Positions 1 through 64,000 of a stretch of DNA of 64,000 bases are shown piece after piece. Position 1 is the stretch's first letter. Each line of letters opens with the position of its first letter. The translations under genes and the position numbers were made by a program. The notes beneath the pieces were generated by a model, which was given only the letters and a program-made list of their open reading frames with translations, searched no databases and was not told where the DNA came from. Source of the DNA: Kordiimonas sp. SCSIO 12603 (GTDB taxonomy: Bacteria; Pseudomonadota; Alphaproteobacteria; Sphingomonadales; Kordiimonadaceae); NCBI RefSeq assembly GCF_024398035.1, contig NZ_CP073748.1, positions 1,401,520 to 1,465,519 on the forward strand. The letters run 5' to 3'.

Positions 1-89
1 TCAACTGCTTTAGTGCAGAAGGTGAAGGTACACGATTTGTCATTAATTTCCCGTGCGTGAACCACAGTGCAGAAGAACAATTTATCTAG
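1..89 (+). CDS. C-terminal end of a sensor histidine kinase (partial)
   Basis: Only the last 29 codons are present, read in the frame starting at base 3 and ending in TAG at 87-89. The peptide contains GEGTRFVINFP, which resembles the final glycine box and beta strand of the HATPase_c domain of histidine kinases (G-x-G-T-x-F-x-I-x-x-P). The next gene, 15 bases downstream on the same strand, is a response regulator, so a two-component pair is likely. The rest of the protein lies outside the window, so the input signal cannot be judged. Confidence 0.6.
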   Translation, partial: NCFSAEGEGTRFVINFPCVNHSAEEQFI

Positions 90-104
90 TAGGGGATAGA
101 TAGA

Positions 105-1670
105 ATGGCGTTAGTAGGAACAAAATTAAAGTTAAGCCCAAGCAAACCCCAGCAGGTTTCAAATGAGGCGGTTAAAACCAACTGGAAAGTCCTGATCGTT
201 GATGACGAGGACGAAATCCACAGTGTTACCAAGATGGCTTTAAAAGGCTATGAGTTTGGTGGCAGGCAGCTTGAGTATCTGGATGCATACTCCGCAGCGG
301 ATGCAAGACAGATCCTTAAAGAGCATTCTGATATCGCCCTTATCCTACTGGATGTTGTTATGGAAAGTGATAATGCGGGGTTGGATTTAGTTCATTATAT
401 CCGTGGTGATCTGGGGAACAAGCTAACGCGGATTGTGCTGCGAACGGGCCAGCCGGGACAAGCGCCAGAGAAAAAGGTAATCATGGATTATGATATCAAT
501 GATTATAAGGAAAAAACCGAACTCACATCTCAGAAACTTTATACATTGTTGAGCGCTTCCCTTAGGTCTTACCGCGATATGGTTGCACTTGAGGACAGCA
601 GGAAGGGTTTAAGAAAAATCATTGAAGCTACGGCTGATATTTTCTCAATCAATTCTATGCAAACTTTGGCCGAGGGGGCGCTGGATCAGCTCATGTCACT
701 CTTGAGGGTGAAAGAAGGGGATTCCTTTTATGGCAGGCGAGTGGATTCTCTAGCCGCGTTAAAGAAAGATAACTCCTCTTTTGAAGTCCTCGCGGGTACA
801 GGGCGGTATCGTACTGGTAATGATAACAGTGTGGACCCCAACTCACTGAATTTGGAAAAACTGATCTTAGAAGCCTCCCAAAAGGGGCAGGTGGTAAAAG
901 GTAATCAGATTGTTAGTCATCATGTGGGGAAAAACGGCCATGAAAATGTGCTCTATGTATCCGGTGAACTAGCGCTTGATCATATGGATCGTGATCTGAT
1001 TGAATTATATGCTCGCAATGTCGGTATTGTTTTCGAAAATCTGGATTTGAACCGCCAGGTAGAAGAAACCCAGCGGGAAATTGTTTACCGGCTCGGTGAA
1101 GCCGTGGAAACCCGTTCCATGGAAACCGGCAACCACTTAAAACGGGTTGCGGAGATATCAAAGCTATTGGCGCTGAAATTTGGGTTATCTGAAGAAGAAG
1201 CTGAAATTATTAAATATGCTTCGCCTCTTCATGATGTTGGTAAAATAGGTATTCCAGATTCAATTTTGAACAAACCCGGTAAACTGAATGCTGAAGAATG
1301 GGCTGTGATGCAAACCCATGCGCGGCTCGGGTATGAAATGCTTCAATCATCAGATAAGCCTATTTTAAAAGCGGGCGCTATGATTGCGCTGCACCACCAC
1401 GAAAAGTGGGATGGGTCTGGGTATCCACACGGTAAATCCGGTGAAGATATCCATATTTATGGTCGCATTACCGGGTTAGCAGATGTTTATGACGCTTTAG
1501 GAAGTAGGCGCTGTTATAAAGAGCCTTGGGCCCTTGGGGATATATACCGGTTTATTAAAGAACAGCGGGGGAAACACTTCCAGCCAGAACTGGTTGATAT
1601 CCTTATTCAGAATCTTGATCATGTGGAGCATATTCTTACGGTTTTTGCTGATACTCAGGCGGCGCACTAA
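105..1670 (+). CDS. Response regulator with REC, DUF3369 and HD-GYP domains (c-di-GMP phosphodiesterase)
   Basis: 521 residues. A receiver domain covers about residues 28-150, with the acidic pair DDED at 33-36, phospho-acceptor D83 (ILLDVVM) and a lysine at 135/137. The middle (about 165-320) fits DUF3369, a GAF-like region typical of this architecture. The C-terminus is HD-GYP: HD at 376-377 (LHDVGKIGIPD) and HHEKWDGSGYP at 431-441 with an intact GYP. The family hydrolyses cyclic di-GMP; that activity is inferred from the intact motifs. AGGGGAT lies 8 bases before the ATG. The preceding gene end looks like its partner kinase. No output DNA-binding domain is present. Confidence 0.9.
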   Translation: MALVGTKLKLSPSKPQQVSNEAVKTNWKVLIVDDEDEIHSVTKMALKGYEFGGRQLEYLDAYSAADARQILKEHSDIALILLDVVMESDNAGLDLVHYIRGDLGNKLTRIVLRTGQPGQAPEKKVIMDYDINDYKEKTELTSQKLYTLLSASLRSYRDMVALEDSRKGLRKIIEATADIFSINSMQTLAEGALDQLMSLLRVKEGDSFYGRRVDSLAALKKDNSSFEVLAGTGRYRTGNDNSVDPNSLNLEKLILEASQKGQVVKGNQIVSHHVGKNGHENVLYVSGELALDHMDRDLIELYARNVGIVFENLDLNRQVEETQREIVYRLGEAVETRSMETGNHLKRVAEISKLLALKFGLSEEEAEIIKYASPLHDVGKIGIPDSILNKPGKLNAEEWAVMQTHARLGYEMLQSSDKPILKAGAMIALHHHEKWDGSGYPHGKSGEDIHIYGRITGLADVYDALGSRRCYKEPWALGDIYRFIKEQRGKHFQPELVDILIQNLDHVEHILTVFADTQAAH

Positions 1671-1783
1671 TTCTTTCCTAAGGAGCTTCTACAAGGAATG
1701 CAGCCTGCAAAGGTTGCAAAATAGGGTGTGTGTGATAGCAAAGGCTCCAAGCATATTTCTATGGGGCATTCTGAGACGTATCT

Positions 1784-3172
1784 ATGACCAATATTATTCT
1801 TGATACAGATAGCTATAAACACAGCCATTATCTGCAGTATCCCCCTGAAACAACCATTGTGAACAGTTATGTGGAAAGCCGTGGTGGCAAGCATGAAAGC
1901 GTGCTTTTCTTTGGCCTTCAGGCATGGCTGAAGAAGCTGCTGGCGAACCCAATCACACAAGCGGATATCGATGATGCCGCCTGGGTGTGCCATGAACACG
2001 GTATCAGTTTTAACCGGGCTGGTTGGCAGCATATTCTCGATAAACATGACGGCTACTTGCCGCTGGAAATTGAAGCAGTGCCAGAAGGCACAATTGTACC
2101 AATCAGCAATGTGCTTGTACAGGTACGAAACACTGATCCGGCATGCTATTGGCTCAGTAGTTTTGTGGAAACGTCACTATTGAGAGGTGTGTGGTATCCA
2201 ACAACCGTGGCAACCATCAGCTATCACGCCAAACAAAGTATTCTGGAAGCGCTGGAAGAAAGCAGTGATGAGCTGGCTGAGCCCGTTGCGCAGTTTATGC
2301 TGCATGATTTTGGTGCGCGCGGTGTCTCTTCAGAAGAAAGCGCAGCACTTGGTGGTCTCGCGCATCTGGTAAACTTCCGCGGTACAGATACGATGAATGC
2401 GCTTCTTGCGGCCCGCACATATTATCAGGAACCGATGGCGGCTTTTTCCGTTCCTGCGAGCGAACACAGCACCATGACAAGCTGGGGAGAAGATAGGGAA
2501 GCCGATGCCTACAGCAATATGCTCAAGCAGTTTAAAGGTTCGAACATCATCAGTATCGTAGCCGATAGTTATGATATTTTCCGCGCAGTGAATGATATCT
2601 TCGGCGGTGAGCTGAAGGATCAGGTGCTTGAGAATGCGGAAGCAGGTTCACGCCTTGTGGTTCGGCCAGATAGTGGTGACCCTATTGAAAACCCGATCGC
2701 TGTTATCAAAGCTTTGATGGAACAGTTCGGTAGCAGCACGAACAGTAAGGGCTATAAAGTTCTGCCTGATCATGTACGTGTGCTGCAAGGGGATGGTATC
2801 ACCCCGGATACCATCAAGAAAATCCTCAGCCGGATGCTTGAAGAAGGCTTAAGCGCTGAGAATATTGTGTTTGGTATGGGCTCCGGACTGTTGCAGCAAG
2901 TAACCCGTGATACCCAGCATTTTGCCATGAAATGCTCGGCGGTAAAGGTGAATGGGAACTGGCAGGACGTGTTCAAGAACCCTATCACCGATAAAGGGAA
3001 AGCCAGTAAGCGCGGTGTGCTCGCACTGGTGAAAACCGAAGAGGGTTATGAAACTCGCCAAGCAGAAAGCGCAGAAGAAAATGCCTTACGCACGGTTTAC
3101 CGGAATGGTGAAATGCTGGTGGAGGACACGCTTGAGCAAATCCGCCACCGCAGCATGACATATAAGGCTTAG
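1784..3172 (+). CDS. Nicotinamide phosphoribosyltransferase (NAMPT/NadV type)
   Basis: 462 residues, the usual length for the family. The N-terminus (ILDTDSYKHSHYLQYP) and the blocks FVETSLLRGVWYPTTVA, HDFGARGVSSEESA, NFRGTDT, SVPASEHSTMTSWG and RPDSGDP match NAMPT, which joins nicotinamide and PRPP to give NMN for NAD salvage. It is probably cytosolic and dimeric. It stands alone between an HD-GYP regulator and a convergent metal operon; I see no NadM or NrtR neighbour and no NrtR-like palindrome upstream. The Shine-Dalgarno is weak (GAGACG). A GGAGC/GCTCC pair (1682-1686 with 1743-1747) could fold the leader. Confidence 0.93.
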   Translation: MTNIILDTDSYKHSHYLQYPPETTIVNSYVESRGGKHESVLFFGLQAWLKKLLANPITQADIDDAAWVCHEHGISFNRAGWQHILDKHDGYLPLEIEAVPEGTIVPISNVLVQVRNTDPACYWLSSFVETSLLRGVWYPTTVATISYHAKQSILEALEESSDELAEPVAQFMLHDFGARGVSSEESAALGGLAHLVNFRGTDTMNALLAARTYYQEPMAAFSVPASEHSTMTSWGEDREADAYSNMLKQFKGSNIISIVADSYDIFRAVNDIFGGELKDQVLENAEAGSRLVVRPDSGDPIENPIAVIKALMEQFGSSTNSKGYKVLPDHVRVLQGDGITPDTIKKILSRMLEEGLSAENIVFGMGSGLLQQVTRDTQHFAMKCSAVKVNGNWQDVFKNPITDKGKASKRGVLALVKTEEGYETRQAESAEENALRTVYRNGEMLVEDTLEQIRHRSMTYKA

Positions 3173-3577
3173 TTAGCTTTCACAGGCACTGCCTGATGCG
3201 CAGTGCCTCCCTGCTTTGATATTTATAATATGTGCGGTAATGAGTGCTAAGCCACCAGCGACACTGGCAATCAATTCACCTGTTTCGCTTTCGAGTACAA
3301 GCTGTGCCAGTAAAAGGAGTGCAACACCGCCAGCCGCGTTTACTGTAGGCTGCATGCTGCAGTGGCACTTGTATCCTCTGAATAGAGCAAAAGCGCTGAG
3401 TGGCAGCATAACCCCGATAAGCAGTAGTTCAATATCGTGGTTGATCTCCGCGTAGACTGCGATAGCAGGCAGTACGGCGATAAGAATAGGGGTAAGGATA
3501 CAGTGCACCACACACAGGCCGGATGCCGCCATGGCAATCCGGTCCATTACACTTGAATAAGCGGCAGGCTTCTCCAT
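3173..3577 (-). CDS. MerC-domain membrane protein
   Basis: About 134 residues with four hydrophobic segments. The first carries GLCVVHCILTP, the paired-cysteine pattern of MerC-like proteins, and further cysteines follow in YKCHCSMQP and at the C-terminus (HCASGSACES). MerC-domain proteins are linked to mercury uptake and, in many alphaproteobacteria, to Zur-controlled zinc homeostasis. I chose the start MEKPAAYSS at 3577 because it follows the stop of the upstream zur-like gene by 2 bases, which suggests translational coupling. A strong inverted repeat (3184-3192 with 3200-3208) lies inside the last codons and may end transcription between the two convergent genes. Confidence 0.75.
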   Translation of the reverse strand: MEKPAAYSSVMDRIAMAASGLCVVHCILTPILIAVLPAIAVYAEINHDIELLLIGVMLPLSAFALFRGYKCHCSMQPTVNAAGGVALLLLAQLVLESETGELIASVAGGLALITAHIINIKAGRHCASGSACES

Positions 3578-3579
3578 CA

Positions 3580-4074
3580 CTATAATCCCGGATTTGCGCT
3601 GGGGCATGTTTCTTCGCGGCAGAGGGTCATGATTTCCACCACTTTATCTCTGGGTGTAAAACCGGCGCTGTTGGCGTTATCTTCAAGCGCATATTGCAGG
3701 GCTGGATTTTCAATAGTGTCTACATGCCCGCAAGCTTCGCAGATCATTAAGATACTGTGTTTGGTGAACGGCTTGGAAATGGGCCGGGCTGTAAAAGTGC
3801 GCGTGGAATGCACGGGCCGTACTAGGTTTTTCCGTGTGAGATCAGTGAGCGCACGGTAAATGGTAGGGGCCGTGTTCACACCTTGAGGGCGCAGTATTTC
3901 AAGCAGTTCATATGCTTTTGCTGACCTGCCCAAAGATAGCAGTGCATCATAAACCATAGCCTGATTGTTGGTAAGCCTTGGTGGCCTTAGTGGCTGGTAG
4001 CCATTGTTTGTATTACCCGGTGCAGGTGCCATGCTACGCGCACTGGCACCATCATATAATTCCATATGTTTCAT
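3580..4074 (-). CDS. zur: Fur-family metal regulator, probably Zur
   Basis: About 164 residues. The N-terminal winged helix (LTNNQAMVYDALLSLGRSAK ... NTAPTIYRALTDLTRKNLV) matches the Fur fold. The C-terminal half has CEACGH and a late CREETC, the two CxxC pairs that form the structural zinc site in Fur proteins. Pairing with a MerC-like gene and a DUF2946-like gene points to zinc (Zur) rather than iron; this is inference. I prefer the ATG at 4074, preceded by GAGAGAG, over an upstream start at 4125. It is the second gene of a three-gene minus-strand unit whose head carries a palindrome at 4508-4522. Confidence 0.8.
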   Translation of the reverse strand: MKHMELYDGASARSMAPAPGNTNNGYQPLRPPRLTNNQAMVYDALLSLGRSAKAYELLEILRPQGVNTAPTIYRALTDLTRKNLVRPVHSTRTFTARPISKPFTKHSILMICEACGHVDTIENPALQYALEDNANSAGFTPRDKVVEIMTLCREETCPSANPGL

Positions 4075-4168
4075 TGTTAACTCTCTCGCGTGCAGACGAG
4101 CTACACGACAAATATCAGCTGGCATTTGCTGCCAACTGGATCAGATATTCAGGTTGCAATAGGGAGAG

Positions 4169-4501
4169 TTAAGCTTTTGGCGGGGCACGGGCGCTTGCGG
4201 CCGAAATGCTGACGCTATGCGGGATCTGGCTATGAAGTGGGTCATAATTATTGCCCGCGAAAGGGGGGAGGGCAATAGTCTGGACATTGTCTTCAATATC
4301 CATAGCTGCATGCGCTACGAGACAGTATCCGCATTCCAGCCGCGCGTCAGTATCATCAAACTGATTTTCCATCCCATGGTGGTGGAATGAGAAAAGAATA
4401 CGAGTGAAGATAAACAGCCCAAGCACAGTGAGAAGCAATAGATACCTCTTCAAGCAGACTGCGGGAAGAACAGGCTGTTTATGTTCTACTAACGTATTCA
4501 T
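4169..4501 (-). CDS. DUF2946-like small membrane protein, metal-linked
   Basis: About 110 residues with one clear transmembrane segment near the N-terminus (YLLLLTVLGLFIFTRILFSF), followed directly by HHHG and later CGYCLVAHAA, the His/Cys pattern seen in DUF2946 proteins of metal-related operons. The C-terminus is Ala/Pro-rich. Start at 4501 (MNTLVEH) is chosen because it leaves the palindrome 4508-4522 in the promoter instead of inside the gene. It is the first gene of the unit with zur and the MerC-like gene. The likely role is binding or transport of zinc or copper at the inner membrane; the sequence alone does not prove it. Confidence 0.6.
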   Translation of the reverse strand: MNTLVEHKQPVLPAVCLKRYLLLLTVLGLFIFTRILFSFHHHGMENQFDDTDARLECGYCLVAHAAMDIEDNVQTIALPPFAGNNYDPLHSQIPHSVSISAASARAPPKA

Positions 4502-4507
4502 AAGGTA

Positions 4508-4522
4508 GGTTATATAATAACC
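4508..4522. promoter_or_regulatory. Candidate Zur operator
   Basis: GGTTATATAATAACC is a 15-bp palindrome with perfect 6-base arms (GGTTAT/ATAACC), 6 bases upstream of the chosen start of the DUF2946-like gene. It resembles the AT-rich GTTATA-TATAAC type of Zur box. The operon includes a Zur-type regulator, so autoregulation by zinc is the simplest reading. Confidence 0.55.
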
Positions 4523-4564
4523 CAATGGCGAAGGGAACCCTGATTTCGCTAAACCGAAGCTTAT

Positions 4565-5506
4565 TTACGGTGTAATGTTTGTTGCATTGGCTGAGAGAAT
4601 AGTTCGAGATTGTTGCCGTTTCAGGTACCAGATCACTATAAAAGCTACGACAAATTCGAACAATACTGCGACAATCGTGTCAAACCACGAGAACTGGATT
4701 TCCCCTAAGCTCAGAAGTGTTGTTGTCGGTTCACCGGGGATATCATATCCCGCGACTGTAAAGGCGACCAGATTATTGAAAATATGCATTCCAATCGCTG
4801 CTTCGAGGCCACCCGTATAATGAGTAACAATACAGGCGGTGAAGCCGGCAACAAATATCAGTAATACATATTGATAGAAATACCCAGAATCTGCTTCAGG
4901 GTTTGCGAAATGCAGGCTGGCGAAAATCATGCTGGTGATCACATAAACCACCCAAGGGCTTTTTAGATAACGTACAAAAAACTGGTTCGCGTACCCGCGC
5001 AATAGTATCTCTTCAGAGGCGGCTTGAAATGGTACCAATATCAGCGTGACTATAAGAAATGACCAATAGCTATTGCTGTCATAGACCCAGGTAGCACCGC
5101 CGGAAAACCATTCATAGAGAGCGAGGATAATCATCGCACCTCCATAAAGGAATGCGGCGTTCCGCAACACAGACCACCGGAACGTCGGGGCGCTGGTTAA
5201 TAGATCTAGCCATTTCCTTTTATGAATTTTTGTTTGGGCAACCCAGAAGGCTGGGTAGAAGGCCAGGAAGCTAGCCAGGAGGAGAAGGTGATCTTCAAAT
5301 CCGTCTGGCATATCATCTGTTGGTAGCGCTGTACCGATAATGCCGAGTGCAAAGAGGATCGCAACAGAAGCAATAAAGAAAACAACCACGCCTATCATGA
5401 TAGCGAGTACCGACCACATAAAGCTGTTGTCGCCGTAGTGCGATTGGTGGATGAAATCTATCTTCTCTGGAAGGCTGTTGTCTGCCGTTACTGTTGTGTC
5501 GCTCAC
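4565..5506 (-). CDS. CPBP-family intramembrane metalloprotease
   Basis: About 314 residues with seven to eight hydrophobic segments. The three family motifs are visible: EEILLRGYANQFF (EExxxR), FASLHFAN (motif with the first His) and GMHIFNNL (HxxxN). These residues form the glutamate protease site of the Rce1/CPBP family, which cuts prenylated or peptide substrates in the membrane. The ATG at 5563 is possible, but the GTG at 5506 has a far better ribosome site (CGGGGGAATA), so I chose it. The gene appears monocistronic; a hairpin at 5595-5619 separates it from the peptidase gene. No substrate can be suggested. Confidence 0.8.
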   Translation of the reverse strand: MSDTTVTADNSLPEKIDFIHQSHYGDNSFMWSVLAIMIGVVVFFIASVAILFALGIIGTALPTDDMPDGFEDHLLLLASFLAFYPAFWVAQTKIHKRKWLDLLTSAPTFRWSVLRNAAFLYGGAMIILALYEWFSGGATWVYDSNSYWSFLIVTLILVPFQAASEEILLRGYANQFFVRYLKSPWVVYVITSMIFASLHFANPEADSGYFYQYVLLIFVAGFTACIVTHYTGGLEAAIGMHIFNNLVAFTVAGYDIPGEPTTTLLSLGEIQFSWFDTIVAVLFEFVVAFIVIWYLKRQQSRTILSANATNITP

Positions 5507-5594
5507 AAAATATTCCCCCGCTGAATAGATGGAATATCTACCCTGAGTGGTGGATGTAAGCAATATTTCGCCAATAACAAGTGCGGGAGATGGT

Positions 5595-5619
5595 GAAGGC
5601 CGGGATAAACCCGGCCTTC
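5595..5619. terminator. Intergenic GC-rich hairpin, terminator-like
   Basis: GAAGGCCGGG (5595-5604) pairs perfectly with CCCGGCCTTC (5610-5619) around a 5-base loop. It lies just after the peptidase gene (minus strand) and before the CPBP gene. There is no clean T-tract on the minus strand, so termination there may be inefficient. Confidence 0.5.
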
Positions 5620-5632
5620 CAATTGGTTAATA

Positions 5633-7912
5633 TTACTTCAGTGGTTTGATAGGCAGGTTCAGGTAACTGCTGTTTTGCCATTCAAGCTTTAGCGGTTCAC
5701 CAGCGTCTTTGATGCTTTCAAGGCTTACATCTTTCCCTGTGCCGTAATTTACCTGGGCAATCACATTTTTATTTACATTCACGATGGCGGCGATGCGGCT
5801 GCCTTCGGCTATGCGCTTACTCACCATACGCGTGCGGTTAAATTCAATGCTTTCAATTTCACCGGGGGTCAGCAAGTGTCGCTTGGTTTCATCAGCCGCA
5901 TAACTGGCGCGGCCCATATAGGATGCCAAGTGAATAAACTTGCCGTTCGGCAGGATTTCATAAAGCGTTACAGCCAGATCTACGTCCTTTTTGTTCATGC
6001 GAATATCGAGCTTGCCGGAGAACTGGCCCGATAACTCCATATCTTCACCAAAAGTATCGGTGAGGAATACTTTGCCGCCGAAAGTCTCTAACTGGTCTCG
6101 GATAATTGGCCACGGGTATGAAGCATTATTCTGTGTTTTGCGGTCAGTATAATCTACGGTTTGCAGCACATTACCTGTTTTTGTTTCTCGGTGAGTACTG
6201 AGGGTGTGGTGTTCGCCAGAGCTTTCTGTATTCAGATAATAACGTACTGTATCAGCGTTCATTTCCGCGAGCGACGGCACGTGCTTCCATGTATCTGCTC
6301 CCATCACTTGATAGTTTACTTTGTTTTTCACAAGGGCAGGCTTTGGTGCTCCTTTAAGGATGTGATCCATCCATTCAAAAGTAATTTCCGGCACATTAAT
6401 AAAGGCGCTTTGATCAAGCTCAATACCGCGCAGGTTTTTACGCTGTGTGCCTTGAGCGCTCCAATGATCATAAGGACCGATGATCAGATAGTGATCCGCG
6501 TTTTCGTTATAGGTGTGGTGATCATTTAGATACCTGAGCGCAGAGATTTGCCCGTCATCATAATAACCTGTAATGGAAAGCACAGGGATGTTGATGTTCT
6601 TATAATCATTTTTATAAGGCACCATTGCTTGCCAGTATTCATCATACGCGGGGTGATCCAGCCATTTCTGGAACCAAGGGTTTGTAAGGCCATCAACCGC
6701 ATCATATTCGCGGTAAGGGCGGCCACTTTCAAACCATTTAGTGTTAAGGCCTCCCCAGCGTGCATTATCGAAATACAGGTCGAAATCAAGATCGCGGTTG
6801 TTGGCTACATAAAAGGGCCACGCATAATTGGCGCTGATAGAAATATTGTTTTCCATCGGCAGGCCATAACCAGGTATAGCTGCCACATAAGGAACGATGG
6901 TTTTAAGCGCTGGGTGTGCATGCTTTGCCGCCGCCCATGCCGCGAAACCGTTGTAGCTGCCACCATACATTGCCACTTCGCCATTATTCCAGCTTTGCTT
7001 GCTGATCCAGTCAACCACCGCGTTGGCGTCTTTGTGCTCGGTCTCGTATGGGCGGATCTCATCCGTGCTGAGGCGTTTGCCGCGGGCATCAGCTATCACA
7101 CCCGCATAGCCGTGAGCTGCTGCGTTCAATGCCTCACGGAGATTGCTGTCCGGTACGTTGTAAATTGTGAAATTAAGCGCTGCTGGCATTGGTTCTGCCA
7201 CTCCGCGAGGGCGCACTACAACTGCTGAAAGGGTGATACCTTCAGGTGTTTTTATAAGAACGTTACGATCAGTAATATAACGGCGGTCAATATCTTCTTC
7301 TTGCAGGGTTTTGCTGGCAGGAATAACGGCGTTGTAAACATAATAATCCTGATAATTGTAAAGAAGGCTGGCTGCGTCTTTACTGGAAAGTTCGTCACTG
7401 CCAGCTACGCGCCCAAACACAAATTTCATGTAAGGGATACCTTGTTCCAGGCTATAGCCCATATAATAACTGGCTTTATGTGCCTCCTTGTTATTCAGTG
7501 TGCGGAAGATGGCTTCATACACATGCCTGAAAGCAGTTTCGAAACTTTCACCTGTTTGCTGTTCACGGATTTTGGTTTTGAAGAATAATTCCTGCTGAAG
7601 GGTAAGAAACGGGTTTGCGGGATAAGCGCTTGTATCCTGGTTAGCCCTGATTTCTGCCAGTGCCTTCAGTGCTTCATCAAATTGGCCCGTTAGTGCGAGC
7701 AGGCGCATTTTGGTATCCAGGTTATGGCCTTCAGTCTTCAGCAGTTTTTCTGCAAGCGCCTGCATATCTCTGTGAAGTTGGCTTCTTGAATTTAACCGTT
7801 CAGCAAAGCCCTCAAAATCGGCTTTCACGGAGGCAGGTGTTTTGAAATTGTCCTGCGCTATGGAAGTTGTGGAAAGAAGGGCTGTTAATAAAAGTGCTTT
7901 TGTAATTTTCAT
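5633..7912 (-). CDS. Secreted CocE/NonD-family alpha/beta-hydrolase (X-Pro dipeptidyl-peptidase S15-like)
   Basis: About 759 residues starting MKITKALLLTALLSTTSIAQ, a typical signal peptide, after a GAGG ribosome site. The catalytic serine is in MYGGSYNGFAAW, the aspartate in ITGYYDDGQ and the histidine in IIGPYDHW. The C-terminal third fits the jelly-roll domain of S15 enzymes (DMELSGQFSGKLDIRMNKKD ... LHLASYMGRASYA). The N-terminal 170 residues are an extra helical region. Members hydrolyse esters or remove dipeptides after proline; the substrate here is unknown. It is divergent from a winged-helix/propeller regulator, with 11-bp direct repeats between the two that may regulate both. Confidence 0.85.
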   Translation of the reverse strand: MKITKALLLTALLSTTSIAQDNFKTPASVKADFEGFAERLNSRSQLHRDMQALAEKLLKTEGHNLDTKMRLLALTGQFDEALKALAEIRANQDTSAYPANPFLTLQQELFFKTKIREQQTGESFETAFRHVYEAIFRTLNNKEAHKASYYMGYSLEQGIPYMKFVFGRVAGSDELSSKDAASLLYNYQDYYVYNAVIPASKTLQEEDIDRRYITDRNVLIKTPEGITLSAVVVRPRGVAEPMPAALNFTIYNVPDSNLREALNAAAHGYAGVIADARGKRLSTDEIRPYETEHKDANAVVDWISKQSWNNGEVAMYGGSYNGFAAWAAAKHAHPALKTIVPYVAAIPGYGLPMENNISISANYAWPFYVANNRDLDFDLYFDNARWGGLNTKWFESGRPYREYDAVDGLTNPWFQKWLDHPAYDEYWQAMVPYKNDYKNINIPVLSITGYYDDGQISALRYLNDHHTYNENADHYLIIGPYDHWSAQGTQRKNLRGIELDQSAFINVPEITFEWMDHILKGAPKPALVKNKVNYQVMGADTWKHVPSLAEMNADTVRYYLNTESSGEHHTLSTHRETKTGNVLQTVDYTDRKTQNNASYPWPIIRDQLETFGGKVFLTDTFGEDMELSGQFSGKLDIRMNKKDVDLAVTLYEILPNGKFIHLASYMGRASYAADETKRHLLTPGEIESIEFNRTRMVSKRIAEGSRIAAIVNVNKNVIAQVNYGTGKDVSLESIKDAGEPLKLEWQNSSYLNLPIKPLK

Positions 7913-8005
7913 CGTCGTGCCTCGGTTCATCATGTTATTGCCTGCACCACATCGGTGCGGCTTGAGATACCAATTCCACGAGGCGAAAAATAAGTAATGA
8001 TCACG

Positions 8006-8027
8006 AGGTGATTTTTAGGTGATTTTT
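8006..8027. promoter_or_regulatory. Two tandem 11-bp direct repeats between divergent genes
   Basis: AGGTGATTTTT occurs twice back to back (8006-8016 and 8017-8027), followed by TTGTGACC. OmpR/CadC-type winged-helix proteins often bind tandem direct repeats with about one helical turn of spacing. The neighbouring gene at 8088 encodes such a domain, so this is a likely operator for it or for the divergent peptidase gene. Confidence 0.45.
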
Positions 8028-8087
8028 TGTGACCAAGCCCAAAAACCATGATAAGTTCACCGCCAAACTCGGGGTGGGTAATCGGTA

Positions 8088-10127
8088 ATGCGTTGGAAAA
8101 TAAGACAATTTATCTTTGATGAGAAAGAACAGGCTCTGCATGAAAAAAATGCAGACGGCACTGAAAAAACTGTGCAGTTGGAGCCTCTCCTTGCCGAAGT
8201 GCTCACCTATTTTTGCCTGAACCCGGATAAAACCATCAGCCGGGACGAGCTTGTTGATGCAGTTTGGGAAGCTCGTGCTATCACGGATAATGCCGTAAAC
8301 CGGGTTATTGCAAAACTCAGGAAACAGCTGGGGGATGACCCTAAATCACCCCAATTTATTGCCACCTATCCTAAAAAGGGATACCGCTTTATTGCACCAG
8401 TTTCTGAACTAGCGGCAGAATCGGTTGTGGAAACTACTGCGGCAGATGGGGAAATGCAGGCCAAGCCACACAGCAGTAAACCCATGATGGTGTTTGCGCT
8501 GTTTATTATTGCAGCTTTTGCCGTGATGTATTTTCAGCAACCCACAAAGCCGGAACCAACTGTGAAAGGCACCGAATTTCTAACCCGCGGTGGCGGTCAG
8601 GAATTTCAGCCTTCTGTTTCACCTGATGGGAACCAGCTGCTTTACACCACCTTTGAAGATAATTTCCTTCAGCTTTATTTAAAGAACCTTACAACGCAGG
8701 AAACCGTTAAATTAAGTGAAGCGGGCGCGCACCATGGCCCTGCGGATTGGTCAGACAGTGGTAAATATATCGCGTACCTTTACACAGACCAGGAAAGCTG
8801 TGAACTGCGTCGCTTAACCCTTGATGGTATGAAAATAACGGTGCAGGAAACCATTCATTACTGCCCGAAGAACAGCTACGGCAAAGTGATATTCACCCAT
8901 GATGATAATAAGCTTTTGTATGCAGAAGCTAGCGAGGTTGGGCCGCCATATTCCATTTATGAGCTTACGCTGCCCGCGGGTACCAGCCGCCGCGTGAGCC
9001 AGCCAGAACTTATTCTGGGCGGCAATACACAGTTTGATCTGCACCCGACAGAAGATAAGCTTCTTATTTCCTCGCCTGATGCAGAGCAGTGGCTTGCATT
9101 TTTCACACTTGATCTGAAGCGGGATAAACTCACTCAGATGTTCCGCCTTAATGAATATATGTGCTGCGCAATCTGGAACCTTCGGGGCGACCGTGTGATC
9201 GTAATTGGTGAACATCCTGCGTATGACCTTATCAGTTTTGATCTGGAAGGTGGAGACAGGCAGATTATCCACAGTGCCAGCCACCGGATTAGCACCCCAA
9301 TTCGGGATGATCATACAGGTGGTTACGTATATGTGGGCGGTATCTATAACCGTGATATTATCTCCTTGGAGCGAGCAGATGACTCGCAGGAGCTGGTGGC
9401 AGCCTCTTCAGTAGATGATCGGTTGGTAACGCTTGCACCAAACGGCAAGATGATCGCTTACATGTCAGATAAATCAGGGCAAGATGAAGTGTGGCTTCAG
9501 TCTCTTGAAGATCATCAGGAAAGAAAGCTCACATCAGGCAGTAGCCATAGCCATTATTATGATTTGAAATGGTCAACTGATAGTAAGCGTCTGGTTGGTG
9601 TTACTATCAACGAACTTCATGTGGTTGATGCTGAAACTGGTGAGCGCCAGAAACTTGATATCCCGCAAACAGAAATCCGTGGTGTTTCCTGGTTTGATGC
9701 AAACACACTTTCTTACAGTGTTGCCGTAAAAGGTGGCTGGCAGGTGCATTATTATGATTTGCGTACCAATACAGTAAGCATCGAAAACAGATCTTGGGCC
9801 TATATTCGTTACGCCTCTGATATGAAAAATACCTTGTGGTTTTCAGAAACAGGGGAGCTTTTTTCCGGTGAGGGTAGAGAGCCAACTGGCTTAACTCTTT
9901 CAAACCCGATCGTTGGCCGTAAATTTGCTGTGGAAAAACAGGGTGATCAGCTTTTTTACTGGCAGTTTGAAAATGGTAAATGGGCTTTCTATGAACATGC
10001 TGTTGGCGGGGAGAAAGAGTTACTGCTTCAGGCAGACGGTATGCCCGCTTTCGCAGTTGCTGATGATAAGATTTATCTCTCCACGCTGAAAAGTCATTCA
10101 GCGGATATTTACCGTACCGTAAAATAA
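8088..10127 (+). CDS. CadC-like membrane regulator: winged helix, TM segment, TolB-like propeller
   Basis: 679 residues. Residues about 1-100 are a Trans_reg_C winged helix (SRDELVDAVWEARAITDNAV ... YPKKGYRFIAPVSE). One transmembrane segment follows near 128-143 (MMVFALFIIAAFAVMYF). The remainder, about 170-679, has PD40/WD40-like repeats such as FQPSVSPDGNQLLYTT, GPADWSDSGKYIAYLY and VTLAPNGKMIAYMSDKSG, which predict a periplasmic six- or seven-bladed propeller. It is a one-component, membrane-bound transcription factor sensing something outside the cytoplasm. The divergent secreted peptidase is the obvious target candidate. No phosphoryl-acceptor domain is present. Confidence 0.85.
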   Translation: MRWKIRQFIFDEKEQALHEKNADGTEKTVQLEPLLAEVLTYFCLNPDKTISRDELVDAVWEARAITDNAVNRVIAKLRKQLGDDPKSPQFIATYPKKGYRFIAPVSELAAESVVETTAADGEMQAKPHSSKPMMVFALFIIAAFAVMYFQQPTKPEPTVKGTEFLTRGGGQEFQPSVSPDGNQLLYTTFEDNFLQLYLKNLTTQETVKLSEAGAHHGPADWSDSGKYIAYLYTDQESCELRRLTLDGMKITVQETIHYCPKNSYGKVIFTHDDNKLLYAEASEVGPPYSIYELTLPAGTSRRVSQPELILGGNTQFDLHPTEDKLLISSPDAEQWLAFFTLDLKRDKLTQMFRLNEYMCCAIWNLRGDRVIVIGEHPAYDLISFDLEGGDRQIIHSASHRISTPIRDDHTGGYVYVGGIYNRDIISLERADDSQELVAASSVDDRLVTLAPNGKMIAYMSDKSGQDEVWLQSLEDHQERKLTSGSSHSHYYDLKWSTDSKRLVGVTINELHVVDAETGERQKLDIPQTEIRGVSWFDANTLSYSVAVKGGWQVHYYDLRTNTVSIENRSWAYIRYASDMKNTLWFSETGELFSGEGREPTGLTLSNPIVGRKFAVEKQGDQLFYWQFENGKWAFYEHAVGGEKELLLQADGMPAFAVADDKIYLSTLKSHSADIYRTVK

Positions 10128-10385
10128 AGCGCCGCACCCACCGCAAGGACGAAGGTATAGTTCACCAAGCGGTGGATGGGTTCTGTGTGCAAGCTTCCTG
10201 CGAATAAGCGCTAAACCAACCCCTGACAGGATGAGGTTTATCGGGAAGTTTCAAATCCGGTTCCGGCAATGTTTTCTTCCGAAAAAGGGGGCATTGCCAG
10301 AGATGCGTATCCGAATTTTGTTGCTCCCTTGATGCAGGGATATACGATCATTCAACCAAGCAAGCATGCACAGCCAGAATAGGGG
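10128..10385. other. Intergenic region, no gene seen
   Basis: This is 258 bases between convergent genes. GGCAATG (10265-10271) pairs with CATTGCC (10292-10298) and could mark the end of one transcript. I see no convincing promoter or small gene. Confidence 0.4.
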
Positions 10386-11564
10386 TTAAGCAGCCAAATC
10401 TTCCGCCGGGCCGAAGAATTCATAGTGAATCTGACTTTCTGGAATATTCAGCTCTTTCGCGATTTTCAGCGCAGACTGCATGAAAGGCTTTGGCCCAAGG
10501 AAATAAAATTCAACATCCCGATCGGATGGAATTTGTGCTTCAAGCATTTCTTTGGTGATAAAGCCTTTGGCATGTGGTGCGCATGTTGCTGTTGGTTCGT
10601 TATATACAAAGATAGGCTTTACGTTGGTGTGTTCTGCCGCTGTGTTTTGTACATGTTCACGGAAGGCGTGGGTGTTTCTGTTCAGGGCCGCGTGAATAAA
10701 GTGAATTTCACGGCCTGTCGCTGCTTCGGTATTCAGCATGCTGATCGCAGGTGTAATGCCAACGCCGCCTGTTACCAGTACAAGGGGTTTGTCATTCTTA
10801 CGCAGGGTAAACTCACCAAACGGAGGCATAAGAGCAATGCTGTCGCCTTGGTTCAGATTGTTATGTAGATGGTTTGAAACTAAACCATGTTCCTCCCGTT
10901 TTACGCTGATACGGAGATAGTTTTTACCCGGTGCATCAGAAAGGCTGTAATTGCGGCGAACATGTTGACCATCAATGTTGAAAAGTGCCGCAATAAACTG
11001 GCCCGGTTCAAAAGCTGGTACAGCACCGCCATCCTTCGGTGTAAGATAGAAAGATGTAATGATATCGCTTTCGCGTACTTTATCCTTGATGATAAATTCG
11101 CGTAGTCCGCGCCAACCGCCTTCTTTGCTGGCGCCTGCAGCATAAAGACCTTCTTCCGCATCAATAAGAATACCCGCGAGCTGGCCGTATGCTTTGCCCC
11201 ATGCTTCGATGATGTCATCAGAGGCGACATCACCAAGCACTTCTTTGATGGCTGCAAGCAAACATTCGCCAACAATATTATAATGATCAGGCTGGATGCC
11301 AAGTGAACAGTGCTTCTGGATAATTTGCTTTACCGCACCATCAAGAGCACCAAGGTTTTCAATGTGGAGTGCATATGCCACCACTGCATTCGCCAGTGCT
11401 TTAGGTTGGGAGCCTTTGGACTGGTGAGTTTGGTTGAAATACGGAATTACCTCAGGATAGCGCTCAAACATCAGGGGATAAAAGCAGGATGTAATTTCAT
11501 CAGCTTTAGGAGCCACTACAGGGGCAGTTGCTTTGATAATATCGATAGTGTTTTGATCTAACAT
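10386..11564 (-). CDS. hmp: Flavohemoglobin, nitric oxide dioxygenase
   Basis: 392 residues, standard length. Globin domain about 1-140 with Y29, Q53 and proximal H85 (KHCSLGI) at the same positions as E. coli Hmp. The FAD domain (about 150-255) has RRNYSLSDAPG and the NAD domain has VTGGVGITPAISML and FYFLGPKPFM. The enzyme converts NO and O2 to nitrate using NAD(P)H, in the cytoplasm. It is divergent from norR; a -24/-12 promoter and three NorR sites lie in the 166-bp gap, so induction by NO through NorR and sigma-54 is well supported by sequence. Confidence 0.95.
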   Translation of the reverse strand: MLDQNTIDIIKATAPVVAPKADEITSCFYPLMFERYPEVIPYFNQTHQSKGSQPKALANAVVAYALHIENLGALDGAVKQIIQKHCSLGIQPDHYNIVGECLLAAIKEVLGDVASDDIIEAWGKAYGQLAGILIDAEEGLYAAGASKEGGWRGLREFIIKDKVRESDIITSFYLTPKDGGAVPAFEPGQFIAALFNIDGQHVRRNYSLSDAPGKNYLRISVKREEHGLVSNHLHNNLNQGDSIALMPPFGEFTLRKNDKPLVLVTGGVGITPAISMLNTEAATGREIHFIHAALNRNTHAFREHVQNTAAEHTNVKPIFVYNEPTATCAPHAKGFITKEMLEAQIPSDRDVEFYFLGPKPFMQSALKIAKELNIPESQIHYEFFGPAEDLAA

Positions 11565-11600
11565 AATTTCACTCTCACAGCATTAAACTGACAATTACAT

Positions 11601-11616
11601 AACAACAAACGTGCCA
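11601..11616 (-). promoter_or_regulatory. Sigma-54 promoter of hmp
   Basis: Read on the minus strand the site is TGGCACGTTTGTTGTT: -24 element TGGCACG, 4 bases, -12 element TTGT. This matches the RpoN consensus (TGGCACG-N4-TTGC) with one change at the -12 end. The start codon of hmp lies about 37 bases downstream. Confidence 0.8.
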
Positions 11617-11670
11617 GTTTCAGGATTGGCGGTATCTCTGGGGTTTATATGATCGGAACATGCTGGTGAG

Positions 11671-11726
11671 GTTAAATTAACTTACTTAATGGGATGTTAA
11701 AATAACTCAGGGTGTGTTAAATGAAC
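11671..11726. promoter_or_regulatory. Three NorR-type enhancer sites
   Basis: GTTAAATTAAC (11671-11681), GTTAAAATAAC (11696-11706) and GTTAAATGAAC (11716-11726) all fit GT-N7-AC, the inverted repeat bound by NorR. Three sites upstream of a sigma-54 promoter is the arrangement known for norVW in E. coli. The last site is 4 bases before the norR start and could also limit norR expression. Confidence 0.8.
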
Positions 11727-11730
11727 CCGC

Positions 11731-13254
11731 ATGAGTATGTTACCGTTTATCAGTATTGTTGAAGACCTGAGTAAGGCGCTCAAGCCAGCGGAGCGGTATG
11801 AGCGCCTGATTGATGCTATCGCCCAAGCCATTGAATGCGATGCAGTTGTTCTCCTTGAGTTAAAGCAGAATATGCTGGTGCCATTGGCTGCCAAAGGGTT
11901 GAGCGAAGAGGTGATGGGGCGCCGCTTTGATGTGGAAAAACATCCGCGCCTGAAAAACATTCTTGAGAGTGATCAGCCAGTTCGCTTTGAAGCGGAATGC
12001 AAGTTGCCAGACCCGTATGATGGTTTGGTGGCGGATAGCGAACAGCTTCATGTGCATGACTGTATGGGGTCCAGCATCTATGTGGATGGTGATATTTGGG
12101 GCGTACTTACCCTTGATGCGATGAAAGCAGGCACGTTTGATGCTCTTAATCCCACAGAAACAAGGGCCTATGTAGCAGCCGTTGCTGCTGCGATTAAAAC
12201 CAGTCTGCATATTGAAGCACTGGAAGCAAAAGCCAGCCAGCAACATGAAATCGCCCAGTCTCTGATGCATTCGGAAGCGCAGGATCATATGATCGGTGAA
12301 AGTGATGCCATGCAGGCGTTGGTGGGAGATGTTGAAACCGTTGCTCCGTCCTTGCTCTCTGTATTGATCACTGGTGAAACCGGTGTTGGTAAGGAACTGG
12401 TGGCGCGTCAAATTCATGATCAGTCGGGCCGAGCAAGTGAAGCATTGGTGCAGATTAACTGCGCGGCACTCCCTGAAAATATTGTGGAAAGTGAGCTGTT
12501 CGGCCATGTGAAAGGTGCCTTTTCCGGCGCGGTTACTGACAGAAGTGGTCGGTTTGAACTGGCTGATGGTGGAACGCTGTTTCTTGATGAAGTGGGTGAA
12601 TTACCGCTTGGGGTACAGGCCAAGCTTCTACGGGCGCTACAGAGTGGTGAAATCCAGCGGGTAGGGAGCGATAGGATTATCTCCGTTGATGTACGAATTA
12701 TCGCAGCCACCAACCGGAACCTGCAGGAAGAAGTGAAGGCGGGGCGTTTTCGGGCAGACTTGTACCACCGCTTGAGCGTTTACCCGCTTCCTGTACCTGC
12801 GCTCAAGGAGCGCGGTAAAGATGTTTTGTTGCTCGCGGGCTATTTCCTGGAAAAGAACCAGCACCGCTTGGGGCTTGGTAAGGTTCGGCTTTCTGCCAGT
12901 GCGGTTGAAAGCCTGCTTTCTTATAGTTGGCCCGGTAATGTGCGAGAGCTCGAGCATATCCTTAGTCGGGCAACACTGAAGGCAAGCCGGGATCAAACGG
13001 GTGCTGATATGGTAACCGTTGGAAATCATCACCTAGCACTGGAGAATGGGGTGCATCAGGCATTAGAGCCTGACATGCCTATCCAAGCTAAGGATCACAG
13101 CAAAGATATGCGAGAATTGGTGGATGGTTACCAGCGACAGCTGATAGCAGACCGGCTTGAATATTATGGCGATAACCTGTCTGCGGTGGCGCGTTCGTTT
13201 GGGGTGGACCGCAGCAATCTTCTGCGCACTATGAAACGGTTAGGGCTCAGATAG
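11731..13254 (+). CDS. norR: NorR, NO-responsive sigma-54 activator
   Basis: 507 residues. The GAF domain (about 1-170) keeps residues used by E. coli NorR to hold the mononuclear iron that binds NO, offset by about two: R73, D97, H109, C111, D129. The AAA+ domain has Walker A GETGVGKE (215-222) and Walker B GTLFLDE (281-287). The sigma-54 contact loop reads GAFSGA (262-267) instead of the usual GAFTGA. A Fis-type helix-turn-helix ends the protein (VARSFGVDRSNLLRTMKRLG). It is divergent from hmp, with its sites between. The 3' end overlaps the convergent membrane gene by 15 bases. Confidence 0.93.
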   Translation: MSMLPFISIVEDLSKALKPAERYERLIDAIAQAIECDAVVLLELKQNMLVPLAAKGLSEEVMGRRFDVEKHPRLKNILESDQPVRFEAECKLPDPYDGLVADSEQLHVHDCMGSSIYVDGDIWGVLTLDAMKAGTFDALNPTETRAYVAAVAAAIKTSLHIEALEAKASQQHEIAQSLMHSEAQDHMIGESDAMQALVGDVETVAPSLLSVLITGETGVGKELVARQIHDQSGRASEALVQINCAALPENIVESELFGHVKGAFSGAVTDRSGRFELADGGTLFLDEVGELPLGVQAKLLRALQSGEIQRVGSDRIISVDVRIIAATNRNLQEEVKAGRFRADLYHRLSVYPLPVPALKERGKDVLLLAGYFLEKNQHRLGLGKVRLSASAVESLLSYSWPGNVRELEHILSRATLKASRDQTGADMVTVGNHHLALENGVHQALEPDMPIQAKDHSKDMRELVDGYQRQLIADRLEYYGDNLSAVARSFGVDRSNLLRTMKRLGLR

Positions 13255-13590
13255 TTCTTCTTTGAAGCTGCGCAGGGAGAGTATCAATCCTGCGATGGAT
13301 GCCAAAAGTAAAATGAACAGCGGCAGAATGCGTTCTGCCTCGCCAGTTGTGGGATCAATGCGAATAAAAAACATGGTGTAGAGCTTACCGCACATATAGG
13401 CCCAGACGCCGAACTGAAGCAGCTTGCCTTTCATTTCATTCAGCGACCGCAGTGCATAGAGAAATAGGGTGATTGCCACATAATCATCCAGTGAAAGGGG
13501 CCAGAATTTATCGGAAGTGAGCACAACAATCGTCTCCCCTATGAACAGCAGAGCCGAATAGATGATGCTGTAGATACGCAGAGCTTTCAT
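13240..13590 (-). CDS. Small four-helix membrane protein, unknown
   Basis: 116 residues with four predicted membrane segments (for example IYSIIYSALLFIGETIVVL, LLQFGVWAYMCGKLYTMFF and LPLFILLLASIAGLILSL). I do not recognise a family. It overlaps the stop of the sterol-desaturase gene by 4 bases (ATGA type), so the two are co-translated, and its 3' end overlaps norR. Its role is probably tied to the desaturase-family enzyme, but this is only context. Confidence 0.65.
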   Translation of the reverse strand: MKALRIYSIIYSALLFIGETIVVLTSDKFWPLSLDDYVAITLFLYALRSLNEMKGKLLQFGVWAYMCGKLYTMFFIRIDPTTGEAERILPLFILLLASIAGLILSLRSFKEELSEP

Positions 13591-14579
13591 GATTTTTTCT
13601 CCGCAAGTGGTAGTTCAGAGAGGGCGAGTTCTTCATAATATTCGGGGCGATCACCGTAATCAGCTGGCTTGTCGATGTCTCCATTAAAGGGCGCAGTTAG
13701 CTGGCCTAAGTAATCCTTGGGGTACTCGGGGTTGTGGAGCCCGATAGAACCTACCTCCTTTTCTTTTGGCCAAAAGAAGGTGCCGAAAATAATATCCCAA
13801 ACAATCAGGTTGTTGCCGTAATTGGTGTTGCTCTGCTCGATGGCTTTTGAATGGTGCCAGCGGTGAAGCTCGGTCATGGAGAAAATATAGTTCATCATGC
13901 CCAGTTTCAGATAAATGTTCGAGTGCTGGAACAGGCCGTGGATACCGTTGAATACGAAATAAAGAGCGGTGGTTTCTGTGTTCACACCAAGCACAAGGAA
14001 GGGCACAACCTCGGGGATCAGGAAATAGATTTTCTCAATGGGATGAAAGCGTCCTGCGTTTAAAAGATACAGCCTGTTAGGGCTGTGGTGCACGGCGTGA
14101 AACTTCCACATCCAGTGAATTTCGTGAGCCCAGCGGTGAACCCAGTAACGGCCGAATTCAGCAACCAGCAGCATGAGGAACAGTTGCGCTATAAGTGGCC
14201 AATCATGCGGCCAAAGCGAGGGTGCTCTCTCCCCGATTAGATAGGCCAAACCGGATACCAGAGTGGCAAGATATAGGGGTTTTAACAGCCGCGGCATGAT
14301 GATTTGGGCAACCACCATATGAATAAAATCTGTGCTTACATCACCATCATTCTGGTTCCAGCTTTTGCGGAAGGGAAGAGCATGTTCCAGAAGCCAGATG
14401 CCAAGTGCACCAGGGAATAACACATAAAAAACCGCCAAACCTTCATGCACGCCGATTTGCAAAAGGGCATAAACAGCAAGAAGGCAGCTTGTCATAAAGA
14501 TGGGGAAAATCAGCCGTGCCGCAAGTTCACGAACAAAGGTGGTGTTTTCCGCTTTTGTATTTTCGTTGGCCGTATCCAT
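13587..14579 (-). CDS. Sterol desaturase/fatty-acid hydroxylase family protein
   Basis: About 330 residues with several membrane segments. The iron-binding histidine clusters of the family are present: HRWAHEIHWMWKFHAVHHS and, later, LHRWHHSKA, with further histidines (GIHGLFQHSNIY). Members are di-iron membrane oxygenases acting on sterols, fatty acids or carotenoids; the substrate here is unknown. The start at 14579 has the ribosome site GGGAGGG; the longer reading from 14720 would run through the operator. It is divergent from a TetR gene and has a palindrome at 14606-14620, so it is probably repressed by that TetR. Confidence 0.85.
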   Translation of the reverse strand: MDTANENTKAENTTFVRELAARLIFPIFMTSCLLAVYALLQIGVHEGLAVFYVLFPGALGIWLLEHALPFRKSWNQNDGDVSTDFIHMVVAQIIMPRLLKPLYLATLVSGLAYLIGERAPSLWPHDWPLIAQLFLMLLVAEFGRYWVHRWAHEIHWMWKFHAVHHSPNRLYLLNAGRFHPIEKIYFLIPEVVPFLVLGVNTETTALYFVFNGIHGLFQHSNIYLKLGMMNYIFSMTELHRWHHSKAIEQSNTNYGNNLIVWDIIFGTFFWPKEKEVGSIGLHNPEYPKDYLGQLTAPFNGDIDKPADYGDRPEYYEELALSELPLAEKKS

Positions 14580-14605
14580 TTCTTTGCCCTCCCAAGTAAA
14601 TAAAT

Positions 14606-14620
14606 GGAAACATTGTTTCC
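14606..14620. promoter_or_regulatory. TetR-type operator candidate
   Basis: GGAAACATTGTTTCC is a 15-bp palindrome (perfect arms apart from the centre base) 27 bases upstream of the desaturase start and 74 bases before the divergent tetR start. The position and size fit a TetR-family operator controlling the desaturase unit. Confidence 0.6.
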
Positions 14621-14693
14621 GATAATAAACAAAAGATGATAGATATAGCAAGAAAATCCTGTTTTCTGTGGCTTGTGCTGTTAAAGAAAGAGG

Positions 14694-15317
14694 GTGAAAC
14701 AGGAGCTGTTTTTGGAACAAACACTGAAATCAGATAAGCGTAAAATTAAACCGGAAGCTCTGGAGAGTTTGCGGGCAACTATTCTTGCGTTGTTCAGCGA
14801 AGACGAGTTTCACCGTGTAGGGATTAGGGATATCTGCAAACGTGCGAAGGTAAGCCCTCAAACGGTTTATAAATATTACGGCAACAAGGAAGAGCTGCTG
14901 CTTGCCTGTATCGAACCGGATATGGAGGAACTCACGGCACTCGCTAAGGAGCGGTCAGGCACAGCGGAGGGGCTGAAGGCCAAGCTTAACGCGCTGGCTT
15001 CAACCCAGTTTGAATTTTACGCAGAACGCCCCGTGATAGCGAAGCTTGTGTTTATGAACCTGCCGCCCATTTTCTGGGTGAACCGTGCGTCTGTCGCGCA
15101 GGCTGAATTTCAGGATTTGTACGAAGATGTGCTTAAGGAAGCCCGAGCGGCTGGTGAACTACCTAGCGCGCTTGATCTGACGTTATTACAGGATATCAGT
15201 TCAGGTGCAGCTTCCCGCGTAATCTTGCGGTGGCTATCAGCGGGTGCGAAGGATGACCTGCGCACTAGCGGTAAAGCATACTTCGAACTTTTATGGCGCT
15301 TAGCGAATGGGAATTAA
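14694..15317 (+). CDS. TetR/AcrR-family repressor
   Basis: 207 residues, GTG start just after AAAGAGG; no good ATG is available in the frame. The N-terminal helix-turn-helix is clear (VGIRDICKRAKVSPQTVYKYYGNKEELLLACI, residues about 43-74). The C-terminal ligand domain resembles TetR_C groups but does not name a ligand. Divergent from the sterol-desaturase-like gene with a palindromic site between, so local control of that lipid enzyme is likely. Its end overlaps the convergent CGNR gene by 4 bases. Confidence 0.85.
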   Translation: MKQELFLEQTLKSDKRKIKPEALESLRATILALFSEDEFHRVGIRDICKRAKVSPQTVYKYYGNKEELLLACIEPDMEELTALAKERSGTAEGLKAKLNALASTQFEFYAERPVIAKLVFMNLPPIFWVNRASVAQAEFQDLYEDVLKEARAAGELPSALDLTLLQDISSGAASRVILRWLSAGAKDDLRTSGKAYFELLWRLANGN

Positions 15318-15949
15318 GCTTCGGCTTGTGCTTTTTTTCTGGCACGGTAAGCAGCGGCTTTGGCGCGGTTACCGCAAATTTCCATAACACACCAACGGCG
15401 CTGGTGGTTTTTAGTGCGGTCGTAAAACCAGAGCGGGCAGGCCGGGCCTTCGCAGTTCCTGATTAATTCCAAATGTTCATCAATCAATAGGTCAGCGATG
15501 GCTTCTGCGATTGGTACTAAAAGGCTGTCTGCTGTTTCGATCTGGCGGTTCCGAGCAAGGGAAAGGGCACCCTGTTCCCCTGAGTTGGTTAATTGGTGCT
15601 GATATTTAACGGGTAACGCCAAAATATCATTCAGGGGCTTAAGTTGAGCATCAGCATCCGTAAAATGAACACCATTTTCTTTATAGCGCTCTAGGTAGTC
15701 GCGCAGCCATTCGCGCAGGTTACGCGCGGTTTTTGCGGTTTTATCAAGAACGGCTTTTGAGAAAGCCTTCCTCACATGTGTGTGTTCTTCATCGGTCAGC
15801 AGGCCAGCCTGCATAAGCCAGTTCGTAATGTCTTCCCCACTGGATAGCCAGTCAAACTCAGTGCCGGAAGGTGCGCAGCGGGTGTTGAGAAAATCAAGCG
15901 CCGTGTGTTCCGCTACAAAAAATGCATCTGGTCTTTCGTTTGTCGCCAA
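15314..15949 (-). CDS. CGNR zinc-finger (ABATE-domain) regulator
   Basis: 211 residues. The N-terminus begins an ABATE-type ligand domain (HTALDFLNTRCAP...). The C-terminal zinc finger is intact: CEGPACPLWFYDRTKNHQRR followed by WCVMEICGNRAKAAAYRAR, giving Cys-x4-Cys and the CGNR signature. Such proteins are thought to be ligand-responsive DNA-binding regulators. The gene is divergent from an azoreductase, with a palindrome overlapping the azoreductase promoter, so it probably regulates that gene. Confidence 0.88.
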   Translation of the reverse strand: MATNERPDAFFVAEHTALDFLNTRCAPSGTEFDWLSSGEDITNWLMQAGLLTDEEHTHVRKAFSKAVLDKTAKTARNLREWLRDYLERYKENGVHFTDADAQLKPLNDILALPVKYQHQLTNSGEQGALSLARNRQIETADSLLVPIAEAIADLLIDEHLELIRNCEGPACPLWFYDRTKNHQRRWCVMEICGNRAKAAAYRARKKAQAEA

Positions 15950-16001
15950 GGGGCTCTCCTGTTGGTCACTTACCTGTGATGAGTAACCTCTTAAGTGGCT
16001 C

Positions 16002-16030
16002 TTGACAAGTTACTATTCAGTTAATAACTG
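16002..16030 (+). promoter_or_regulatory. azoR promoter with overlapping palindrome
   Basis: TTGACA (16002-16007), a 17-base spacer and TAACTG (16025-16030) form a sigma-70-like promoter, strong at -35 and weak at -10. CAGTTAATAACTG (16018-16030) has perfect 6-base arms and covers the -10, as expected for an operator. The divergent CGNR protein is the natural candidate to bind it. Confidence 0.45.
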
Positions 16031-16086
16031 TCAAAATATGTTTTTAAAGGTTATTTGTTTAAACCATGTATGAAAGTGATAGAACC

Positions 16087-16716
16087 ATGACCAAACTTCT
16101 TTATGTGAACGCTTCCCCGCGTAAGGAAACTTCACACACCGCTAAAATTGCTGAGGCATATGTAAACCAGCGCCTGGCGGATGATCCGTCAATTGAGCTG
16201 GTAAGGCTTGACCTGTGGCAAGCGAACCTGCCGGAATTTGATGGTGATAAAGCCGCTGCGAAAATGACCTTTTTCGGCGTTGGTGAACTGGATAGCGGGC
16301 TTGAAAGCGCCTGGGATGAAATCGTGAAAATTACTAACCAGTTTATTGAGGCTGATGAATATGTATTTGCGGTGCCAATGTGGAATGGCGGTGTGCCTTA
16401 TAAGCTGAAACAGTATCTGGATATTATCACCCAGCCGGGCCTTCTGTTCGGTTTCACACCAGAAGATGGTTACTTCGGCCTTTTAGAAAATAAGCGAGCG
16501 GCTGCTTTCTATACAGCTGGTGTGTTCGCACCGGGTGTTCCTTCCCGGTATGGGCAGGATTTCCATTCAACTTACCTAAGCTGGTGGTTTGATCTGGTGG
16601 GTATTACGAACATCCGAGTGAATCGCTTCCAACCGTCTCTGTTAACAGCTGACCCTCAGGGGGATGAGCAAGAAGCGGTAGAGCGTTCAATCAATCTTGC
16701 GAAAAATATCACCTAA
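16087..16716 (+). CDS. azoR: FMN-dependent NADH:quinone/azo reductase (AzoR type)
   Basis: About 209 residues. The flavodoxin-like fold is seen in LLYVNASPRKETSHTAKIAE at the N-terminus (phosphate loop), VFAVPMWNGGVPYKLKQYLD in the middle (PMWN motif for the FMN ring) and the C-terminal half TYLSWWFDLVGI. AzoR enzymes reduce azo dyes and quinones with NADH in the cytoplasm, usually as homodimers. I use the ATG at 16087 because the family starts at the first beta strand (MTKLLYV); an ATG at 16066 would add seven residues. It is likely controlled by the divergent CGNR protein. Confidence 0.9.
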   Translation: MTKLLYVNASPRKETSHTAKIAEAYVNQRLADDPSIELVRLDLWQANLPEFDGDKAAAKMTFFGVGELDSGLESAWDEIVKITNQFIEADEYVFAVPMWNGGVPYKLKQYLDIITQPGLLFGFTPEDGYFGLLENKRAAAFYTAGVFAPGVPSRYGQDFHSTYLSWWFDLVGITNIRVNRFQPSLLTADPQGDEQEAVERSINLAKNIT

Positions 16717-16730
16717 AGGGAAGGTGGTAT

Positions 16731-16761
16731 GAAGGCGCGGGAACCTGCGGCCTGCGCCTTC
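16731..16761 (+). terminator. Intrinsic terminator after azoR
   Basis: GAAGGCGC (16731-16738) pairs with GCGCCTTC (16754-16761), with extra GG/CC pairing inside the loop, followed by ACTTTTATTT. It sits between the convergent azoR and PepSY genes. Confidence 0.65.
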
Positions 16762-16769
16762 ACTTTTAT

Positions 16770-17921
16770 TTATGCTGCTGCGGCGGCGGTGCGTTTTGGT
16801 TTGCGGTTCAGTTTGCGTTTTTTCAGCCACATCCACACACCTGTTACATATAAAAACGGTGGAAGCAGGCCTGCGATGGCAAACAGTATCTGGTGGATAA
16901 GGCCAAAAGCCTGTGCTTCATGCAGTGGGCGCATCCAGTTAAAGAAACTATCAGCCGCCGTCATTTGTGAAGGTGACCAGTTGATAAGCTCTGCCCCGGT
17001 ATATTGATCAAGCAACAAAATAGTATCGCCGTCTTCGTGAATATCACCAGTGTGCTTCACTTCAAGGCGGTAGGTTGCTGTTCTCTCTCTTGGTAGGCGA
17101 ATGTCTGTAATAGTGCCGCCGCTGTAGCGTTCATCCACCAACATTACCAGTGCGGAGAGAGAAAGTGGTTCGCCGCCACTATCTTTGGATTCGAATGGTC
17201 CTTGAAATTGTGTGCGCTCAGAAAAAGCCGAGATTGGTGCTTCGAACACTTCAGGGAAAGCCATGGTAAAGCCTGTGAAAGCGCTTACGATCATCACAAG
17301 CCCAAGTGCTGCGCCAAAAGCTTTGTGGCTGTCAAAAAGCACGCGCATGGTATTGGCGTTCCATTTGATTTTAAAAGCCTGTTTGAAACGGCGTTTTTTT
17401 GGCCACCACAGAATATAGCCAGATAGCAGAATGAAAAATGCGGTCCCTGCCGTGATGCCTGTGATGGTTTTCCCGGTGCCGCCCGCGAGGAATTTTTCGT
17501 GGAACTGCATCACGGTGAACATAAAGGTATCTGTAAAATGGAATTCACCTAGAATTTCGCCTGAATAAGCATCCATTTTATAGGCGCCAACATTTCGGCG
17601 CCCTTCGCGGTAATTGAAGCTATAAACACCGTCACTGCCAGTAGGTGGTTGAATATCGGCCAGTTCGCCTTTGGTGTCGTGTGTTTCTGCCCAGTTCTGC
17701 ATATGAAGGGTTGCTTCCTCAAGACTTAGCATATGGCCTTGTTCAACCGATGTAAGTTTATCTGAATTCATCAGGCGTACGATTTCATCATCGAAGGCCA
17801 GCATAGAGCCGGTTAGCCCTAGAAGAGCAAATAAAAGGCCTAGAGTTAAACCCAGATAAAGATGCAGCTTCACCAGAAAATCTTTAAAGGTGAAACCGCG
17901 TTTAGTGGAAGCGCGCGCCAT
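16770..17921 (-). CDS. PepSY-associated membrane protein (PiuB/iron-reductase type)
   Basis: About 383 residues. Start at 17921 (MARASTKRG) with GAGGATACC before it; a longer reading from 18029 has no ribosome site. Four main membrane segments are seen, the first LYLGLTLGLLFALLGLTGSML, and a large periplasmic part with PepSY features (TLHMQNWAETHDTKGELADI, YKMDAYSGEILGEF). FTVMQFHEKFLAG and FNWMRPLHEAQAFGLIHQI carry the conserved histidines likely to bind haem. These proteins commonly go with siderophore uptake and may reduce ferric siderophores. No TonB receptor is next to it in this window. Confidence 0.8.
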   Translation of the reverse strand: MARASTKRGFTFKDFLVKLHLYLGLTLGLLFALLGLTGSMLAFDDEIVRLMNSDKLTSVEQGHMLSLEEATLHMQNWAETHDTKGELADIQPPTGSDGVYSFNYREGRRNVGAYKMDAYSGEILGEFHFTDTFMFTVMQFHEKFLAGGTGKTITGITAGTAFFILLSGYILWWPKKRRFKQAFKIKWNANTMRVLFDSHKAFGAALGLVMIVSAFTGFTMAFPEVFEAPISAFSERTQFQGPFESKDSGGEPLSLSALVMLVDERYSGGTITDIRLPRERTATYRLEVKHTGDIHEDGDTILLLDQYTGAELINWSPSQMTAADSFFNWMRPLHEAQAFGLIHQILFAIAGLLPPFLYVTGVWMWLKKRKLNRKPKRTAAAAA

Positions 17922-18477
17922 GGTATCCTCGCTTGTCGTGTTCTGCTTTCTATGTTTCCCATAGATGGAACTGGTGCAGTATCCCTTCAGTTTCCTCTTG
18001 TCCCCACAAGCGATGTCTGCAAGCCCCATTGAGGGAACGGGTTAAAGCATGCAAACATCACATTTCGGATCGGTATCCTTTTGAACAAAAACAGAAACGG
18101 CAAAGTGCAAACGCCATCTGGTAACTTAACTCGCTACTGGTTCACCACTGACAAGAGTTGCAGATCGTGTTTGGGCACGTTTACTTCCCACCAGTGATTG
18201 CTACACAGAATATTTCTGTCTTTGTTCTGATATCCTCTCCGATGCTGATTGGTTACTGCACCAGCAACAGTGAAGAAGCACGCTTGGGCTGTGAAGATAA
18301 GGTATGCTTTGATCACCGACAGTATCTAAGGGACAAACAGAGGCTTTCACTGGATGAAAAGTTGTTGGTCATTTCTTTACTGTTGTTTATCCACAATGGA
18401 GTGCGGATATCATTCTTTGCCTGTTAAATAATCTTTCGTTCAAATAGTTTGTCTGGGAATTAGAAAAGGAACTTGGT
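17922..18477. other. 556-bp gene-poor region
   Basis: This holds the divergent promoters of the PepSY gene and the LytS-type kinase. A plus-strand open frame at 18158-18427 lacks a ribosome site and has no family signature, so I do not call it. I compared the minus-strand leader (17922-18060) with the cobalamin riboswitch and found no convincing B12 box. No clear terminator is seen. Confidence 0.5.
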
Positions 18478-19524
18478 TTGCTGCGACTTGTCCCTAAAAA
18501 CTGGAAAACAGATACATATATTATCGGGCTGGTTTGGCTTTCGACCCTACTGCTTATTGTCTTCTCTCATGAGCAACCACATCTGCATGTGGGTGAAGCT
18601 GTTTATATGGTTTTCCGTGGCCTTTTAGCTGTGCTGTTGCTGTACGTGTTGTTGCCACGGTTTTTTTATAAAGGCGAATATGCGCTCTTTACCTTGTCTG
18701 CGGTGCTGGCCTTTGCGGTGTTTGGAAGTTTTGAAGAAGGGGTGATTGAACCGTTTTTCTTTCCCTATACCCGAGGGGCAGATCCCTGGTCTGTCACTGG
18801 GGTGATTTATATGGCCATTGAAACCCTGCCAATGATTGCAGTGATGACCTTTATCAAGCTGGCGTGGGATTCAAAGGAAGCACAGGAAAACCTGGTGGCG
18901 GCGCATAGCGAAAAGATGGAAAGTGAGCTTAAATTCCTTAGATCTCAGATTAACCCGCATATTCTTTTTAATGCGTTGAATAACATTTATTCCCATTCAC
19001 TGACAGATACGGGCAAAGCCCCGGATATGCTTTTGAAGCTTTCGGATTTACTGCGCTACACGCTTTATGAATGCAGTGAGGATTTAGTGCCGCTTGAACG
19101 GGAATTGGCCTCTATCAATAACTATATCTCTATTCAAGAAATGGGTCTTGAAGGTAGAGGGTTTATTGATCTGCATATTGAAGGCGACACACAGGGGAAA
19201 TTTATCCTGCCGTTCGTGCTTATCACTCTTGTGGAAAACTGTTTCAAGCACAGTTTTGATACTCAGGACAAAGGGATTGAAATTCGTATTTCTATTAAGG
19301 CGGGGGAAGATAAGCTTATCCTAAAAACAGAGAATAGCTTTGATGAAGACCACCGTACGGAAAGTGAAGGAGTAAAGGAAAAAGGCGTTGGGATTGCGAA
19401 TGTGCGCCGCAGGCTTGAGCTTTTAAGTGACAGAGAGTTTTCTCTTACCCACGGTAGGAATGGCGATGTTTATGTGCTTGAGCTGGAAATGCCGTTGAAG
19501 ACAAAAGGGATAGGCCATGACTAA
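18478..19524 (+). CDS. LytS-type sensor histidine kinase (His_kinase family)
   Basis: 348 residues, TTG start after AAAGGAAC. Four membrane segments occupy about residues 12-130. The kinase core shows FLRSQINPHILFNALNNIYS, the phospho-acceptor motif of the PF06580 family, then an HATPase part with LVENCFKHSF and GIANVRRRLELL. The long extracytoplasmic sensor domains of other kinases are missing, so the membrane bundle itself is the likely sensor. It overlaps the LytTR regulator gene by 8 bases, so the two proteins form a coupled two-component pair. Confidence 0.9.
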   Translation: MLRLVPKNWKTDTYIIGLVWLSTLLLIVFSHEQPHLHVGEAVYMVFRGLLAVLLLYVLLPRFFYKGEYALFTLSAVLAFAVFGSFEEGVIEPFFFPYTRGADPWSVTGVIYMAIETLPMIAVMTFIKLAWDSKEAQENLVAAHSEKMESELKFLRSQINPHILFNALNNIYSHSLTDTGKAPDMLLKLSDLLRYTLYECSEDLVPLERELASINNYISIQEMGLEGRGFIDLHIEGDTQGKFILPFVLITLVENCFKHSFDTQDKGIEIRISIKAGEDKLILKTENSFDEDHRTESEGVKEKGVGIANVRRRLELLSDREFSLTHGRNGDVYVLELEMPLKTKGIGHD

Positions 19525-20209
19525 GCTTCGTTGTCTTATCCTTGAAGATCAGTTGCCAGCACAGCGCGTGCTTAAAAACTATATCACCCGCCTTGACGGG
19601 CTTAAGTTGGTCGCTACCTGTTCCAGTGCTGCGGAAGCTTCCGTGGTGCTAAGTACAGATGAGATAGATGTACTGTTTCTGGATATTCACTTGCCCAAAA
19701 TGGATGGTTTTTCTTTTCTTAAATCGCTGGATAACCCACCACACGTTATCGTAACCACCGCATATTCCGAACATGCTGTGGAGGGCTTTGAACTTGCGGT
19801 GGTTGATTATCTTTTAAAACCCTTTTCCTTCGACCGGTTTGAAGAAGCGCTTAACCGCCTGCCTGATGAGAAGGATGTTCAGACGCCGCCGCAGGAAGAA
19901 ATAAAATCCCTGTTTATCAAGGTGGATGGTGATTATCTTCGGCTTGATCTGGATAAGCTTGTTCACATAGCGTCGGACGGGAACTTCCTGCATATCAATA
20001 CAGCTGATGCTCGGCACTATATTCTCGGAACACTTCAAAGTTGGGCTGATCGCCTGCCGCAGGAAAAATTTGTGCGGGTTCATAAATCACATATCGTGAA
20101 TATGGATTATGTAGAGCGTATCTCCGGTAACCAGCTGTTTACCGCCAGTGGTTCTATCCCAATAGGGCGAGCTTTCAAGGATGGTTTGCTTGCCAAGGTG
20201 ATGAATTAA
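19517..20209 (+). CDS. LytTR-family response regulator
   Basis: 230 residues. Receiver domain about 1-120 with phospho-acceptor in VLFLDIHLPKMDGF and the conserved TTAYSEHAVEGFELAVVDYL. The LytTR DNA-binding domain follows (about 130-230): FIKVDGDYLRLDLDKLVHI, FVRVHKSHIVNMDYVERI and SIPIGRAFKDGLLAK. The gene overlaps its kinase. LytTR proteins bind pairs of imperfect direct repeats; I could not fix such sites here. The genes after it are transcribed separately, so its targets are not obvious. Confidence 0.92.
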   Translation: MTKLRCLILEDQLPAQRVLKNYITRLDGLKLVATCSSAAEASVVLSTDEIDVLFLDIHLPKMDGFSFLKSLDNPPHVIVTTAYSEHAVEGFELAVVDYLLKPFSFDRFEEALNRLPDEKDVQTPPQEEIKSLFIKVDGDYLRLDLDKLVHIASDGNFLHINTADARHYILGTLQSWADRLPQEKFVRVHKSHIVNMDYVERISGNQLFTASGSIPIGRAFKDGLLAKVMN

Positions 20210-20757
20210 TCATCTGGGTGTTCGCCATTTTTCACAAAACTTGTACGTCAGTGTGAGCGCAATTTTTGCGTGACCTGATTTATGCTGTGCGTTTGCTGCG
20301 GATTTTTTCGGTAAGCACGCGTAGCGCGACATTAATTCAAAAACAGCTTCTTCAGTAAATTAAGAAATAACAATGAGTTATAAGTTTTATATTTTTTTTC
20401 TTGAAATTAGAATTTAAATTCTATTTTATACGAAATACAAGATTTCACGGCGTTTCTTGGAGTTGGCTGACACTCAATTAAAGGGTGTTTTGGTGCGGGA
20501 TAGCGTTGTTGCTGAATGGCGAGTGCTTTTGCCATTTACACGGCGCCCCCACCAACATGTTACCTGCTGTGTTTTGGCATGAAGCCGCTCGTGTGGTGAT
20601 ATTAAATTCTCCTGCACGAGAGAATGTTTTGAGTGAGTTTAGAGTTGGCAGTGGCCGTTTGCAGGCTTGGGTACACAGTATCCTGCAAATATGGTCATTG
20701 GGAGCTTAGCGGCCACTGCTATTACCGTTTGGGGCAACTTAATTTAGGAATTAAGAA
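20210..20757. other. 548-bp intergenic region with structured elements
   Basis: No gene is supported. It contains the palindrome TAGAATTTAAATTCTA (20408-20423), an AT-rich stretch, and a large nested inverted repeat just before the tetR gene (listed separately). An open frame at 20485-20709 has no ribosome site and no recognisable protein features. Confidence 0.5.
20648..20719. repeat. Nested perfect inverted repeats upstream of tetR
   Basis: GCAGTGGCCG (20648-20657) pairs with CGGCCACTGC (20710-20719). Directly inside it, TTTGCAGG (20658-20665) pairs with CCTGCAAA (20682-20689). The two stems stack on one arm and are split by about 20 bases on the other, giving an RNA hairpin with a side bulge. 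It ends 38 bases before the tetR start and is not followed by a T-tract, so it looks like a leader or a small RNA rather than a terminator. Confidence 0.6.
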
Positions 20758-21426
20758 ATGGGTGCACACTCTGCGGCTTTTGAACGCAATGGGGATGGTG
20801 CTTGGCTATATGGTGAGTGGGTTAACGAGCCAGCACAAAACAGATCTGAAAAAACATTTTTCCGTTTTCTGGATGCAGCCGAGCAACTGCTTGATGATGG
20901 TCACTGGCATGAGGTTTCTGTACAAAATATTGTAAAAGAGGCCGATGCATCTGTTGGCTCCTTCTATAATCGGTTTCAGGATAAAGAAGCGCTTCTGCAC
21001 TGCCTTGATGGCAGGTTAGGGCAGGAATGTGAATTGACGGTTGATAGCTTGCTTCACGAGCTTGAGTTATGCCGTGGTTTGCTACCGAACGCCGCCCAGA
21101 TAATGGTAAGTTTGTTAATGCGTCTCTGTACTGAGCGTGGAGGTGTTATCCGGGCGCTTGATATCGCTGCAAAAACTTCTCCTGCGGGTACATACACGGG
21201 CTTTAATCAGCGGCTGGAAGAGGCACTAGGCAGGTATGCAGAGCATCTTAAAAAGCATGATGATGTTCTCGCTAAATATGATGTAAACTGCATTGTGGGA
21301 GCGTTTTTTGAAACGTTCACGATTGCCCGAGAAGCCATACTCTACCGTAAATATGCCAGCAGTGGGGAAACACTACATGTTAATTTGATGCGGCATTTCC
21401 GTGTGAGTTTGATGAGCTGGAATTAA
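20758..21426 (+). CDS. TetR/AcrR-family regulator
   Basis: 222 residues, ATG start after AGGAATTAAGAA. The helix-turn-helix lies at about residues 40-85 (WHEVSVQNIVKEADASVGSFYNRFQDKEALLHCL). The C-terminal ligand domain is not assignable. The terminator at 21448-21479 ends the transcript. A large inverted repeat lies in its leader. The gene has no divergent partner, so its target is unclear. Confidence 0.85.
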   Translation: MGAHSAAFERNGDGAWLYGEWVNEPAQNRSEKTFFRFLDAAEQLLDDGHWHEVSVQNIVKEADASVGSFYNRFQDKEALLHCLDGRLGQECELTVDSLLHELELCRGLLPNAAQIMVSLLMRLCTERGGVIRALDIAAKTSPAGTYTGFNQRLEEALGRYAEHLKKHDDVLAKYDVNCIVGAFFETFTIAREAILYRKYASSGETLHVNLMRHFRVSLMSWN

Positions 21427-21447
21427 GGTATAAATAAATGACCCAAT

Positions 21448-21479
21448 AAAAAAGCTGAGCACTGATGCTCAGCTTTTTT
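21448..21479. terminator. Strong bidirectional intrinsic terminator
   Basis: AAAAAAGCTGAGCA (21448-21461) pairs with TGCTCAGCTTTTTT (21466-21479) around a 4-base loop, with A- and T-tracts on both sides. It serves the tetR gene on the plus strand and the convergent Mpo1-like gene on the minus strand. Confidence 0.85.
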
Positions 21480-21500
21480 TATCTTCGGCTTTGAATATAT

Positions 21501-21866
21501 TTATTCAGCAGTTTTCATTTCCGGTGAAGACGTATCCTTCTTCGTGATGAAATGCTCACGAGGCAGTGTGCCTGTGAGGGCCTGAAAATACATTTTGAAA
21601 TCGCCCATCAAACTCCAGAATGGATATGTGAAGGTAGCAGGGCGGTTTTTTTCAATCACGAAATGCCCGAACCAGGCAAACGCATACCCTGCCACTGGTG
21701 TTGCGGCAATCAACCAGTATTTTCCGGTGAGGATAGCACTAACCACAAGGCCAATCACGATTGTGGTGCCGATATAATGCATAAAGCGATCAGCAGCCAA
21801 GCTGTGCTCTGAAAGGTAAAAGGGATAAAACTCTTCAAAAGTTTTATATTTTCGTTCATCAGCCAT
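21501..21866 (-). CDS. Mpo1-like (DUF962) membrane dioxygenase
   Basis: 121 residues from the ATG at 21866, which follows GGAGGGCACC. The family pattern is clear: YPFYLSEHSLAADRFMHYIG near the N-terminus, then membrane segments, and FAWFGHFVIEKNRPATF in the second half, giving the conserved histidines that bind iron. Yeast Mpo1 is a dioxygenase in 2-hydroxy fatty acid alpha-oxidation; the bacterial role is inferred. It is single, with a shared terminator at its 3' side. Confidence 0.85.
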   Translation of the reverse strand: MADERKYKTFEEFYPFYLSEHSLAADRFMHYIGTTIVIGLVVSAILTGKYWLIAATPVAGYAFAWFGHFVIEKNRPATFTYPFWSLMGDFKMYFQALTGTLPREHFITKKDTSSPEMKTAE

Positions 21867-22132
21867 GGTGCCCTCCATCTTTCCCAAGGTGCCGCAATGG
21901 TGGCGTTTATTGATAATTTTGTCAAATAACTTCGCTGGTATATTTGCGTGGAAAAGCTCGTAGATTTGACAGTTCTACTTAAAAATGAGACTATTCAGCC
22001 GTGTACAAAAAAGCGAAGCCGTGAAAAATGGCGGGATAGCGACAGGTTTATTGGTTGGGAAATTTTCCTGTAGCCGCCTCTTATTTCCAGTTTTTGAATG
22101 AATTCATGGTTACGTCTCTTGAGGGGATAACG

Positions 22133-22729
22133 ATGCCGTCTGAGCTGCACCGTGAGGCCATAATACGCAAAATCGAAGATCCCAGTGTGCTGCCTGAAAG
22201 CTCACTGCATTTCGAATTTGCCGATTATTTGGCCAGCATAGCGGAACAGGGCATGATACAGCGCAGTAGCTTTGACCCTTCTGCTATTCCGCCAGAAATT
22301 CTGCCAAACCTTATGATATGGGATGTATTCCCGCCGGAGGTCAGAACTGGTTTATCTGATATAGATTTTCGTTTCAGGCTTATGGGCAGTGGGCTTGTTT
22401 CAATGCTCGGGTTCGAGATGACGGGTAAATTGCTTACTGAATTCCCGTTGTTGGTTTGTAAAGAATATCTGCGAGATAATGCGCTATTAGCGGAAAAGCA
22501 TTCCAAGCCTGTGTTTTCTCATACTGCACTTGAGTATCCTGATGGCACGTTTCTAACCACAGATAAGGCTTATTATCCACTAAGGCATAAGGATGGCTTA
22601 CACGGTATGCTGGTTATGTTCACAGCTACTACCCTGCAAGAGCTTTACAAACCTGTGATAGATTTAGGGGAACCTTGCGCAGTTGAGGACCGTTTTCGCG
22701 TGCTGCCTGGTATTGCTTTGTGGAGTTAA
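22133..22729 (+). CDS. PAS_5 (DUF1457) domain protein
   Basis: About 198 residues from an ATG preceded by GAGGGGATAACG; the longer frame from 22055 lacks a ribosome site. The PAS_5 pattern is present: FDPSAIPPEILPNLMIWDVF, then FRFRLMGSGLVSMLGFEMTGK and a C-terminal FLTTDKAYYPLRHKDGLHGMLVMFTA. The protein has no kinase, cyclase or DNA-binding part, as is usual for these alphaproteobacterial single-domain proteins, whose function is unknown. It is the first of three such genes here at 22-25 kb; three more lie in the prophage. Confidence 0.8.
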   Translation: MPSELHREAIIRKIEDPSVLPESSLHFEFADYLASIAEQGMIQRSSFDPSAIPPEILPNLMIWDVFPPEVRTGLSDIDFRFRLMGSGLVSMLGFEMTGKLLTEFPLLVCKEYLRDNALLAEKHSKPVFSHTALEYPDGTFLTTDKAYYPLRHKDGLHGMLVMFTATTLQELYKPVIDLGEPCAVEDRFRVLPGIALWS

Positions 22730-22874
22730 CTTATTGAAAATATTAGGTTATGTTAGTATTTCTTTGTTGATTTCTAAGTTCTATACGTTCGCCGTATTAT
22801 CTTAATAAGTTATAAAGCTTTTCCCGACACACTCAACTCAAGGTGATTCTTGTAGGTGCGTTAGGGGGACGAGC

Positions 22875-23429
22875 GTGTCGGTTTTTGATGCGATGGCAAA
22901 CTTTTATGGAGCAGATCCAGCCGAAGATGAAATTCATCTCTGGCCTGATCATCATGCTCCGGATACCAGTAATCATTTAAAAGACGTTGCCGCTTATTTC
23001 AATTCCAAGAAGCTTGGTCGGTCTTTTAACCAGCGTCGGGATTTGAACCCTGCTGAACTGCGTAGTTATCTTACATATTTCATGTTGCTTGAATGTGAAT
23101 TCACAGAGGGCTCAACAGGGCAGGTCATCAGTGAAGCGCATGTCAGGCTTATGGGAACGGATGTTTCTGCCGTTTACGGCGATGGTACCGGGCAGAAGTT
23201 GAGTGATTTTCACGGTGTTGCGGCACTTGAACGTTTCAAGCGCGTTACAGAATATTGCATTCAGGAACGCACGATAACAGTTGCACGTTCGGCAGCTTTT
23301 AACCGTGGACGGCCAAATTGGGATGTAACAGCCCTTTATGTACCTTTTTCTGATGCGGAGGACAAAAATGTTACCCAGGTGCTGGTCTTTACCGATGTGC
23401 TAAGGTGTGAACCGGGATCTGTTAATTAA
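22875..23429 (+). CDS. PAS_5 (DUF1457) domain protein
   Basis: 184 residues, GTG start after AGGGGGACGAGC. It has the family order: LKDVAAYFNSKKLGRSFNQR at the front, DLNPAELRSYLTYFMLLECEF, then AHVRLMGTDVSAVYGDGTGQ and a C-terminal WDVTALYVPFSDAEDKNVTQ. Single PAS domain only. It follows the previous PAS_5 gene by 145 bases and is followed by a structured region and terminator, so it is probably its own transcript. Confidence 0.8.
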   Translation: MSVFDAMANFYGADPAEDEIHLWPDHHAPDTSNHLKDVAAYFNSKKLGRSFNQRRDLNPAELRSYLTYFMLLECEFTEGSTGQVISEAHVRLMGTDVSAVYGDGTGQKLSDFHGVAALERFKRVTEYCIQERTITVARSAAFNRGRPNWDVTALYVPFSDAEDKNVTQVLVFTDVLRCEPGSVN

Positions 23430-23662
23430 TCATGTCAAAATAGCCCTCTGACAGAAGTGTAAAACAACGTTAAACAGGGTATTTAAATACTAACATCCGT
23501 TTATCGCGAACAAAGGGCATTTTACCGCAAGGGTCACGACAAAGAGTTTCTAGCCTGCTAGCTAGATACTCAGAGGAAAGAACCTGAGTTTCGACAGCTA
23601 AAAATCCCCACAGAGGGAAAAAGTGATAAACACGGTGCCAAGGGGTTCCGTGTTTTTGCTTT
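23430..23662 (+). ncRNA. Possible structured RNA or 3' regulatory element ending in a terminator
   Basis: Two hairpins in this gene-free stretch share bases. GAGT-T-TCTAGC (23544-23554) pairs with GCTAGA-T-ACTC (23561-23571). The last ACTC is also part of ACTCAG (23568-23573), which pairs with CTGAGT (23584-23589). Only one can form at a time, which is riboswitch-like. An intrinsic terminator follows (23628-23655). I could not match it to a known RNA family; it resembles parts of the c-di-GMP-I riboswitch only loosely. Confidence 0.3.
23628..23661 (+). terminator. Intrinsic terminator
   Basis: AAACACGG (23628-23635) pairs with CCGTGTTT (23648-23655), followed by TTGCTTTTT. It ends plus-strand transcription from the PAS_5 gene or from a small RNA in front of the convergent tetR gene. 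Confidence 0.75.
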
Positions 23663-24241
23663 TTATAGGTCTTTTGGTTTCAGGAAAATTGCCATTTCAC
23701 TGGCTACAGACATCAGCGGTTCGCTGCTTCTGGATGCGCGAGCTGCTACCAGTGCTCCTTCAAAAGCTGAAAGGATAAGCCGAGAAGTAGCCCTGCGCCG
23801 TTCTTCAGGCCAGCCTTCGCGCGCGAGCATTTCGCAAACATGTTCGATCCAGATTTCATGTGTACGGTGGGCAACTGGGGTAATCATTTCAGATTGAGGT
23901 ACGGTCTCTAATACAATCGTGGAAATGGGGTTCCCGTTTCTGTAGCCAGATCGTTCCATCCATTCAGAGAGAAGGGTAGCATATTCCACAACAAAATCAG
24001 CAGCTGTAGGTAGCTCTTCGCCAATTTTTTTGATGGCGTTGGTAAGTGTTTTACCTGCAGCTTCCACCGCAGCCGCGCCGATCTCTTCCTTGCCTTCGGG
24101 AAAGTAGTGATAAAGGCTGCCTCTCGGGGCTCCAGATTTTTCCAGAATGGCATTGGTGCCCGTCGCAGCGAAGCCTTGCCGGCAGAATAATTCAGCCGCA
24201 GCTTCGACGAGAGCATCCCGATGTTTTTGTGGTTTAGCCAA
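23663..24241 (-). CDS. TetR/AcrR-family regulator (LmrA/YxaF-like)
   Basis: 192 residues. The N-terminal domain ALVEAAAELFCRQGFAATGT followed by NAILEKSGAPRGSLYHYFP is a textbook TetR helix-turn-helix, and the GSLYHYFPEGKEEI form is typical of the LmrA/YxaF subgroup, which often controls multidrug or quinone/flavonoid response genes. The C-terminal domain includes LILSAFEGALVAARASRS, also common to that group. The gene stands alone, so the target cannot be read from context. Confidence 0.85.
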   Translation of the reverse strand: MAKPQKHRDALVEAAAELFCRQGFAATGTNAILEKSGAPRGSLYHYFPEGKEEIGAAAVEAAGKTLTNAIKKIGEELPTAADFVVEYATLLSEWMERSGYRNGNPISTIVLETVPQSEMITPVAHRTHEIWIEHVCEMLAREGWPEERRRATSRLILSAFEGALVAARASRSSEPLMSVASEMAIFLKPKDL

Positions 24242-24475
24242 AATTGTTTCCTAAAGCGCTTGGAGTTTTCTTATTATCTGAAGGCAAATGCCTAAAAGTC
24301 AAATCTCGAATAGTTAAGTCAGGTGGAATGCGCTTTTAGGTGTTGTTTATATGAGTGTGGGTACCGTAGTTGCCAAAAAAGCCTGTAATTGGCTGAAATG
24401 CTGACTCTTGGGCAGTGTTTGACGTAAGTTATTATAAATATTTGATATTTTTATAAATTTTTTACTTAAGTAGGT

Positions 24476-24504
24476 TTGACAGTGCTTTCTTAACATGGTT
24501 AATT
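24476..24504 (+). promoter_or_regulatory. Sigma-70-like promoter of a PAS_5 gene
   Basis: TTGACA (24476-24481), 17-base spacer and TTAATT (24499-24504). The -10 overlaps an inverted repeat GGTTAA/TTAACC (24497-24502 with 24509-24514) that could be an operator. The PAS_5 start codon is at 24532. The 230 bases before it, back to the divergent tetR start, hold no gene that I can see. Confidence 0.5.
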
Positions 24505-24531
24505 TTTGTTAACCTTAAATAGAAATGCGCT

Positions 24532-25077
24532 ATGAATTCAGATGACTTTCAAAATCGGCCTCCTCGTATAACGAGTGATGTAGGTGGTTTTTCCGTAAGC
24601 CTGGCATCAGGAGTGGATGACCCACGCGCCAGCTTGGCGGGGCAGGAAATCATGAAATTTTTCCGAGTGAAGACTGAGGGGCAACGTCTCGCGACGAGAA
24701 CCGATTTTACGCCAAGAGATTTTCAAAAGTATTTACCGAAGATAGCGCTGATCGATTTGCTATATGATGCATCAGGTAATGTAGAAGATGGTGTCCTAAG
24801 GGTATCCGGTAGTGATCTTGATGCCATTTTTGGCCCAAGCACTGGCATGAAGGTTATGGATCATCCCAGTGGTGTGGGGTACCGCTGTATTGAGACCGCG
24901 AAGCTTGCTGTCCGAGAGCGAGCCAATGTTTTGGCTGATGCACAGGAAGTCCACCCATCAAAGCCTTTTTGGACCAGTCGCTCGGTGAATATACCTCTTG
25001 CTGATGAGGCGGGTAAAATTACTCAATTGCTTATTTATGTCAGCGTGGAAAGCAAAACGGGTACACCGAAAGAATGA
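24532..25077 (+). CDS. PAS_5 (DUF1457) domain protein
   Basis: 181 residues. The pattern is GQEIMKFFRVKTEGQRLATR, then DFTPRDFQKYLPKIALIDLL, VLRVSGSDLDAIFGPSTGMK and FWTSRSVNIPLADEAGKITQ, in the order seen in the other PAS_5 genes of the window. The ribosome site is weak, but a good promoter lies 28-56 bases upstream. No other domain. Function unknown; a sensor or adaptor role is only a guess from the PAS fold. Confidence 0.8.
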   Translation: MNSDDFQNRPPRITSDVGGFSVSLASGVDDPRASLAGQEIMKFFRVKTEGQRLATRTDFTPRDFQKYLPKIALIDLLYDASGNVEDGVLRVSGSDLDAIFGPSTGMKVMDHPSGVGYRCIETAKLAVRERANVLADAQEVHPSKPFWTSRSVNIPLADEAGKITQLLIYVSVESKTGTPKE

Positions 25078-25092
25078 TTTCTTTTGGGTAGG

Positions 25093-25587
25093 TTAGCTGC
25101 TCGTGGCGAAACGCCCTCGAACAGCTTGTACTGCTAACCAATATGCGCCGTAAGCTACCAGAAGCCAGCCAAGTGGAAATGCCATATCAAATACATCCGG
25201 CCAATAGTTAAACCAGATGAAAGCATTGACGAGATTAAGGATGGCATCAACAAATTCTTCCACGGCAAGCTTGATGAGATATTCAATGCTAAAGCCATTA
25301 TTCAATAGCTTTCCAACCACTTCATAAAGCTGGCCAAGTTCGATGAACAGGTATGTAAAAAAGGCCATGGTGCCATAAAAACCACCACCAAATGTCACCC
25401 AGTTTTCCATAAGCCAGCCAGGTTTGCTGTCGCCATTTTCTTCCAGTTCTTGTTCTACTTCGCTGTGATGGTTGAAAGGTGTAATGTGGCCTTTTTTCAA
25501 AGCCCACCAGTGTATGGCATAGGTGAAGGCAAATAATGGCACACCTATAAGAAGCGCCGCTTTAAATATATCAACGATATTAATCAT
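25093..25587 (-). CDS. Membrane protein, paralogue of the next gene
   Basis: 164 residues with about three membrane segments (FKAALLIGVPLFAFTYAIHW, FYGTMAFFTYLFIELGQLY, FPLGWLLVAYGAYWLAVQAV). It shares WVTFGGGFYGTMAFFTYLFI with the upstream paralogue, plus the same layout of an N-terminal segment, a charged loop and a C-terminal segment pair. The two are 2 bases apart and surely co-transcribed. I know no function for this family. Confidence 0.7.
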   Translation of the reverse strand: MINIVDIFKAALLIGVPLFAFTYAIHWWALKKGHITPFNHHSEVEQELEENGDSKPGWLMENWVTFGGGFYGTMAFFTYLFIELGQLYEVVGKLLNNGFSIEYLIKLAVEEFVDAILNLVNAFIWFNYWPDVFDMAFPLGWLLVAYGAYWLAVQAVRGRFATSS

Positions 25588-25589
25588 AA

Positions 25590-26237
25590 CTATTTCTCTT
25601 GCGGCTCACTAGGGGCAGATTCAGTCTTTTGTTTAGCTTTTTGGGCATTTTGCAGCTTCTGCCATTCGCCTTTGGCTTTTTCTGTGGTGCTATCGCGCCA
25701 GCGTGCAAGGGCAGGCCAAACATGATGGCTATATTGGGAAACCTGCTTGGAGCCGATATAATAGCCAAGATAAGCCATCGCGAGCCAGATAACGATATGA
25801 TCTTCAATAACGCGGCCCCAGGTAATGAACCATATAATCGCTGCGATGAAATTATAGAGAGAATTGAGAAGAAACTGGATTAGTAGATCAAGCCCAAGAT
25901 TGCTGAATATATAGGCGATCTTACTAAGGTTTGTGATGAATTCCCAAATTTCCTGAAGCTCTATCACCACGTATGTGAAGAAGGCCATGATACCATAAAA
26001 ACCGCCACCGAATGTCATCCATTTGTTGATGAAGAAGTCGCCGTGATCGGTTTTTTCACCTTTTTCTTTTTTCTGTTTTTTTTCCTCCTTCATCTGCTCC
26101 ATTTGGGCTTTTAGTTCTTCACGCGTTTCAAAATGCTTGAGCGTGCCCTGTTTAAGAGCCCAGCCAAGCAGGAAAAAACTGAAGATTCCCACAGGAATAG
26201 TAGCCAAGAAGAAGGCTTCGAATATTGCTGATATCAT
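25590..26237 (-). CDS. Membrane protein with charged loop, paralogue of the downstream gene
   Basis: 215 residues. A first membrane segment (FFLATIPVGIFSFFLLGWAL) is followed by a strongly charged loop (EELKAQMEQMKEEKKQKKEK), then WMTFGGGFYGIMAFFTYVVI, further membrane segments, and a hydrophilic C-terminal tail rich in Lys, Gln and Glu. It is the first gene of a two-gene unit with its shorter paralogue. The pair probably form a heteromeric membrane complex; that is inference from tandem duplication and spacing. Confidence 0.7.
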   Translation of the reverse strand: MISAIFEAFFLATIPVGIFSFFLLGWALKQGTLKHFETREELKAQMEQMKEEKKQKKEKGEKTDHGDFFINKWMTFGGGFYGIMAFFTYVVIELQEIWEFITNLSKIAYIFSNLGLDLLIQFLLNSLYNFIAAIIWFITWGRVIEDHIVIWLAMAYLGYYIGSKQVSQYSHHVWPALARWRDSTTEKAKGEWQKLQNAQKAKQKTESAPSEPQEK

Positions 26238-26311
26238 GCGCGCCCCGTTACGCTTTTTTTGTTTCCTCGCTATAAACTAATGTAGGAGCGGTAAGCTGGA
26301 GCTTCAATCCC

Positions 26312-26340
26312 TAAAAAAATAGGGAGCCCGGAGGCTCCCT
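26312..26340 (-). terminator. Intrinsic terminator of the old-yellow-enzyme gene
   Basis: On the minus strand AGGGAGCC pairs with GGCTCCCT (26340-26333 with 26328-26321), and the following bases (26320-26312) read ATTTTTTTA. It lies 21 bases after the reductase stop codon and ends that operon. Confidence 0.8.
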
Positions 26341-26360
26341 TGCTGGAGGTGGGGTTTCCT

Positions 26361-27491
26361 CTATTTGAGGAATGGATAATCCGTGTATCCTTTTGCATCA
26401 CCGCCATAGAAGGTATCGAAATCAGGTGTGTTTAGATCGGCGCCTTTTTTGAAACGTTCCACCAGATCTGGGTTGGCAATATAAGGTTGGCCAAACGCAA
26501 CCATATCTGTGTTGCCTAGTGCAATCTCTGCCGCTGCAGTTTCTGCTTTAAAACCGCCTGCTGTTAAGATTGGGCCTTTAAAATATTGGCGTACAAAAGC
26601 GTTGATGCTTTCTGGTAGGTCAGGCTTGTCTTTAGGACGGTTCAGGTCGTCGTTTGCTAGTTCAACAACAGAAAGGTAGGCGATACCTTTTTCATTGAGT
26701 TTGGTGATGACATATTCATAAAGTGCACCGTTATCTGAAAGAGTTGCCTCAAGGAATGTATTCCAAGGCGAAACACGCACTCCAATTTTATCAAGCGGCC
26801 AAACTTCTGATACTGCATCCAGCACTTCAAAGAGCAGGCGAGCACGGTTTTCAATGCTGCCGCCATAGCTATCTGTGCGCTTGTTCACATCGTCAGACAA
26901 AAACTGGTTCAGGAGGTAACCATTCGCTGAGTGGATTTCTATACCATCAAAGCCAGCCGCTTTTGCGTTGGCGGCCGCTTGGCGGAAATCCGAAATCAAA
27001 GCTTTGATATCACCTTCTGTTAGCGCACGAGGCTCCACAAATGGTTGCCAGCCAGCTTCGGTGAAAGCCTGGCCTGATGCTTCGCCCGGGATGCTGGCCG
27101 ATGGTGCAACAGGGGTTTCCCCGTTTGGCTGCAGGTCAGGGTGAGAAATACGGCCACAGTGCCATAACTGCGAGATCATCTTAGCGCCGTTTGCCTGCAC
27201 TGCATTTGTGATGTTTTTCCAACCATCAATTTGCGCTTGGTTGTAAATACCCGGTGTGAAGGCATACCCCGCCCCTGTTGGGGAGATAATGGTTGCTTCA
27301 GAAATAATCATCGCAGCACTAGAGCGCTGTTCGTAATATTCGCGCATTAAATCTGTTGGAACACGGTCACTTCCTGTGCGGGAACGGGTTAGGGGTGCCA
27401 TTACCACACGGTGGTTTAATTCAAGGCTCCCTGCCTTGAAAGGGGTGAACAAGGTATCTGTATTCGCTTCAAATGTTGTTTCTGAAGTCAT
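26361..27491 (-). CDS. Old yellow enzyme family alkene reductase (NemA-like)
   Basis: 376 residues. Features of the FMN barrel: LFTPFKAGSLELNHRVVMAP and LTRSRTGSDRVPTDLMREYY at the N-terminus, LWHCGRISHPDLQPNGETPV, and GIEIHSANGYLLNQFLSDD with the His/Asn pair that binds the substrate carbonyl or nitro group; then RTDSYGGSIENRARLLFEV. These enzymes reduce activated alkenes, nitro-esters and similar electrophiles with NAD(P)H. The gene is 3 bases after a DUF2798 gene and divergent from a LysR regulator, with inverted repeats between. Confidence 0.93.
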   Translation of the reverse strand: MTSETTFEANTDTLFTPFKAGSLELNHRVVMAPLTRSRTGSDRVPTDLMREYYEQRSSAAMIISEATIISPTGAGYAFTPGIYNQAQIDGWKNITNAVQANGAKMISQLWHCGRISHPDLQPNGETPVAPSASIPGEASGQAFTEAGWQPFVEPRALTEGDIKALISDFRQAAANAKAAGFDGIEIHSANGYLLNQFLSDDVNKRTDSYGGSIENRARLLFEVLDAVSEVWPLDKIGVRVSPWNTFLEATLSDNGALYEYVITKLNEKGIAYLSVVELANDDLNRPKDKPDLPESINAFVRQYFKGPILTAGGFKAETAAAEIALGNTDMVAFGQPYIANPDLVERFKKGADLNTPDFDTFYGGDAKGYTDYPFLK

Positions 27492-27494
27492 GTC

Positions 27495-27767
27495 CTATCT
27501 CCGGGTTATAGAAGAATTTACGATGGTTTTTGTCAGGGAAAATGCTTCCGCGCGTTTCAGGATTGCCGTTATCAAGGGGCTGATTACAAAGCTGATCAAC
27601 GGAATGATGATGGCTGCTGAAATCGCGCTCCTGAATAGGATCGAGGTTTCAGGAAACAGCGCAGCATTTGTGCTGGCGAGCAGTGCAACGGTTGGTGTTA
27701 CAAACACCCACATCAACATAAGGGCTGCGGTACGCGGCGGTTTTTGCTGTGCTTTTTTACCAGACAT
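27495..27767 (-). CDS. DUF2798 small membrane protein
   Basis: 90 residues from the ATG at 27767, with AGAGAG upstream; the longer frame has no ribosome site. Two membrane segments: TAALMLMWVFVTPTVALLAS and ISAAIIIPLISFVISPLITA, matching the short two-helix DUF2798 proteins. It is the first gene of the unit with the alkene reductase. Function unknown; many family members sit next to LysR genes and oxidoreductases, as here. Confidence 0.75.
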   Translation of the reverse strand: MSGKKAQQKPPRTAALMLMWVFVTPTVALLASTNAALFPETSILFRSAISAAIIIPLISFVISPLITAILKRAEAFSLTKTIVNSSITRR

Positions 27768-27838
27768 TGTTTTTCTCTCTGACGAGTGGATCAAATCAAT
27801 ATCTGCTAGATAGGGTAGGTTTATTGATGTTATAATAA

Positions 27839-27875
27839 GCAATAATTTGATATTTGTATTGCGTTTTATGCAATA
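27839..27875. promoter_or_regulatory. LysR-type operator with three half sites
   Basis: GCAATA (27839-27844), TATTGC (27857-27862) and GCAATA (27870-27875) form two overlapping inverted repeats with 12- and 7-base gaps between the divergent LysR and DUF2798/reductase genes. This is how a LysR protein usually contacts an activation and a recognition site. Confidence 0.6.
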
Positions 27876-27909
27876 ATGATTTTGCAGTGTATGAAAAGCG
27901 AGCCGTGGT

Positions 27910-28860
27910 ATGGATCAGTTTGCAGCCTTGAAGGCGTTTGTTATTGTTGGTGAAGAAGGCAGTTTTGTAAAAGCTGGCGCGGTGCTCGGTGTGGCAACAT
28001 CTTCCGTCACGCGTCAGGTGAATAATCTCGAGGAACATTTAGGGGTTAAACTCCTGCACCGCTCTACGCGCAGCGTAACGCTTACGGACGTGGGGGAGAA
28101 ATATCTGGCAGATGTAAGCCGTGTTCTTGAAGATCTAGACCAGGCAAACCGTAGTGTTATGGATACGGGCACGGGGCCAAGGGGCCTATTGCGGGTAAGC
28201 GCGCCGCTTGAGTTTGCTAGAGTGCATATTGCACCATTTTTAAAGGAATTTGGCGACCTGTATCCGGATCTTGAGCTTGAACTGGACCTATCCAACCGAG
28301 TGATTAATCTCGCGGAAGAGCGCATTGATGTAGCGATAAGGGTTGGACAAATTGAATCCATGTCGCTGATCGCGCGCAGGCTTGCGGGCCATAGGCGTAT
28401 TCTCTGCGCTTCTGAAGGGTATTTCAAGCAGTATGGTATCCCCGAACAACCGCAAGATCTGAAGCGCCATAACTGTATTTCTTTTGTTAGTAAAGCTGGC
28501 GGCAGAAATTGGCATTTTGAACGGGATGGTGAACGGTACACTGTAAAAGTAAAAGGGAATATGCGGGCCAATAACTCTGAAATCTTGCGACAATCAGCTC
28601 TTTTAGGGGGCGGGCTTATTCTGGCACCAGATTGGCTGGTTGGGTGCGATGTAACCTGTGGGCAGCTAAAACAGGTGCTGGCGGATTGGGAAGTGACCAC
28701 CAACACCAAAAATGGGGACGTAAGCGCAGTTTACTTACCACATCACCGTGGATCACAGAAGATCAACGCCTTCGTTGATTTCCTCAAAGCGAAATATGAA
28801 CCCACACCTTATTGGTTAAAAAACGTGCAGGGCTGCGATTTATTGTCCTCATCTGAATAA
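27910..28860 (+). CDS. LysR-family transcriptional regulator
   Basis: 316 residues. The N-terminal helix-turn-helix (FAALKAFVIVGEEGSFVKAG, then LGVATSSVTRQVNNLEEHLG) and LLHRSTRSVTLTDVGEKYLA are typical; the rest is the periplasmic-binding-like effector domain (GLLRVSAPLEFARVHIAPFL, RIDVAIRVGQIESMSLIARR). It is of the CrgA/DsdC-like subgroup that often regulates a divergent oxidoreductase. The neighbour is the DUF2798/old-yellow-enzyme unit, so sensing of electrophiles is a reasonable inference. Confidence 0.9.
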   Translation: MDQFAALKAFVIVGEEGSFVKAGAVLGVATSSVTRQVNNLEEHLGVKLLHRSTRSVTLTDVGEKYLADVSRVLEDLDQANRSVMDTGTGPRGLLRVSAPLEFARVHIAPFLKEFGDLYPDLELELDLSNRVINLAEERIDVAIRVGQIESMSLIARRLAGHRRILCASEGYFKQYGIPEQPQDLKRHNCISFVSKAGGRNWHFERDGERYTVKVKGNMRANNSEILRQSALLGGGLILAPDWLVGCDVTCGQLKQVLADWEVTTNTKNGDVSAVYLPHHRGSQKINAFVDFLKAKYEPTPYWLKNVQGCDLLSSSE

Positions 28861-29279
28861 AAATGATCTGTGAATTCAGGGCAGGACATTCCCAGCGAAA
28901 TATAGCAGCTTTTATGGTGTGATACGATATTTTGAATAAGTTTCAATTTTTTGCATCTGTGATTTGACATATCGAAAAAACCGGATGAAAGTCTCGCACA
29001 TGAAGTATCACTCAGGTTTAGGGAGCTTGAGAGTTCAGTTTCGAAAATCGTGCGTAGTATTGAGTTTGATTTTCGTATTGCAGCCGCTGTTTGAGGGGGC
29101 TGCTGGGGGTGCTCATCGGTGGGAATTGGTTGTCTTTGAGCACCTCCAACTACTTTGATTGATATTCATTCTTTTCCATTTATCAGAAGTGTTTAGTTAG
29201 GCTTTCACTCGCCTGTGATTTGCATATTTATTTCAATGATTTACAGCTTAAGCGTTGTTTATGCGCCTTTGAGGAATTT
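28861..29279. other. 419-bp intergenic region
   Basis: No gene is supported; an open frame at 28964-29158 has no ribosome site or known features. A long inverted repeat with one mismatch, GGGGGTGCTC (29105-29114) and GAGCACCTCC (29138-29147), lies in the middle and may end the lysR transcript, although it has no T-tract. Confidence 0.45.
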
Positions 29280-29657
29280 ATGAAGCAAGATCCATATAAC
29301 GCACGTGTGCAAGCTGCTCTAGCATTAATCCAGAGCAAGGGGTGCAAACCGGGAGAGCTTTATTTCCTTGGCCAGGGCCTGTTGAAGCGTTTTGGTTTTG
29401 AGGTTAGGCCTTTTTATTTTCTCCCGGCATGGCAACGCTGTTTATGGATGCTCCCTCTTTTTGTAGCTGGCTGGTTTACTGCTAGTTACCTTATGAATTT
29501 GATGTGGAGCTCGGAGGGGTCTAATAATTGGGTGGGTTTTGTTGCTGCTTTTTTAACAGGGGGCTTCATGCAGGAACGCAGAATTAGAAAGTTAGATTTA
29601 CCCGCATGGGGCGATATCCCTATTGAAGAATACGAGGAAATCAAATTCGATGATTAG
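29280..29657 (+). CDS. DUF6404-like membrane protein, copy 1 of 3
   Basis: 125 residues from the ATG at 29280, directly after GAGGAATTT. The pattern shared by the three copies is a helical N-terminus (ARVQAALALIQSKGCKPGEL), a basic amphipathic stretch ending in RPFYFLP, two membrane segments and the C-terminal RKLDLPAWGDIP. This resembles DUF6404 proteins. Function unknown. Its stop overlaps the start of copy 2 (ATGATTAG), so translation is coupled. Confidence 0.65.
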   Translation: MKQDPYNARVQAALALIQSKGCKPGELYFLGQGLLKRFGFEVRPFYFLPAWQRCLWMLPLFVAGWFTASYLMNLMWSSEGSNNWVGFVAAFLTGGFMQERRIRKLDLPAWGDIPIEEYEEIKFDD

Positions 29658-30039
29658 TGGCGCGAGTAAAGAGTTACATGAAGCCCGTGTTGATGCTGCT
29701 ATTGAACTCCTTTTGGCTAAAGGAGTAAAGCCTTATGAGAGCTACAGCCTGCCACAGCGATTGTTGAGGTTTTGTGGATATTCAACACGGCCTATGTATT
29801 TCTTGCACCCAGTATGGTTTGGGGTGCAAGTGGGGATATTGTACGCTTTATTGATGACGTTGGCATACGCTATTCTTGGTCAGGAGATTAGCTACGGAAT
29901 TGCTCTGCCTATCTGGAGTGTCTTCTTCGGTACCTTTATGGCTATATTTTTCAAAAGAAGGCGTGAAAAGCTTGATTTGCCTGCATGGGAAGATATCCCT
30001 GTTAAAGATCCTGTTTCAGTGGATGTTGTGAATAAGTAA
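29650..30039 (+). CDS. DUF6404-like membrane protein, copy 2 of 3
   Basis: 129 residues from the ATG at 29650, with GAGGAAATC upstream. Same order as copy 1: ARVDAAIELLLAKGVKPYES, LPQRLLRFCGYSTRPMYFLH, two membrane segments, EKLDLPAWEDIPVK. It overlaps copy 1 by 8 bases and is followed by copy 3 after 9 bases. The copies differ greatly in sequence, so the duplication is old and they may form a hetero-oligomer. Confidence 0.65.
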   Translation: MISGASKELHEARVDAAIELLLAKGVKPYESYSLPQRLLRFCGYSTRPMYFLHPVWFGVQVGILYALLMTLAYAILGQEISYGIALPIWSVFFGTFMAIFFKRRREKLDLPAWEDIPVKDPVSVDVVNK

Positions 30040-30048
30040 GTGTTCAGA

Positions 30049-30420
30049 ATGACAAATAAAGAAGTTTATGAAGCGAGAACTGTTGTAGCTATTAAGTTGT
30101 TGGAAGAAAAAGGGGTTCCCCCATATCAAGCTTATTCTCCATTGCGGCGCCTGCTTAGAAAGATGGGTGTTACCTTTCGTCCATTTTATTTTCTAAGCAA
30201 ACAGCAAATGACATGGTTGATGTGCTTATATTTTGTTGTTTTGAGCGCTATTGCCAACATACTTAATGGTCGCCCTCCCGAGAGGATTTTTACCACTGCT
30301 GTGCTTCTAACGGTTATTGGGTATTTTATGTTTCGCAGCTATTTTGGTTGGCGTTTAAAGCAGCTTAATTTACCCGCTTGGGAAGACGTGCAAATTCCGA
30401 TAGAAAAAACTCACGTTTGA
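30049..30420 (+). CDS. DUF6404-like membrane protein, copy 3 of 3
   Basis: 123 residues from the ATG at 30049; a GTG at 30040 is the alternative. The family order is kept: ARTVVAIKLLEEKGVPPYQA, LRRLLRKMGVTFRPFYFLSK, two membrane segments, KQLNLPAWEDVQIP. It is the last gene of the unit. I recognise no terminator directly after it. Confidence 0.65.
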   Translation: MTNKEVYEARTVVAIKLLEEKGVPPYQAYSPLRRLLRKMGVTFRPFYFLSKQQMTWLMCLYFVVLSAIANILNGRPPERIFTTAVLLTVIGYFMFRSYFGWRLKQLNLPAWEDVQIPIEKTHV

Positions 30421-30464
30421 AGCAAAAGGAACCATATAAGGCATAAGGCTCCTTCGTGTTTTAT

Positions 30465-30824
30465 TTAGATTGCATATACCAGCACGCCAACCATAACCAA
30501 CTCAACGATCAGAGGGGGTATTGCGGCTTTATCAAAACCATCAAAAACTAAGCCCACCAAGCGGCCAATCGCTACTGCACCAAGTAGGATAGCTACGGCG
30601 AGATACCACATGGTTTGCTCCTGCATGTAACCCAGCACAAGCATGCTTACGCTGCCAAGGAACAGGCCTCCTATTACACCGCGAATGGTATTGAGCCCCA
30701 TGATGCCAACAGGTTCAACAGCAAAGTTTTTCAGCATTTTCTTTGGTGCAAACATAGATGTCATGCCGAGCCCAAATAACATCAAGGTGGCAATGCCAAT
30801 AAAAATTTCTGGAAGGTTTTCCAT
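30465..30824 (-). CDS. DUF4345-like membrane protein
   Basis: 119 residues with four membrane segments (IFIGIATLMLFGLGMTSMF; RGVIGGLFLGSVSMLVLGYM; YLAVAILLGAVAIGRLVGLV; IVELVMVGVLVYAI). The glycine-rich arrangement with IRGVIGGLFLG in the second helix fits DUF4345, a family of unknown function. It lies 26 bases after the SDR gene on the same strand and is probably co-transcribed. Confidence 0.6.
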   Translation of the reverse strand: MENLPEIFIGIATLMLFGLGMTSMFAPKKMLKNFAVEPVGIMGLNTIRGVIGGLFLGSVSMLVLGYMQEQTMWYLAVAILLGAVAIGRLVGLVFDGFDKAAIPPLIVELVMVGVLVYAI

Positions 30825-30850
30825 TTTTACATTCCTTATGATTGGCTGTG

Positions 30851-31774
30851 TTAAGCAAAGCTGAGAAGAGCTGCGTATGCATTGTCTTCAAATTTTGGGT
30901 TATCAAGGTCAGCATACTCAAGTGTCTGGTCTACAAGCTCACCTGTGGGGAAATTGCCTTTGCTTGCGTAGAAATGTCCGCTTTTGAAGGTTTCGTTCAT
31001 CACTGTATCAACATAGCGCTTCGCACCTACATCAAGCCCGTGCATCATGCCAAACAGAGGCATTATCGTACCGCCGATATATTTGAACATGATCTTCTTC
31101 AGGAAGGGGAGATCGTCCATGCCGTTAGTGCCTGAAGTGCCACCCGGGCTTACGGTGATAAACCGTATATCCTTATGCTTGCGCGCCATTGCAGCCATCC
31201 AATATGCGGCGGTTAGCTTAATGGCACCATATTCCACCAAGGGATCGCTTCCTTCACCGTATTTTGTGCCGTTGGCAATTGCGCTGAATTCCTCTGTTGA
31301 AGAGGTTTCCATATGAGGGCGTTCAATACCCATTTTCGGAATGCCGCGTGCGGCTTCAGACCCTGCATAAAGCACTGTGGAATTAATTAGGTTGCGTTTC
31401 AGGAGTTTATCTACAAACACCGTATGACCAAGCAGGTTTACGGCGAAGATGTTGGTAACACCGTCTGCTGTCAGCGCACGGGGGGTCGTGCCGCCAGTGC
31501 CGCCTGCATTTAGAATAATGGCGTCTATCGGTGCTTTGATATTTGCGACCGCTTTGCGCACTGAAGAAAGGTCCATCACATCAATCAATATAATTTCAAA
31601 GATGGAGCGCCCGGTTTCTGCTTCCAGTTCTGCCTTGGCTGCAAGTGCTTTTTCCTTGTTCCGGCAAGCCAGATATATTTTCTTTACGTCATTTATCTGT
31701 GCGAATTGCCGAGCGCTTTCCCGGCCTAATCCAGCATTTGCGCCGGTGATAAGAATGGATTGTATGTTGCTCAT
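30851..31774 (-). CDS. Short-chain dehydrogenase/reductase
   Basis: 307 residues. NAD(P)-binding TGANAGLGRESARQFA near the N-terminus, LACRNKEKA (Arg favours NADPH), ILNAGGTGG (NAG motif) and the catalytic YGAIK with an upstream serine-containing strand (VLYAGSEAARG). The overall shape is like the protochlorophyllide reductase/retinol dehydrogenase branch. The substrate is unknown. The promoter region faces the LysE gene and contains two 14-bp direct repeats. Confidence 0.85.
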   Translation of the reverse strand: MSNIQSILITGANAGLGRESARQFAQINDVKKIYLACRNKEKALAAKAELEAETGRSIFEIILIDVMDLSSVRKAVANIKAPIDAIILNAGGTGGTTPRALTADGVTNIFAVNLLGHTVFVDKLLKRNLINSTVLYAGSEAARGIPKMGIERPHMETSSTEEFSAIANGTKYGEGSDPLVEYGAIKLTAAYWMAAMARKHKDIRFITVSPGGTSGTNGMDDLPFLKKIMFKYIGGTIMPLFGMMHGLDVGAKRYVDTVMNETFKSGHFYASKGNFPTGELVDQTLEYADLDNPKFEDNAYAALLSFA

Positions 31775-31813
31775 GTTTCTATCCTTGTCTCAATGATTAC
31801 CCCTTAGATAGGT

Positions 31814-31868
31814 TGGTTCAAAAATGAGTTGAAGATGGAAATAAGTGAACAGTGTGGTTCAAAAATGA
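31814..31868. promoter_or_regulatory. Two 14-bp direct repeats between divergent genes
   Basis: TGGTTCAAAAATGA occurs at 31814-31827 and again at 31855-31868, 41 bases apart (about four helical turns), in the gap between the SDR/DUF4345 and LysE genes. This looks like a binding site for a transcription factor encoded elsewhere. Confidence 0.5.
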
Positions 31869-31945
31869 AACAGTTAATATATCAGTCGCTTGACAGATAG
31901 TGGTGAGCAGGGCTGAATGGCTTTCGTTGTTGAAGGAGTTGCCTT

Positions 31946-32569
31946 ATGCCTGTTGAAACCATTCTTGCTTTTACCCTCGCTTCTGTACTTCTCGCATTCG
32001 CGCCGGGGCCGGATAATCTTTTTGTGCTTACACAGTCTGCGTTAAAAGGTGTTAAGGCGGGTATATTTGTTACCTTCGGTTTGGCAACGGGGCTTATTGT
32101 TCACACAGCAGCCGTTGTGCTGGGTTTGGCGGCGCTCATTCAGGTGTCGGTGGTTGCTTTCACGGTGTTGAAGCTTGTGGGTGCAGCTTATCTTTTGTAT
32201 CTGGCGTGGGGGGCATTTCGTGCAAAGCCTGAAATTGCAGGCGAAGGCGAAGATACAGGGCTTACTGGTTTTCAGTATTACCGCCGTGGTATTATTATGA
32301 ATGTTACGAACCCGAAAGTATCTATATTTTTCTTGGCATTTTTACCTCAGTTTGTTGATCCGGCCGTGGGCAGCCTTACTATGCAGATGCTTACGCTCGC
32401 GTTTGTGTTTTTCCTTGTGACAATTGTGGTTTTCTCACTTTTTGCCCTGCTTTCAGGGTTTCTGGGTTCTCGGCTTGCTAGGTCAGAGAAGGCGCAAAAT
32501 ATTATGAATAAAATCGCCGCATTTGTTTTTGCAGGATTGGCAGCCAAGCTTCTGGTTTCTAAAGCCTGA
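31946..32569 (+). CDS. LysE/RhtB-family amino-acid exporter
   Basis: 207 residues, ATG after GAAGGAGTTGCCTT. Six membrane segments; the family signature is FAPGPDNLFVLTQSALKGVK, followed by FVTFGLATGLIVHTAAVVLG and MNVTNPKVSIFFLAFLPQFV. LysE/RhtB proteins export amino acids or derivatives from the cytoplasm. The substrate cannot be read from sequence. Divergent from an SDR gene, with direct repeats between. Confidence 0.9.
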   Translation: MPVETILAFTLASVLLAFAPGPDNLFVLTQSALKGVKAGIFVTFGLATGLIVHTAAVVLGLAALIQVSVVAFTVLKLVGAAYLLYLAWGAFRAKPEIAGEGEDTGLTGFQYYRRGIIMNVTNPKVSIFFLAFLPQFVDPAVGSLTMQMLTLAFVFFLVTIVVFSLFALLSGFLGSRLARSEKAQNIMNKIAAFVFAGLAAKLLVSKA

Positions 32570-33055
32570 TTATTTAGGCATGAACTGCCTGAATGTTTCT
32601 TCCCGAAGGTTGGAAATGTTTTTAAGAGCTAACAGAGCTGCTGCGTAACCAATGAAATCTTCTTTGATAGCTGTATGCCAGGCTTTTAAGGCTGGATGAT
32701 CACACGGTATCTTGGCCAGTAACTCCATCCCGGTTTTCAGGTATTGTTGCCTGAATTGACTATAAAGCTGGTGATTAAAGTTTGGGTAATTATTGCTATC
32801 TGCTTCCAGAACCAGAAGTTGCCATCGCGTAGCTGGATAGACAGCTGGTTGCCAACCACATTTTTCGGTAATTTTTTCCTGAAAATGAGGAAGTAAGGTC
32901 CGGTAGGCCGTGAGCTGTTCACTAGTGTAGTTTTTATAATTTCTTAAAATATAAGGCTCAAAACCATTCTGTGTATTTAGTGAATATACAGGGTAAGAGG
33001 TGAATATTGTTAGTGTAGTTAATATAATAAGGATATGTTTTTTACTAAATTGCAT
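32570..33055 (-). CDS. Exported protein of unknown function
   Basis: About 161 residues from the ATG at 33055; the N-terminus KKHILIILTTLTIFTSYPVYS is a signal peptide. The mature part is helical with two cysteines (EKCGWQPAV and KIPCDHPAL) that could form a disulphide. I recognise no family. It is convergent with lysE (no gap) and divergent from the solute-binding-like gene. Confidence 0.55.
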   Translation of the reverse strand: MQFSKKHILIILTTLTIFTSYPVYSLNTQNGFEPYILRNYKNYTSEQLTAYRTLLPHFQEKITEKCGWQPAVYPATRWQLLVLEADSNNYPNFNHQLYSQFRQQYLKTGMELLAKIPCDHPALKAWHTAIKEDFIGYAAALLALKNISNLREETFRQFMPK

Positions 33056-33187
33056 AACTAAACTTAACAACACTCTGTTTTTGTAAATATTTAAAAATGT
33101 ATGTTTAATTTTTTCTTTTGTTGAACCTGTGTCTGTTACTGCATATAGTTCACTCAATTTTGTGGGAGCAAAAGAGTAGTGGGGCTT

Positions 33188-33928
33188 ATGCATCAGGGAC
33201 TCCGCGGCCTGTTTGGTCAAATAGTATTATTGTTAGCTTTTTTAAGCGGTTTTAGTGTGCAAGCGGATGAGCCACAAAAGCAAGCTGAAAAAGACCTTAA
33301 CCCTGTGATTATGGGGTACATGAATTTTCCACCTTTGATGGAAGACGTTGAAGGTATGCCCAAAGGTTTAATGATTGATCTGGTTCGCAAGCTGGCGCTT
33401 GATCAAAAACTGGATGTAACCTTTGTTCACCCTCCAACTACTCGGCTCTATCAGGCAATTGTACTTGGTGAAGTGCATATGTGGGTGGGCAGCCCCTATA
33501 CCAAACCCTTACAGGGTAATATTCTTTACACTGAAAAACCTATTACAAAGGCAAGCCTTTATCTGTTCGCGCGCAAGGGGCAAATCGTGCCTGAGCTGAA
33601 CAAGTTAAGTGGTAAACCTCTTATCGTGTTAGCGGGGTATCAATATGGTGAATTGCTGAAACGCATTACCGGCATGCATGAAAACATGCTTGTTTTGCCT
33701 GCAAGGAACCGGGCCACGGCTTTTGATTTGCTCGAAAAGGGGCGAGCAGATTATTTTCTGGATTACCGAAGGCCAAATCTCGGTGTGCTTGGGGATTACA
33801 GCACTCGGGCAATTCAGTCTTTTGATATTCACCTGATCGTTTCAAAAAAAGCGCCGCAGCCAGAATTACTGCTTGAGAAGCTTGAACGAGGACTCGTAAA
33901 TATCGGGTATCAGAGGCACGCAGAATAG
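33188..33928 (+). CDS. Periplasmic solute-binding-like protein (SBP_bac_3 type)
   Basis: 246 residues with a signal peptide (LFGQIVLLLAFLSGFSVQA). The mature part has the order of family 3 binding proteins: VIMGYMNFPPLMEDVEGMPK, GLMIDLVRKLALDQKLDVTF, YQAIVLGEVHMWVGSPYTKP and LEKGRADYFLDYRRPN. No permease or ATPase genes are nearby, so it may be a lone sensor-type or scavenging protein. ATG at 33188 chosen; a GTG at 33179 is possible. Confidence 0.7.
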   Translation: MHQGLRGLFGQIVLLLAFLSGFSVQADEPQKQAEKDLNPVIMGYMNFPPLMEDVEGMPKGLMIDLVRKLALDQKLDVTFVHPPTTRLYQAIVLGEVHMWVGSPYTKPLQGNILYTEKPITKASLYLFARKGQIVPELNKLSGKPLIVLAGYQYGELLKRITGMHENMLVLPARNRATAFDLLEKGRADYFLDYRRPNLGVLGDYSTRAIQSFDIHLIVSKKAPQPELLLEKLERGLVNIGYQRHAE

Positions 33929-33992
33929 AAGTGTTTAGGCGCATTACTGTTTAAAAAGCAGCTCTGCCAGTATGGGAAGCTGCTTTGTTGGT

Positions 33993-35219
33993 TTATGCTT
34001 CAGCTTGTTTTTCTTTTCTTTCGCCACCTAACAGCATCACAATAATGCACGTAGCGATGCCGCCGCCCGCGAGCATGAGCGTAAGGGCTTCATAGCCGTG
34101 CTCAAAAACAGGGCTGCTGGCAAGTGCTGCACCAGCCGCCGCACCGATAGTGGGCAGGGCGCTTAGAAGTGAACTTGCTGTACCGGCTGCATGTGCTGCT
34201 GGTTCAAGGGCAATAGCATTTGCCACAGGCATCATGATAGAGAAGGCCAGGCAGTATAGGAACACAAGGGACCACAAAATATAAAGCGGTACTTGTTCCT
34301 GCGCACATAAAAGCATGGCAACACCAATAATACCTGAAAGGGCGGCGCCAAGTTTAAGTGGCGCGCGTACGCTACGTGTACCGAGAATTTTGCGACTGAT
34401 AGCGGGACCAATCATCACGCTGCTGGCACTCAAGGCAAACAGCACACCGAACTGTTCCGGTGTTACACCGTAGTGTGCGTTTGTCATGGCAGCACCGATA
34501 CCAAGAATGGCTGCATAGCCGCCGAACACGGTTGTCATGGCCAGCGTTCCCATCAGGAAATCTCTGTGGGTGAAAAGTTCAATAACCAGGCCGAAGGTAA
34601 GCGGTACTCGTTTTTGCACCACGCGTTCAGCGCCTTCACGGGACGGCGCAATGAAAAACTTGGCAACAAACATTAAAGCTACTGTAAATACTGCAAGGAA
34701 CCAGAAGATACCGTGCCATGTGGTGAACAGCAGAATGCCACTACCTACAAGCGGGGCGAGCAGAGGCGCCGCACCAAAAATCATCAAGATGGTTGCCATT
34801 AGTTTGGCAGTGTCTTTCCCGCCGCCCTGATCACGTGCAATCGCACGGGCAATCACCGGGCCGCTGCCGCCAAAAATACCCTGAATAAGGCGGTAGAGCG
34901 AGATGCTTTCAAGACTGTCTGCTGTTGCGCAGAGAATACTGGTGATAAGGAAACCAGTCAGCCCGATATAAAGCGGGATCATACGGCCGTATTTATCGGC
35001 AAGTGGCCCCCACAACAGCTGGCCGGGGCCGTAGCCGATAAAGTAGGCGGCGATAATCACGCCAGCTTCTTCAGCGCGCTGGCCAAAGTCAACCGCCATG
35101 GCTGGCTGGCCGGGCAAGGATATATCAATGGCTGTTGCGGTCATTGCGGATATCGCAGCGAGCGCAAAAATAAAAGAAGGCCGCTGTACAAAGGGCCTTA
35201 CATCAGGGGAGGCTGTCAT
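33993..35219 (-). CDS. Bcr/CflA-family MFS drug exporter
   Basis: 408 residues with 12 membrane segments. The family hallmarks are AAISAMTATAIDISLPGQPA in helix 1, GYGPGQLLWGPLADKYGRMI (loop 2-3 motif) and RLIQGIFGGSGPVIARAIAR in helix 5. These are proton-driven exporters of antibiotics and other compounds. The gene is alone; I see no regulator beside it. Confidence 0.9.
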   Translation of the reverse strand: MTASPDVRPFVQRPSFIFALAAISAMTATAIDISLPGQPAMAVDFGQRAEEAGVIIAAYFIGYGPGQLLWGPLADKYGRMIPLYIGLTGFLITSILCATADSLESISLYRLIQGIFGGSGPVIARAIARDQGGGKDTAKLMATILMIFGAAPLLAPLVGSGILLFTTWHGIFWFLAVFTVALMFVAKFFIAPSREGAERVVQKRVPLTFGLVIELFTHRDFLMGTLAMTTVFGGYAAILGIGAAMTNAHYGVTPEQFGVLFALSASSVMIGPAISRKILGTRSVRAPLKLGAALSGIIGVAMLLCAQEQVPLYILWSLVFLYCLAFSIMMPVANAIALEPAAHAAGTASSLLSALPTIGAAAGAALASSPVFEHGYEALTLMLAGGGIATCIIVMLLGGERKEKQAEA

Positions 35220-35338
35220 CTTTAAATTCTTTTCATTTCTGCTTCAATGATAGCCTTATCCTGAAATAATCATAAAGAAAAGCACGTAAATTGCGCAGGA
35301 GCTATGCACAACTGAATGGTCAACCTGCGCGGTGTATT

Positions 35339-35809
35339 TTACTGTTTATCCGTGGGCCAGCTTTGCCAGATAATGTTGTGAATAATCCATTTGCCATCTT
35401 CCTTGGCGAGATGGATATAATCAATTCCCCACATGGCTTCCGCTTTCGCGCTGGCGGTTTTTCCCATTACATCCAGTACCACCGCCCTGCGGAAGGCGTC
35501 TTCGGGCAGGTTTTGTTCTTTGTGGAATTTGGGGGCAAGCTTTAAGGCTGCTTCTTTGGTCATGGGGTAAGGGCCTTTGAACTCAGTTGTGCCTTCACCA
35601 CGCCACCATCCGAGTTTTCGCATATCAGGCGCTAAAACTTTCTCAAGGCGTTCAGGTTCACCTCTATAGAAGCCAAGAATATAATCATTCACGGCTGCCT
35701 CAACAGCCTTACGTTCTGCTTCTTCCGCTTCTGGTGAGGCGAGTGCCGTTGGTGTGAAAATTAGGCTTAAAGCAAGCAGGCAAACAGTTGGTAGAGATAA
35801 TATACGCAT
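35339..35809 (-). CDS. Exported NTF2-like protein (lumazine-binding-like)
   Basis: 156 residues. Signal peptide MRILSLPTVCLLALSLIFTP, then AVNDYILGFYRGEPERLEKV, the start of an NTF2 fold, and a C-terminal YIHLAKEDGKWIIHNIIWQS typical of the last strands of SnoaL/Lumazine_bd_2 proteins. The fold makes a pocket that may bind or turn over a small molecule. A single gene with no informative neighbour. Confidence 0.75.
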   Translation of the reverse strand: MRILSLPTVCLLALSLIFTPTALASPEAEEAERKAVEAAVNDYILGFYRGEPERLEKVLAPDMRKLGWWRGEGTTEFKGPYPMTKEAALKLAPKFHKEQNLPEDAFRRAVVLDVMGKTASAKAEAMWGIDYIHLAKEDGKWIIHNIIWQSWPTDKQ

Positions 35810-35871
35810 GGGTAACCTCCCTCGTGTGATGAGGTAAGAGTGTGCGCTTCATTCAGTTCCCTGTCAAACCA

Positions 35872-36804
35872 CTATAGAATGGCCTTGAAAGCGGCCTTCA
35901 GTGTTGGGTGATTGAACCGGAAATCATTTTCCTGAGCAACCTGAGGCACAACCCGCTGACCTGTAAGGAAAAGGTCTGACAGATCCTGTAGAAACAGTTT
36001 CACCATAAACGCAGGCGCCCACATAAATTGAGGGCGGTTTAATTTCTTGCTCAGCTGTTTTTGGAAATCTTTCTGGCGTACGGGTTCAGCAGCCGTTGCG
36101 TTCACAGGGCCAGATATATCTGTATCATAGACAGCGAAAAGGATCAGCCTGATGATATCTTCAAGGGTAATCCAGCTCATCCACTGTTCGCCACTACCGA
36201 GCGTGGCACCAAGCCCGAACTTTGAGGCCATGGTCATGGGCTCCATAAAGCCCCCTTTTTCAGACAGTACAATACCGGTTCTGAGTTTTATAAGGCGACC
36301 AACATAATCCCTTGCACCTTCTGCTTCAGCTTCCCAGCTAGAGCAGATGGTTGCCATAAAATCTTCACCGGCAGGGGAATGTTCATCTGCGGTGCCGCGC
36401 ACCATATCACCATAATAGCCAATAGCGCTGCCGCTTAGCAGCACTTTGGGTTTCTTGCTCTGACGCTTCAGGAAATCATTAATATGTTTTGAAATGCCAG
36501 CGCGACTATCAAAAAAACTTTGTTTGCGGGCCTTGGTCCAGAAACCGCCAGCAAGTGGGCTGCCAGCCAGGTGGGCGATATGGCTGAAGGCGGCATCATC
36601 AGGCAGGCTGTTAAGATCTGTAATGGCGGTAATGGTATCACCAAACAGCTTATGCGCCTTTTCTGCATCACGGGTGTAGATTGATACTTTTGCCCCGCGG
36701 CTGAGAAGTTCAAAGGCAAGCGCGCTGCCAATTAAGCCAGTGCCGCCCGCTATAAGCCAATGATCACCTTCATGAAGTCCCGAAGTTGCTGGGTTTTCTG
36801 TCAT
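35872..36804 (-). CDS. TIGR01777-family NAD-dependent epimerase/dehydratase
   Basis: 310 residues. NAD-binding WLIAGGTGLIGSALAFELLS, LAGSPLAGGFWTKARKQ (typical of the family), LLSGSAIGYYG and GDHSPAGEDF-like DEHSPAGEDFMATICSSWEA, then MSWITLEDIIRLILFAV and the C-terminal DUF1731-like region (FMWAPAFMVKLFLQDLSDLF). The group includes SulA/YfcH homologues; the substrate is unknown. Single gene on the minus strand. Confidence 0.9.
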   Translation of the reverse strand: MTENPATSGLHEGDHWLIAGGTGLIGSALAFELLSRGAKVSIYTRDAEKAHKLFGDTITAITDLNSLPDDAAFSHIAHLAGSPLAGGFWTKARKQSFFDSRAGISKHINDFLKRQSKKPKVLLSGSAIGYYGDMVRGTADEHSPAGEDFMATICSSWEAEAEGARDYVGRLIKLRTGIVLSEKGGFMEPMTMASKFGLGATLGSGEQWMSWITLEDIIRLILFAVYDTDISGPVNATAAEPVRQKDFQKQLSKKLNRPQFMWAPAFMVKLFLQDLSDLFLTGQRVVPQVAQENDFRFNHPTLKAAFKAIL

Positions 36805-36980
36805 AAGAACAAACCGCCTTTCTAGCCTTCGTACGTATCTGATTTTACGATGGATTTTAGAGGTTTGTCTATGGTGGTTTGAAATAAACAGTTTAAAGCT
36901 TGTTGGGGGAAGATAGTTGGCAAAAACCTGTGATGCTGCTAAATGCCATATAGTGATTTTCTATACATAAAGGTGCCTTC

Positions 36981-37301
36981 ATGCGTTATTGCCTTGTCTC
37001 CGTTATTAATGGCGGGCCAGATGAACCCCAGAAACATTATTATGAAGTTGATGGCTCTGATAATGTACTGCGTGCGGTGGAAGATTTTGGCGATGATAGC
37101 TACGCCTGGGATGCGGTAAGCGAATATAAAGACGGACAAAATAGCCTGCTTGAAATGCCTTACAGTGATATTGAGTGGGATGAAGAGCCCGCTGAAATAC
37201 CTGAAGACGAACAGTTGATGATTGAAAGCGCTGTGGATGTTGAAGCGTTTGAAACTGTTTTCAAAGAAGCGCAGGAAAAAGGCGAGCGCGTCGAATGGTA
37301 G
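36981..37301 (+). CDS. Small acidic protein, unknown
   Basis: 106 residues, strongly acidic (for example WDEEPAEIPEDEQL), with a beta-rich start RYCLVSVINGGPDEPQKHYY. No membrane segments. The codon pattern and acidic composition support this strand over an equally long open frame on the minus strand. Ends just before a strong terminator. I do not recognise the family. Confidence 0.6.
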   Translation: MRYCLVSVINGGPDEPQKHYYEVDGSDNVLRAVEDFGDDSYAWDAVSEYKDGQNSLLEMPYSDIEWDEEPAEIPEDEQLMIESAVDVEAFETVFKEAQEKGERVEW

Positions 37302-37328
37302 CCAAAACAAAATTTCGGTTTAAATGAA

Positions 37329-37362
37329 AAAAGGGCAACCAAAGCCAGATGGTTGCCCTTTT
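37329..37362. terminator. Strong bidirectional intrinsic terminator
   Basis: AAAAGGGCAACC (37329-37340) pairs perfectly with GGTTGCCCTTTT (37351-37362) around a 10-base loop. It follows the small acidic gene. Confidence 0.8.
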
Positions 37363-37401
37363 GACTTTTCTCCCCAGGGAGGAACGGGAGAATAATCTGG
37401 T

Positions 37402-37481
37402 GCGAGGCTACCATTGCAGCAGCCTCGCGTGCCTCAGGAATGAAGCAACTGGAAGAATTTTGTGTGTGGGAATTCTTCCAG
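37402..37481. repeat. Two further perfect hairpins between genes
   Basis: GCGAGGCT (37402-37409) pairs with AGCCTCGC (37421-37428), and CTGGAAGAATT (37449-37459) pairs with AATTCTTCCAG (37471-37481). Neither has a T-tract on the plus strand. With the terminator just before, three stable hairpins lie in 150 bases, which may be the 3' end of the TPR gene transcript or a small RNA. Confidence 0.5.
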
Positions 37482-37569
37482 CAGGGCTAATTGCCTTATG
37501 TTCCATTACGGTTTAATGACGGTTTGAAGAAAATTTCAAAAAGACAATAATTGTTGCCTTCGTGCACAC

Positions 37570-38589
37570 TTATGCGCGTTTGATATCTTTCTTTAGCTGC
37601 TTCAATAGTTTCTTGAGATTTTTCTCGCTCGACAGTTTTTTCGCCGTGATCATATGTTCCGTGGCAGCTTTCTTGTCGCCCTTCATCAGGTAAAGCGTTG
37701 CCATATAATAGTTGGCGTAAGCTTCTCTGAATTTGTTATCGAAAACGCCGTCGTTCAAATATTCTTCAAGGTTGCGGATGCCTGTGTCTGGGTCCATTTT
37801 GCTTTTACTGGCAACAGCACCCAGATAGTAATTGGCTGTGTAAGCGGCAAAACGCTCAGGCCCTGTGTTTTTTGTTTTTTCAGATCCACGCTGTGTTTTT
37901 AGATACTCAAAGTCTTCAAGAGCTCGGGCATATTGTTTGTTGCCATAAGTGCTTAAAGCGCGCGTGTAACGAGCTTGAATATGATCTGGCACTGCCACGA
38001 TAATGTCATCGTACAGCTTCATGGCTGCTTCAGGTTGCTCTGTACCCATAAAAACTGAAGCTTCAAGCAGTTGGCCTTCAATCAGGTTGTGCTTTTGAAG
38101 TTCTTTTGCCTGAAGAGCAGCTTTTTCTTTACTGCCGCCAAGGAAGCTTGGTGCGCTAAGGTAATAAGTGATTAAACCACGGTTGGCACCTACGTGTGCA
38201 GGGTCCAGCTTAACGGCATGTTCAAATGCTTTGCGGCAGGCCTTCGCATATCCCGGTGCAGAGAAAATAGAGGCCTGACCAGCGAGTTCACCATTGGCTG
38301 CGCCAATTAGGTACTGCAACTGTGCATCATCAGCGTTGATGGCTTCCGCGGCTTCAAGATACTCAAGTGCTTTTTTCTGTTTTGCAAGCAGCCGGTATGC
38401 CTCACCAGTGCGCAAGTTAGCTTCGAAAGCGGTGTCGCCTGCTTTCAGATCTTCCGCGAAAAATTCAATAGCGGCTTTGTAATCGCCCTTTTCAAAGGCT
38501 TGGTTGCCTGCCGTAATATCTGCTGTCGCTGGAAGACTTAAGCTTAAAACAGCAGCAAGAATAGTTCCCCTCAGTAGTGTGTGTCGCAC
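37570..38589 (-). CDS. Exported TPR-repeat protein
   Basis: About 339 residues from a GTG at 38589 (RHTLLRGTILAAVLSLSLPATA signal peptide; GGGAATAT upstream). At least six tetratricopeptide-like units follow, for example AGNQAFEKGDYKAAIEFFAE, ANLRTGEAYRLLAKQKKALE and RYTRALSTYGNKQYARALED. The C-terminus is lysine-rich. Such proteins act as scaffolds in the periplasm; partners are unknown. It is the last host gene before the phage region. Confidence 0.75.
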   Translation of the reverse strand: MRHTLLRGTILAAVLSLSLPATADITAGNQAFEKGDYKAAIEFFAEDLKAGDTAFEANLRTGEAYRLLAKQKKALEYLEAAEAINADDAQLQYLIGAANGELAGQASIFSAPGYAKACRKAFEHAVKLDPAHVGANRGLITYYLSAPSFLGGSKEKAALQAKELQKHNLIEGQLLEASVFMGTEQPEAAMKLYDDIIVAVPDHIQARYTRALSTYGNKQYARALEDFEYLKTQRGSEKTKNTGPERFAAYTANYYLGAVASKSKMDPDTGIRNLEEYLNDGVFDNKFREAYANYYMATLYLMKGDKKAATEHMITAKKLSSEKNLKKLLKQLKKDIKRA

Positions 38590-38703
38590 AATATATTCCC
38601 AAAAATTGTTAAGCGATGCGGCATCATACTTCTGGAAATGTGGCATTAATACGAAAGGTTTATGCTCTAAGTTTGGAGGAGCAGAGCGAACGGTAAAAAT
38701 GAG

Positions 38704-38958
38704 AAGGCCACAGCTGAGGAAACATGCTGTGGCCTTAACTACTACCGAGAGCGGTACTGTAGGGGTATATGCCTACGGTGATTGAGGGGGAATGAGGCAT
38801 ATCATACCGCTCGAGATCATATTTGGACTGTTTCGGTGCATTTTACTAATCAACTGGTGTGCACGTGTTTGTGAGGCATCTGTGACGCTGTGGACATGAG
38901 ATGGTTTCAAGGGGAAGGGCGAGGCCAGCGAGTATATTCGATGGGGACCGCTGGCCTC
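38704..38958. repeat. Cluster of three strong inverted repeats
   Basis: AAGGCCACAGC (38704-38714) pairs with GCTGTGGCCTT (38726-38736). GAGCGGTA (38749-38756) pairs with TACCGCTC (38805-38812), and inside that loop ATATGCCT (38767-38774) pairs with AGGCATAT (38795-38802). GAGGCCAGCG (38921-38930) pairs with CGCTGGCCTC (38949-38958). All arms are perfect. No T-tracts follow, so this may be a structured RNA or a recombination region. Confidence 0.6.
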
Positions 38959-39220
38959 TTGAGCTGAAAACAATCACGCTCGGGGCGATAGGTTGCAAAG
39001 CGTGTGTGCGGCGCTTGTGCAGGCTATCATTACTTAAGACGAACATTGCGCATGGTTTGGGAATAGAAAATCCAATTATTTTATATTTTTTATCTCACAC
39101 ACTTCTTTCCATATGGCGGCATCCACTAAAAAGCGGGCGTTGCTGAGGTGTATGGCCTTAAGGCTGTGGCGAACTTCTACGAGCCATATCAACCTGCGTG
39201 TGGGGCATTGCGGTATGGGG

Positions 39221-39439
39221 TCAGGTGCAAATGCGGCTGAAAACCAACCGCTGATATCTTGTTTCTTCAAGGAAGAGGAGAGCCGCTTGGCGATATGCCA
39301 CTTGTGCCTGATCCCTGCCATTCGCCTGGTACGCAGCAAATGGCAATTGTTACCCTGCATCATGGGCAGCCGAGGGGAGGGGCAGATGCTGCGCCAGCGG
39401 GAAATTGTAGGGCGATAAACCATCGGGCTTTAGCGGCAT
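39221..39439 (-). pseudogene. Short leftward reading frame interrupted by TAA
   Basis: An ATG at 39439 with a good ribosome site (AAAGGAGAG) opens a 29-residue frame (MPLKPDGLSPYNFPLAQHLP...) that stops with TAA at 39350-39352. Past the stop the same frame runs on for 42 residues that look like protein (for example GRDQAQVAYRQAALLFLEET) and ends at 39221. Either a 29-residue peptide is made or a 72-residue gene has been broken. It lies about 190 bases downstream of the operator-bearing leftward promoter. No family is recognised. Confidence 0.3.
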
Positions 39440-39633
39440 GAATGCGACTCTCCTTTCCAGAAACTGGCTTTAACAGCCAATTAACCCATTCCGGCTTTAG
39501 CGCGCGGAATATTGGGGCCAACTGCCAAAAGATCACGAAGCCTAAGCGCTGCTTAACCGCAAACCACACAGGATGGGGATTTTGTATACTCGAGGAATAT
39601 ACTGGCCACCTTTTCTTCGGTGTTGGTGAATAT

Positions 39634-39687
39634 ATATTACGAATAACGTAATTAAATGTAAAGATAAAAAATTACGAATAACGAAAT
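39634..39687 (-). promoter_or_regulatory. Leftward promoter overlapped by phage repressor operators
   Basis: On the minus strand, TTTACA (39662-39657), 17 bases, TAATAT (39639-39634) make a good sigma-70 promoter pointing away from the repressor gene. ATTACGAATAACGTAAT (39636-39652) overlaps the spacer and -10. A second, imperfect copy ATTACGAATAACGAAAT lies at 39671-39687. The motif TTACG-N5-CGTAA is the same as at the repressor and late-gene promoters, so the unit is likely silent in lysogens. Confidence 0.6.
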
Positions 39688-39837
39688 AATTGAGTAAGGC
39701 ATAAAAGTGATGCACTTGATGGTTCTCATCCCTGTGGATGAGGTACGTTAAGTCGGTAAGTGATTAAGGGTGGCAGGGCAGATAATCAGGTACTTGCGGC
39801 AATAACCGTGAAATATATAGTTTAAGCGTTAAGCGTA

Positions 39838-40560
39838 TTATTTAGCGGCTTGCGGCATGTAGCGTCGGTGTACCCACTGAACAGCGGCAAAAATATCGTC
39901 GGTATACACAGTGGGTGACAGAGAATTTTCTGTGCCTTTAGAGGTGGTGGCTTCCAGAACTTGTGGGAGCGCGCTAAAGCGCCAGCTTTCAAAGGCCGGG
40001 TTCGGTTGCTCTGGTACTGGCGCTAACCAGGTTTCACCACCTTCAGCTGTCACCATTTGCCTGAGAGCGAGCTTATCCTTTCCGCGTTTCACAAGGAAAA
40101 TACCGCCCGGTGTCATGGGGTAAAAGTGTGTGCGCGGATCAGCTGTGATGATGATATCACCTTGCTTGATCTCTTTTGCCATGCTGCTGTCACCCATAAT
40201 GAAACAGTGAAGACCTTCATTAGAGGTTAAACCCGGCGGAACGGGAACTTCCTGCACACTTTCGTTAGCTGGGTTTGCAACAAGGCGGCCATCACCAAAC
40301 AGCAGCCCCGTAATAGGAATGGTGGCGATGGTTTCATCCGCAAGGATAGTACGCTTACCTTCTTCAAGGCTTTTCAAAAGTGATTTAGCAGAAAGATTTA
40401 AAAGTTCAGCAAGTGGGATAATTTCATCCGCCTGAACTTCGCGTTTACCCTTAATAATATCGGTTACCCTAGGAGGTGTGATGCCTAGAGCTTCTGCAAC
40501 ATCCTTGAGCTTGCAGCCTTGATCCTTAAGGGACGCCTTTATCCATTCCTGTGTTCGCAT
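39838..40560 (-). CDS. Phage repressor: helix-turn-helix plus S24 (LexA-like) domain
   Basis: About 240 residues from the ATG at 40560 (MRTQEWIKASL). An XRE-type helix-turn-helix covers about 12-60 (KLKDVAEALGITPPRVTDII). The C-terminal half (about 95-205) fits Peptidase_S24: FIMGDSSMAKEIKQGDIIIT and GGIFLVKRGKDKLALRQM. The nucleophile serine is kept in a slightly altered GDSSM, but the lysine of the usual VKRL appears to be Arg (ALRQM), and the Ala-Gly cleavage site seems replaced by GDG. The operators next to its start suggest autoregulation. It stands at the left end of the prophage. Confidence 0.85.
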   Translation of the reverse strand: MRTQEWIKASLKDQGCKLKDVAEALGITPPRVTDIIKGKREVQADEIIPLAELLNLSAKSLLKSLEEGKRTILADETIATIPITGLLFGDGRLVANPANESVQEVPVPPGLTSNEGLHCFIMGDSSMAKEIKQGDIIITADPRTHFYPMTPGGIFLVKRGKDKLALRQMVTAEGGETWLAPVPEQPNPAFESWRFSALPQVLEATTSKGTENSLSPTVYTDDIFAAVQWVHRRYMPQAAK

Positions 40561-40570
40561 GATTGCATTA

Positions 40571-40640
40571 TTTCGATAAACGTAAAACAAAGCAAGGAAA
40601 ATCGTAATTTTTTCTCTTGCATAAATTACGATAATCGTAA
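40571..40640. promoter_or_regulatory. Operators between repressor and DUF1376 gene
   Basis: TTTCGATAAACGTAA (40571-40585) and TTACGATAATCGTAA (40626-40640, a perfect palindrome around the centre base) share TTACG-N5-CGTAA; a half site ATCGTAA lies at 40601-40607. They sit in the divergent promoter region, one close to each gene, as in a lambda-type switch. Confidence 0.7.
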
Positions 40641-40710
40641 AATAATATAAAAAGAGAACTCAAACTCTCACTTAACGTTCAAATGATCATAAATGATGGA
40701 GGAGAGAGGC

Positions 40711-41694
40711 GTGGCAGAATTTCCCGCTTTGCCGCTTTATACAGATGCTTATCTGGCTGATACACGGCACCTGACCACTGAAGAGCATGGTGCTTATCTT
40801 CTGCTTCTGATGTGCATGTGGCGAACTCGTGGCTGCGCGCTGAAGGATGATGATAAACTGCTCGCCAGAATAGTTGGGGTTTCTTCGCGCCGGTGGATGA
40901 AGCTCCGTTTGGTCCTCGAGGATTTCTTTCTGGTAGCTGATGGCCTATGGCAACAAAAGAAACTGAACCTGGTTTATGAAGCTGTTGCTGCAAAAGTGGA
41001 GAAGAACCGCGCAAATGGTGCTAAAGGCGGTAAAACGCGGGCTGCCCGCGCTAAAGCTTTGAAAAATAAAGAAAGCTTGCAAGCACCTGCTTCTAGTTTG
41101 GTTGAAGCAAAAGCCAGCCAAACTGGTAGCAAAAAGCAAGCAGCCAAAGCCAAAACGGAATCCAAAGAATCTTCTGGCAGTAGAGAGATGGAAGCACTTT
41201 GTAGTGAGGTTGCTGCTGCTTCTGGCCTTCTTATTGGGCGGCTTGAAAGGGCGCAAATCAAAGCATGGCTGGATGGTGGTTGTGATCCCCAGCAGGATAT
41301 TCTTGCCACCATTTCTCGCTTGAAAGAACGGGAGGAAACCCGGCAGGGCAAAGCGCCCCTGCATCTCGCTTATTATAATGCGGCCGTTGAAGAGGCAAAA
41401 GGAAGTAAGGAGCCTGCGCATAGTATATCTGACACGGAAGCGAGGCTTATTAAAAATCAGCGACTGTTCGACCGGAAAAACCCTGAGCATTGGCGTACTT
41501 TTTTGGGGAATGCATCAAGCCGATACCGGGGTGATTATATGAGCCAGAATTGGGTTATCCCTTCTGGTCATCCCGTTTTTATGCCTGCCGATATTGGGCC
41601 GGATCCCCGTGCCAGATTTAACCCTTCCATTCCCGGTGAAGTTTACGGCGAATATGCCGCTTTTTGGGGATGGCAACAGCCGCGCAAAAGATAA
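40711..41694 (+). CDS. DUF1376 phage replication-type protein (YdaU-like)
   Basis: About 327 residues from a GTG at 40711 with GGAGGAGAG upstream. The N-terminus (FPALPLYTDAYLADTRHLTT, EEHGAYLLLLMCMWRTRGCA) is the DUF1376 signature found in phage early genes, often thought to act in replication initiation. The middle is a Lys/Ala-rich linker (about 100-165). The C-terminus ends with a conserved block (RYRGDYMSQNWVIPSGHPVF). It is the first rightward gene and is likely controlled by the divergent repressor through the two operators. Confidence 0.85.
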   Translation: MAEFPALPLYTDAYLADTRHLTTEEHGAYLLLLMCMWRTRGCALKDDDKLLARIVGVSSRRWMKLRLVLEDFFLVADGLWQQKKLNLVYEAVAAKVEKNRANGAKGGKTRAARAKALKNKESLQAPASSLVEAKASQTGSKKQAAKAKTESKESSGSREMEALCSEVAAASGLLIGRLERAQIKAWLDGGCDPQQDILATISRLKEREETRQGKAPLHLAYYNAAVEEAKGSKEPAHSISDTEARLIKNQRLFDRKNPEHWRTFLGNASSRYRGDYMSQNWVIPSGHPVFMPADIGPDPRARFNPSIPGEVYGEYAAFWGWQQPRKR

Positions 41695-41729
41695 TTTCAA
41701 GACATACTCATATGAAAGAGAGGCTTTAT

Positions 41730-42284
41730 ATGAAGCACAGCAGAAAGATATATAAAACGGCAACATCCACCCAGGAACGTAGTTTGAGGGAAACTTGCCT
41801 TGCCGTGAAAGCTGAGGAGCAAGTGGGGGATGCCCGCTATTCTAAAGAAAGCATAGCCATAAAGCTGGAAGCGAGATTGATAACCGCAGCATGGACTTTA
41901 CGGCGCATGCCTGACAGAGAGCAGAGCTTTTTGAAAATGCGAGGCGCACTTTGGCCGGAAATGATGGCAGAACCGGGACAGTATCCCCGAGAGCGCATCA
42001 GCAGTTTTGAAGCACGACGCCGGGTGCGTATTTCAGCTAAAGAAATTGATGAAATGCAGCCCACGCTTGATTTGCTGTTATTGTTGCCGGATCTCATCGA
42101 TCGGCAGATCCTTTTCTGGGCAGCCTGGCATCAGGATGGTGAAAAGCAGGACCGGCTTCCTTGGGCAAAGGTGAGACGTGCCTTGTTGGCTGCGAACGGT
42201 AAAAACTATTCACGTTGGACACTTAAGCGTAGATATGAAGCAGGATTATTGTGGCTTTCGGCACTTGTGCTTTTGCAAAATTAA
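41730..42284 (+). CDS. DUF6362-like phage protein
   Basis: About 184 residues from the ATG at 41730 (AGAGAGG upstream). ARLITAAWTLRRMPDREQSF, KMRGALWPEMMAEPGQYPRE and LLLLPDLIDRQILFWAAWHQ followed by KNYSRWTLKRRYEAGLLWL resemble DUF6362, a helix-turn-helix-like protein common between early genes and terminase in alphaproteobacterial prophages. Its job is unknown; the helix-turn-helix end suggests DNA binding, perhaps terminase recruitment or late control. Confidence 0.65.
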   Translation: MKHSRKIYKTATSTQERSLRETCLAVKAEEQVGDARYSKESIAIKLEARLITAAWTLRRMPDREQSFLKMRGALWPEMMAEPGQYPRERISSFEARRRVRISAKEIDEMQPTLDLLLLLPDLIDRQILFWAAWHQDGEKQDRLPWAKVRRALLAANGKNYSRWTLKRRYEAGLLWLSALVLLQN

Positions 42285-42510
42285 AGTGTGAGTCGTTCAG
42301 CTGTGGTGCATGTATTTGGGCAAAAAACCATCAATAGTTTTTCTTAAGTTTAATGATAATAAAACTAAAAATGCCGAATTTCTGCGCTTTTTTCGTTCTA
42401 TAGGCGAAATATCTCTATGGATGGTTATGCATTTAATTAGGGTTAATGGAAAATTTACGCTATACTCTGTGGATAACCGTTCAGAGTTCCTTCTTTCAAT
42501 GGAGGTGCTT

Positions 42511-43098
42511 ATGTATATCAGTAAAAGAGAGTTTCTCGAGCTGTTGAAATGTTGGCAGGATATGCCAAAAACCCTTTCACACACGCCCGCTAAAACCACT
42601 TTTACACCATCATCTATCTCAAAACTATTACCTCATGTTTTCCTGATGAAACAAAACCGTGATGGGGAATTCCAGCTTAGGCTTATTGGAACTGAATTGG
42701 AGACCATGCTTGGGGGTAAAGAAGCAAGTCGATCCCGTTTTCAACAGCTTGCCCGTGATGAAAATGACTTTTTCGGTGAATTTGTAAATCGCAGTATGAA
42801 AGAGCCTATCGGGGGCTTGCTTAGCCAAAAAATAAAACTCGGGGAAGAAGGCTATATCAGATTTGAAGCTTTCACTGTTCCGTTGGCAGATAAAGCGGGA
42901 GTGCCTCGCTATGTGCTTGGGGCCGTGTCGGCTGAGCGGCATTTCCTTAACCCTCCGCTGCAGGGTGGTATCCATGAGGAACCCCGTATCAATTTCTTCG
43001 ATTTAAATGCAGCAGATCTGGAACTTGGGATCAGAAATCACTTTGTGCAGCAAGAAGAAATGGCGGCAGAAACAACAGCCCAGTATATTGTTCATTAA
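42511..43098 (+). CDS. PAS_5 protein within the prophage
   Basis: 195 residues from the ATG at 42511, directly after GGAGGTGCTT. The family pattern is clear: FLELLKCWQDMPKTLSHTPA, FTPSSISKLLPHVFLMKQNR, FQLRLIGTELETMLGGKEAS and FEAFTVPLADKAGVPRYVLG. Upstream at about 42463 is TATACT, a possible -10, so the gene may have its own promoter. The family is a host family in this genome (three copies at 22-25 kb), so the phage copies may mimic or tap a host sensory network. Confidence 0.8.
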   Translation: MYISKREFLELLKCWQDMPKTLSHTPAKTTFTPSSISKLLPHVFLMKQNRDGEFQLRLIGTELETMLGGKEASRSRFQQLARDENDFFGEFVNRSMKEPIGGLLSQKIKLGEEGYIRFEAFTVPLADKAGVPRYVLGAVSAERHFLNPPLQGGIHEEPRINFFDLNAADLELGIRNHFVQQEEMAAETTAQYIVH

Positions 43099-43529
43099 CA
43101 GCTTCGGAAAAGAAATAAGATATCTGGGAAAGCTACTGACTACAGATTATTATGGCGAGATATTGCCTGCCGTGAGTGAATTCTAGGCTTACAAGCTGCT
43201 TAATAAAAAAGGTAATGTGATAAATATCAACACCTTCCTCTGAATGTTGAAAGTGTATGGTTTTTTGATGTTATCACTATCTTTCATTTGGAAAATTACA
43301 TTCGATTACGCGACTTATGCTGGAAGTGCAGCGAGACGCTCGCGTAAAATTTACAACAGCTTCATCGCGGATTGATTGCATTCTTTGCAAGGGTACATAG
43401 AATTGAATTCTACACGTTCTATGAAGGTTTTAACTCTTTGTTTAGGTATTGGCCCTTAGGTGGGTGATGGGGTCGAATTATAGTATTGTGTAATTTACAG
43501 CTTTAGGCTGTATTAATGAGGGTGATGTA
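43099..43529. other. 431-bp intergenic region
   Basis: No gene seen. It contains GCGAG/CTCGC (43331-43335 with 43339-43343), GTAAAATTTAC (43344-43354) and the palindrome TAGAATTGAATTCTA (43398-43412), whose arms match the palindrome at 20408-20423. It probably carries the promoter of the next PAS_5 gene. Confidence 0.45.
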
Positions 43530-44069
43530 GTGCTCTTAGATCAAATGCCAATGGCGGGCCTCTCCGAAGCTACCAGAAAGTTGGTAACTTATTGGCAAAG
43601 CTTACCTCAAACCGGTGAATTCAGGGTGCCTGAACGCCGTGTTTTCCAAAGCGGGCCTGTGGTTGCGCCCTATTTGTCAGAGCTATTTATCATTGAGTGG
43701 AAATCCGTCGATGAAATTATCATTCGGCTTTCCGGTACCAAACTTGACCGTATTCTTGGCCGCGAAGTAACAGGCGAAAACCTGTTCGATTTATTGCCTC
43801 CGGAATTATGCGAAGAAGAAAAAAGCTATTACCAGCATCTGAAAGATAGTGGGTGCGCCGGTATGCTTACTCGAGCAGCACAAAATCTAAATAATTTTCC
43901 AATTGTCTATAGAACAGTACATCTTCCGCTTGCGGATAAGGAAGGTAATCTCAAATACTGGATTGGCACAGGTAGTATGCTCTCTGAAGAACAGGTGCGT
44001 TCAGAATATGCAGGCATTGATTTCACGACTGTTTTTGAATTAGGTCGTGAATTTTTTCAGTGTCACTAA
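43530..44069 (+). CDS. PAS_5 protein within the prophage
   Basis: 179 residues; GTG start after GAGGGTGATGTA. KLVTYWQSLPQTGEFRVPER, FQSGPVVAPYLSELFIIEWK, IIIRLSGTKLDRILGREVTG and YRTVHLPLADKEGNLKYWIG match the PAS_5 pattern. No other domain. The sequence is only distantly like the neighbouring copies, so this is not a recent duplication. Confidence 0.8.
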   Translation: MLLDQMPMAGLSEATRKLVTYWQSLPQTGEFRVPERRVFQSGPVVAPYLSELFIIEWKSVDEIIIRLSGTKLDRILGREVTGENLFDLLPPELCEEEKSYYQHLKDSGCAGMLTRAAQNLNNFPIVYRTVHLPLADKEGNLKYWIGTGSMLSEEQVRSEYAGIDFTTVFELGREFFQCH

Positions 44070-44202
44070 GTCTAAGCCAAGTCTTTCAAATAAATCTGCA
44101 AATAAATAACTACTGACCTTTTCTTTTTTCAGGAAAAGAATACACTTATCCACTAATGAAGCCATGTTTATTATATAAAATTGATGGATAGTGGGATTTC
44201 GA

Positions 44203-44754
44203 ATGTATTCGAGAAACAGCCCAACTTATGAGGCTGCTGCAAAAATTGCATCATATGGCACTCTTCTTTTAGGGGAAGATGTACTTCCCCTGTCTCCTGC
44301 AGCTAGAAAGCTTTATGAGCTTTATCAGTCTGCCGCAGTAGATGGCCTTGCTGACCGTAAGAAAATCAGCCTGCCAACTCTTGGCCGCATGGCTGCTCAG
44401 GTTACTATTTTTGAACCTGTTCCTCTTAATCCTGATGATCTGGAAAATGAAGCGGAAGATGATGCCCGCATCAGGCTTCTTGGTTCTGCAACGGCGCAGT
44501 TTTATGGGGAAATCACGGGTACACTGATATCCGAATATAAAAACGCCACTATTGCGGGGCGTATTTTAAAGGCTATCCGGCTTTGCCAGATGGAACGTAA
44601 TATTCTGGCAGCTGCTACCAAAATTGATGGGGCTGAAACCCCGCTTGAACTGCGCGCGATATATTTCCCTATGACCACAGACGGCAAAAACGCCAACCAG
44701 ATTTTCTGTCATCTAGCTATCAGCGAAATGGTAGAAGATAGCATTCAGCTTTAA
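44203..44754 (+). CDS. Divergent PAS_5-like protein within the prophage
   Basis: About 183 residues. AARKLYELYQSAAVDGLADR, ISLPTLGRMAAQVTIFEPVP, DARIRLLGSATAQFYGEITG and LELRAIYFPMTTDGKNANQI keep the PAS_5 order but are more diverged than the others. It lies directly before the first copy of the 77-bp regulatory repeat, which begins at its stop codon. Its position before the late operon would suit a late-gene control protein, but that is inference. Confidence 0.6.
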   Translation: MYSRNSPTYEAAAKIASYGTLLLGEDVLPLSPAARKLYELYQSAAVDGLADRKKISLPTLGRMAAQVTIFEPVPLNPDDLENEAEDDARIRLLGSATAQFYGEITGTLISEYKNATIAGRILKAIRLCQMERNILAAATKIDGAETPLELRAIYFPMTTDGKNANQIFCHLAISEMVEDSIQL

Positions 44755-44827
44755 TTTACGAAAAACGTAAAAAATAACTTGCACCTTAATGCATAATATT
44801 GCACTATAGGGATAGTTAAGATCTGCA
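44751..44827 (+). repeat. 77-bp regulatory repeat, copy 1
   Basis: It matches 46146-46222 at 74 of 77 positions. It contains TTTACGAAAAACGTAAA (44755-44771), which fits the repressor operator, then TTGCAC at 44779-44784 and again at 44799-44804, exactly 20 bases apart. TTGCAC-N17-CACTAT could be a weak promoter, or the two TTGCAC boxes could be an activator site. It stands before a secreted protein gene. Confidence 0.85.
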
Positions 44828-44930
44828 AATATGTGTGACGTCGGCGATTAAATTCGTGTGATAGCGTTCACAAGTATTTCTCTTCATGGTAGCAGTTATA
44901 TTATTTTATATATTATTGCGTGTGGGGGCT

Positions 44931-45662
44931 ATGAATACTCTTTCAATTTTGCTTATGGCTACGTCAGGTTTCTTGAATTCTGAAACAGCAAAGCCAGTCG
45001 AAAATGCACCTTTTGTTTTTTACTTGTCTGAAAAGAATTTAAGCGCAGTCACAAAATCTAAACTTGGCGTACATGGTGCGCCCTCTGTTTATTTGGATGA
45101 AGATACTGAGTTTTCTGTTTGTTCGGTGTCGTCTGGTACAGATATTATACCTTTGGAACGATTTCTTGAATTTTCTTATGAAAGTAAAAAGCAGGTACCA
45201 GTAGCGGGTGTTTGCCAACAGTTTATGCCCGGACGCCGGATGTTGAGTTTATCACCCTCAAGTGAGTTTGATGTTCGTAAAGCAGCAGGGATTAAGCTCT
45301 CTTTTACGCCAAAGAACTATGAGATAAACATTTTACATCTCTCTGTTTTCAGTAAGGATAAAGAACCTATCCGTTTTGAATTGAAAGATAACGTTTCTGT
45401 TTCGGTTGGGGAAGCTGGGCACACAATTGAGTATGTAGGCTCCAAACCACGTTGGAAGCCAGATGTAGGGTGCAGAGCGGTGATAGAGCATGAACTGGGT
45501 AGGTCTTCTAAGCCGGTGTCATGTTCAAATTTAAGGCCTGGCCATTATGAGCTTTACTATAATGGTCCAAGAGAAAACGTGATTGCCGAAGTGAATGTGA
45601 TGGTTTCCTTCGAGAAATTTGATCCTAATTTGCAGACACGTCCTGAGAGTGAACTGGATTAA
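44931..45662 (+). CDS. Secreted protein of unknown function in prophage insert
   Basis: About 243 residues from the ATG at 44931 (TGGGGG upstream), with signal-peptide-like MNTLSILLMATSGFLNSE; a longer start at 44886 would add a hydrophobic segment. The mature part is beta-rich with four cysteines (VCSV, VCQQF, VGCRAV, VSCSNL) likely in disulphides. No family recognised. It is preceded by copy 1 of the regulatory repeat, and lies in a segment absent from typical phages of this type, so it is probably a lysogenic-conversion or late-exported gene. Confidence 0.6.
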   Translation: MNTLSILLMATSGFLNSETAKPVENAPFVFYLSEKNLSAVTKSKLGVHGAPSVYLDEDTEFSVCSVSSGTDIIPLERFLEFSYESKKQVPVAGVCQQFMPGRRMLSLSPSSEFDVRKAAGIKLSFTPKNYEINILHLSVFSKDKEPIRFELKDNVSVSVGEAGHTIEYVGSKPRWKPDVGCRAVIEHELGRSSKPVSCSNLRPGHYELYYNGPRENVIAEVNVMVSFEKFDPNLQTRPESELD

Positions 45663-45664
45663 GC

Positions 45665-46033
45665 TTAACGGTGCTGGTCAATCAGTACAGGGTATCCGTC
45701 AGGATCAATCACCATAAAGCTGCCGGGTCCACTATCGCCGCCGCCTTCGTTTTGAATTTCTAGGCCGACTGCTTTCAGTTTGGCTTTAATATCTCGAACA
45801 TCTTCAAAGGATGGCAGTTCGCCCGCTGATTGGTCCCACCCGGGGTTGAAGGTAAGCATGGGGCCTTCGAACATGCCTTCAAACAGGCCAACGAGTGTTT
45901 CACCATTTTTCATGATCAGATATTTATGGTCTTCGTTTCCGGCGAATTGATTGAAACCAAGGGCTTCATAAAAGGCCTTTGATTTTGCCAGGTCTTTCAC
46001 GCCGAGACTGATAGAGAAAGCACCAAGTTCCAT
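45665..46033 (-). CDS. VOC-family (glyoxalase/bleomycin-resistance fold) protein
   Basis: 122 residues from the ATG at 46033, with AGGAG upstream. ISLGVKDLAKSKAFYEALGF at the start, and SFMVIDPDGYPVLIDQH at the end, with HKYLIMKNGETLVGLFEGMF between, form the paired beta-alpha-beta modules of VOC proteins. These bind metals or toxic ligands; the specific role is unknown. It is on the opposite strand to the late genes and lies between the two copies of the 77-bp repeat, so it came in with the insert. Confidence 0.85.
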   Translation of the reverse strand: MELGAFSISLGVKDLAKSKAFYEALGFNQFAGNEDHKYLIMKNGETLVGLFEGMFEGPMLTFNPGWDQSAGELPSFEDVRDIKAKLKAVGLEIQNEGGGDSGPGSFMVIDPDGYPVLIDQHR

Positions 46034-46145
46034 GGGTATTGCTCCTGCGAGTATGAATGCGAACTCTGAAACTACCACATATACTGTTTGGGCTTTTGAG
46101 CCGGATGTCAATCGCAGAACGATAGGCATATCCGGCATTTAGAAA

Positions 46146-46222
46146 TTAATTTACGAAAAACGTAAAAAATAACTTGCACCCTAATGCATAATATTGCACC
46201 ATAGGGATAGTTAAGTTCTGCA
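46146..46222 (+). repeat. 77-bp regulatory repeat, copy 2, before the terminase genes
   Basis: It differs from copy 1 at three of 77 positions. Operator TTTACGAAAAACGTAAA at 46150-46166; TTGCAC boxes at 46174-46179 and 46194-46199. It is followed by a terminator at 46291-46324 and then the small terminase gene, so it is most likely the late-operon control region. Confidence 0.85.
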
Positions 46223-46290
46223 GTTGTGTGCGTCTGGGTGGGCAGCCCGGTTTCACGCTTACCATAGAAGATCATATAAAGATTATTATC

Positions 46291-46324
46291 AAAGCACGCG
46301 GTATTTGCTCGCGTGCTTTTCTCG
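46291..46324 (+). terminator. Intrinsic terminator between late promoter region and terS
   Basis: AAAGCACGCG (46291-46300) pairs with CGCGTGCTTT (46310-46319), followed by TCTCGTTTTT. No plus-strand gene lies between repeat copy 2 and this hairpin, so it would cut short a leader RNA of about 100 bases. This resembles the lambda late leader stopped at tR'. Confidence 0.75.
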
Positions 46325-46353
46325 TTTTTACCTTTGTATATAGGAAGGGCTTC

Positions 46354-46800
46354 ATGAAACTGGGATGCGAAAAGCTGGAACAGCAAAAAGCTATCAAAGC
46401 CAAGTTTCTGGATTTTCTTTCTGAAGGCTATTCTGTGGTGAAAGCGGCTGAAGCTGCAGGTGTTTCGGGACGCACTGTTTATAAATGGCGACGAGTGGAT
46501 ATCGCCTTTGCTGTTGAATGGGAGCAGGCGCTCGATATCGCCACTGATCTTATTGAGGAAGAAGCAATGCGCCGCGCCGTAAAAGGGGTTGCAAAACCCG
46601 TTTACCGTGGCGGTGAAGTGGTGGGCCACGTGCAGGATTATTCCGATAGCATGCTTATGTTTCTTCTCAAGGCGCGCAGGCCAGAAAAATACAATGATAA
46701 AGCAGGGAAAGCTGATCAGCAGACCCTTGATACAGTTGGGGTGAAAGATGCGCTTCTCCGTAAGTTCCGTGCGGTCGCTCAGCCGCCCAAAAAGAACTGA
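46354..46800 (+). CDS. terS: Terminase small subunit
   Basis: About 148 residues from the ATG at 46354 (AGGAAGGGC upstream). The N-terminal helix-turn-helix FLSEGYSVVKAAEAAGVSGR followed by TVYKWRR, and the conserved RRPEKYNDK late in the protein, are typical of small terminase subunits, which recognise phage DNA for packaging. It overlaps the large-subunit gene by 53 bases. An acidic centre (ALDIATDLIEEEAMRRAVKG) forms the oligomer core in relatives. Confidence 0.85.
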   Translation: MKLGCEKLEQQKAIKAKFLDFLSEGYSVVKAAEAAGVSGRTVYKWRRVDIAFAVEWEQALDIATDLIEEEAMRRAVKGVAKPVYRGGEVVGHVQDYSDSMLMFLLKARRPEKYNDKAGKADQQTLDTVGVKDALLRKFRAVAQPPKKN

Positions 46801-48052
46801 GTTTCTTAAAAGTCTTACCGACGAGGAAGCAGCGCTCCTTTTTTATGATTGGTCCTTCTGGGCAAGGCGTAGCCAATTACCGCCAAAAGGCGCTTGGGCG
46901 CACTGGCTTGTACTCGCGGGTCGCGGCTTCGGGAAAACACGCGCAGGTGCCGAATGGGTTAGGGGGCTGGTGGAAATAGCGGAAGCGGAAAAAGATCCGG
47001 TCCGTATAGCACTTGTTGCCCCCACACTCCATGATGGTCGCGCGGTGATGATTGAAGGCGATAGCGGCCTTATGAGGATTTGCCCGCCTTGGGCAACGCC
47101 AAAGTTTGAAAGCAGTAAACGTACACTTACGTGGCCCGGTGGCTCGGTTGCTACCCTGTTTAGTGCTGAAGAGCCTGAACGCTTGCGGGGGCCGCAGCAT
47201 CATGCCGCCTGGTGTGATGAGCTGTGTGCTTGGCGGCATCAGGAAAGCACGTGGGATAACTTGCTGTTTGGGCTTCGACTTGGCAGCAACCCGCGCTCCA
47301 TGATTACGACAACACCAAAGCCCACAGCGCTTCTGAAGGCACTTCTTAAAGCTGATGATGTTGCTGTCACACGGGGCAGTACATTTGATAATATGGATAA
47401 TCTGGCCCGCAGTTTTAAAAGCCAGATTTTAAAAAAATACGAAGGCACGCGTCTGGGGCGTCAGGAACTAATGGCAGAGGTGCTGGAAGATGTGGCTGGC
47501 GCTTTGTGGCAACGCGCGCATCTCGATACGCTCAGGGTGTATAAAGCCCCTGAGCTGGACCGCCTTGTGGTGGCCATTGACCCACCGGCCACAGCCGGAG
47601 AAAACGCCGATGAATGCGGTATTGTTGCTGCTGGTACTGCTGGCGAGCAAGCCTATGTGCTGGCGGATTGCAGTGTTCAGGGCTTGTCTCCAAATGGCTG
47701 GGCGCGGCGGGCAGTGGCGCTTTATCATACATTGAAGGCAGATCGTATCGTGATTGAGGTAAATCAGGGCGGTGCGATGGCGGAAAGTGTGATCCGGCAG
47801 GTGGACGCTACAGTACCTATTACCGCTGTCCACGCCACTCGCGGCAAACGTACACGGGCTGAACCTGTTGCCAGTCTTTATGAACTATCTCGCGTGCACC
47901 ATGTGGGTGCGTTCCCGCAGCTCGAAGACCAGATGTGCAGTTTTACCGGTGCGGGGCCCGGCAGCAGCCCAGACAGGCTTGATGCTCTTGTTTATGCCAT
48001 CTCTGATTTAATGCTCGGGCACAGCGCCTCACCGCAAATAAGGAAACTTTGA
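46748..48052 (+). CDS. terL: Terminase large subunit, DNA-packaging ATPase/nuclease
   Basis: 434 residues. Walker A LAGRGFGKTRAG (about 54-65), Walker B near HHAAWCDELCAW, and nuclease acidic residues in VVAIDPPATAGENADECG and SSPDRLDALVYAISDLM. This is the GTA/HK97-like large terminase (RcGTA ORFg2 type). It cuts and pumps DNA into proheads through the portal. Start ATG at 46748 overlaps terS. Its stop overlaps the portal start (TGATG), as in most such operons. Confidence 0.93.
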   Translation: MRFSVSSVRSLSRPKRTEFLKSLTDEEAALLFYDWSFWARRSQLPPKGAWAHWLVLAGRGFGKTRAGAEWVRGLVEIAEAEKDPVRIALVAPTLHDGRAVMIEGDSGLMRICPPWATPKFESSKRTLTWPGGSVATLFSAEEPERLRGPQHHAAWCDELCAWRHQESTWDNLLFGLRLGSNPRSMITTTPKPTALLKALLKADDVAVTRGSTFDNMDNLARSFKSQILKKYEGTRLGRQELMAEVLEDVAGALWQRAHLDTLRVYKAPELDRLVVAIDPPATAGENADECGIVAAGTAGEQAYVLADCSVQGLSPNGWARRAVALYHTLKADRIVIEVNQGGAMAESVIRQVDATVPITAVHATRGKRTRAEPVASLYELSRVHHVGAFPQLEDQMCSFTGAGPGSSPDRLDALVYAISDLMLGHSASPQIRKL

Positions 48053-49221
48053 TGTCAGTATTCGACACGCTTTTTAAACGAAAACAGGCACCGCGCGGTG
48101 CGGCAAAAGATGGTGAAGCATATTCAGCCAAACGCCCGATTTACAGCCGCGTTGGCCCAGGTCAGGCAATTGCAACCCCGCGCCGATACGATAAGCTTGC
48201 CAAAGAAGGTTACCTGCAGAATGTAATTGCATACCGGGCGATTAATCTGGTGGCAAAAGCGGTGGCTAGTATTCCGTTTGTGGTGGAAGAGGGCGGTAAG
48301 CGAATGAGCACGCATCCGCTTGCCAAGTTGATTATGCGACCGAACCCAAAGCTGCGCGGTGAAAACTTTCTCTATAACCTTGTGGGCTATTATATGATTG
48401 CGGGTAACGCTTATGCGTTTGCCGCAGGCCCAAAGGAAGGCGCGCCAAAAGAACTATGGCTCTTGCGGCCAGATACCATGAGTGTGATTGAAGGCACAGA
48501 CGGTTTGCCAGCTGGCTATGAACAGCAGGTGATGGGCAAAAAACAACGTTTTGTGGTGCCCAGTGTGTTGCACTGGAAAACATTTAATCCGCTCTCTGAT
48601 TGGTATGGTATGGCGCCTTTAGAGGCTGCGGCAACATCTGTGGATGCCCATAATGACGGTAGCCGCTGGAACCTGGCACTTATCCAGAATGGAGGCACAC
48701 CTTCAGGTGTTCTTTATCAGGAAGATGCGGATCATCCTCTTACGGAAGCGCAGTTTGAAGCCCTGAAAACGCAGGTGGAAACTCAGTATACAGGTGCCTT
48801 AAATGCAGGCCGCCCGCTACTCCTTGAAGGGGGGCTTAAGTGGCAGGATATGGGCATGAGCCCGAAGGATATGGATTGGTCATCTTCAAAGAATATGAGC
48901 GCACGTGAGATTGCGCTGGCATTTGGTGTGCCGCCACAAATGGTGGGCGTGCCGGATAGCATGACATATTCAAACTATAGAGAAGCGCGGCAGAGCCTGT
49001 GGGAGGATACAATTATCCCGCTGGCAAGCGATATCGCCGCCGAGCTGACGGCATGGCTCGCCCCCAAGTTTGGTGGTGCGGAGACAAAGCTGATGCTTGA
49101 GCTGGATGATATCCCCGCGCTCGCCGATAAACGCGCTCGCCGGTTCGACCGTATCGCGAATGCAAACTTCCTGAAGGATGAAGAAAAACGAGAAATGCTG
49201 GGATTTAGTACCAAAAACTAG
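48052..49221 (+). CDS. HK97-family portal protein
   Basis: 389 residues from the ATG overlapping the terminase stop. VIAYRAINLVAKAVASIPFV, YMIAGNAYAFAAGPKEGAPK, VLHWKTFNPLSDWYGMAPLE, IQNGGTPSGVLYQ and AFGVPPQMVGVPDSMTYSNY are characteristic of HK97 gp3/RcGTA ORFg3 portals, the 12-mer at the capsid vertex through which DNA passes. The family length is normal. The next phage gene (protease) is 0.7 kb away because of an inserted gene. Confidence 0.95.
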   Translation: MSVFDTLFKRKQAPRGAAKDGEAYSAKRPIYSRVGPGQAIATPRRYDKLAKEGYLQNVIAYRAINLVAKAVASIPFVVEEGGKRMSTHPLAKLIMRPNPKLRGENFLYNLVGYYMIAGNAYAFAAGPKEGAPKELWLLRPDTMSVIEGTDGLPAGYEQQVMGKKQRFVVPSVLHWKTFNPLSDWYGMAPLEAAATSVDAHNDGSRWNLALIQNGGTPSGVLYQEDADHPLTEAQFEALKTQVETQYTGALNAGRPLLLEGGLKWQDMGMSPKDMDWSSSKNMSAREIALAFGVPPQMVGVPDSMTYSNYREARQSLWEDTIIPLASDIAAELTAWLAPKFGGAETKLMLELDDIPALADKRARRFDRIANANFLKDEEKREMLGFSTKN

Positions 49222-49296
49222 CAATCTTAACGTGTTCTGGAAAATTTAACCTTTTTGCGCTATACTCTTTCTACAGATACAGAAAGGGCGTTCTCA

Positions 49297-49806
49297 GTGA
49301 AACACGTTGTGTGCCCTTGTTGTAATAAGGGCGTTCAAAATCGACATCTCTATATGGCGCATCTGCCCGCCACCGTTGTGTGCACGGGCTGCGGAACCTG
49401 GCTTACCATCGATGTAAAATCAACTGGCAGTATGCCTGCACTTGTGGTTTTCCTCGGGGTAGTGGTTGCCAGCCTGTTCTGGTTGCCGATCCTAGTGCTT
49501 GCACCGCTCACACTGGTGCTTACCCTTAGGGACAGGCAGCGTTTCACCGTTGAAACCGCAAAACGCTGTAAGCCAAAGTTATGGACTGTCACCGAAGAAA
49601 ATGGTGAATTGTGCCAGAAAGATATGCCTGTGAAGATGGAAAAGATCAGGGCAGGGCGCGAAAGTCTGCGACGCCAGCTTTCCCAATCACATAAAATGGT
49701 ACATCTCTCAAGCTTCAGGGATATACCGCCGCATATTAAATCAAAACAGGAAAAAAAATACGGAACGCCGAGTGATGAAGATAAACCACCAGGCTTGCCG
49801 CATTAG
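49297..49806 (+). CDS. Zinc-ribbon membrane protein, inserted gene
   Basis: About 169 residues, GTG start after AAAGGGCG. The N-terminus has two cysteine pairs, HVVCPCCNKGVQ and VVCTGCGTWL, forming a zinc ribbon, then two adjacent membrane segments (MPALVVFLGVVVASLFWLPI; LVLAPLTLVLTL) and a basic hydrophilic tail. TATACT at 49261-49266 could be its own -10, and a strong terminator follows at 49867. A gene with its own promoter and terminator between portal and protease fits the definition of a phage moron. Function unknown. Confidence 0.65.
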   Translation: MKHVVCPCCNKGVQNRHLYMAHLPATVVCTGCGTWLTIDVKSTGSMPALVVFLGVVVASLFWLPILVLAPLTLVLTLRDRQRFTVETAKRCKPKLWTVTEENGELCQKDMPVKMEKIRAGRESLRRQLSQSHKMVHLSSFRDIPPHIKSKQEKKYGTPSDEDKPPGLPH

Positions 49807-49866
49807 CCTGATTTAAAAGTTTCCTCCCAGATGAGTGTGAGGCATAGCCTTATTGCTCAGCTCAAT

Positions 49867-49902
49867 AACCCGCATACATCCCCAATGTATGCGGGTTCTT
49901 TT
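49867..49902 (+). terminator. Intrinsic terminator before the prohead protease
   Basis: AACCCGCATACAT (49867-49879) pairs with ATGTATGCGGGTT (49885-49897), a 13-bp perfect stem, then CTTTTT. It ends the zinc-ribbon gene and lies 46 bases before the protease start. Confidence 0.85.
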
Positions 49903-49947
49903 TATCTGAATACGGCTGCAGGGCCCAAACGAACCAAGAGAATTTGC

Positions 49948-51147
49948 ATGACATCACAAACAACTATCTTTCCTCTCGAACTGAAGCAGGAAAGCGAGGA
50001 CGGCACTTTTGAAGGCTACGGCGCTATCTTTGGTAATGTGGACCGTGATGGCGATATTGTTGAGCGTGGGGCGTTTGATGCAAGCTTGAAGAAACGCACG
50101 CCTGCACTTTTATGGCAACATGATCAAAAACAACCGATCGGTCGGTTTGAAATAATCCGTGAAGATGAAAAAGGCCTGTATGTGAAGGCTCGTATTGCGG
50201 TGAAAGGCGACGGTGAACGTGTTCATGAGCTTTTAAAAATGGGGGCCCTTAACGGGCTTTCCATTGGCTTTGTTGCCAAACGCGCGAGCCGTAGTGCCAC
50301 AACAGGTGTTCGTACTATTCACGAGGCAGATTTGATGGAAGTATCCTTGGTTACCTTCCCTGCCAATGAAATGGCCCGCATCGAAAATGTAAAATCCCGC
50401 CAACAGGATACCACTATGCCTCATACACCCCGTTCTTTTGAAACTCTCCTCAGGGATAACGGTTTCTCCCGCACGCAGGCAAAAGCCATTACGGCAAAAG
50501 GCTTTAAAGCCGCAGGTTTTGGCGCTTCGGAGGAAGCAGAAATCGCGGACCTGATCCGCGAAGTGAAAACTCGCACTTTGGCACTCGAGGAGAAGAGATC
50601 GGGTGCGGATGCTGCAATCAGTGCCTTAGATTTGTTGTTTGGCGGGGAACTGGATGAAAATGGGCGACAGCGAGCAAGGGCGGAGGTTGCTCAGAAAATC
50701 AAAGAATATATCTTTAATTATATAGTTAGTGCGCGGTCAGGTGCTGAAAGAATGCCTGTGGTGTTAAATGCAGGTGAAAGTAAGAAGTTTTATATTCCGC
50801 CTCTTTTTGATAATCAGCCTAGAAGGTTAATTGGTGTTAAGGTCGAAAAACTGTCTGATAACAACGCAAACGTAAATTTTGCATGTATTGCTAAGTACAT
50901 TGAATGGACGACAAGAGGGCCTAAACTGCAAACAGTGCATTTAGATAGTCAAAATAGCAGAGCGAGGATAGCTGTTGGTGGAGCAAGTATTATCCGTGCT
51001 TGGGCATTAAAAGCTGAAAAGCGTGATGTTGAGGATGCAGTAGCTATGCTGGATCGTTATTCGCAAGGCACACAGTTACAACTGAAATTACGTAAAGAAA
51101 ATAATGTAGATAGACGACAAATAGCTTTCAGAATTCAAGTCGCCTAA
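49948..51147 (+). CDS. Prohead protease with extra C-terminal domain
   Basis: 399 residues from the ATG at 49948. Residues about 1-155 are an HK97/S78 protease: FEGYGAIFGNVDRDGDIVER, PALLWQHDQKQPIGRF (catalytic His) and NGLSIGFVAK (catalytic Ser). The next part, FETLLRDNGFSRTQAKAITA, is the usual tail of GTA-type proteases, which normally end there near 200-230 residues. Here about 190 more residues follow with lower GC (for example KKFYIPPLFDNQPRRLIGVK) that I cannot match. Either a fusion or a captured coding fragment. It processes the capsid protein during head assembly. Confidence 0.85.
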   Translation: MTSQTTIFPLELKQESEDGTFEGYGAIFGNVDRDGDIVERGAFDASLKKRTPALLWQHDQKQPIGRFEIIREDEKGLYVKARIAVKGDGERVHELLKMGALNGLSIGFVAKRASRSATTGVRTIHEADLMEVSLVTFPANEMARIENVKSRQQDTTMPHTPRSFETLLRDNGFSRTQAKAITAKGFKAAGFGASEEAEIADLIREVKTRTLALEEKRSGADAAISALDLLFGGELDENGRQRARAEVAQKIKEYIFNYIVSARSGAERMPVVLNAGESKKFYIPPLFDNQPRRLIGVKVEKLSDNNANVNFACIAKYIEWTTRGPKLQTVHLDSQNSRARIAVGGASIIRAWALKAEKRDVEDAVAMLDRYSQGTQLQLKLRKENNVDRRQIAFRIQVA

Positions 51148-51806
51148 TAATTATATTTACCCCACATCTGGTCCATTAATTTATCCCAATGTGGGATAGT
51201 TGATAACGCGATAGTCTCGTCACAGGCAAGGGGGGGCTGATATGGGAAAAAGCTCTGATATACCTGCAAAATTGTTCCTAATTGATATTGCCTTACGGTG
51301 AATATTAAATCGGGCTTATCAGCATTTTCCAGCTCGAATTGTGCATAGCTTTGTACCGCATCCGGTTTGCTGCTAATAGGGTAGGCGTAATTGTCGGCAT
51401 AAATGAAAAATGGCTTGTTAGGATTGGCCTTTAGAAAACTGACAAGAGCGGAACGTTCTTTTTTAAAGAGTGTGAAAGCAAGGCTCAGTTCCAACTCACC
51501 AAATTCATTTTTTCCAATATAAGAAATACAGGCTTTTTCAAATGGTTGTTGTGTGTCCATCTGAAAGGCTGGGTTTTGAGAGTATAAATCAAGAAATTTC
51601 TTTTGAGAAAAGGTGCCATTAAATGCGCTGATTGGCCCGCCTTTTATCGTGTTGTAAAGGCTGGGTTCCGTGAAATAGATAGCTGTTGGCTTTTGAGGTG
51701 TTTTTGTTTCTTCAAAACTATTTGTTTGTGATGAAGGCCATAAATAAAGAGCGGTAGCTGTTGTTACCAGTGCGCCAATGGCAAAACTCAGGATATGTGT
51801 TTTCAT
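51144..51806 (-). CDS. Membrane-anchored or exported protein, unknown
   Basis: 220 residues from the ATG at 51806; a single hydrophobic start (HILSFAIGALVTTATALYLW) serves as a signal anchor. The rest is soluble, with two cysteines (EKACISYIG and PLACDETIAL). No family recognised. It is on the opposite strand to the phage structural genes and its end overlaps the protease gene end by 4 bases, which suggests that it and the protease C-terminal extension arrived together. Confidence 0.6.
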   Translation of the reverse strand: MKTHILSFAIGALVTTATALYLWPSSQTNSFEETKTPQKPTAIYFTEPSLYNTIKGGPISAFNGTFSQKKFLDLYSQNPAFQMDTQQPFEKACISYIGKNEFGELELSLAFTLFKKERSALVSFLKANPNKPFFIYADNYAYPISSKPDAVQSYAQFELENADKPDLIFTVRQYQLGTILQVYQSFFPYQPPLACDETIALSTIPHWDKLMDQMWGKYNY

Positions 51807-51945
51807 GTGTTTCCCCAACAATGAAATATATTCTTATAAATAGTTTTAACTATTTGATTGTGAAAATACTCGCAAAATAATGTTCATCTTTTGTTCATGG
51901 TGTATTATATACCTTATGGGTGCAATTATCACATTGGGGAAAATA

Positions 51946-52260
51946 ATGAAAAAGTTCTTAAATGCGTTTCTTGTTGGTGGCTTGCTGATTTCAAGCACTG
52001 CCGCGTTTGCGGGGAAAGTTACACTTACTGTTGAATTTGATCGGGCAAAAATCAAGTTTCGTCAGATTGATACAGAGGTAACACCGGTTTGTACGTTTAA
52101 GCGTATGGTGGCTGAGCGCCTGAATATAAAGATGAAGGAATTTAATCTTAGAAGATCTGGTTCCTTATTGAGGGCAGATAATATGTTGAGTGATCACCGC
52201 ATTCATTCTGGTTCAATCATTAAGGTTGAAAAAGTAAGTTATTCAAGCCAGTGCCGCTAA
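51946..52260 (+). CDS. Secreted ubiquitin-like beta-grasp protein
   Basis: 104 residues from the ATG at 51946 (GGGGAAAATA before it). Signal peptide MKKFLNAFLVGGLLISSTAA ending at AFA-GK. The mature part runs KVTLTVEFDRAKIKFRQI (beta hairpin), VCTFKRMVAERLNIKMKEFN (helix), LRRSGSLLRADNMLSDHRIH and SGSIIKVEKV, which follows the order of ubiquitin, including an LSDxxI-x-x-GS-x-I-x-V ending. There is no C-terminal Gly-Gly; it ends SSQCR with a free Cys pair (VTPVC and SQC) that could form a disulphide. The assignment is from pattern only. Confidence 0.6.
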   Translation: MKKFLNAFLVGGLLISSTAAFAGKVTLTVEFDRAKIKFRQIDTEVTPVCTFKRMVAERLNIKMKEFNLRRSGSLLRADNMLSDHRIHSGSIIKVEKVSYSSQCR

Positions 52261-52280
52261 ACGGAACGTAAAATAACATG

Positions 52281-52313
52281 AAGCCGCCTGCGTGATGCTG
52301 GCGGCTTTTTTTG
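52281..52313 (+). terminator. Intrinsic terminator after the ubiquitin-like gene
   Basis: AAGCCGCC (52281-52288) pairs with GGCGGCTT (52300-52307) and is followed by TTTTT. It closes the insert on the plus strand. Confidence 0.85.
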
Positions 52314-52383
52314 TTGCTGATGCCAACAAAATTTGGCCCCCAAAACTGTGCGATGCAGGATGGATATCGCGGCCTTTTAAACC

Positions 52384-52416
52384 GCTCATTACCTAGTATG
52401 GGGATGAGCTTTTTTT
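52384..52416 (+). terminator. Second intrinsic terminator, 26 bases before the capsid gene
   Basis: GCTCAT (52384-52389) pairs with ATGAGC (52404-52409), then TTTTTTT. It sits after the first terminator and immediately upstream of the major capsid gene, so transcripts from the late region would meet two stops before the capsid gene. Confidence 0.7.
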
Positions 52417-52441
52417 ATACCTTAAATTATGGAGTGATGTC

Positions 52442-53533
52442 ATGGATATGACAGACCTGAAGTCCGCGATTGATGATCATATGGATGCGGCAGAAAACAG
52501 TATTATGGGCCTGAAAGGCCGACTTGATAACCTTGAAACAGAGCTTGCACGTCCTGGTTCAAATGGCGCATTCGGTTTTGCCGCTGATGATGCAGAGCAT
52601 AAAACCGCTTTCCTTGATGGCTTTATCCAGAAAGGCGATGATACGGCGCTGAAAGCATTTGAAGCCAAAGCTCTTTCAACGGGCACTGGTGGTGATGGTG
52701 GTTTTGCTGTGCCAACAGTGATTGATGAAGAAATTGAAAAGCAGCTTGTTGACCTTTCTCCTCTGCGCAAGATCGTGAAGGTGAAAACAATTGAAACAAG
52801 CGATTATAAGCGTCTTGTTAACACTGGCGGTACTGGCTCTGGCTGGGTTGGTGAAACTGATGGCCGTACTGAAACGGATACACCTTCTCTGAAGGAAGTG
52901 TCGATTGTGCCAGGTGAGGTTTATGCAAATGCTGCGGCAACCCAGCGCGCTCTGGATGATATGCAGTTTGATGCGGAAGCATGGCTGCAAGAAGAAGTGG
53001 CAGAAGAATTTGCTGTGAAAGAAGCGGCTGCAATTGTGAATGGTTCAGGCACAGATCAGCCAAAAGGTTTTCTGCATGCTGATTACACGGCAACAATCGG
53101 CAAAGTAAAAACCGGTGCTGCTGGTGCGCTGCAAGATGCAGATGTGCTGATTGATGCCGTTCATGCGCTTAAGTCCCGCTACCGTCAGGGTGCATATTTT
53201 GTGATGAACAGTGCAACCCTCGCTGCAGTTCGCAAGCTCAAGGATGCTGACGGCAATTTCATTTGGCGTGCGGGCTTGATTGAAGGCCAGCCAGATATGC
53301 TACTGGGTTATCCAGTTGCCGAAGTTGAGGACATGCCTGATATGGCAGATGGTGCTTTTGCGATTGCCTTTGGTAACTTTGAGCGTGCTTATACTCTTGT
53401 CGAACGGGCAGGCGTGCGTGTGCTGCGTGATCCATATTCCAACAAGCCGTATGTGAATTTTTATGCCACCAAACGTGTGGGCGGTGCGCTTGTGAATGAA
53501 GATGCAATCAAGCTCGTGGAATTTTCTGCATAG
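52442..53533 (+). CDS. HK97-family major capsid protein
   Basis: 363 residues, ATG after GGAGTGATGTC. The first 85 or so residues form a short coiled scaffold (delta) region (SAIDDHMDAAENSIMGLKGR); the mature HK97 fold starts near SLS/TGGDGGFAVPTVIDEEIE and continues with SGWVGETDGR, PKGFLHADY, AYFVMNSATLAAVRKLKDAD and LLGYPVAEVEDMPDMADGAF. Matches RcGTA ORFg5-type capsids. Processed by the upstream protease. Followed by a strong terminator. Confidence 0.95.
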   Translation: MDMTDLKSAIDDHMDAAENSIMGLKGRLDNLETELARPGSNGAFGFAADDAEHKTAFLDGFIQKGDDTALKAFEAKALSTGTGGDGGFAVPTVIDEEIEKQLVDLSPLRKIVKVKTIETSDYKRLVNTGGTGSGWVGETDGRTETDTPSLKEVSIVPGEVYANAAATQRALDDMQFDAEAWLQEEVAEEFAVKEAAAIVNGSGTDQPKGFLHADYTATIGKVKTGAAGALQDADVLIDAVHALKSRYRQGAYFVMNSATLAAVRKLKDADGNFIWRAGLIEGQPDMLLGYPVAEVEDMPDMADGAFAIAFGNFERAYTLVERAGVRVLRDPYSNKPYVNFYATKRVGGALVNEDAIKLVEFSA

Positions 53534-53604
53534 GTTTTGCATAAAAAATACTCTGCCATTCTGCTCTTTGTGTTCGCATCACTTTATGTGGGATGGCTTA
53601 TTTC

Positions 53605-53637
53605 GGGCAGTGCTTCTGGCACTGCCCTTTTTCTTTT
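53605..53637 (+). terminator. Intrinsic terminator after the capsid gene
   Basis: GGGCAGTGC (53605-53613) pairs with GCACTGCCC (53619-53627), then TTTTTCTTTTT. It lies 30 bases before the fibre gene. A terminator after the capsid gene is known in other phages, such as T7. Confidence 0.85.
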
Positions 53638-53666
53638 TAGCCATATAAAAATCAGGAATTACCATC

Positions 53667-55169
53667 ATGCTGGCGAACCGAGTTCGGGAATATTCAAAAA
53701 CAACAGGTACAGGCGATATCATTCTTTCTGGTGCTATGGCAGGCCATGTGCGTTTTATTGATGGGTTCAGTGTTGGTGACAGTGTGATTTATGTGCTCGA
53801 GGATGGTGCTAATTATGAAATTGGTACCGGCACATTAACAACAACAGAGACGCTTGAGCGCACAGAAATACAGGAAAGTCTGATTGATGGTGAGCTGAAG
53901 AGGGGGGCTGAAGCAGAGCCGGTTCCTCTTTCAGGGCAAGCTAGAGTTTATTGTGCAGCGACAACGGAGTTTCTTACAAAACGACCAGAGATTACGACAG
54001 ATATCATTCGCGAGGTAACGCCAGATGCGGGTGTGACAATTGATGGTGTATCGGTGCAGGATGGGAACCTCAAGACGCCCGGGGAAGTTAGTGTTGGTGG
54101 CAGAACCACGTTTGGTAATCGTTTCCAAAACGGTGAATATGCGCTGACATTGTTGCCTGATACTCAGGGGAAAAGCATCTTTCATGTGAAGAATGACAGG
54201 GATGCTATTCGTTGGGGACATGGGGGGAACGCGTATGGAGGGTTTCAGGAGTTAGCCACCCTTTCAAATCAAGGAACTTTTGTAGCTCAAAGGTTAGCTC
54301 ACCCTACGATGGCTCTTGGAATGGCTTCAGGTGAGAGAAGCTGGTTTGCACCTATTTTAAGCGGTGTTACAGATTTTGGAAAAGAGTTTGGTTATAGCCC
54401 GGCTTTACGAAATGGTGCTGGTGCCTGGTATTTTGAGCATGATTTACAGACAGCTAGTATTTTTGCTAACGGTGATGGCCATGCCTTTAGTCGGCATGGC
54501 AGGCATGTTTCCTCGCCCAACCAGTTTGATGGTACAGTTTTACGGCTTGAGCAATCTAATCCTTCATACGGAACAAACCTAGAGCTTGTCTCCACACAAG
54601 GCCAGCAGGCAAGTATTGTGTTGGGGGACGTGAACAATCTGGATGGTTTTATTATACAGTATGGTGCAAGTGACAGCATTTTTATGATGCGCCACCAGAA
54701 CGATCCTGTTCTTTCCTATAGCTCTAATAGTTGGGACCTTCACCAAAAGGGTATAGTCAATCTCCGTTCTCTTGTTGCAAATGTGGGTGAAGGCGGTGCT
54801 CAGATACGCTGGACACGGAGTAGTAACGACAGAAACCTTACTCAGGCTTTTGTACCAGCGGGAGATGTATCAGCGACTAATGTTCAGTATAATTTCGGCA
54901 TTGGTGCAAATGCGCACTCCATGAAGCTTAGCAAATATGATGGCGAACAAACTGTTTCCCTACAAACATGGAATACAGATGGCTCTGTTTCTCTTTATCA
55001 TAAAGGTGGTGAGGCGCTAAAAACCACTTTTGACGGTGTGATTATACGTGATCCAGATACACCGGATGGCGTGAATACTAAAGCGCCGGTACTCAGGTTT
55101 GAAAATCAAGATGGAACGGGTACGGCTGGGTTTATTCAATCATACCATTCAGGCCCTTTTGTTTTATGA
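53667..55169 (+). CDS. Tail-fibre protein, N-terminal part before an in-frame TGA
   Basis: 500 residues ending in TGA at 55167-55169. The N-terminus LANRVREYSKTTGTGDIILS, then GHVRFIDGFSVGDSVIYVLE and YEIGTGTLTTTETLERTEIQ, is the usual start of phage fibres in alphaproteobacterial HK97 phages. The rest is beta-rich and glycine/asparagine-rich. The frame continues past the stop without shift into the next 720 codons, so the intact gene would encode about 1220 residues. Most likely TGG (Trp) became TGA, or the stop is read through. An N-terminal fragment alone would lack the receptor-binding end. Confidence 0.8.
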   Translation: MLANRVREYSKTTGTGDIILSGAMAGHVRFIDGFSVGDSVIYVLEDGANYEIGTGTLTTTETLERTEIQESLIDGELKRGAEAEPVPLSGQARVYCAATTEFLTKRPEITTDIIREVTPDAGVTIDGVSVQDGNLKTPGEVSVGGRTTFGNRFQNGEYALTLLPDTQGKSIFHVKNDRDAIRWGHGGNAYGGFQELATLSNQGTFVAQRLAHPTMALGMASGERSWFAPILSGVTDFGKEFGYSPALRNGAGAWYFEHDLQTASIFANGDGHAFSRHGRHVSSPNQFDGTVLRLEQSNPSYGTNLELVSTQGQQASIVLGDVNNLDGFIIQYGASDSIFMMRHQNDPVLSYSSNSWDLHQKGIVNLRSLVANVGEGGAQIRWTRSSNDRNLTQAFVPAGDVSATNVQYNFGIGANAHSMKLSKYDGEQTVSLQTWNTDGSVSLYHKGGEALKTTFDGVIIRDPDTPDGVNTKAPVLRFENQDGTGTAGFIQSYHSGPFVL

Positions 55170-57329
55170 AACCAGAATTTGGATGCTCCTATGCTTTTTC
55201 AGGGTATCGATACAGAAGGAATAGTTCGGACTTTACTACAAGCTGATCCTGAGGATGGCATAGCCTTAAACTATAAAGATGAAACAAAATTAGTTACTAC
55301 AAATGCGGGCGTGCAGATTACACTTCCCTCTGGGACTATTGCAGGAACAGATATCGGGCAAGCTGGATTATTGATCGGGAATACAGATTTAGGGCTTGGT
55401 TTTGATACCAATGAAATTGTGTCTGCCGGGAGTGATTTATATTTAGGTGCGCTAGAAGGTGCTACTCATATCCGCAGTGGAAATGCAGATATCGTGTCTA
55501 TAGGCACAGAAGCAATCAGATTCAAACGAAGAATTGTTATAGAACATAATGAAATTGCTCGAGGGTCTTTAACCGACCGTTTGGTGCTTTCAGGCAACTC
55601 AAGCAGCAATGCTGGAGCAGCTATTCAGCTTTTTGGTGAAAGTCATACAACGCAAGCAAATGATATCCTTTTTCAAGCTGGAACAAATGTACGTTTATTG
55701 TGGGATGATAGTGCGGGGCATTGGAGTTTCGAGAATACCTGGATCAATGGTGTTGCGGATTTAACAAGAGGTATAGGCACAGATAATTTATATTTATCAG
55801 GGGGGACTAATACAGGATTGGGCGCCAATATTATTCTGTACGGTCAAGAGCATCCAACTAATGCGGATGATGTGTTGTTTCGCAGTGGTTCTAGCTCTGT
55901 CGCACAATATGATGCATCAGCTTCGGCTTGGGATTTCAAGCAAAAACCTTTAAGAGCAGCGGAATATATAACTAGAGGCGTAAATGATGAGGTCTTTAGT
56001 TTAAGTGGGGGGAGCGAAATAGATTTTGGCGCAAATATAAATCTACATGGGCCATCACATACTACCCAATCAAATGACATAATTTTTAGAACAGGTACAA
56101 CTCCTGTATTACATTGGCAAAATACTTCTGAGGTATGGGACTTTAAAGACACAAGAATCGATAACTTATCTGAGATGCGACTTTCTACAGGTGTTATTGC
56201 TAATAACTCCGCCGACAGTATTTTGATTGTCTCAGGAAGCAATAGTGGTGGTACTGGCGGCAATATTGCTTTGTATGGTTCAGAACACTCTACAAAGGCA
56301 AATGATATCGAGTTACGCCAAGGTACAGCGGTGCGCTTGCATTATGATTATAGTCAGAGTGTGTTTGACTTTCGTGGTAATAAAATAAGAAATGCAGGCA
56401 GAATTGAACGCTCTACAAATACGGATATATTGCAGCTATCTGGCGGAACAGATGTATTTAATGGCGCAAATATATTGCTGTATGGCGGAGCGCATAATTC
56501 TCAGGCTAATGATTTCAGATTTCGTGCCGGCACGAATGATAAGCTGAGTTATAATGATGCTGTGGCGACATGGAATTTTCAGGCCAATAGTCTAGCTGGT
56601 GTGGCCAATATTAGGTTAGACGGTGAAACTAGTCGTATACATTTTTCGGAAATTTCCACAGGTGATGGGTTTTCTATCGTTCATGATGGAACTGGTTTTG
56701 CGGATACCAATTTGTTGGAAATTCGCGGAGGGGCTGGCGCGCCGACACTGCACAATACTCATATTTCAATTGCGAGAGATAGTGGTGCTACCCAATTTAA
56801 AGGGCGTATTCTTGCGAATGGTGGGGTACTTCTTTCAGCGGCAGGTGATGTATCCCCAACTTCTTTGGAACATGCGTTTCAGATAGGTGATACCTCTTCA
56901 TATAATCTTGTGATGGATAGTAATGAGATAATGGCGCGCCATAATGGCGTGGTATCTCGGTTGAATATCCAAATTGAAGGCGGAGAAACCCACTTTGGAG
57001 GTAGAGTAACCTTTGCGGGTAAATCATCATTTGGTTCTCCCGGGGAACTGAGCATTTTCGAAGGCGCTGTTACAGCCACCAAATCATTCCACGTTATTGA
57101 TACAGAAGCAGATAGCGCATTAGATGATTTGGATACCATTCACGGCGGTGCAGACGGTGATATATTGATCCTGCAAATCTCATCGAACAGCAGAGCAGTT
57201 ACCGTTAGGGATAACATGGGCAACATTAGGCTCTCTAGTGATTTCACCATGGATGTTACTTCCGACAAACTGGTCCTCATTCATGTTGGCTCTAACTGGC
57301 ACGAACTTAGCCGATCTAATAACGCCTGA
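55170..57329 (+). CDS. Tail-fibre protein, C-terminal part with five tandem repeats
   Basis: About 719 residues in the same frame as the upstream part; a TTG at 55179 could restart translation, but no ribosome site is seen. Between about 55555 and 56610 five repeats of 58-70 residues occur, each with a core like GANIILYGQEHPTNADDVLF, ANDIELRQGTAVRLHYDY and a WDF/FDF ending, followed by N-x-x-I-x-R. The C-terminus (LVLIHVGSNWHELSRSNN) is a typical fibre tip. It binds the host surface if joined to the N-terminal part. Its place next to the capsid gene instead of at the tail end of the cluster is unusual. Confidence 0.8.
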   Translation, partial: NQNLDAPMLFQGIDTEGIVRTLLQADPEDGIALNYKDETKLVTTNAGVQITLPSGTIAGTDIGQAGLLIGNTDLGLGFDTNEIVSAGSDLYLGALEGATHIRSGNADIVSIGTEAIRFKRRIVIEHNEIARGSLTDRLVLSGNSSSNAGAAIQLFGESHTTQANDILFQAGTNVRLLWDDSAGHWSFENTWINGVADLTRGIGTDNLYLSGGTNTGLGANIILYGQEHPTNADDVLFRSGSSSVAQYDASASAWDFKQKPLRAAEYITRGVNDEVFSLSGGSEIDFGANINLHGPSHTTQSNDIIFRTGTTPVLHWQNTSEVWDFKDTRIDNLSEMRLSTGVIANNSADSILIVSGSNSGGTGGNIALYGSEHSTKANDIELRQGTAVRLHYDYSQSVFDFRGNKIRNAGRIERSTNTDILQLSGGTDVFNGANILLYGGAHNSQANDFRFRAGTNDKLSYNDAVATWNFQANSLAGVANIRLDGETSRIHFSEISTGDGFSIVHDGTGFADTNLLEIRGGAGAPTLHNTHISIARDSGATQFKGRILANGGVLLSAAGDVSPTSLEHAFQIGDTSSYNLVMDSNEIMARHNGVVSRLNIQIEGGETHFGGRVTFAGKSSFGSPGELSIFEGAVTATKSFHVIDTEADSALDDLDTIHGGADGDILILQISSNSRAVTVRDNMGNIRLSSDFTMDVTSDKLVLIHVGSNWHELSRSNNA

Positions 57330-57424
57330 TTGCGCATGAAAATCATAATTAGTGCCCTTTGAAGCGACCATACGATTTAACAGAAAAACTTTACCACAAC
57401 CCACTTTAAATAATGGAGAGACAT

Positions 57425-57619
57425 ATGTCTGACCACACAGCTACGCATACCCAAAACCCAGAAATCAATCCAAAGCAAGCGGCCGTTATTCTTCAGCTCT
57501 TACAGCGAACACAAATGCAGGGTGCTGAAATGCCTGCTTATGTGGATGTGTTCAATACGCTTTCGGCAATAGTTGCAACAGCCCCACAGGAAATGGCAGA
57601 AAATCAGGCTGGAGCATAA
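57425..57619 (+). CDS. Small phage protein, unknown
   Basis: 64 residues from the ATG at 57425 (GGAGAG upstream). A helix-rich sequence (PKQAAVILQLLQRTQMQGAE, YVDVFNTLSAIVATAPQEMA) without membrane segments or known motif. It is followed closely by three more small genes, so it belongs to the fibre-linked block. A chaperone or adaptor role for the fibre is a guess from position. Confidence 0.6.
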   Translation: MSDHTATHTQNPEINPKQAAVILQLLQRTQMQGAEMPAYVDVFNTLSAIVATAPQEMAENQAGA

Positions 57620-57622
57620 CTT

Positions 57623-57850
57623 ATGGAAATCGCAGCCTCAGCCCCTGGGGCTGCCCCTATTGGTGCAGGCCCTCATGTAACTGCTTCAATCCATTTCACA
57701 GAAGAGGCTCAAAACATCATTACATATGGCTTTCAGTATTCGGCCGTGGAGTTTTCTGGCAACTCAAGCCGACAGATAAAACAGTTACGATCGCTTCCAA
57801 AACGGTTGCTTGCTGTATCTGCTGGTCCAATTATGGGAGTGGAAAAATGA
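57623..57850 (+). CDS. Small phage protein, unknown
   Basis: 75 residues, 3 bases after the preceding gene. It starts MEIAASAPGAAPIGAGPHVT and ends with a basic stretch (KQLRSLPKRLL). Its stop overlaps the next start by 4 bases (ATGA), evidence for operon translation. No family recognised. Confidence 0.5.
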   Translation: MEIAASAPGAAPIGAGPHVTASIHFTEEAQNIITYGFQYSAVEFSGNSSRQIKQLRSLPKRLLAVSAGPIMGVEK

Positions 57851-58284
57851 CCAATGTGTCCATGAAACTCACTCAGGCCTGCATGAAGGCAATTTTATCT
57901 GGTGAGTGCCACTTGCTTGAGGACAGCATAACCGCTGTGTTGCTATCACCAGCCTATAGTTTTGAGAACAGTCATCGTCAGTATGCAGACATTAAAGCCT
58001 TTTCCTTGAAGTCTAGTGACTATCAGCCGGTACAACTGAATGGAAAAAGGATATTTGATCCAGCCAGCTTTATCTCAGACCCTATAAATTTTGGCGATCC
58101 TGTAACGATAGGGCCGGTTGGCGCTGTTGCCCTTGTAAAGGCATTTCCAAAAGCCTTGAAGGATACATCTTTGTTATTGGCGGTAGGCAACATTAAAAAA
58201 TCAGGTTCTCCTGTTGAAAGTATCCGTGGGCCTTTCATTCTTACACCATCCCCTTCAGGCTGGTTCACATTTTCTCAGCCATAA
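57847..58284 (+). CDS. Phage protein of the fibre block, unknown
   Basis: 145 residues, starting at an ATGA overlap. The middle AVLLSPAYSFENSHRQYADI and VTIGPVGAVALVKAFPKALK are beta-rich. It resembles hypothetical proteins found beside fibre-tail adaptors in related prophages, but I cannot name a family. The end WFTFSQP is typical of short structural proteins. Confidence 0.55.
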   Translation: MTNVSMKLTQACMKAILSGECHLLEDSITAVLLSPAYSFENSHRQYADIKAFSLKSSDYQPVQLNGKRIFDPASFISDPINFGDPVTIGPVGAVALVKAFPKALKDTSLLLAVGNIKKSGSPVESIRGPFILTPSPSGWFTFSQP

Positions 58285-58296
58285 GGCACATCTAAC

Positions 58297-58578
58297 ATGA
58301 CAGTTTACGCAAAAGATCCGTCTTCTGAGGTGGATTACAGCTTTGATTGGGCCAATTGGCTCGCAGCTGATGAAACAATTACATCTACAAGTTGGTCTGT
58401 TGAACCAGGCGCGGCTAGAGCATTGGTGCTGGGCGCAGATATCGCGGCAGGTACTGTGCGCGGGAAATATGTTTCTGGCGGCGAAGTTGGCTGCCGGTAC
58501 CAGCTTTCATGCCAAATTACAACATCCGCGGGACGTGCTGGCGAACGCAGTGTCATTATCAGAATAGTGGAGCGGTAA
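58297..58578 (+). CDS. Fibre-tail adaptor-like protein
   Basis: 93 residues. YAKDPSSEVDYSFDWANWLA, then ETITSTSWSVEPG and GCRYQLSCQITTSAGRAGER match the Ig-like fibre-tail adaptor proteins common in prophages of alpha- and betaproteobacteria. It presumably joins the fibre to the particle. Only one base separates it from the connector gene. Confidence 0.75.
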   Translation: MTVYAKDPSSEVDYSFDWANWLAADETITSTSWSVEPGAARALVLGADIAAGTVRGKYVSGGEVGCRYQLSCQITTSAGRAGERSVIIRIVER

Positions 58579-58579
58579 T

Positions 58580-59218
58580 ATGCGGGTCGTAGATATAGAA
58601 AAAACAGACATTCTACCGGTCCTGCTTGAAGAATTTAAAGATCACCTACGTATCGATGGTGCGGACGAAGATGCAAGCCTCAGCAGTTTTCTTTCTGTTG
58701 CCGTACAGCTTATTGAGCAGCGTTATGATATGGCAATTATCGCTCGTTCAGCACATGTGTTGCTTGATCGGTGGGATATTCCAGGAAAGGTAAAAGAGCG
58801 TTGGTGGCAGGGTGTTGCCGAAGGCTCTGTTGAAAGCCTGTTTTGCGCCGGCAAGTTTGCATTGCTGCCTGTAAAACCGCTTATTTCAATTTCTCAGATT
58901 GATACACAGGATGCAGCGGGAGATTGGCAACTTTGGCCGGCAGCAAACTATACAGTGGTTCAAGGTCTTGAAGGCGGTGTTAATCGAAAATCAGGCAACA
59001 GTTGGCCCGTACCAGAGTGTGCGAAAGGCGGTATCCGTTTGGCTGTTACATATGGCTTCTCTGATACATGGAATGGTATCCCCGCATCTTTGCAGCAGGC
59101 TGTGCTTATGCTTGCTGCCTTCCTCTATACCAATCGTGGTACCAGCCAGACGGGCGATGTCTTTATGGCGTCTGGCGTAAAGCCAATCCTCTCGCCATAT
59201 GAAAGGAAACGCCTATGA
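58580..59218 (+). CDS. Head-tail connector (gp6-like, phiE125 gp8 family)
   Basis: 212 residues. LLEEFKDHLRIDGADEDASL and QLIEQRYDMAIIARSAHVLL are the family's conserved N-terminal half; the C-terminal half includes IRLAVTYGFSDTWNGIPASL and AVLMLAAFLYTNRGTSQTGD. Matches RcGTA ORFg6-type connectors that extend the portal. Overlaps the next gene by 4 bases. Confidence 0.85.
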   Translation: MRVVDIEKTDILPVLLEEFKDHLRIDGADEDASLSSFLSVAVQLIEQRYDMAIIARSAHVLLDRWDIPGKVKERWWQGVAEGSVESLFCAGKFALLPVKPLISISQIDTQDAAGDWQLWPAANYTVVQGLEGGVNRKSGNSWPVPECAKGGIRLAVTYGFSDTWNGIPASLQQAVLMLAAFLYTNRGTSQTGDVFMASGVKPILSPYERKRL

Positions 59219-59547
59219 ATATGCTTAGTAATATGCGTAGGCGGGTCACACTCCTTTCGGAGGCAACTCATATAGGTGCAGGGGGTAGACAGCAGAAAAC
59301 GCATCCATTGATCGCGGATGTGTGGGCCAAAGTGGAAGAAGATGGCAACCAGTTGGAAATCCGTGCAGATGGTGAAATCTTCCCTGCAAAAGCGAGATTT
59401 ACCGTGCGTTACAGTTACCGCTTTGCAAAAGCCAAAGCAATTGAATGGCGGCAGCAACATTACCGAGTGACAGGGATGGTTATCGACCGAAGCTTTGAAC
59501 CCATGATCAGCTTTACAGCGGTTACAAAAACGGGAGAACAGGTATGA
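59215..59547 (+). CDS. Head-tail adaptor (stopper) protein
   Basis: 110 residues. The order NMRRRVTLLSEATHIGAGGR, WAKVEEDGNQLEIRADGEIF and RQQHYRVTGMVIDRSFEPMI matches phage head-tail joining proteins (SPP1 gp16/RcGTA ORFg7 type). It closes the channel after packaging. It overlaps both neighbours by 4 bases. Confidence 0.8.
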   Translation: MNMLSNMRRRVTLLSEATHIGAGGRQQKTHPLIADVWAKVEEDGNQLEIRADGEIFPAKARFTVRYSYRFAKAKAIEWRQQHYRVTGMVIDRSFEPMISFTAVTKTGEQV

Positions 59548-59954
59548 CGGCAATGGCAAGCCACCGTTTGCAGGAAGCTGTTTTCCATGCACTTAAGCAT
59601 GATGAAACTGTTAGTGCGCAGATGTGCGGCATTTATGATGAACCACCTACTGGGGCAAGGTTCCCTTATCTCGCGATGGGGGATACTAATATTACGGTTC
59701 AGGATTTAAAAGATCGTGAAGGCGTACAGATCACTTTTGATGTCACCCTATGGTCTGATGAACCGTCACAAATGCAGGTGAAGGAACTTATGGCGCATAC
59801 AGATGCTGTTCTTCATGAAGCAGATCTGGCGCTCGTTGGGTTTGATCTTGTCTATCTACGTTTAGCAAATGCGGGGGTTATCAGGCAGTGGAATGAGCAA
59901 GGTAGTCTGTATCGTGGTAGGCTAAGTTACACTGCGCTTGTTTATGCTTTGTGA
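59544..59954 (+). CDS. DUF3168 tail-completion protein
   Basis: 136 residues. LQEAVFHALKHDETVSAQMC, GARFPYLAMGDTNITVQDLK and VTFDVTLWSDEP-like ITFDVTLWSDEPSQMQVKEL are characteristic of DUF3168 (RcGTA ORFg8). It caps the tail tube. After this gene the structural order is interrupted by a 2.1-kb minus-strand block before the tail tube gene. The last 13 bases overlap the convergent gene. Confidence 0.9.
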   Translation: MTAMASHRLQEAVFHALKHDETVSAQMCGIYDEPPTGARFPYLAMGDTNITVQDLKDREGVQITFDVTLWSDEPSQMQVKELMAHTDAVLHEADLALVGFDLVYLRLANAGVIRQWNEQGSLYRGRLSYTALVYAL

Positions 59955-60403
59955 TTTTCCCAGTAATTTTTTACGTGGGCAAAAATGTTATCTACATAGG
60001 GTTCCGGCAGTAAATCCAGCATCACAAACTGGGCTAAGCCCATTGCATATTCGCTATCTTTTTGCTTCAGATAGATACAGTTCTGGCCTGTATGGGGATG
60101 GATATCTTTTTTAACGAGCTCTATGTCGCCCCAGAAAAGATTGATATCAGGCTCTACCAGTGTATTGCCGGAATAACCGAAAATACCTTTGGAATTTACC
60201 TGCCAAACGGGGCGCTTTCGTGTACGAGTGAGAAACACATTTAGCGCTCCCGAAAAAGCAAAGAAGATAATGATCCAGTTGGTCATTGACCAAGTGTCTG
60301 AATATATTTGATACCCAAGCAGAAATATAACCAGAAGCACTCCTGCTAAAGCTAGCAGTGCTCGGATATTCGAATGCTTTTTGTAGAGATAGAACTCACG
60401 CAT
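59942..60403 (-). CDS. Membrane protein with PH-like domain, copy 2
   Basis: 153 residues. Two membrane segments near the start (ALLALAGVLLVIFLLGYQIY; MTNWIIIFFAFSGALNVFL), then a soluble domain VWQVNSKGIFGYSGNTLVEP, DINLFWGDIELVKKDIHPHT typical of bacterial PH-like (STM3941-like) domains. It lies 6 bases after a gene of the same layout, and both are probably old duplicates. Function unknown. Confidence 0.6.
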   Translation of the reverse strand: MREFYLYKKHSNIRALLALAGVLLVIFLLGYQIYSDTWSMTNWIIIFFAFSGALNVFLTRTRKRPVWQVNSKGIFGYSGNTLVEPDINLFWGDIELVKKDIHPHTGQNCIYLKQKDSEYAMGLAQFVMLDLLPEPYVDNIFAHVKNYWENHKA

Positions 60404-60409
60404 ACAGGG

Positions 60410-60877
60410 TTAGCCGTGCTGGCTAGCTTCATCCCAGCGGTGATGGATCATACATGCAGGGCGGCGACCATCTGCAATCAGTTCATCAATAGCAAGCTTA
60501 ACGCATTTGCCTTTGCCGTATGTGATCTTAAGGCAGCTTACACCAGTACAATCATCGCTTGGCGCATTGATCATAGAGATATCCGACCAAGGGATTGTTT
60601 TTGTGGAAAACAGCTCGTTGATAACTAGAGCATCATCTGTGAGGCGGATATAGGGTGTGCTGGATAGAAGAGCAGCACTAACGCGAATAATACCCAATAT
60701 GGCTAGAACAAGAACGACACCTGCCATGATTTCGAGCGCCATGAAGGACCCATTAAGAATCTTCTCTGCGCTAAATGCTGCGGCGATAACGAGCCCGGCA
60801 AGTGCTAGCTGATAGTGTCGTTTCTTCCTGTGGAAGATAACGATTTCATTTGGCCCAGTCATTGTGTTCGCGTTCAT
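60410..60877 (-). CDS. Membrane protein with PH-like domain, copy 1
   Basis: 155 residues from the ATG at 60877 (AGGGGGTG upstream). The layout is N-terminal IVIFHRKKRHYQLALAGLVI, two membrane segments, then IRLTDDALVINELFSTKTIP and WSDISMINAPSDDCTGVSCL. The strand pattern after the membrane part fits the bacterial PH-like fold of the STM3941 group. It is the first gene of a pair on the minus strand within the phage. Confidence 0.6.
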   Translation of the reverse strand: MNANTMTGPNEIVIFHRKKRHYQLALAGLVIAAAFSAEKILNGSFMALEIMAGVVLVLAILGIIRVSAALLSSTPYIRLTDDALVINELFSTKTIPWSDISMINAPSDDCTGVSCLKITYGKGKCVKLAIDELIADGRRPACMIHHRWDEASQHG

Positions 60878-60974
60878 GAACACCCCCTATGTATACTCTT
60901 ACAGCCCCCGCTGAGTTAGAAAATGATATGCTTATAATTTAGGCTCTGCAAGCATTTCGCTTAAGTGCTTGTAA

Positions 60975-61397
60975 TCATTCATCAGTTCTTACTTTTGCCC
61001 TGTTTTTCTTCAGGGTGCTGGCATGGGATTTTGCCTGCAAACGGCGCTCTTTCGAAGCTCTGGTTGGTTTTGTACTAACACGTCTTTTAGGCTTTTTTGC
61101 GGCAGCAGTTATAAGATCGAACAAGCGTTTCTCGGCGTCCAGTCTGTTCATGTGTTGGCTTTTATGCACTTCTGCATGAAGTGTGATGGTGCCATCATCT
61201 GCCATGCGGCGTCCGGCCAATTTGCGTAGGCGCTCAAGCATACTTGGGGTGATACTGGCGTTATAGGCAGCATTGAACTTCAGCTGCACCGCGCTGTTTG
61301 TAGTATTCACATGTTGTCCACCAGGGCCGGAGGAACGTACAGCGGTGATATGAAGCTCATGCGGATAAAGGGTAATATTCGGTGTAACCTGTATCAT
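60975..61397 (-). CDS. arfB: ArfB-type peptidyl-tRNA hydrolase, ribosome rescue
   Basis: 140 residues from the ATG at 61397. It has the catalytic GGQ in SSGPGGQHVNTTNSAVQLKF and a long basic C-terminal tail (KKPKRRVSTKPTRASKERRL), which in ArfB enters the empty mRNA channel of stalled ribosomes. It therefore should release peptides from ribosomes without stop codons. It is full length and shows no damage. It is normally a host gene; here it lies inside the phage tail operon on the opposite strand. Confidence 0.92.
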   Translation of the reverse strand: MIQVTPNITLYPHELHITAVRSSGPGGQHVNTTNSAVQLKFNAAYNASITPSMLERLRKLAGRRMADDGTITLHAEVHKSQHMNRLDAEKRLFDLITAAAKKPKRRVSTKPTRASKERRLQAKSHASTLKKNRAKVRTDE

Positions 61398-61418
61398 GCA
61401 CACCGCTATATCACGGTT

Positions 61419-61928
61419 TTAGCCTAGAGGCTTACATTCATTTTGAACAACTTCTATCTGGCGGGATGTGTTTATTACATCCGGGTGGCTCTCTTTAAAA
61501 CCTAAACCGATAAGCTGATCTTTTTTCTTGGCAAGTTCTGTCACGCGGTCTGTGCATGTAAGTTCAGCGGTTTTAGTGGAGGCAAGAGTATCTGCACAGC
61601 TAGATGAAACCGCTTGAATTTGTTTGTTAAGGTTAATGATAGCAGGGTGTTTGGCGCTGGCGCCTATTGTTATCAAATGATCTTTGTCTTTATACAAACT
61701 CAGGAGCCGCTGGTTGCAGCTGGAGGTTTCTGATTGTTGCCTGCGTGCGATCGATGTGACGAGTTCAAGCAGTTTTTGATTTTCTGTCCTTAAGGCTTTG
61801 AGTTCCTCTTGAAGGCTTAAGATCGTTTGGGCGATTTCGTTTTGTGTGAAACTCCCATCAGATGTTTCCTGCGTCAAAGCAGGAGCTGTTAGCATCACCG
61901 TACATATTGCTGGAATGATAAAGCGCAT
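61419..61928 (-). CDS. Periplasmic coiled-coil protein with two Cys-bounded repeats
   Basis: 169 residues, ATG after GGGAGAGG. Signal peptide (FIIPAICTVMLTAPALTQE), a coiled coil (LQEELKALRTENQKLLELVT), and two repeats of 42 residues, each starting and ending with Cys: SCNQRLLSLYKDKDHLITIG ... SSC and TCTDRVTELAKKKDQLIGLG ... NEC. Each has an HPxxINxxxQI part that recalls the coiled coils of Wzz-like proteins. The cysteines suggest disulphides within or between chains. No family is recognised. Confidence 0.65.
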   Translation of the reverse strand: MRFIIPAICTVMLTAPALTQETSDGSFTQNEIAQTILSLQEELKALRTENQKLLELVTSIARRQQSETSSCNQRLLSLYKDKDHLITIGASAKHPAIINLNKQIQAVSSSCADTLASTKTAELTCTDRVTELAKKKDQLIGLGFKESHPDVINTSRQIEVVQNECKPLG

Positions 61929-62028
61929 CTGGACCTCTCCCTTTAACTTTGCCTCGAGATGAAAACGGTATCAGTCGATCTGTAAAGGTGCAAGTTTTAC
62001 GGGTTATTTCAAACTTATATTATTCGAC

Positions 62029-62053
62029 AGCGGGCCTTGTGCTCGCTTTTTTT
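62029..62053 (+). terminator. Intrinsic terminator before the tail-tube gene
   Basis: AGCGGGC (62029-62035) pairs with GCTCGCT (62041-62047) with one G-T pair, followed by a run of T. Only 20 bases separate it from the tail-tube start. The nearest upstream genes are on the minus strand, so it has no plus-strand gene of its own to end. Confidence 0.65.
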
Positions 62054-62072
62054 ATTCCTGAAGGAGATTAAA

Positions 62073-62477
62073 ATGGCTGCACAAAAAGGTCGTGAATTAC
62101 TTTTGAAAATTGACACGGGCAGCGGCTTTGAAACTGTAGGTGGTTTTAAAACCAACGAATTAGATATCAACAGCGATACAGTGGATATCACCAGCAAAGA
62201 TAGCGCAGGCTTCAAGGAATTGCTGGCAGGCGCGGGCACAACGTCCTTTAGCGTTAGTGGTGATGGTGTTTTTGTCTCTGATAATGCTTTTAATATTGTC
62301 CATACTCATATGTTAAACCGTACGCATCCAGATTGTCAGATCATTATTCCGGGGTTGGCTACATATGAAGGGCCATTCGCTATCAGTAGCCTGCGCCTTA
62401 CAGGGGCTGAAGGTGACGCTATCACTTATAACATTTCGCTTGAAAGCGCAGGTTCAATATCTGTAACGCCAGTTTAA
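62073..62477 (+). CDS. Major tail tube protein (TP901-1 family)
   Basis: 134 residues from the ATG at 62073 (AAGGAGATTAAA upstream). AAQKGRELLLKIDTGSGFET, TVDITSKDSAGFKELLAGAG and VSGDGVFVSDNAFN are typical of the TP901-1/RcGTA ORFg9 tail tube. The protein stacks in rings to form a long flexible tail tube, which identifies the particle as siphovirus-like. Confidence 0.9.
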   Translation: MAAQKGRELLLKIDTGSGFETVGGFKTNELDINSDTVDITSKDSAGFKELLAGAGTTSFSVSGDGVFVSDNAFNIVHTHMLNRTHPDCQIIIPGLATYEGPFAISSLRLTGAEGDAITYNISLESAGSISVTPV

Positions 62478-62487
62478 GGAATAGCAG

Positions 62488-62835
62488 ATGGCAAGAAAGA
62501 TTTTTGGTGAAGCCAGCCTGAAAGTCGGCGCACGTAAAGTACGTTTGAGGCTGGACATTGGAACCATGATGGATTTGGAAGATCATTTTGGTATGGGCCT
62601 TGTACCCTTTCTTTCAGGGAGGTTTCCGGAATTTCGTCTAAAAGATATGGCAGTGCTTTATCTGGCTATGACAAAAGGCGATTTTTCTGATGCAGAGGCT
62701 TGCAGGAAAGCAGCCGAAACAATTGTGAAAACCGGCTTAGCCGAAGTGGCAACTGCGATATCCAATTGTCTTGAACAAACACTTAACCCGGATGTGACTG
62801 CTGAAAGTACAGAAAGTGCGAAGCCGGGAAAGTAG
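62488..62835 (+). CDS. GTA gp10-family (DUF3356) tail protein
   Basis: 115 residues, ATG after AAGGAATAGCAG. FGEASLKVGARKVRLRLDIG, TMMDLEDHFGMGLVPFLSGR, FRLKDMAVLYLAMTKGDFSD and a C-terminal EVATAISNCLEQTLNPD match the gene-transfer-agent gp10 family, a tail-assembly chaperone. Its presence here directly after the tail tube is the best single marker for the GTA-like ancestry of the cluster. Confidence 0.88.
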   Translation: MARKIFGEASLKVGARKVRLRLDIGTMMDLEDHFGMGLVPFLSGRFPEFRLKDMAVLYLAMTKGDFSDAEACRKAAETIVKTGLAEVATAISNCLEQTLNPDVTAESTESAKPGK

Positions 62836-62855
62836 AAAGTGCCGATAAAGCAGAA

Positions 62856-63047
62856 ATGCTTGATTGGCAGATAATTATTTCAACGGGTCTTACCTTAGGG
62901 TGGCCTTTGAGTGATGTACTAGCTGCCACTCTGCCTGAATTAATGTTGGGCGTGGGTGTGTGGAAACGTACCAATGGTATTGAAGGCACTCCTTCCCAAT
63001 CAATGACTAAAGAACGTTTGTTCTCACTCATGGAGACATATTCATGA
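62856..63047 (+). CDS. Tail assembly chaperone-like small protein
   Basis: 63 residues. MLDWQIIISTGLTLGWPLSD and VLAATLPELMLGVGVWK fit the small DUF2376/rcc01693-type protein between gp10 and the tape measure in GTA clusters (ORFg10.1). The ribosome site is weak. It ends in an ATGA overlap with the tape-measure gene. Assigned mainly by position and the W-P-L-S-D and T-P-E-L patterns. Confidence 0.65.
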   Translation: MLDWQIIISTGLTLGWPLSDVLAATLPELMLGVGVWKRTNGIEGTPSQSMTKERLFSLMETYS

Positions 63048-63937
63048 CATCTGATGTTGCAGCTTTACCAGCACCCGGTGGAGCTGGTTTGAACTTGCAA
63101 GAAGTACAAAGTTTGCTTGCAAAAGTTGGAGAGAAGTTTGGTGGCTTGGCAACCGGGCTTTCTGCTGTTCCGGGTTTAACTAATATTTCGAGCTCCCTTA
63201 TGGAGGCGGCAAATACGGCCCTTGGCGCAAGCACCCGAATAGGGGAAATGGTCTCAGGCGGTGCTGGTTCAGTTCCTGCACAAGGGGGCGAAGTCGAAGA
63301 AGAGGGGGAAGAAGCAAACCCTCTTGATAAAACCAAAACCACGATTAATGAGCTCGCAGGTTTATGGGATTCTTATTATCAGGACTTGTTCGATAAGGAC
63401 GGTAAACTGAACACGGAAAAGGCTAAAAATCTGGCGCTTGAAGTGGGTGATACCATTCTGGGGACCAAGAAAATGGCCAAAGTGAGAAAGGCTCTCGCTG
63501 TTGGGAATGTGGTTCGTAGTACAGCAGAAGCTGTTATGGTGGCCGCAAAATCAGCGCCGTTTCCTGCAAACCTGTTACCGATTGGTAAGGCGGTGGCGCT
63601 TGGCGCAAAACAGCTCTCTGCTGTGAAGGGGCAGGCGCACGACGGTATCAATAATATTCCGTCTACAGGTACTTATCTTCTTGAAAAGGGCGAACGGGTT
63701 GTTGATAGCCGTTTGAATACCGATCTTACAGGTTATCTTAAGGCGCAACGTGCATTAAATGGTACGAACAGTGTCCCAAATTCAAATCATACGGTGAATA
63801 ATAGCCCTGTTTTGAACCTCAGTTTCTCTGGTGATGTAAGCGGTGATGCTGTGCGCAGCAACCGCGGTGAAATTGAAAGCATGATCCGGGAAGTATTTGC
63901 GGATCACGCAATGGTTGCTCCGTTTGATGCTGCATAA
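63044..63937 (+). CDS. Short tape-measure-like tail protein
   Basis: 297 residues. It has helical, alanine-rich stretches (GKLNTEKAKNLALEVGDTIL), then AHDGINNIPSTGTYLLEKGE and RVVDSRLNTDLTGYLKAQRA, the common end of phage tape measures. With about 1.5 angstrom per residue it would set a tail of roughly 45 nm, close to the tail of the Rhodobacter GTA. Its small size is like RcGTA ORFg11 and unlike the 700-1500 residues of long-tailed phages. Confidence 0.8.
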   Translation: MTSDVAALPAPGGAGLNLQEVQSLLAKVGEKFGGLATGLSAVPGLTNISSSLMEAANTALGASTRIGEMVSGGAGSVPAQGGEVEEEGEEANPLDKTKTTINELAGLWDSYYQDLFDKDGKLNTEKAKNLALEVGDTILGTKKMAKVRKALAVGNVVRSTAEAVMVAAKSAPFPANLLPIGKAVALGAKQLSAVKGQAHDGINNIPSTGTYLLEKGERVVDSRLNTDLTGYLKAQRALNGTNSVPNSNHTVNNSPVLNLSFSGDVSGDAVRSNRGEIESMIREVFADHAMVAPFDAA

Positions 63938-63962
63938 TCTGCTGTAAATATAGAGACATCTT

Positions 63963-64000
63963 ATGACAGATATTTTCCTACCTGGTGCAGGGCTTGTGCC
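63963..64000 (+). CDS. Start of the next tail gene (partial)
   Basis: An ATG at 63963 follows GAGACATCTT and opens MTDIFLPGAGLV before the window ends. In GTA-like clusters the gene at this place is the DUF2460 distal-tail protein, but too little is visible to name it. Confidence 0.4.
   Translation, partial: MTDIFLPGAGLV

Follow-up and report, generated by a model that had tools for sequence, protein, structure and literature searches.

The locus considered here raises the question of why a 77-bp sequence should stand twice within a phage-like element of Kordiimonas sp. SCSIO 12603 (G000), and what that sequence does. In the window, by which is meant the whole 64,000-nucleotide stretch of DNA that was analysed, positions 44751-44827 and 46146-46222 are identical at 74 of 77 bases (three differences), and ungapped extension lengthens the match to 79 of 85 bases (93%). 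TTTACGAAAAACGTAAA is present in both copies (starting at 44755 and 46150), each of which also holds a pair of TTGCAC boxes whose starts lie 20 bp apart (44779/44799 in copy 1 and 46174/46194 in copy 2). These alignments and scans bear out the initial annotation, in which the repeat, its palindrome and its paired boxes had been described. The 26-bp double-box pattern, at up to three mismatches, was matched in the window by the two copies only, against 0.00 matches expected from 100 shuffles, and a whole-genome search returned the two module copies and no others. The palindrome TTTACG-N5-CGTAAA was matched six times in the window at the same tolerance (0.18 expected), two of these matches being the repeat itself and three of the remaining four adjoining the repressor gene.

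The answer that we favour, and hold to be fairly probable, is that the repeated module represents the late promoter of a gene transfer agent (GTA)-like element that occupies the same site across the genus, that this promoter would be controlled by a repressor and by antitermination, and that it was duplicated around a cassette. The features on which this proposal draws are collected in Table 1.

Table 1. Features of the element and of the duplicated module, in window coordinates
Feature	Position	Strand	Basis or remark
Two operator-like palindromes left of the repressor gene	39636..39687	+	Palindrome scans
CI-like repressor	39838..40590	-	HTH_3; S24-peptidase match below cut-off
Two operator-like palindromes between the repressor and primosome genes	40570..40641	+	Palindrome scans
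DUF1376 primosome-like protein, first early gene	40693..41694	+	Pfam, PHROGs
Small DUF6362-related protein, candidate antiterminator (Q/GafZ role)	41664..42284	+	Pfam, orthologs, structural model
PAS_5 protein directly after the candidate antiterminator	42310..43098	+	Pfam
Second PAS_5 protein	43530..44069	+	Pfam
Third protein of the PAS_5 stretch; stop codon overlaps the start of copy 1	44191..44754	+	No Pfam match
Module copy 1, 5' of the orphan-protein gene	44751..44835	+	Repeat alignment, genome search
Palindrome TTTACG-N5-CGTAAA of copy 1, probable repressor operator	44755..44771	+	Palindrome scans
Proposed promoter of copy 1 (TTGCAC, 17 bp, CACTAT)	44779..44807	+	-10 register inferred from relatives with TATAGT there
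Orphan-protein gene (hydrophobic N-terminus, four Cys)	44931..45662	+	ORF open from 44886
VOC/glyoxalase-family protein gene	45665..46033	-	ORF open from 46138; Pfam
Module copy 2, at the pre-terS position common to relatives	46146..46230	+	Repeat alignment, leaders of relatives
Palindrome of copy 2, probable repressor operator	46150..46166	+	Palindrome scans
Proposed late promoter of copy 2 (TTGCAC, 17 bp, CACCAT)	46174..46202	+	Sequence, aligned copies
Intrinsic terminator in the leader before terS	46291..46319	+	Terminator scans, folding
terS, terminase small subunit	46354..46800	+	phrog_4044, E 8e-36; start by eye
terL, terminase large subunit	46748..48052	+	Pfam, PHROGs

The module was found in 18 of 19 Kordiimonas genomes by a pattern search of the DNA examined that allowed two mismatches (five further pattern hits, one each in G004, G009 and G013 and two in G008, were judged by eye not to be modules), and in 14 of the 19 by a whole-genome similarity search. 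The sole genome without a module is G006, whose DNA is cut 173 bases before its terS match; no module was found at locus L052. Matches to terS were obtained in 18 of the 19 genomes, and the module lies 5' of terS in 16 of the 18 module-bearing genomes (the exceptions being G009, whose contig ends, and G010, in which terS was not matched), that is, in every case in which both are present in the DNA examined. A single copy is carried by 16 of these 18 genomes, two copies being confined to the sister species G000 (the window) and G003. The junction that had been predicted, in which a PAS_5 gene, a single module and terS follow one another, was seen in relatives.

Among the 21 aligned copies, the order of parts is palindrome, AT-rich spacer, TTGCACC, a variable stretch and, mostly, TGCACCATA. 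TTGCAC is best read as a -35 box situated 17 bp before a weak -10, the candidate -10 hexamers, CACCAT and CACTAT, each matching the consensus at three of six positions; a promoter scan listed no promoter at either module copy. This register is suggested by G002, G009, G010 and the viral contig L133, in which a TATAGT-like -10 stands 17 bp from TTGCAC. A reading of the paired boxes as two repressor sites was rejected, the second box being conserved in most copies as TGCACC, not TTGCAC, and being replaced by the TATAGT-like -10 in G002, G009 and G010. The second TTGCAC was likewise set aside as a -35, no -10 being visible by eye 16 to 18 bp downstream of it. The palindrome, which ends 7 bp 5' of the proposed sigma70-type promoter, is probably the operator of the element's CI-like repressor, as it recurs beside that repressor gene: at up to one mismatch, the 12 regions compared (876 kb) contain 21 sites to the left of the repressor gene, 19 between this gene and that of the primosome-like protein, 15 in the 2 kb preceding terS and 18 at other places, at least six of the last group being repressor-side sites of G002 and G007, genomes whose repressors are absent from the repressor cluster used in this count. 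Permuted palindromes gave totals of 1 to 63 as against 73 for the real one, and the placement of the sites is therefore more telling than their number.

Downstream of copy 2, positions 46286-46330 of the leader fold at -16.6 kcal/mol (z -4.8). A predicted intrinsic terminator between module and terS, as expected for Q/GafZ-type antitermination, was recognised in 13 of 19 leaders (a set from which L052, G006, G009 and G010 were left out), compared with 50 of 668 control windows taken within these elements and with 5 of 380 shuffled sequences; under a stricter rule, the figures were 7 of 19 leaders and 5 of 795 controls. The terminator of the G011 leader is weak, those of G001 and G017 are longer-looped hairpins recognised by eye only, and no clear terminator was found in the leaders of G005, G007, G012 and L053. 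This succession of module, terminator and terS is that of late promoters which work by antitermination. The leader of copy 1 contains no terminator before the orphan gene, and its structure is at chance level (z -0.74).

The product of the small early gene at 41664-42284 is predicted to supply the antitermination function. It is related to DUF6362 (E 0.005, below the Pfam cut-off, with 9 of 11 orthologs matching), a family of which no mention was found in the literature searched, and its cluster extends to 11 of the 12 regions, G007 being represented through a tblastn match. The conserved part of the protein is C-terminal. Its structural model (pLDDT 70) has no significant match in the PDB by sequence or fold, viral models named as sigma70 or ECF sigma factors being among the nonsignificant structural matches, and its profile matched 7 of 289 genomes of the class, its own strongly and the other six weakly.

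Between the two module copies, the VOC gene on the opposite strand was confirmed as such (Pfam Glyoxalase, E 7e-7). The second product, here termed the orphan protein, contains only four cysteines in 243 to 258 residues, for which the earlier description as Cys-rich was too strong; its gene is judged by eye more likely to start at 44931, because GGGGG precedes that position, and its N-terminus is, also by eye, a possible signal peptide. No family was assigned to it in Pfam, PHROGs, NCBIfam or PADLOC at the limits used, nor was it matched in viral contigs, plasmids or the PDB, and its structural model (pLDDT 35) is unusable. It occurs only in G000 and G003, corresponding to 2 of 19 genomes of the genus and 2 of 296 of the order. 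Relatives of the VOC protein are present in 11 of the 19 genomes, all of those outside G000 and G003 lying away from the element. Between G000 and G003, dN/dS was 0.28 for the orphan gene (14 synonymous and 14 nonsynonymous differences), 0.135 for the VOC gene and 0.096 for terL, in a set from which the PAS3 row was excluded as a mislocated match; the orphan gene is under constraint between these two genomes. No terminator was listed after it.

G000 and G003 agree at the positions, within the module and on either side of it, by which the two copies can be told apart, and the duplication therefore predates their split. The run of A residues that follows the palindrome has one length in both G000 copies and another in both G003 copies, a hint of copying between the module copies or of slippage. 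Copy 2 retains the leader and terminator, at the site common to relatives; the single-module state is best read as ancestral, and the cassette as an addition in one lineage. The history put forward in the initial annotation, of a cassette at a duplicated late promoter, appears largely right, the module being single elsewhere and the cassette present only in G000 and G003; the cassette may have carried a module of its own, as had been suggested, or its entry may have duplicated the resident one. The further suggestion, that the cassette may be lost precisely by recombination, found no support, as no loss was seen and the single copies are better explained as ancestral.

As for the element itself, it encodes terminase, portal, protease, capsid, connector, tail tube, large tail protein, endolysin and holin, together with a tape-measure-like protein of 297 residues. 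Across the 12 regions compared, it is flanked by the same host genes: downstream, a phosphopantetheinyl transferase gene is present in 10, the two remaining regions stopping short of that point or close to it, and on the left a LysE-type gene is no more than 17 kb away in seven. Remnants persist at the same site in G013, which keeps the early genes and terS with no terL match, in G002, which keeps terL and part of the portal gene, and in G010, in which the module is followed immediately by the flanking host genes. In gene-by-gene tests of five to nine genomes each, with p values uncorrected for many tests, terL distances followed those of each of the seven host genes nearby (r 0.72-0.91, p under 0.05), and significance was reached in 7/7 tests for the candidate antiterminator, 6/6 for the portal, 6/7 for the primosome-like protein, 6/7 for the repressor and 0/3 for the mixed cluster that holds terS; no significance had been reached when the distances were first pooled (r 0.30, p 0.10). 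The terL alignment A1 held 8 of the 11 rows first tried. Tyrosine integrases (PF00589), the one recombinase family covered by this search, were matched in all nine genomes searched and never inside the element. Homologs of one left-side gene of G000 (window 35872-36804) lie elsewhere in other species, and the reading of no shared site to which its synteny had led was reversed by wider flanks. The gene L017:16616-18361 gave a mixed synteny picture.

Several other accounts of the module must be weighed against this background. The palindrome could bind an activator or another host regulator, not the element's repressor, which we consider unlikely: activators often sit near -50, where the centre of the palindrome indeed falls, upstream of the -35 and not in the classic blocking position, and its distance from the -35 varies by only 2 bp among the aligned copies, but in most elements the same palindrome clusters at the promoter region of the repressor gene, which is the usual place of CI-type operators. 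Nor is much weight given to the view that copy 1 is a dead by-product and that the orphan gene either has a different promoter or is not coexpressed with the element. Its palindrome and -35 are identical in G000 and G003, and the gene directly 3' of it is constrained, as detailed above; these observations are set against the departure of the G000 copy from the common form at TTGCACCT (shared with G005) and at CACTAT, the chance-level structure of the leader and the empty promoter scan. Finally, the copies could be scars of recombination or transposition, such as attachment sites or a target-site duplication, instead of a regulatory module, since direct repeats flank a cassette that is absent from relatives. 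This is highly improbable, and both kinds of scar were rejected because single modules, with the same operator and promoter layout, occur in 16 cassette-free genomes; moreover, neither of the two intervening genes evidently encodes a recombinase, and the copies, at 77 to 85 bp with three to six differences, are far longer than usual target-site duplications.

A related uncertainty concerns the class of the element, which may belong to an ordinary temperate prophage group of Kordiimonas, the cassette being a moron and the repeat a duplicated late promoter; we regard this as a possibility to be taken seriously, if not as the probable one. Head, tail, endolysin and holin genes alongside a repressor and a replication-type gene would suit a prophage, as would the relatives that appear among viral contigs (in which a search for terS gave no matches) and the second, more distant terS carried by G016. 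The tyrosine integrase expected of a temperate prophage is, however, not found within the element in the nine genomes, terL distances track those of host genes, the phosphopantetheinyl transferase gene recurs downstream, and remnants occupy the same site in G002, G010 and G013. Vertical inheritance at a fixed site, as expected of a GTA, is indicated by the shared flanks and the distance tests (the pooled test excepted), and the lack of a tyrosine integrase is likewise GTA-like; the DUF1376 primosome-like gene is unusual for a GTA, in which replication genes are not expected. With moderate confidence, the element is regarded as domesticated and GTA-like rather than as an ordinary prophage.

For the module as the late promoter of such an element, the following course of events is proposed, in which we infer repressor binding, promoter activity, antitermination and the timing of orphan-gene expression. 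In the resting cell, the repressor would silence both the late and the early promoters; upon its loss, the early genes would be expressed, including that of the small DUF6362-related protein, which would load RNA polymerase onto the late promoter, possibly through its repeated TGCACC boxes, and allow it to pass the leader terminator and transcribe terS, terL and the genes for head and tail. A cassette of two genes (the orphan gene on the forward strand and the VOC gene on the reverse strand) would have entered in an ancestor shared by G000 and G003, and the module would have been duplicated around it, copy 2 retaining the terminator and terS. As copy 1 is terminator-free, expression of the orphan gene may bypass the step on which terS would depend and should begin directly upon release of the repressor. 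The orphan protein is thus probably made whenever the element is activated, although its gene may not be strictly coexpressed with packaging.

A broader and more tentative proposal is that Kordiimonas possesses its own domesticated GTA lineage with a linked circuit of CI-like repressor, DUF6362 antiterminator and PAS_5 sensors, in which a host-serving gene is placed on a terminator-free duplicate of the late promoter, such that particle producers would secrete a dedicated protein before or during lysis. If true, cargo could join a domesticated phage element without disturbing packaging, by a route in which the late promoter is copied and the terminator is left with the packaging genes. The GTA-like element across this marine genus is apparently undescribed: nothing was found for Kordiimonas and gene transfer agents in the literature searched, outside which most subscription papers lie, the only match for Kordiimonas and prophages concerns, in the portion available, a Shewanella phage, and the matches for Kordiimonadales and GTA are unrelated by title. 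The conserved operator, promoter and terminator make control of the element directly testable.

In late control of the lambda type (Q, pR' and tR'), a late promoter is followed by a leader terminator and then by the structural genes. The Kordiimonas element has the same order, and a small early gene lies upstream of it, where Q would be; it differs in that the candidate antiterminator has no significant sequence or fold match to any solved structure and in the operator-like palindrome directly upstream of the late promoter. Phage morons, or late-promoter cargo of lambdoid phages, are extra genes inserted at the late promoter. The cassette resembles these in placing an extra gene at such a promoter, probably for expression upon induction, and the orphan gene is restricted to one lineage, its own promoter being predicted from sequence; unlike in lambdoid morons, the promoter module itself is doubled, one copy serving the cargo and one the packaging genes.

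A closer parallel is offered by the GTA of Caulobacter crescentus, whose repressor RogA is LexA/CI-like according to the accessible part of one report (PMC9632790), and whose regulator GafZ, in the accessible part of another, lets polymerase pass a terminator in the GTA cluster, has its site between the -35 and the -10 and carries a predicted sigma-like HTH (PMC11150451). As far as these sources extend, both systems combine a LexA/CI-like repressor with a small regulator (the sigma-like HTH being only hinted at in Kordiimonas) and place a terminator between the promoter and most structural genes, which in Caulobacter is overcome by antitermination. In the latter, however, the terminator is placed after the first gene, a palindrome forms the GafZ site and gafYZ is unlinked, whereas the Kordiimonas element keeps its repressor, candidate antiterminator and late genes together and has repeated boxes that overlap the -35 and the -10.

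With respect to RcGTA-like clusters, which a survey, in the part available, sorts by order (PMC6821227), an Erythrobacter cluster is matched by G000 in terL (50%), portal (39%), protease (39%), capsid (50%) and tail tube (37%), and a short tape-measure-like gene and a shared site are further likenesses. The difference lies in the tail-tip genes g12 to g14, for which tblastn gave no match in any of the 12 Kordiimonas regions, although nine hold the head and tube genes; g2, g3, g4, g5 and g9 were all matched in those nine, only g2 and g3 in G002 and G008 (in which the contig ends) and none in G013. RcGTA-like prophages of Methylobacterium nodulans, as described in the available part of the report, have integrase genes near three of five clusters, in contrast to the Kordiimonas element (PMC11409702). 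To enter a terL tree of 84 rows, a locus had to carry either a related portal gene or RcGTA tail-tip genes, and its terL had to run without interruption over at least 380 residues; six loci standing for the genus set were left out. A clade of eleven Kordiimonas rows and five others (SH-aLRT 99) is separate from the Sphingomonadales RcGTA-like clade that was sampled (99), the deep forks being weak. The 27 rows labelled RcGTA by their tail-tip genes are scattered and need 11 changes, and an RcGTA-labelled Zavarzinia pair lies near Kordiimonas (82).

In two other elements, the start of terL lies 1.6 to 1.8 kb from the late module, versus the usual distance of approximately 0.6 kb, and the stretch 3′ of the late promoter may therefore represent a recurrent cargo site. 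Between the candidate antiterminator gene and the late promoter region lie two PAS_5 genes, whose products weakly resemble the cell cycle regulator MopJ (NCBIfam; E values of 2e-5 and 9e-7, both matches falling well short of the curated cutoff), and at least one gene of the PAS_5 cluster was present upstream of terS in all 12 of the element regions compared. Operator-like palindromes are located to the left of the repressor gene, often in two or three copies at a spacing of approximately 33 bp, and these sets resemble an additional operator region.

Coordinates of features in the window and in related loci
Feature	Location	Remark
Element with long module-terL distance	L053 2646-4471	
Element with long module-terL distance	L026 about 8600-9885	
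PAS_5 gene	window 42310-43098	weak MopJ likeness, NCBIfam
PAS_5 gene	window 43530-44069	weak MopJ likeness, NCBIfam
Palindromes left of repressor gene (examples)	window 39636-39687; L022 15456-15535	
Post-capsid ORFs	window 53667-55169; 55179-57329	500 and 716 aa
Small protein	window 51880-52260	subthreshold ubiquitin match
Lone module region, G010	L027 9912-14044	
Second terS, G016	C6:276683-276988	L051, L259

Two ORFs are located 3′ of the capsid gene in SCSIO 12603; its sister species (G003) harbors a single ORF of 1,270 aa at this position, and five other regions each contain a single ORF of more than 1,000 aa here. The small protein encoded at window positions 51880-52260 matches ubiquitin below threshold (E value of 0.001; 19.3 bits versus a cutoff of 25.4), and its cluster is represented in 4 of the 12 regions.

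In the Kordiimonas genome G010, which lacks the structural genes of the element at this site, an isolated module whose promoter is consensus-like is located immediately 5′ of the host genes which flank the element elsewhere. A second, more distant terS occurs at another place in the Kordiimonas genome G016, perhaps as part of a related prophage. Furthermore, a record named Croceifilum oryzae (Bacillota) contains a terL with 59% identity to that of the window, and an identical copy of this Croceifilum terL is present in a viral contig (L061/L138).
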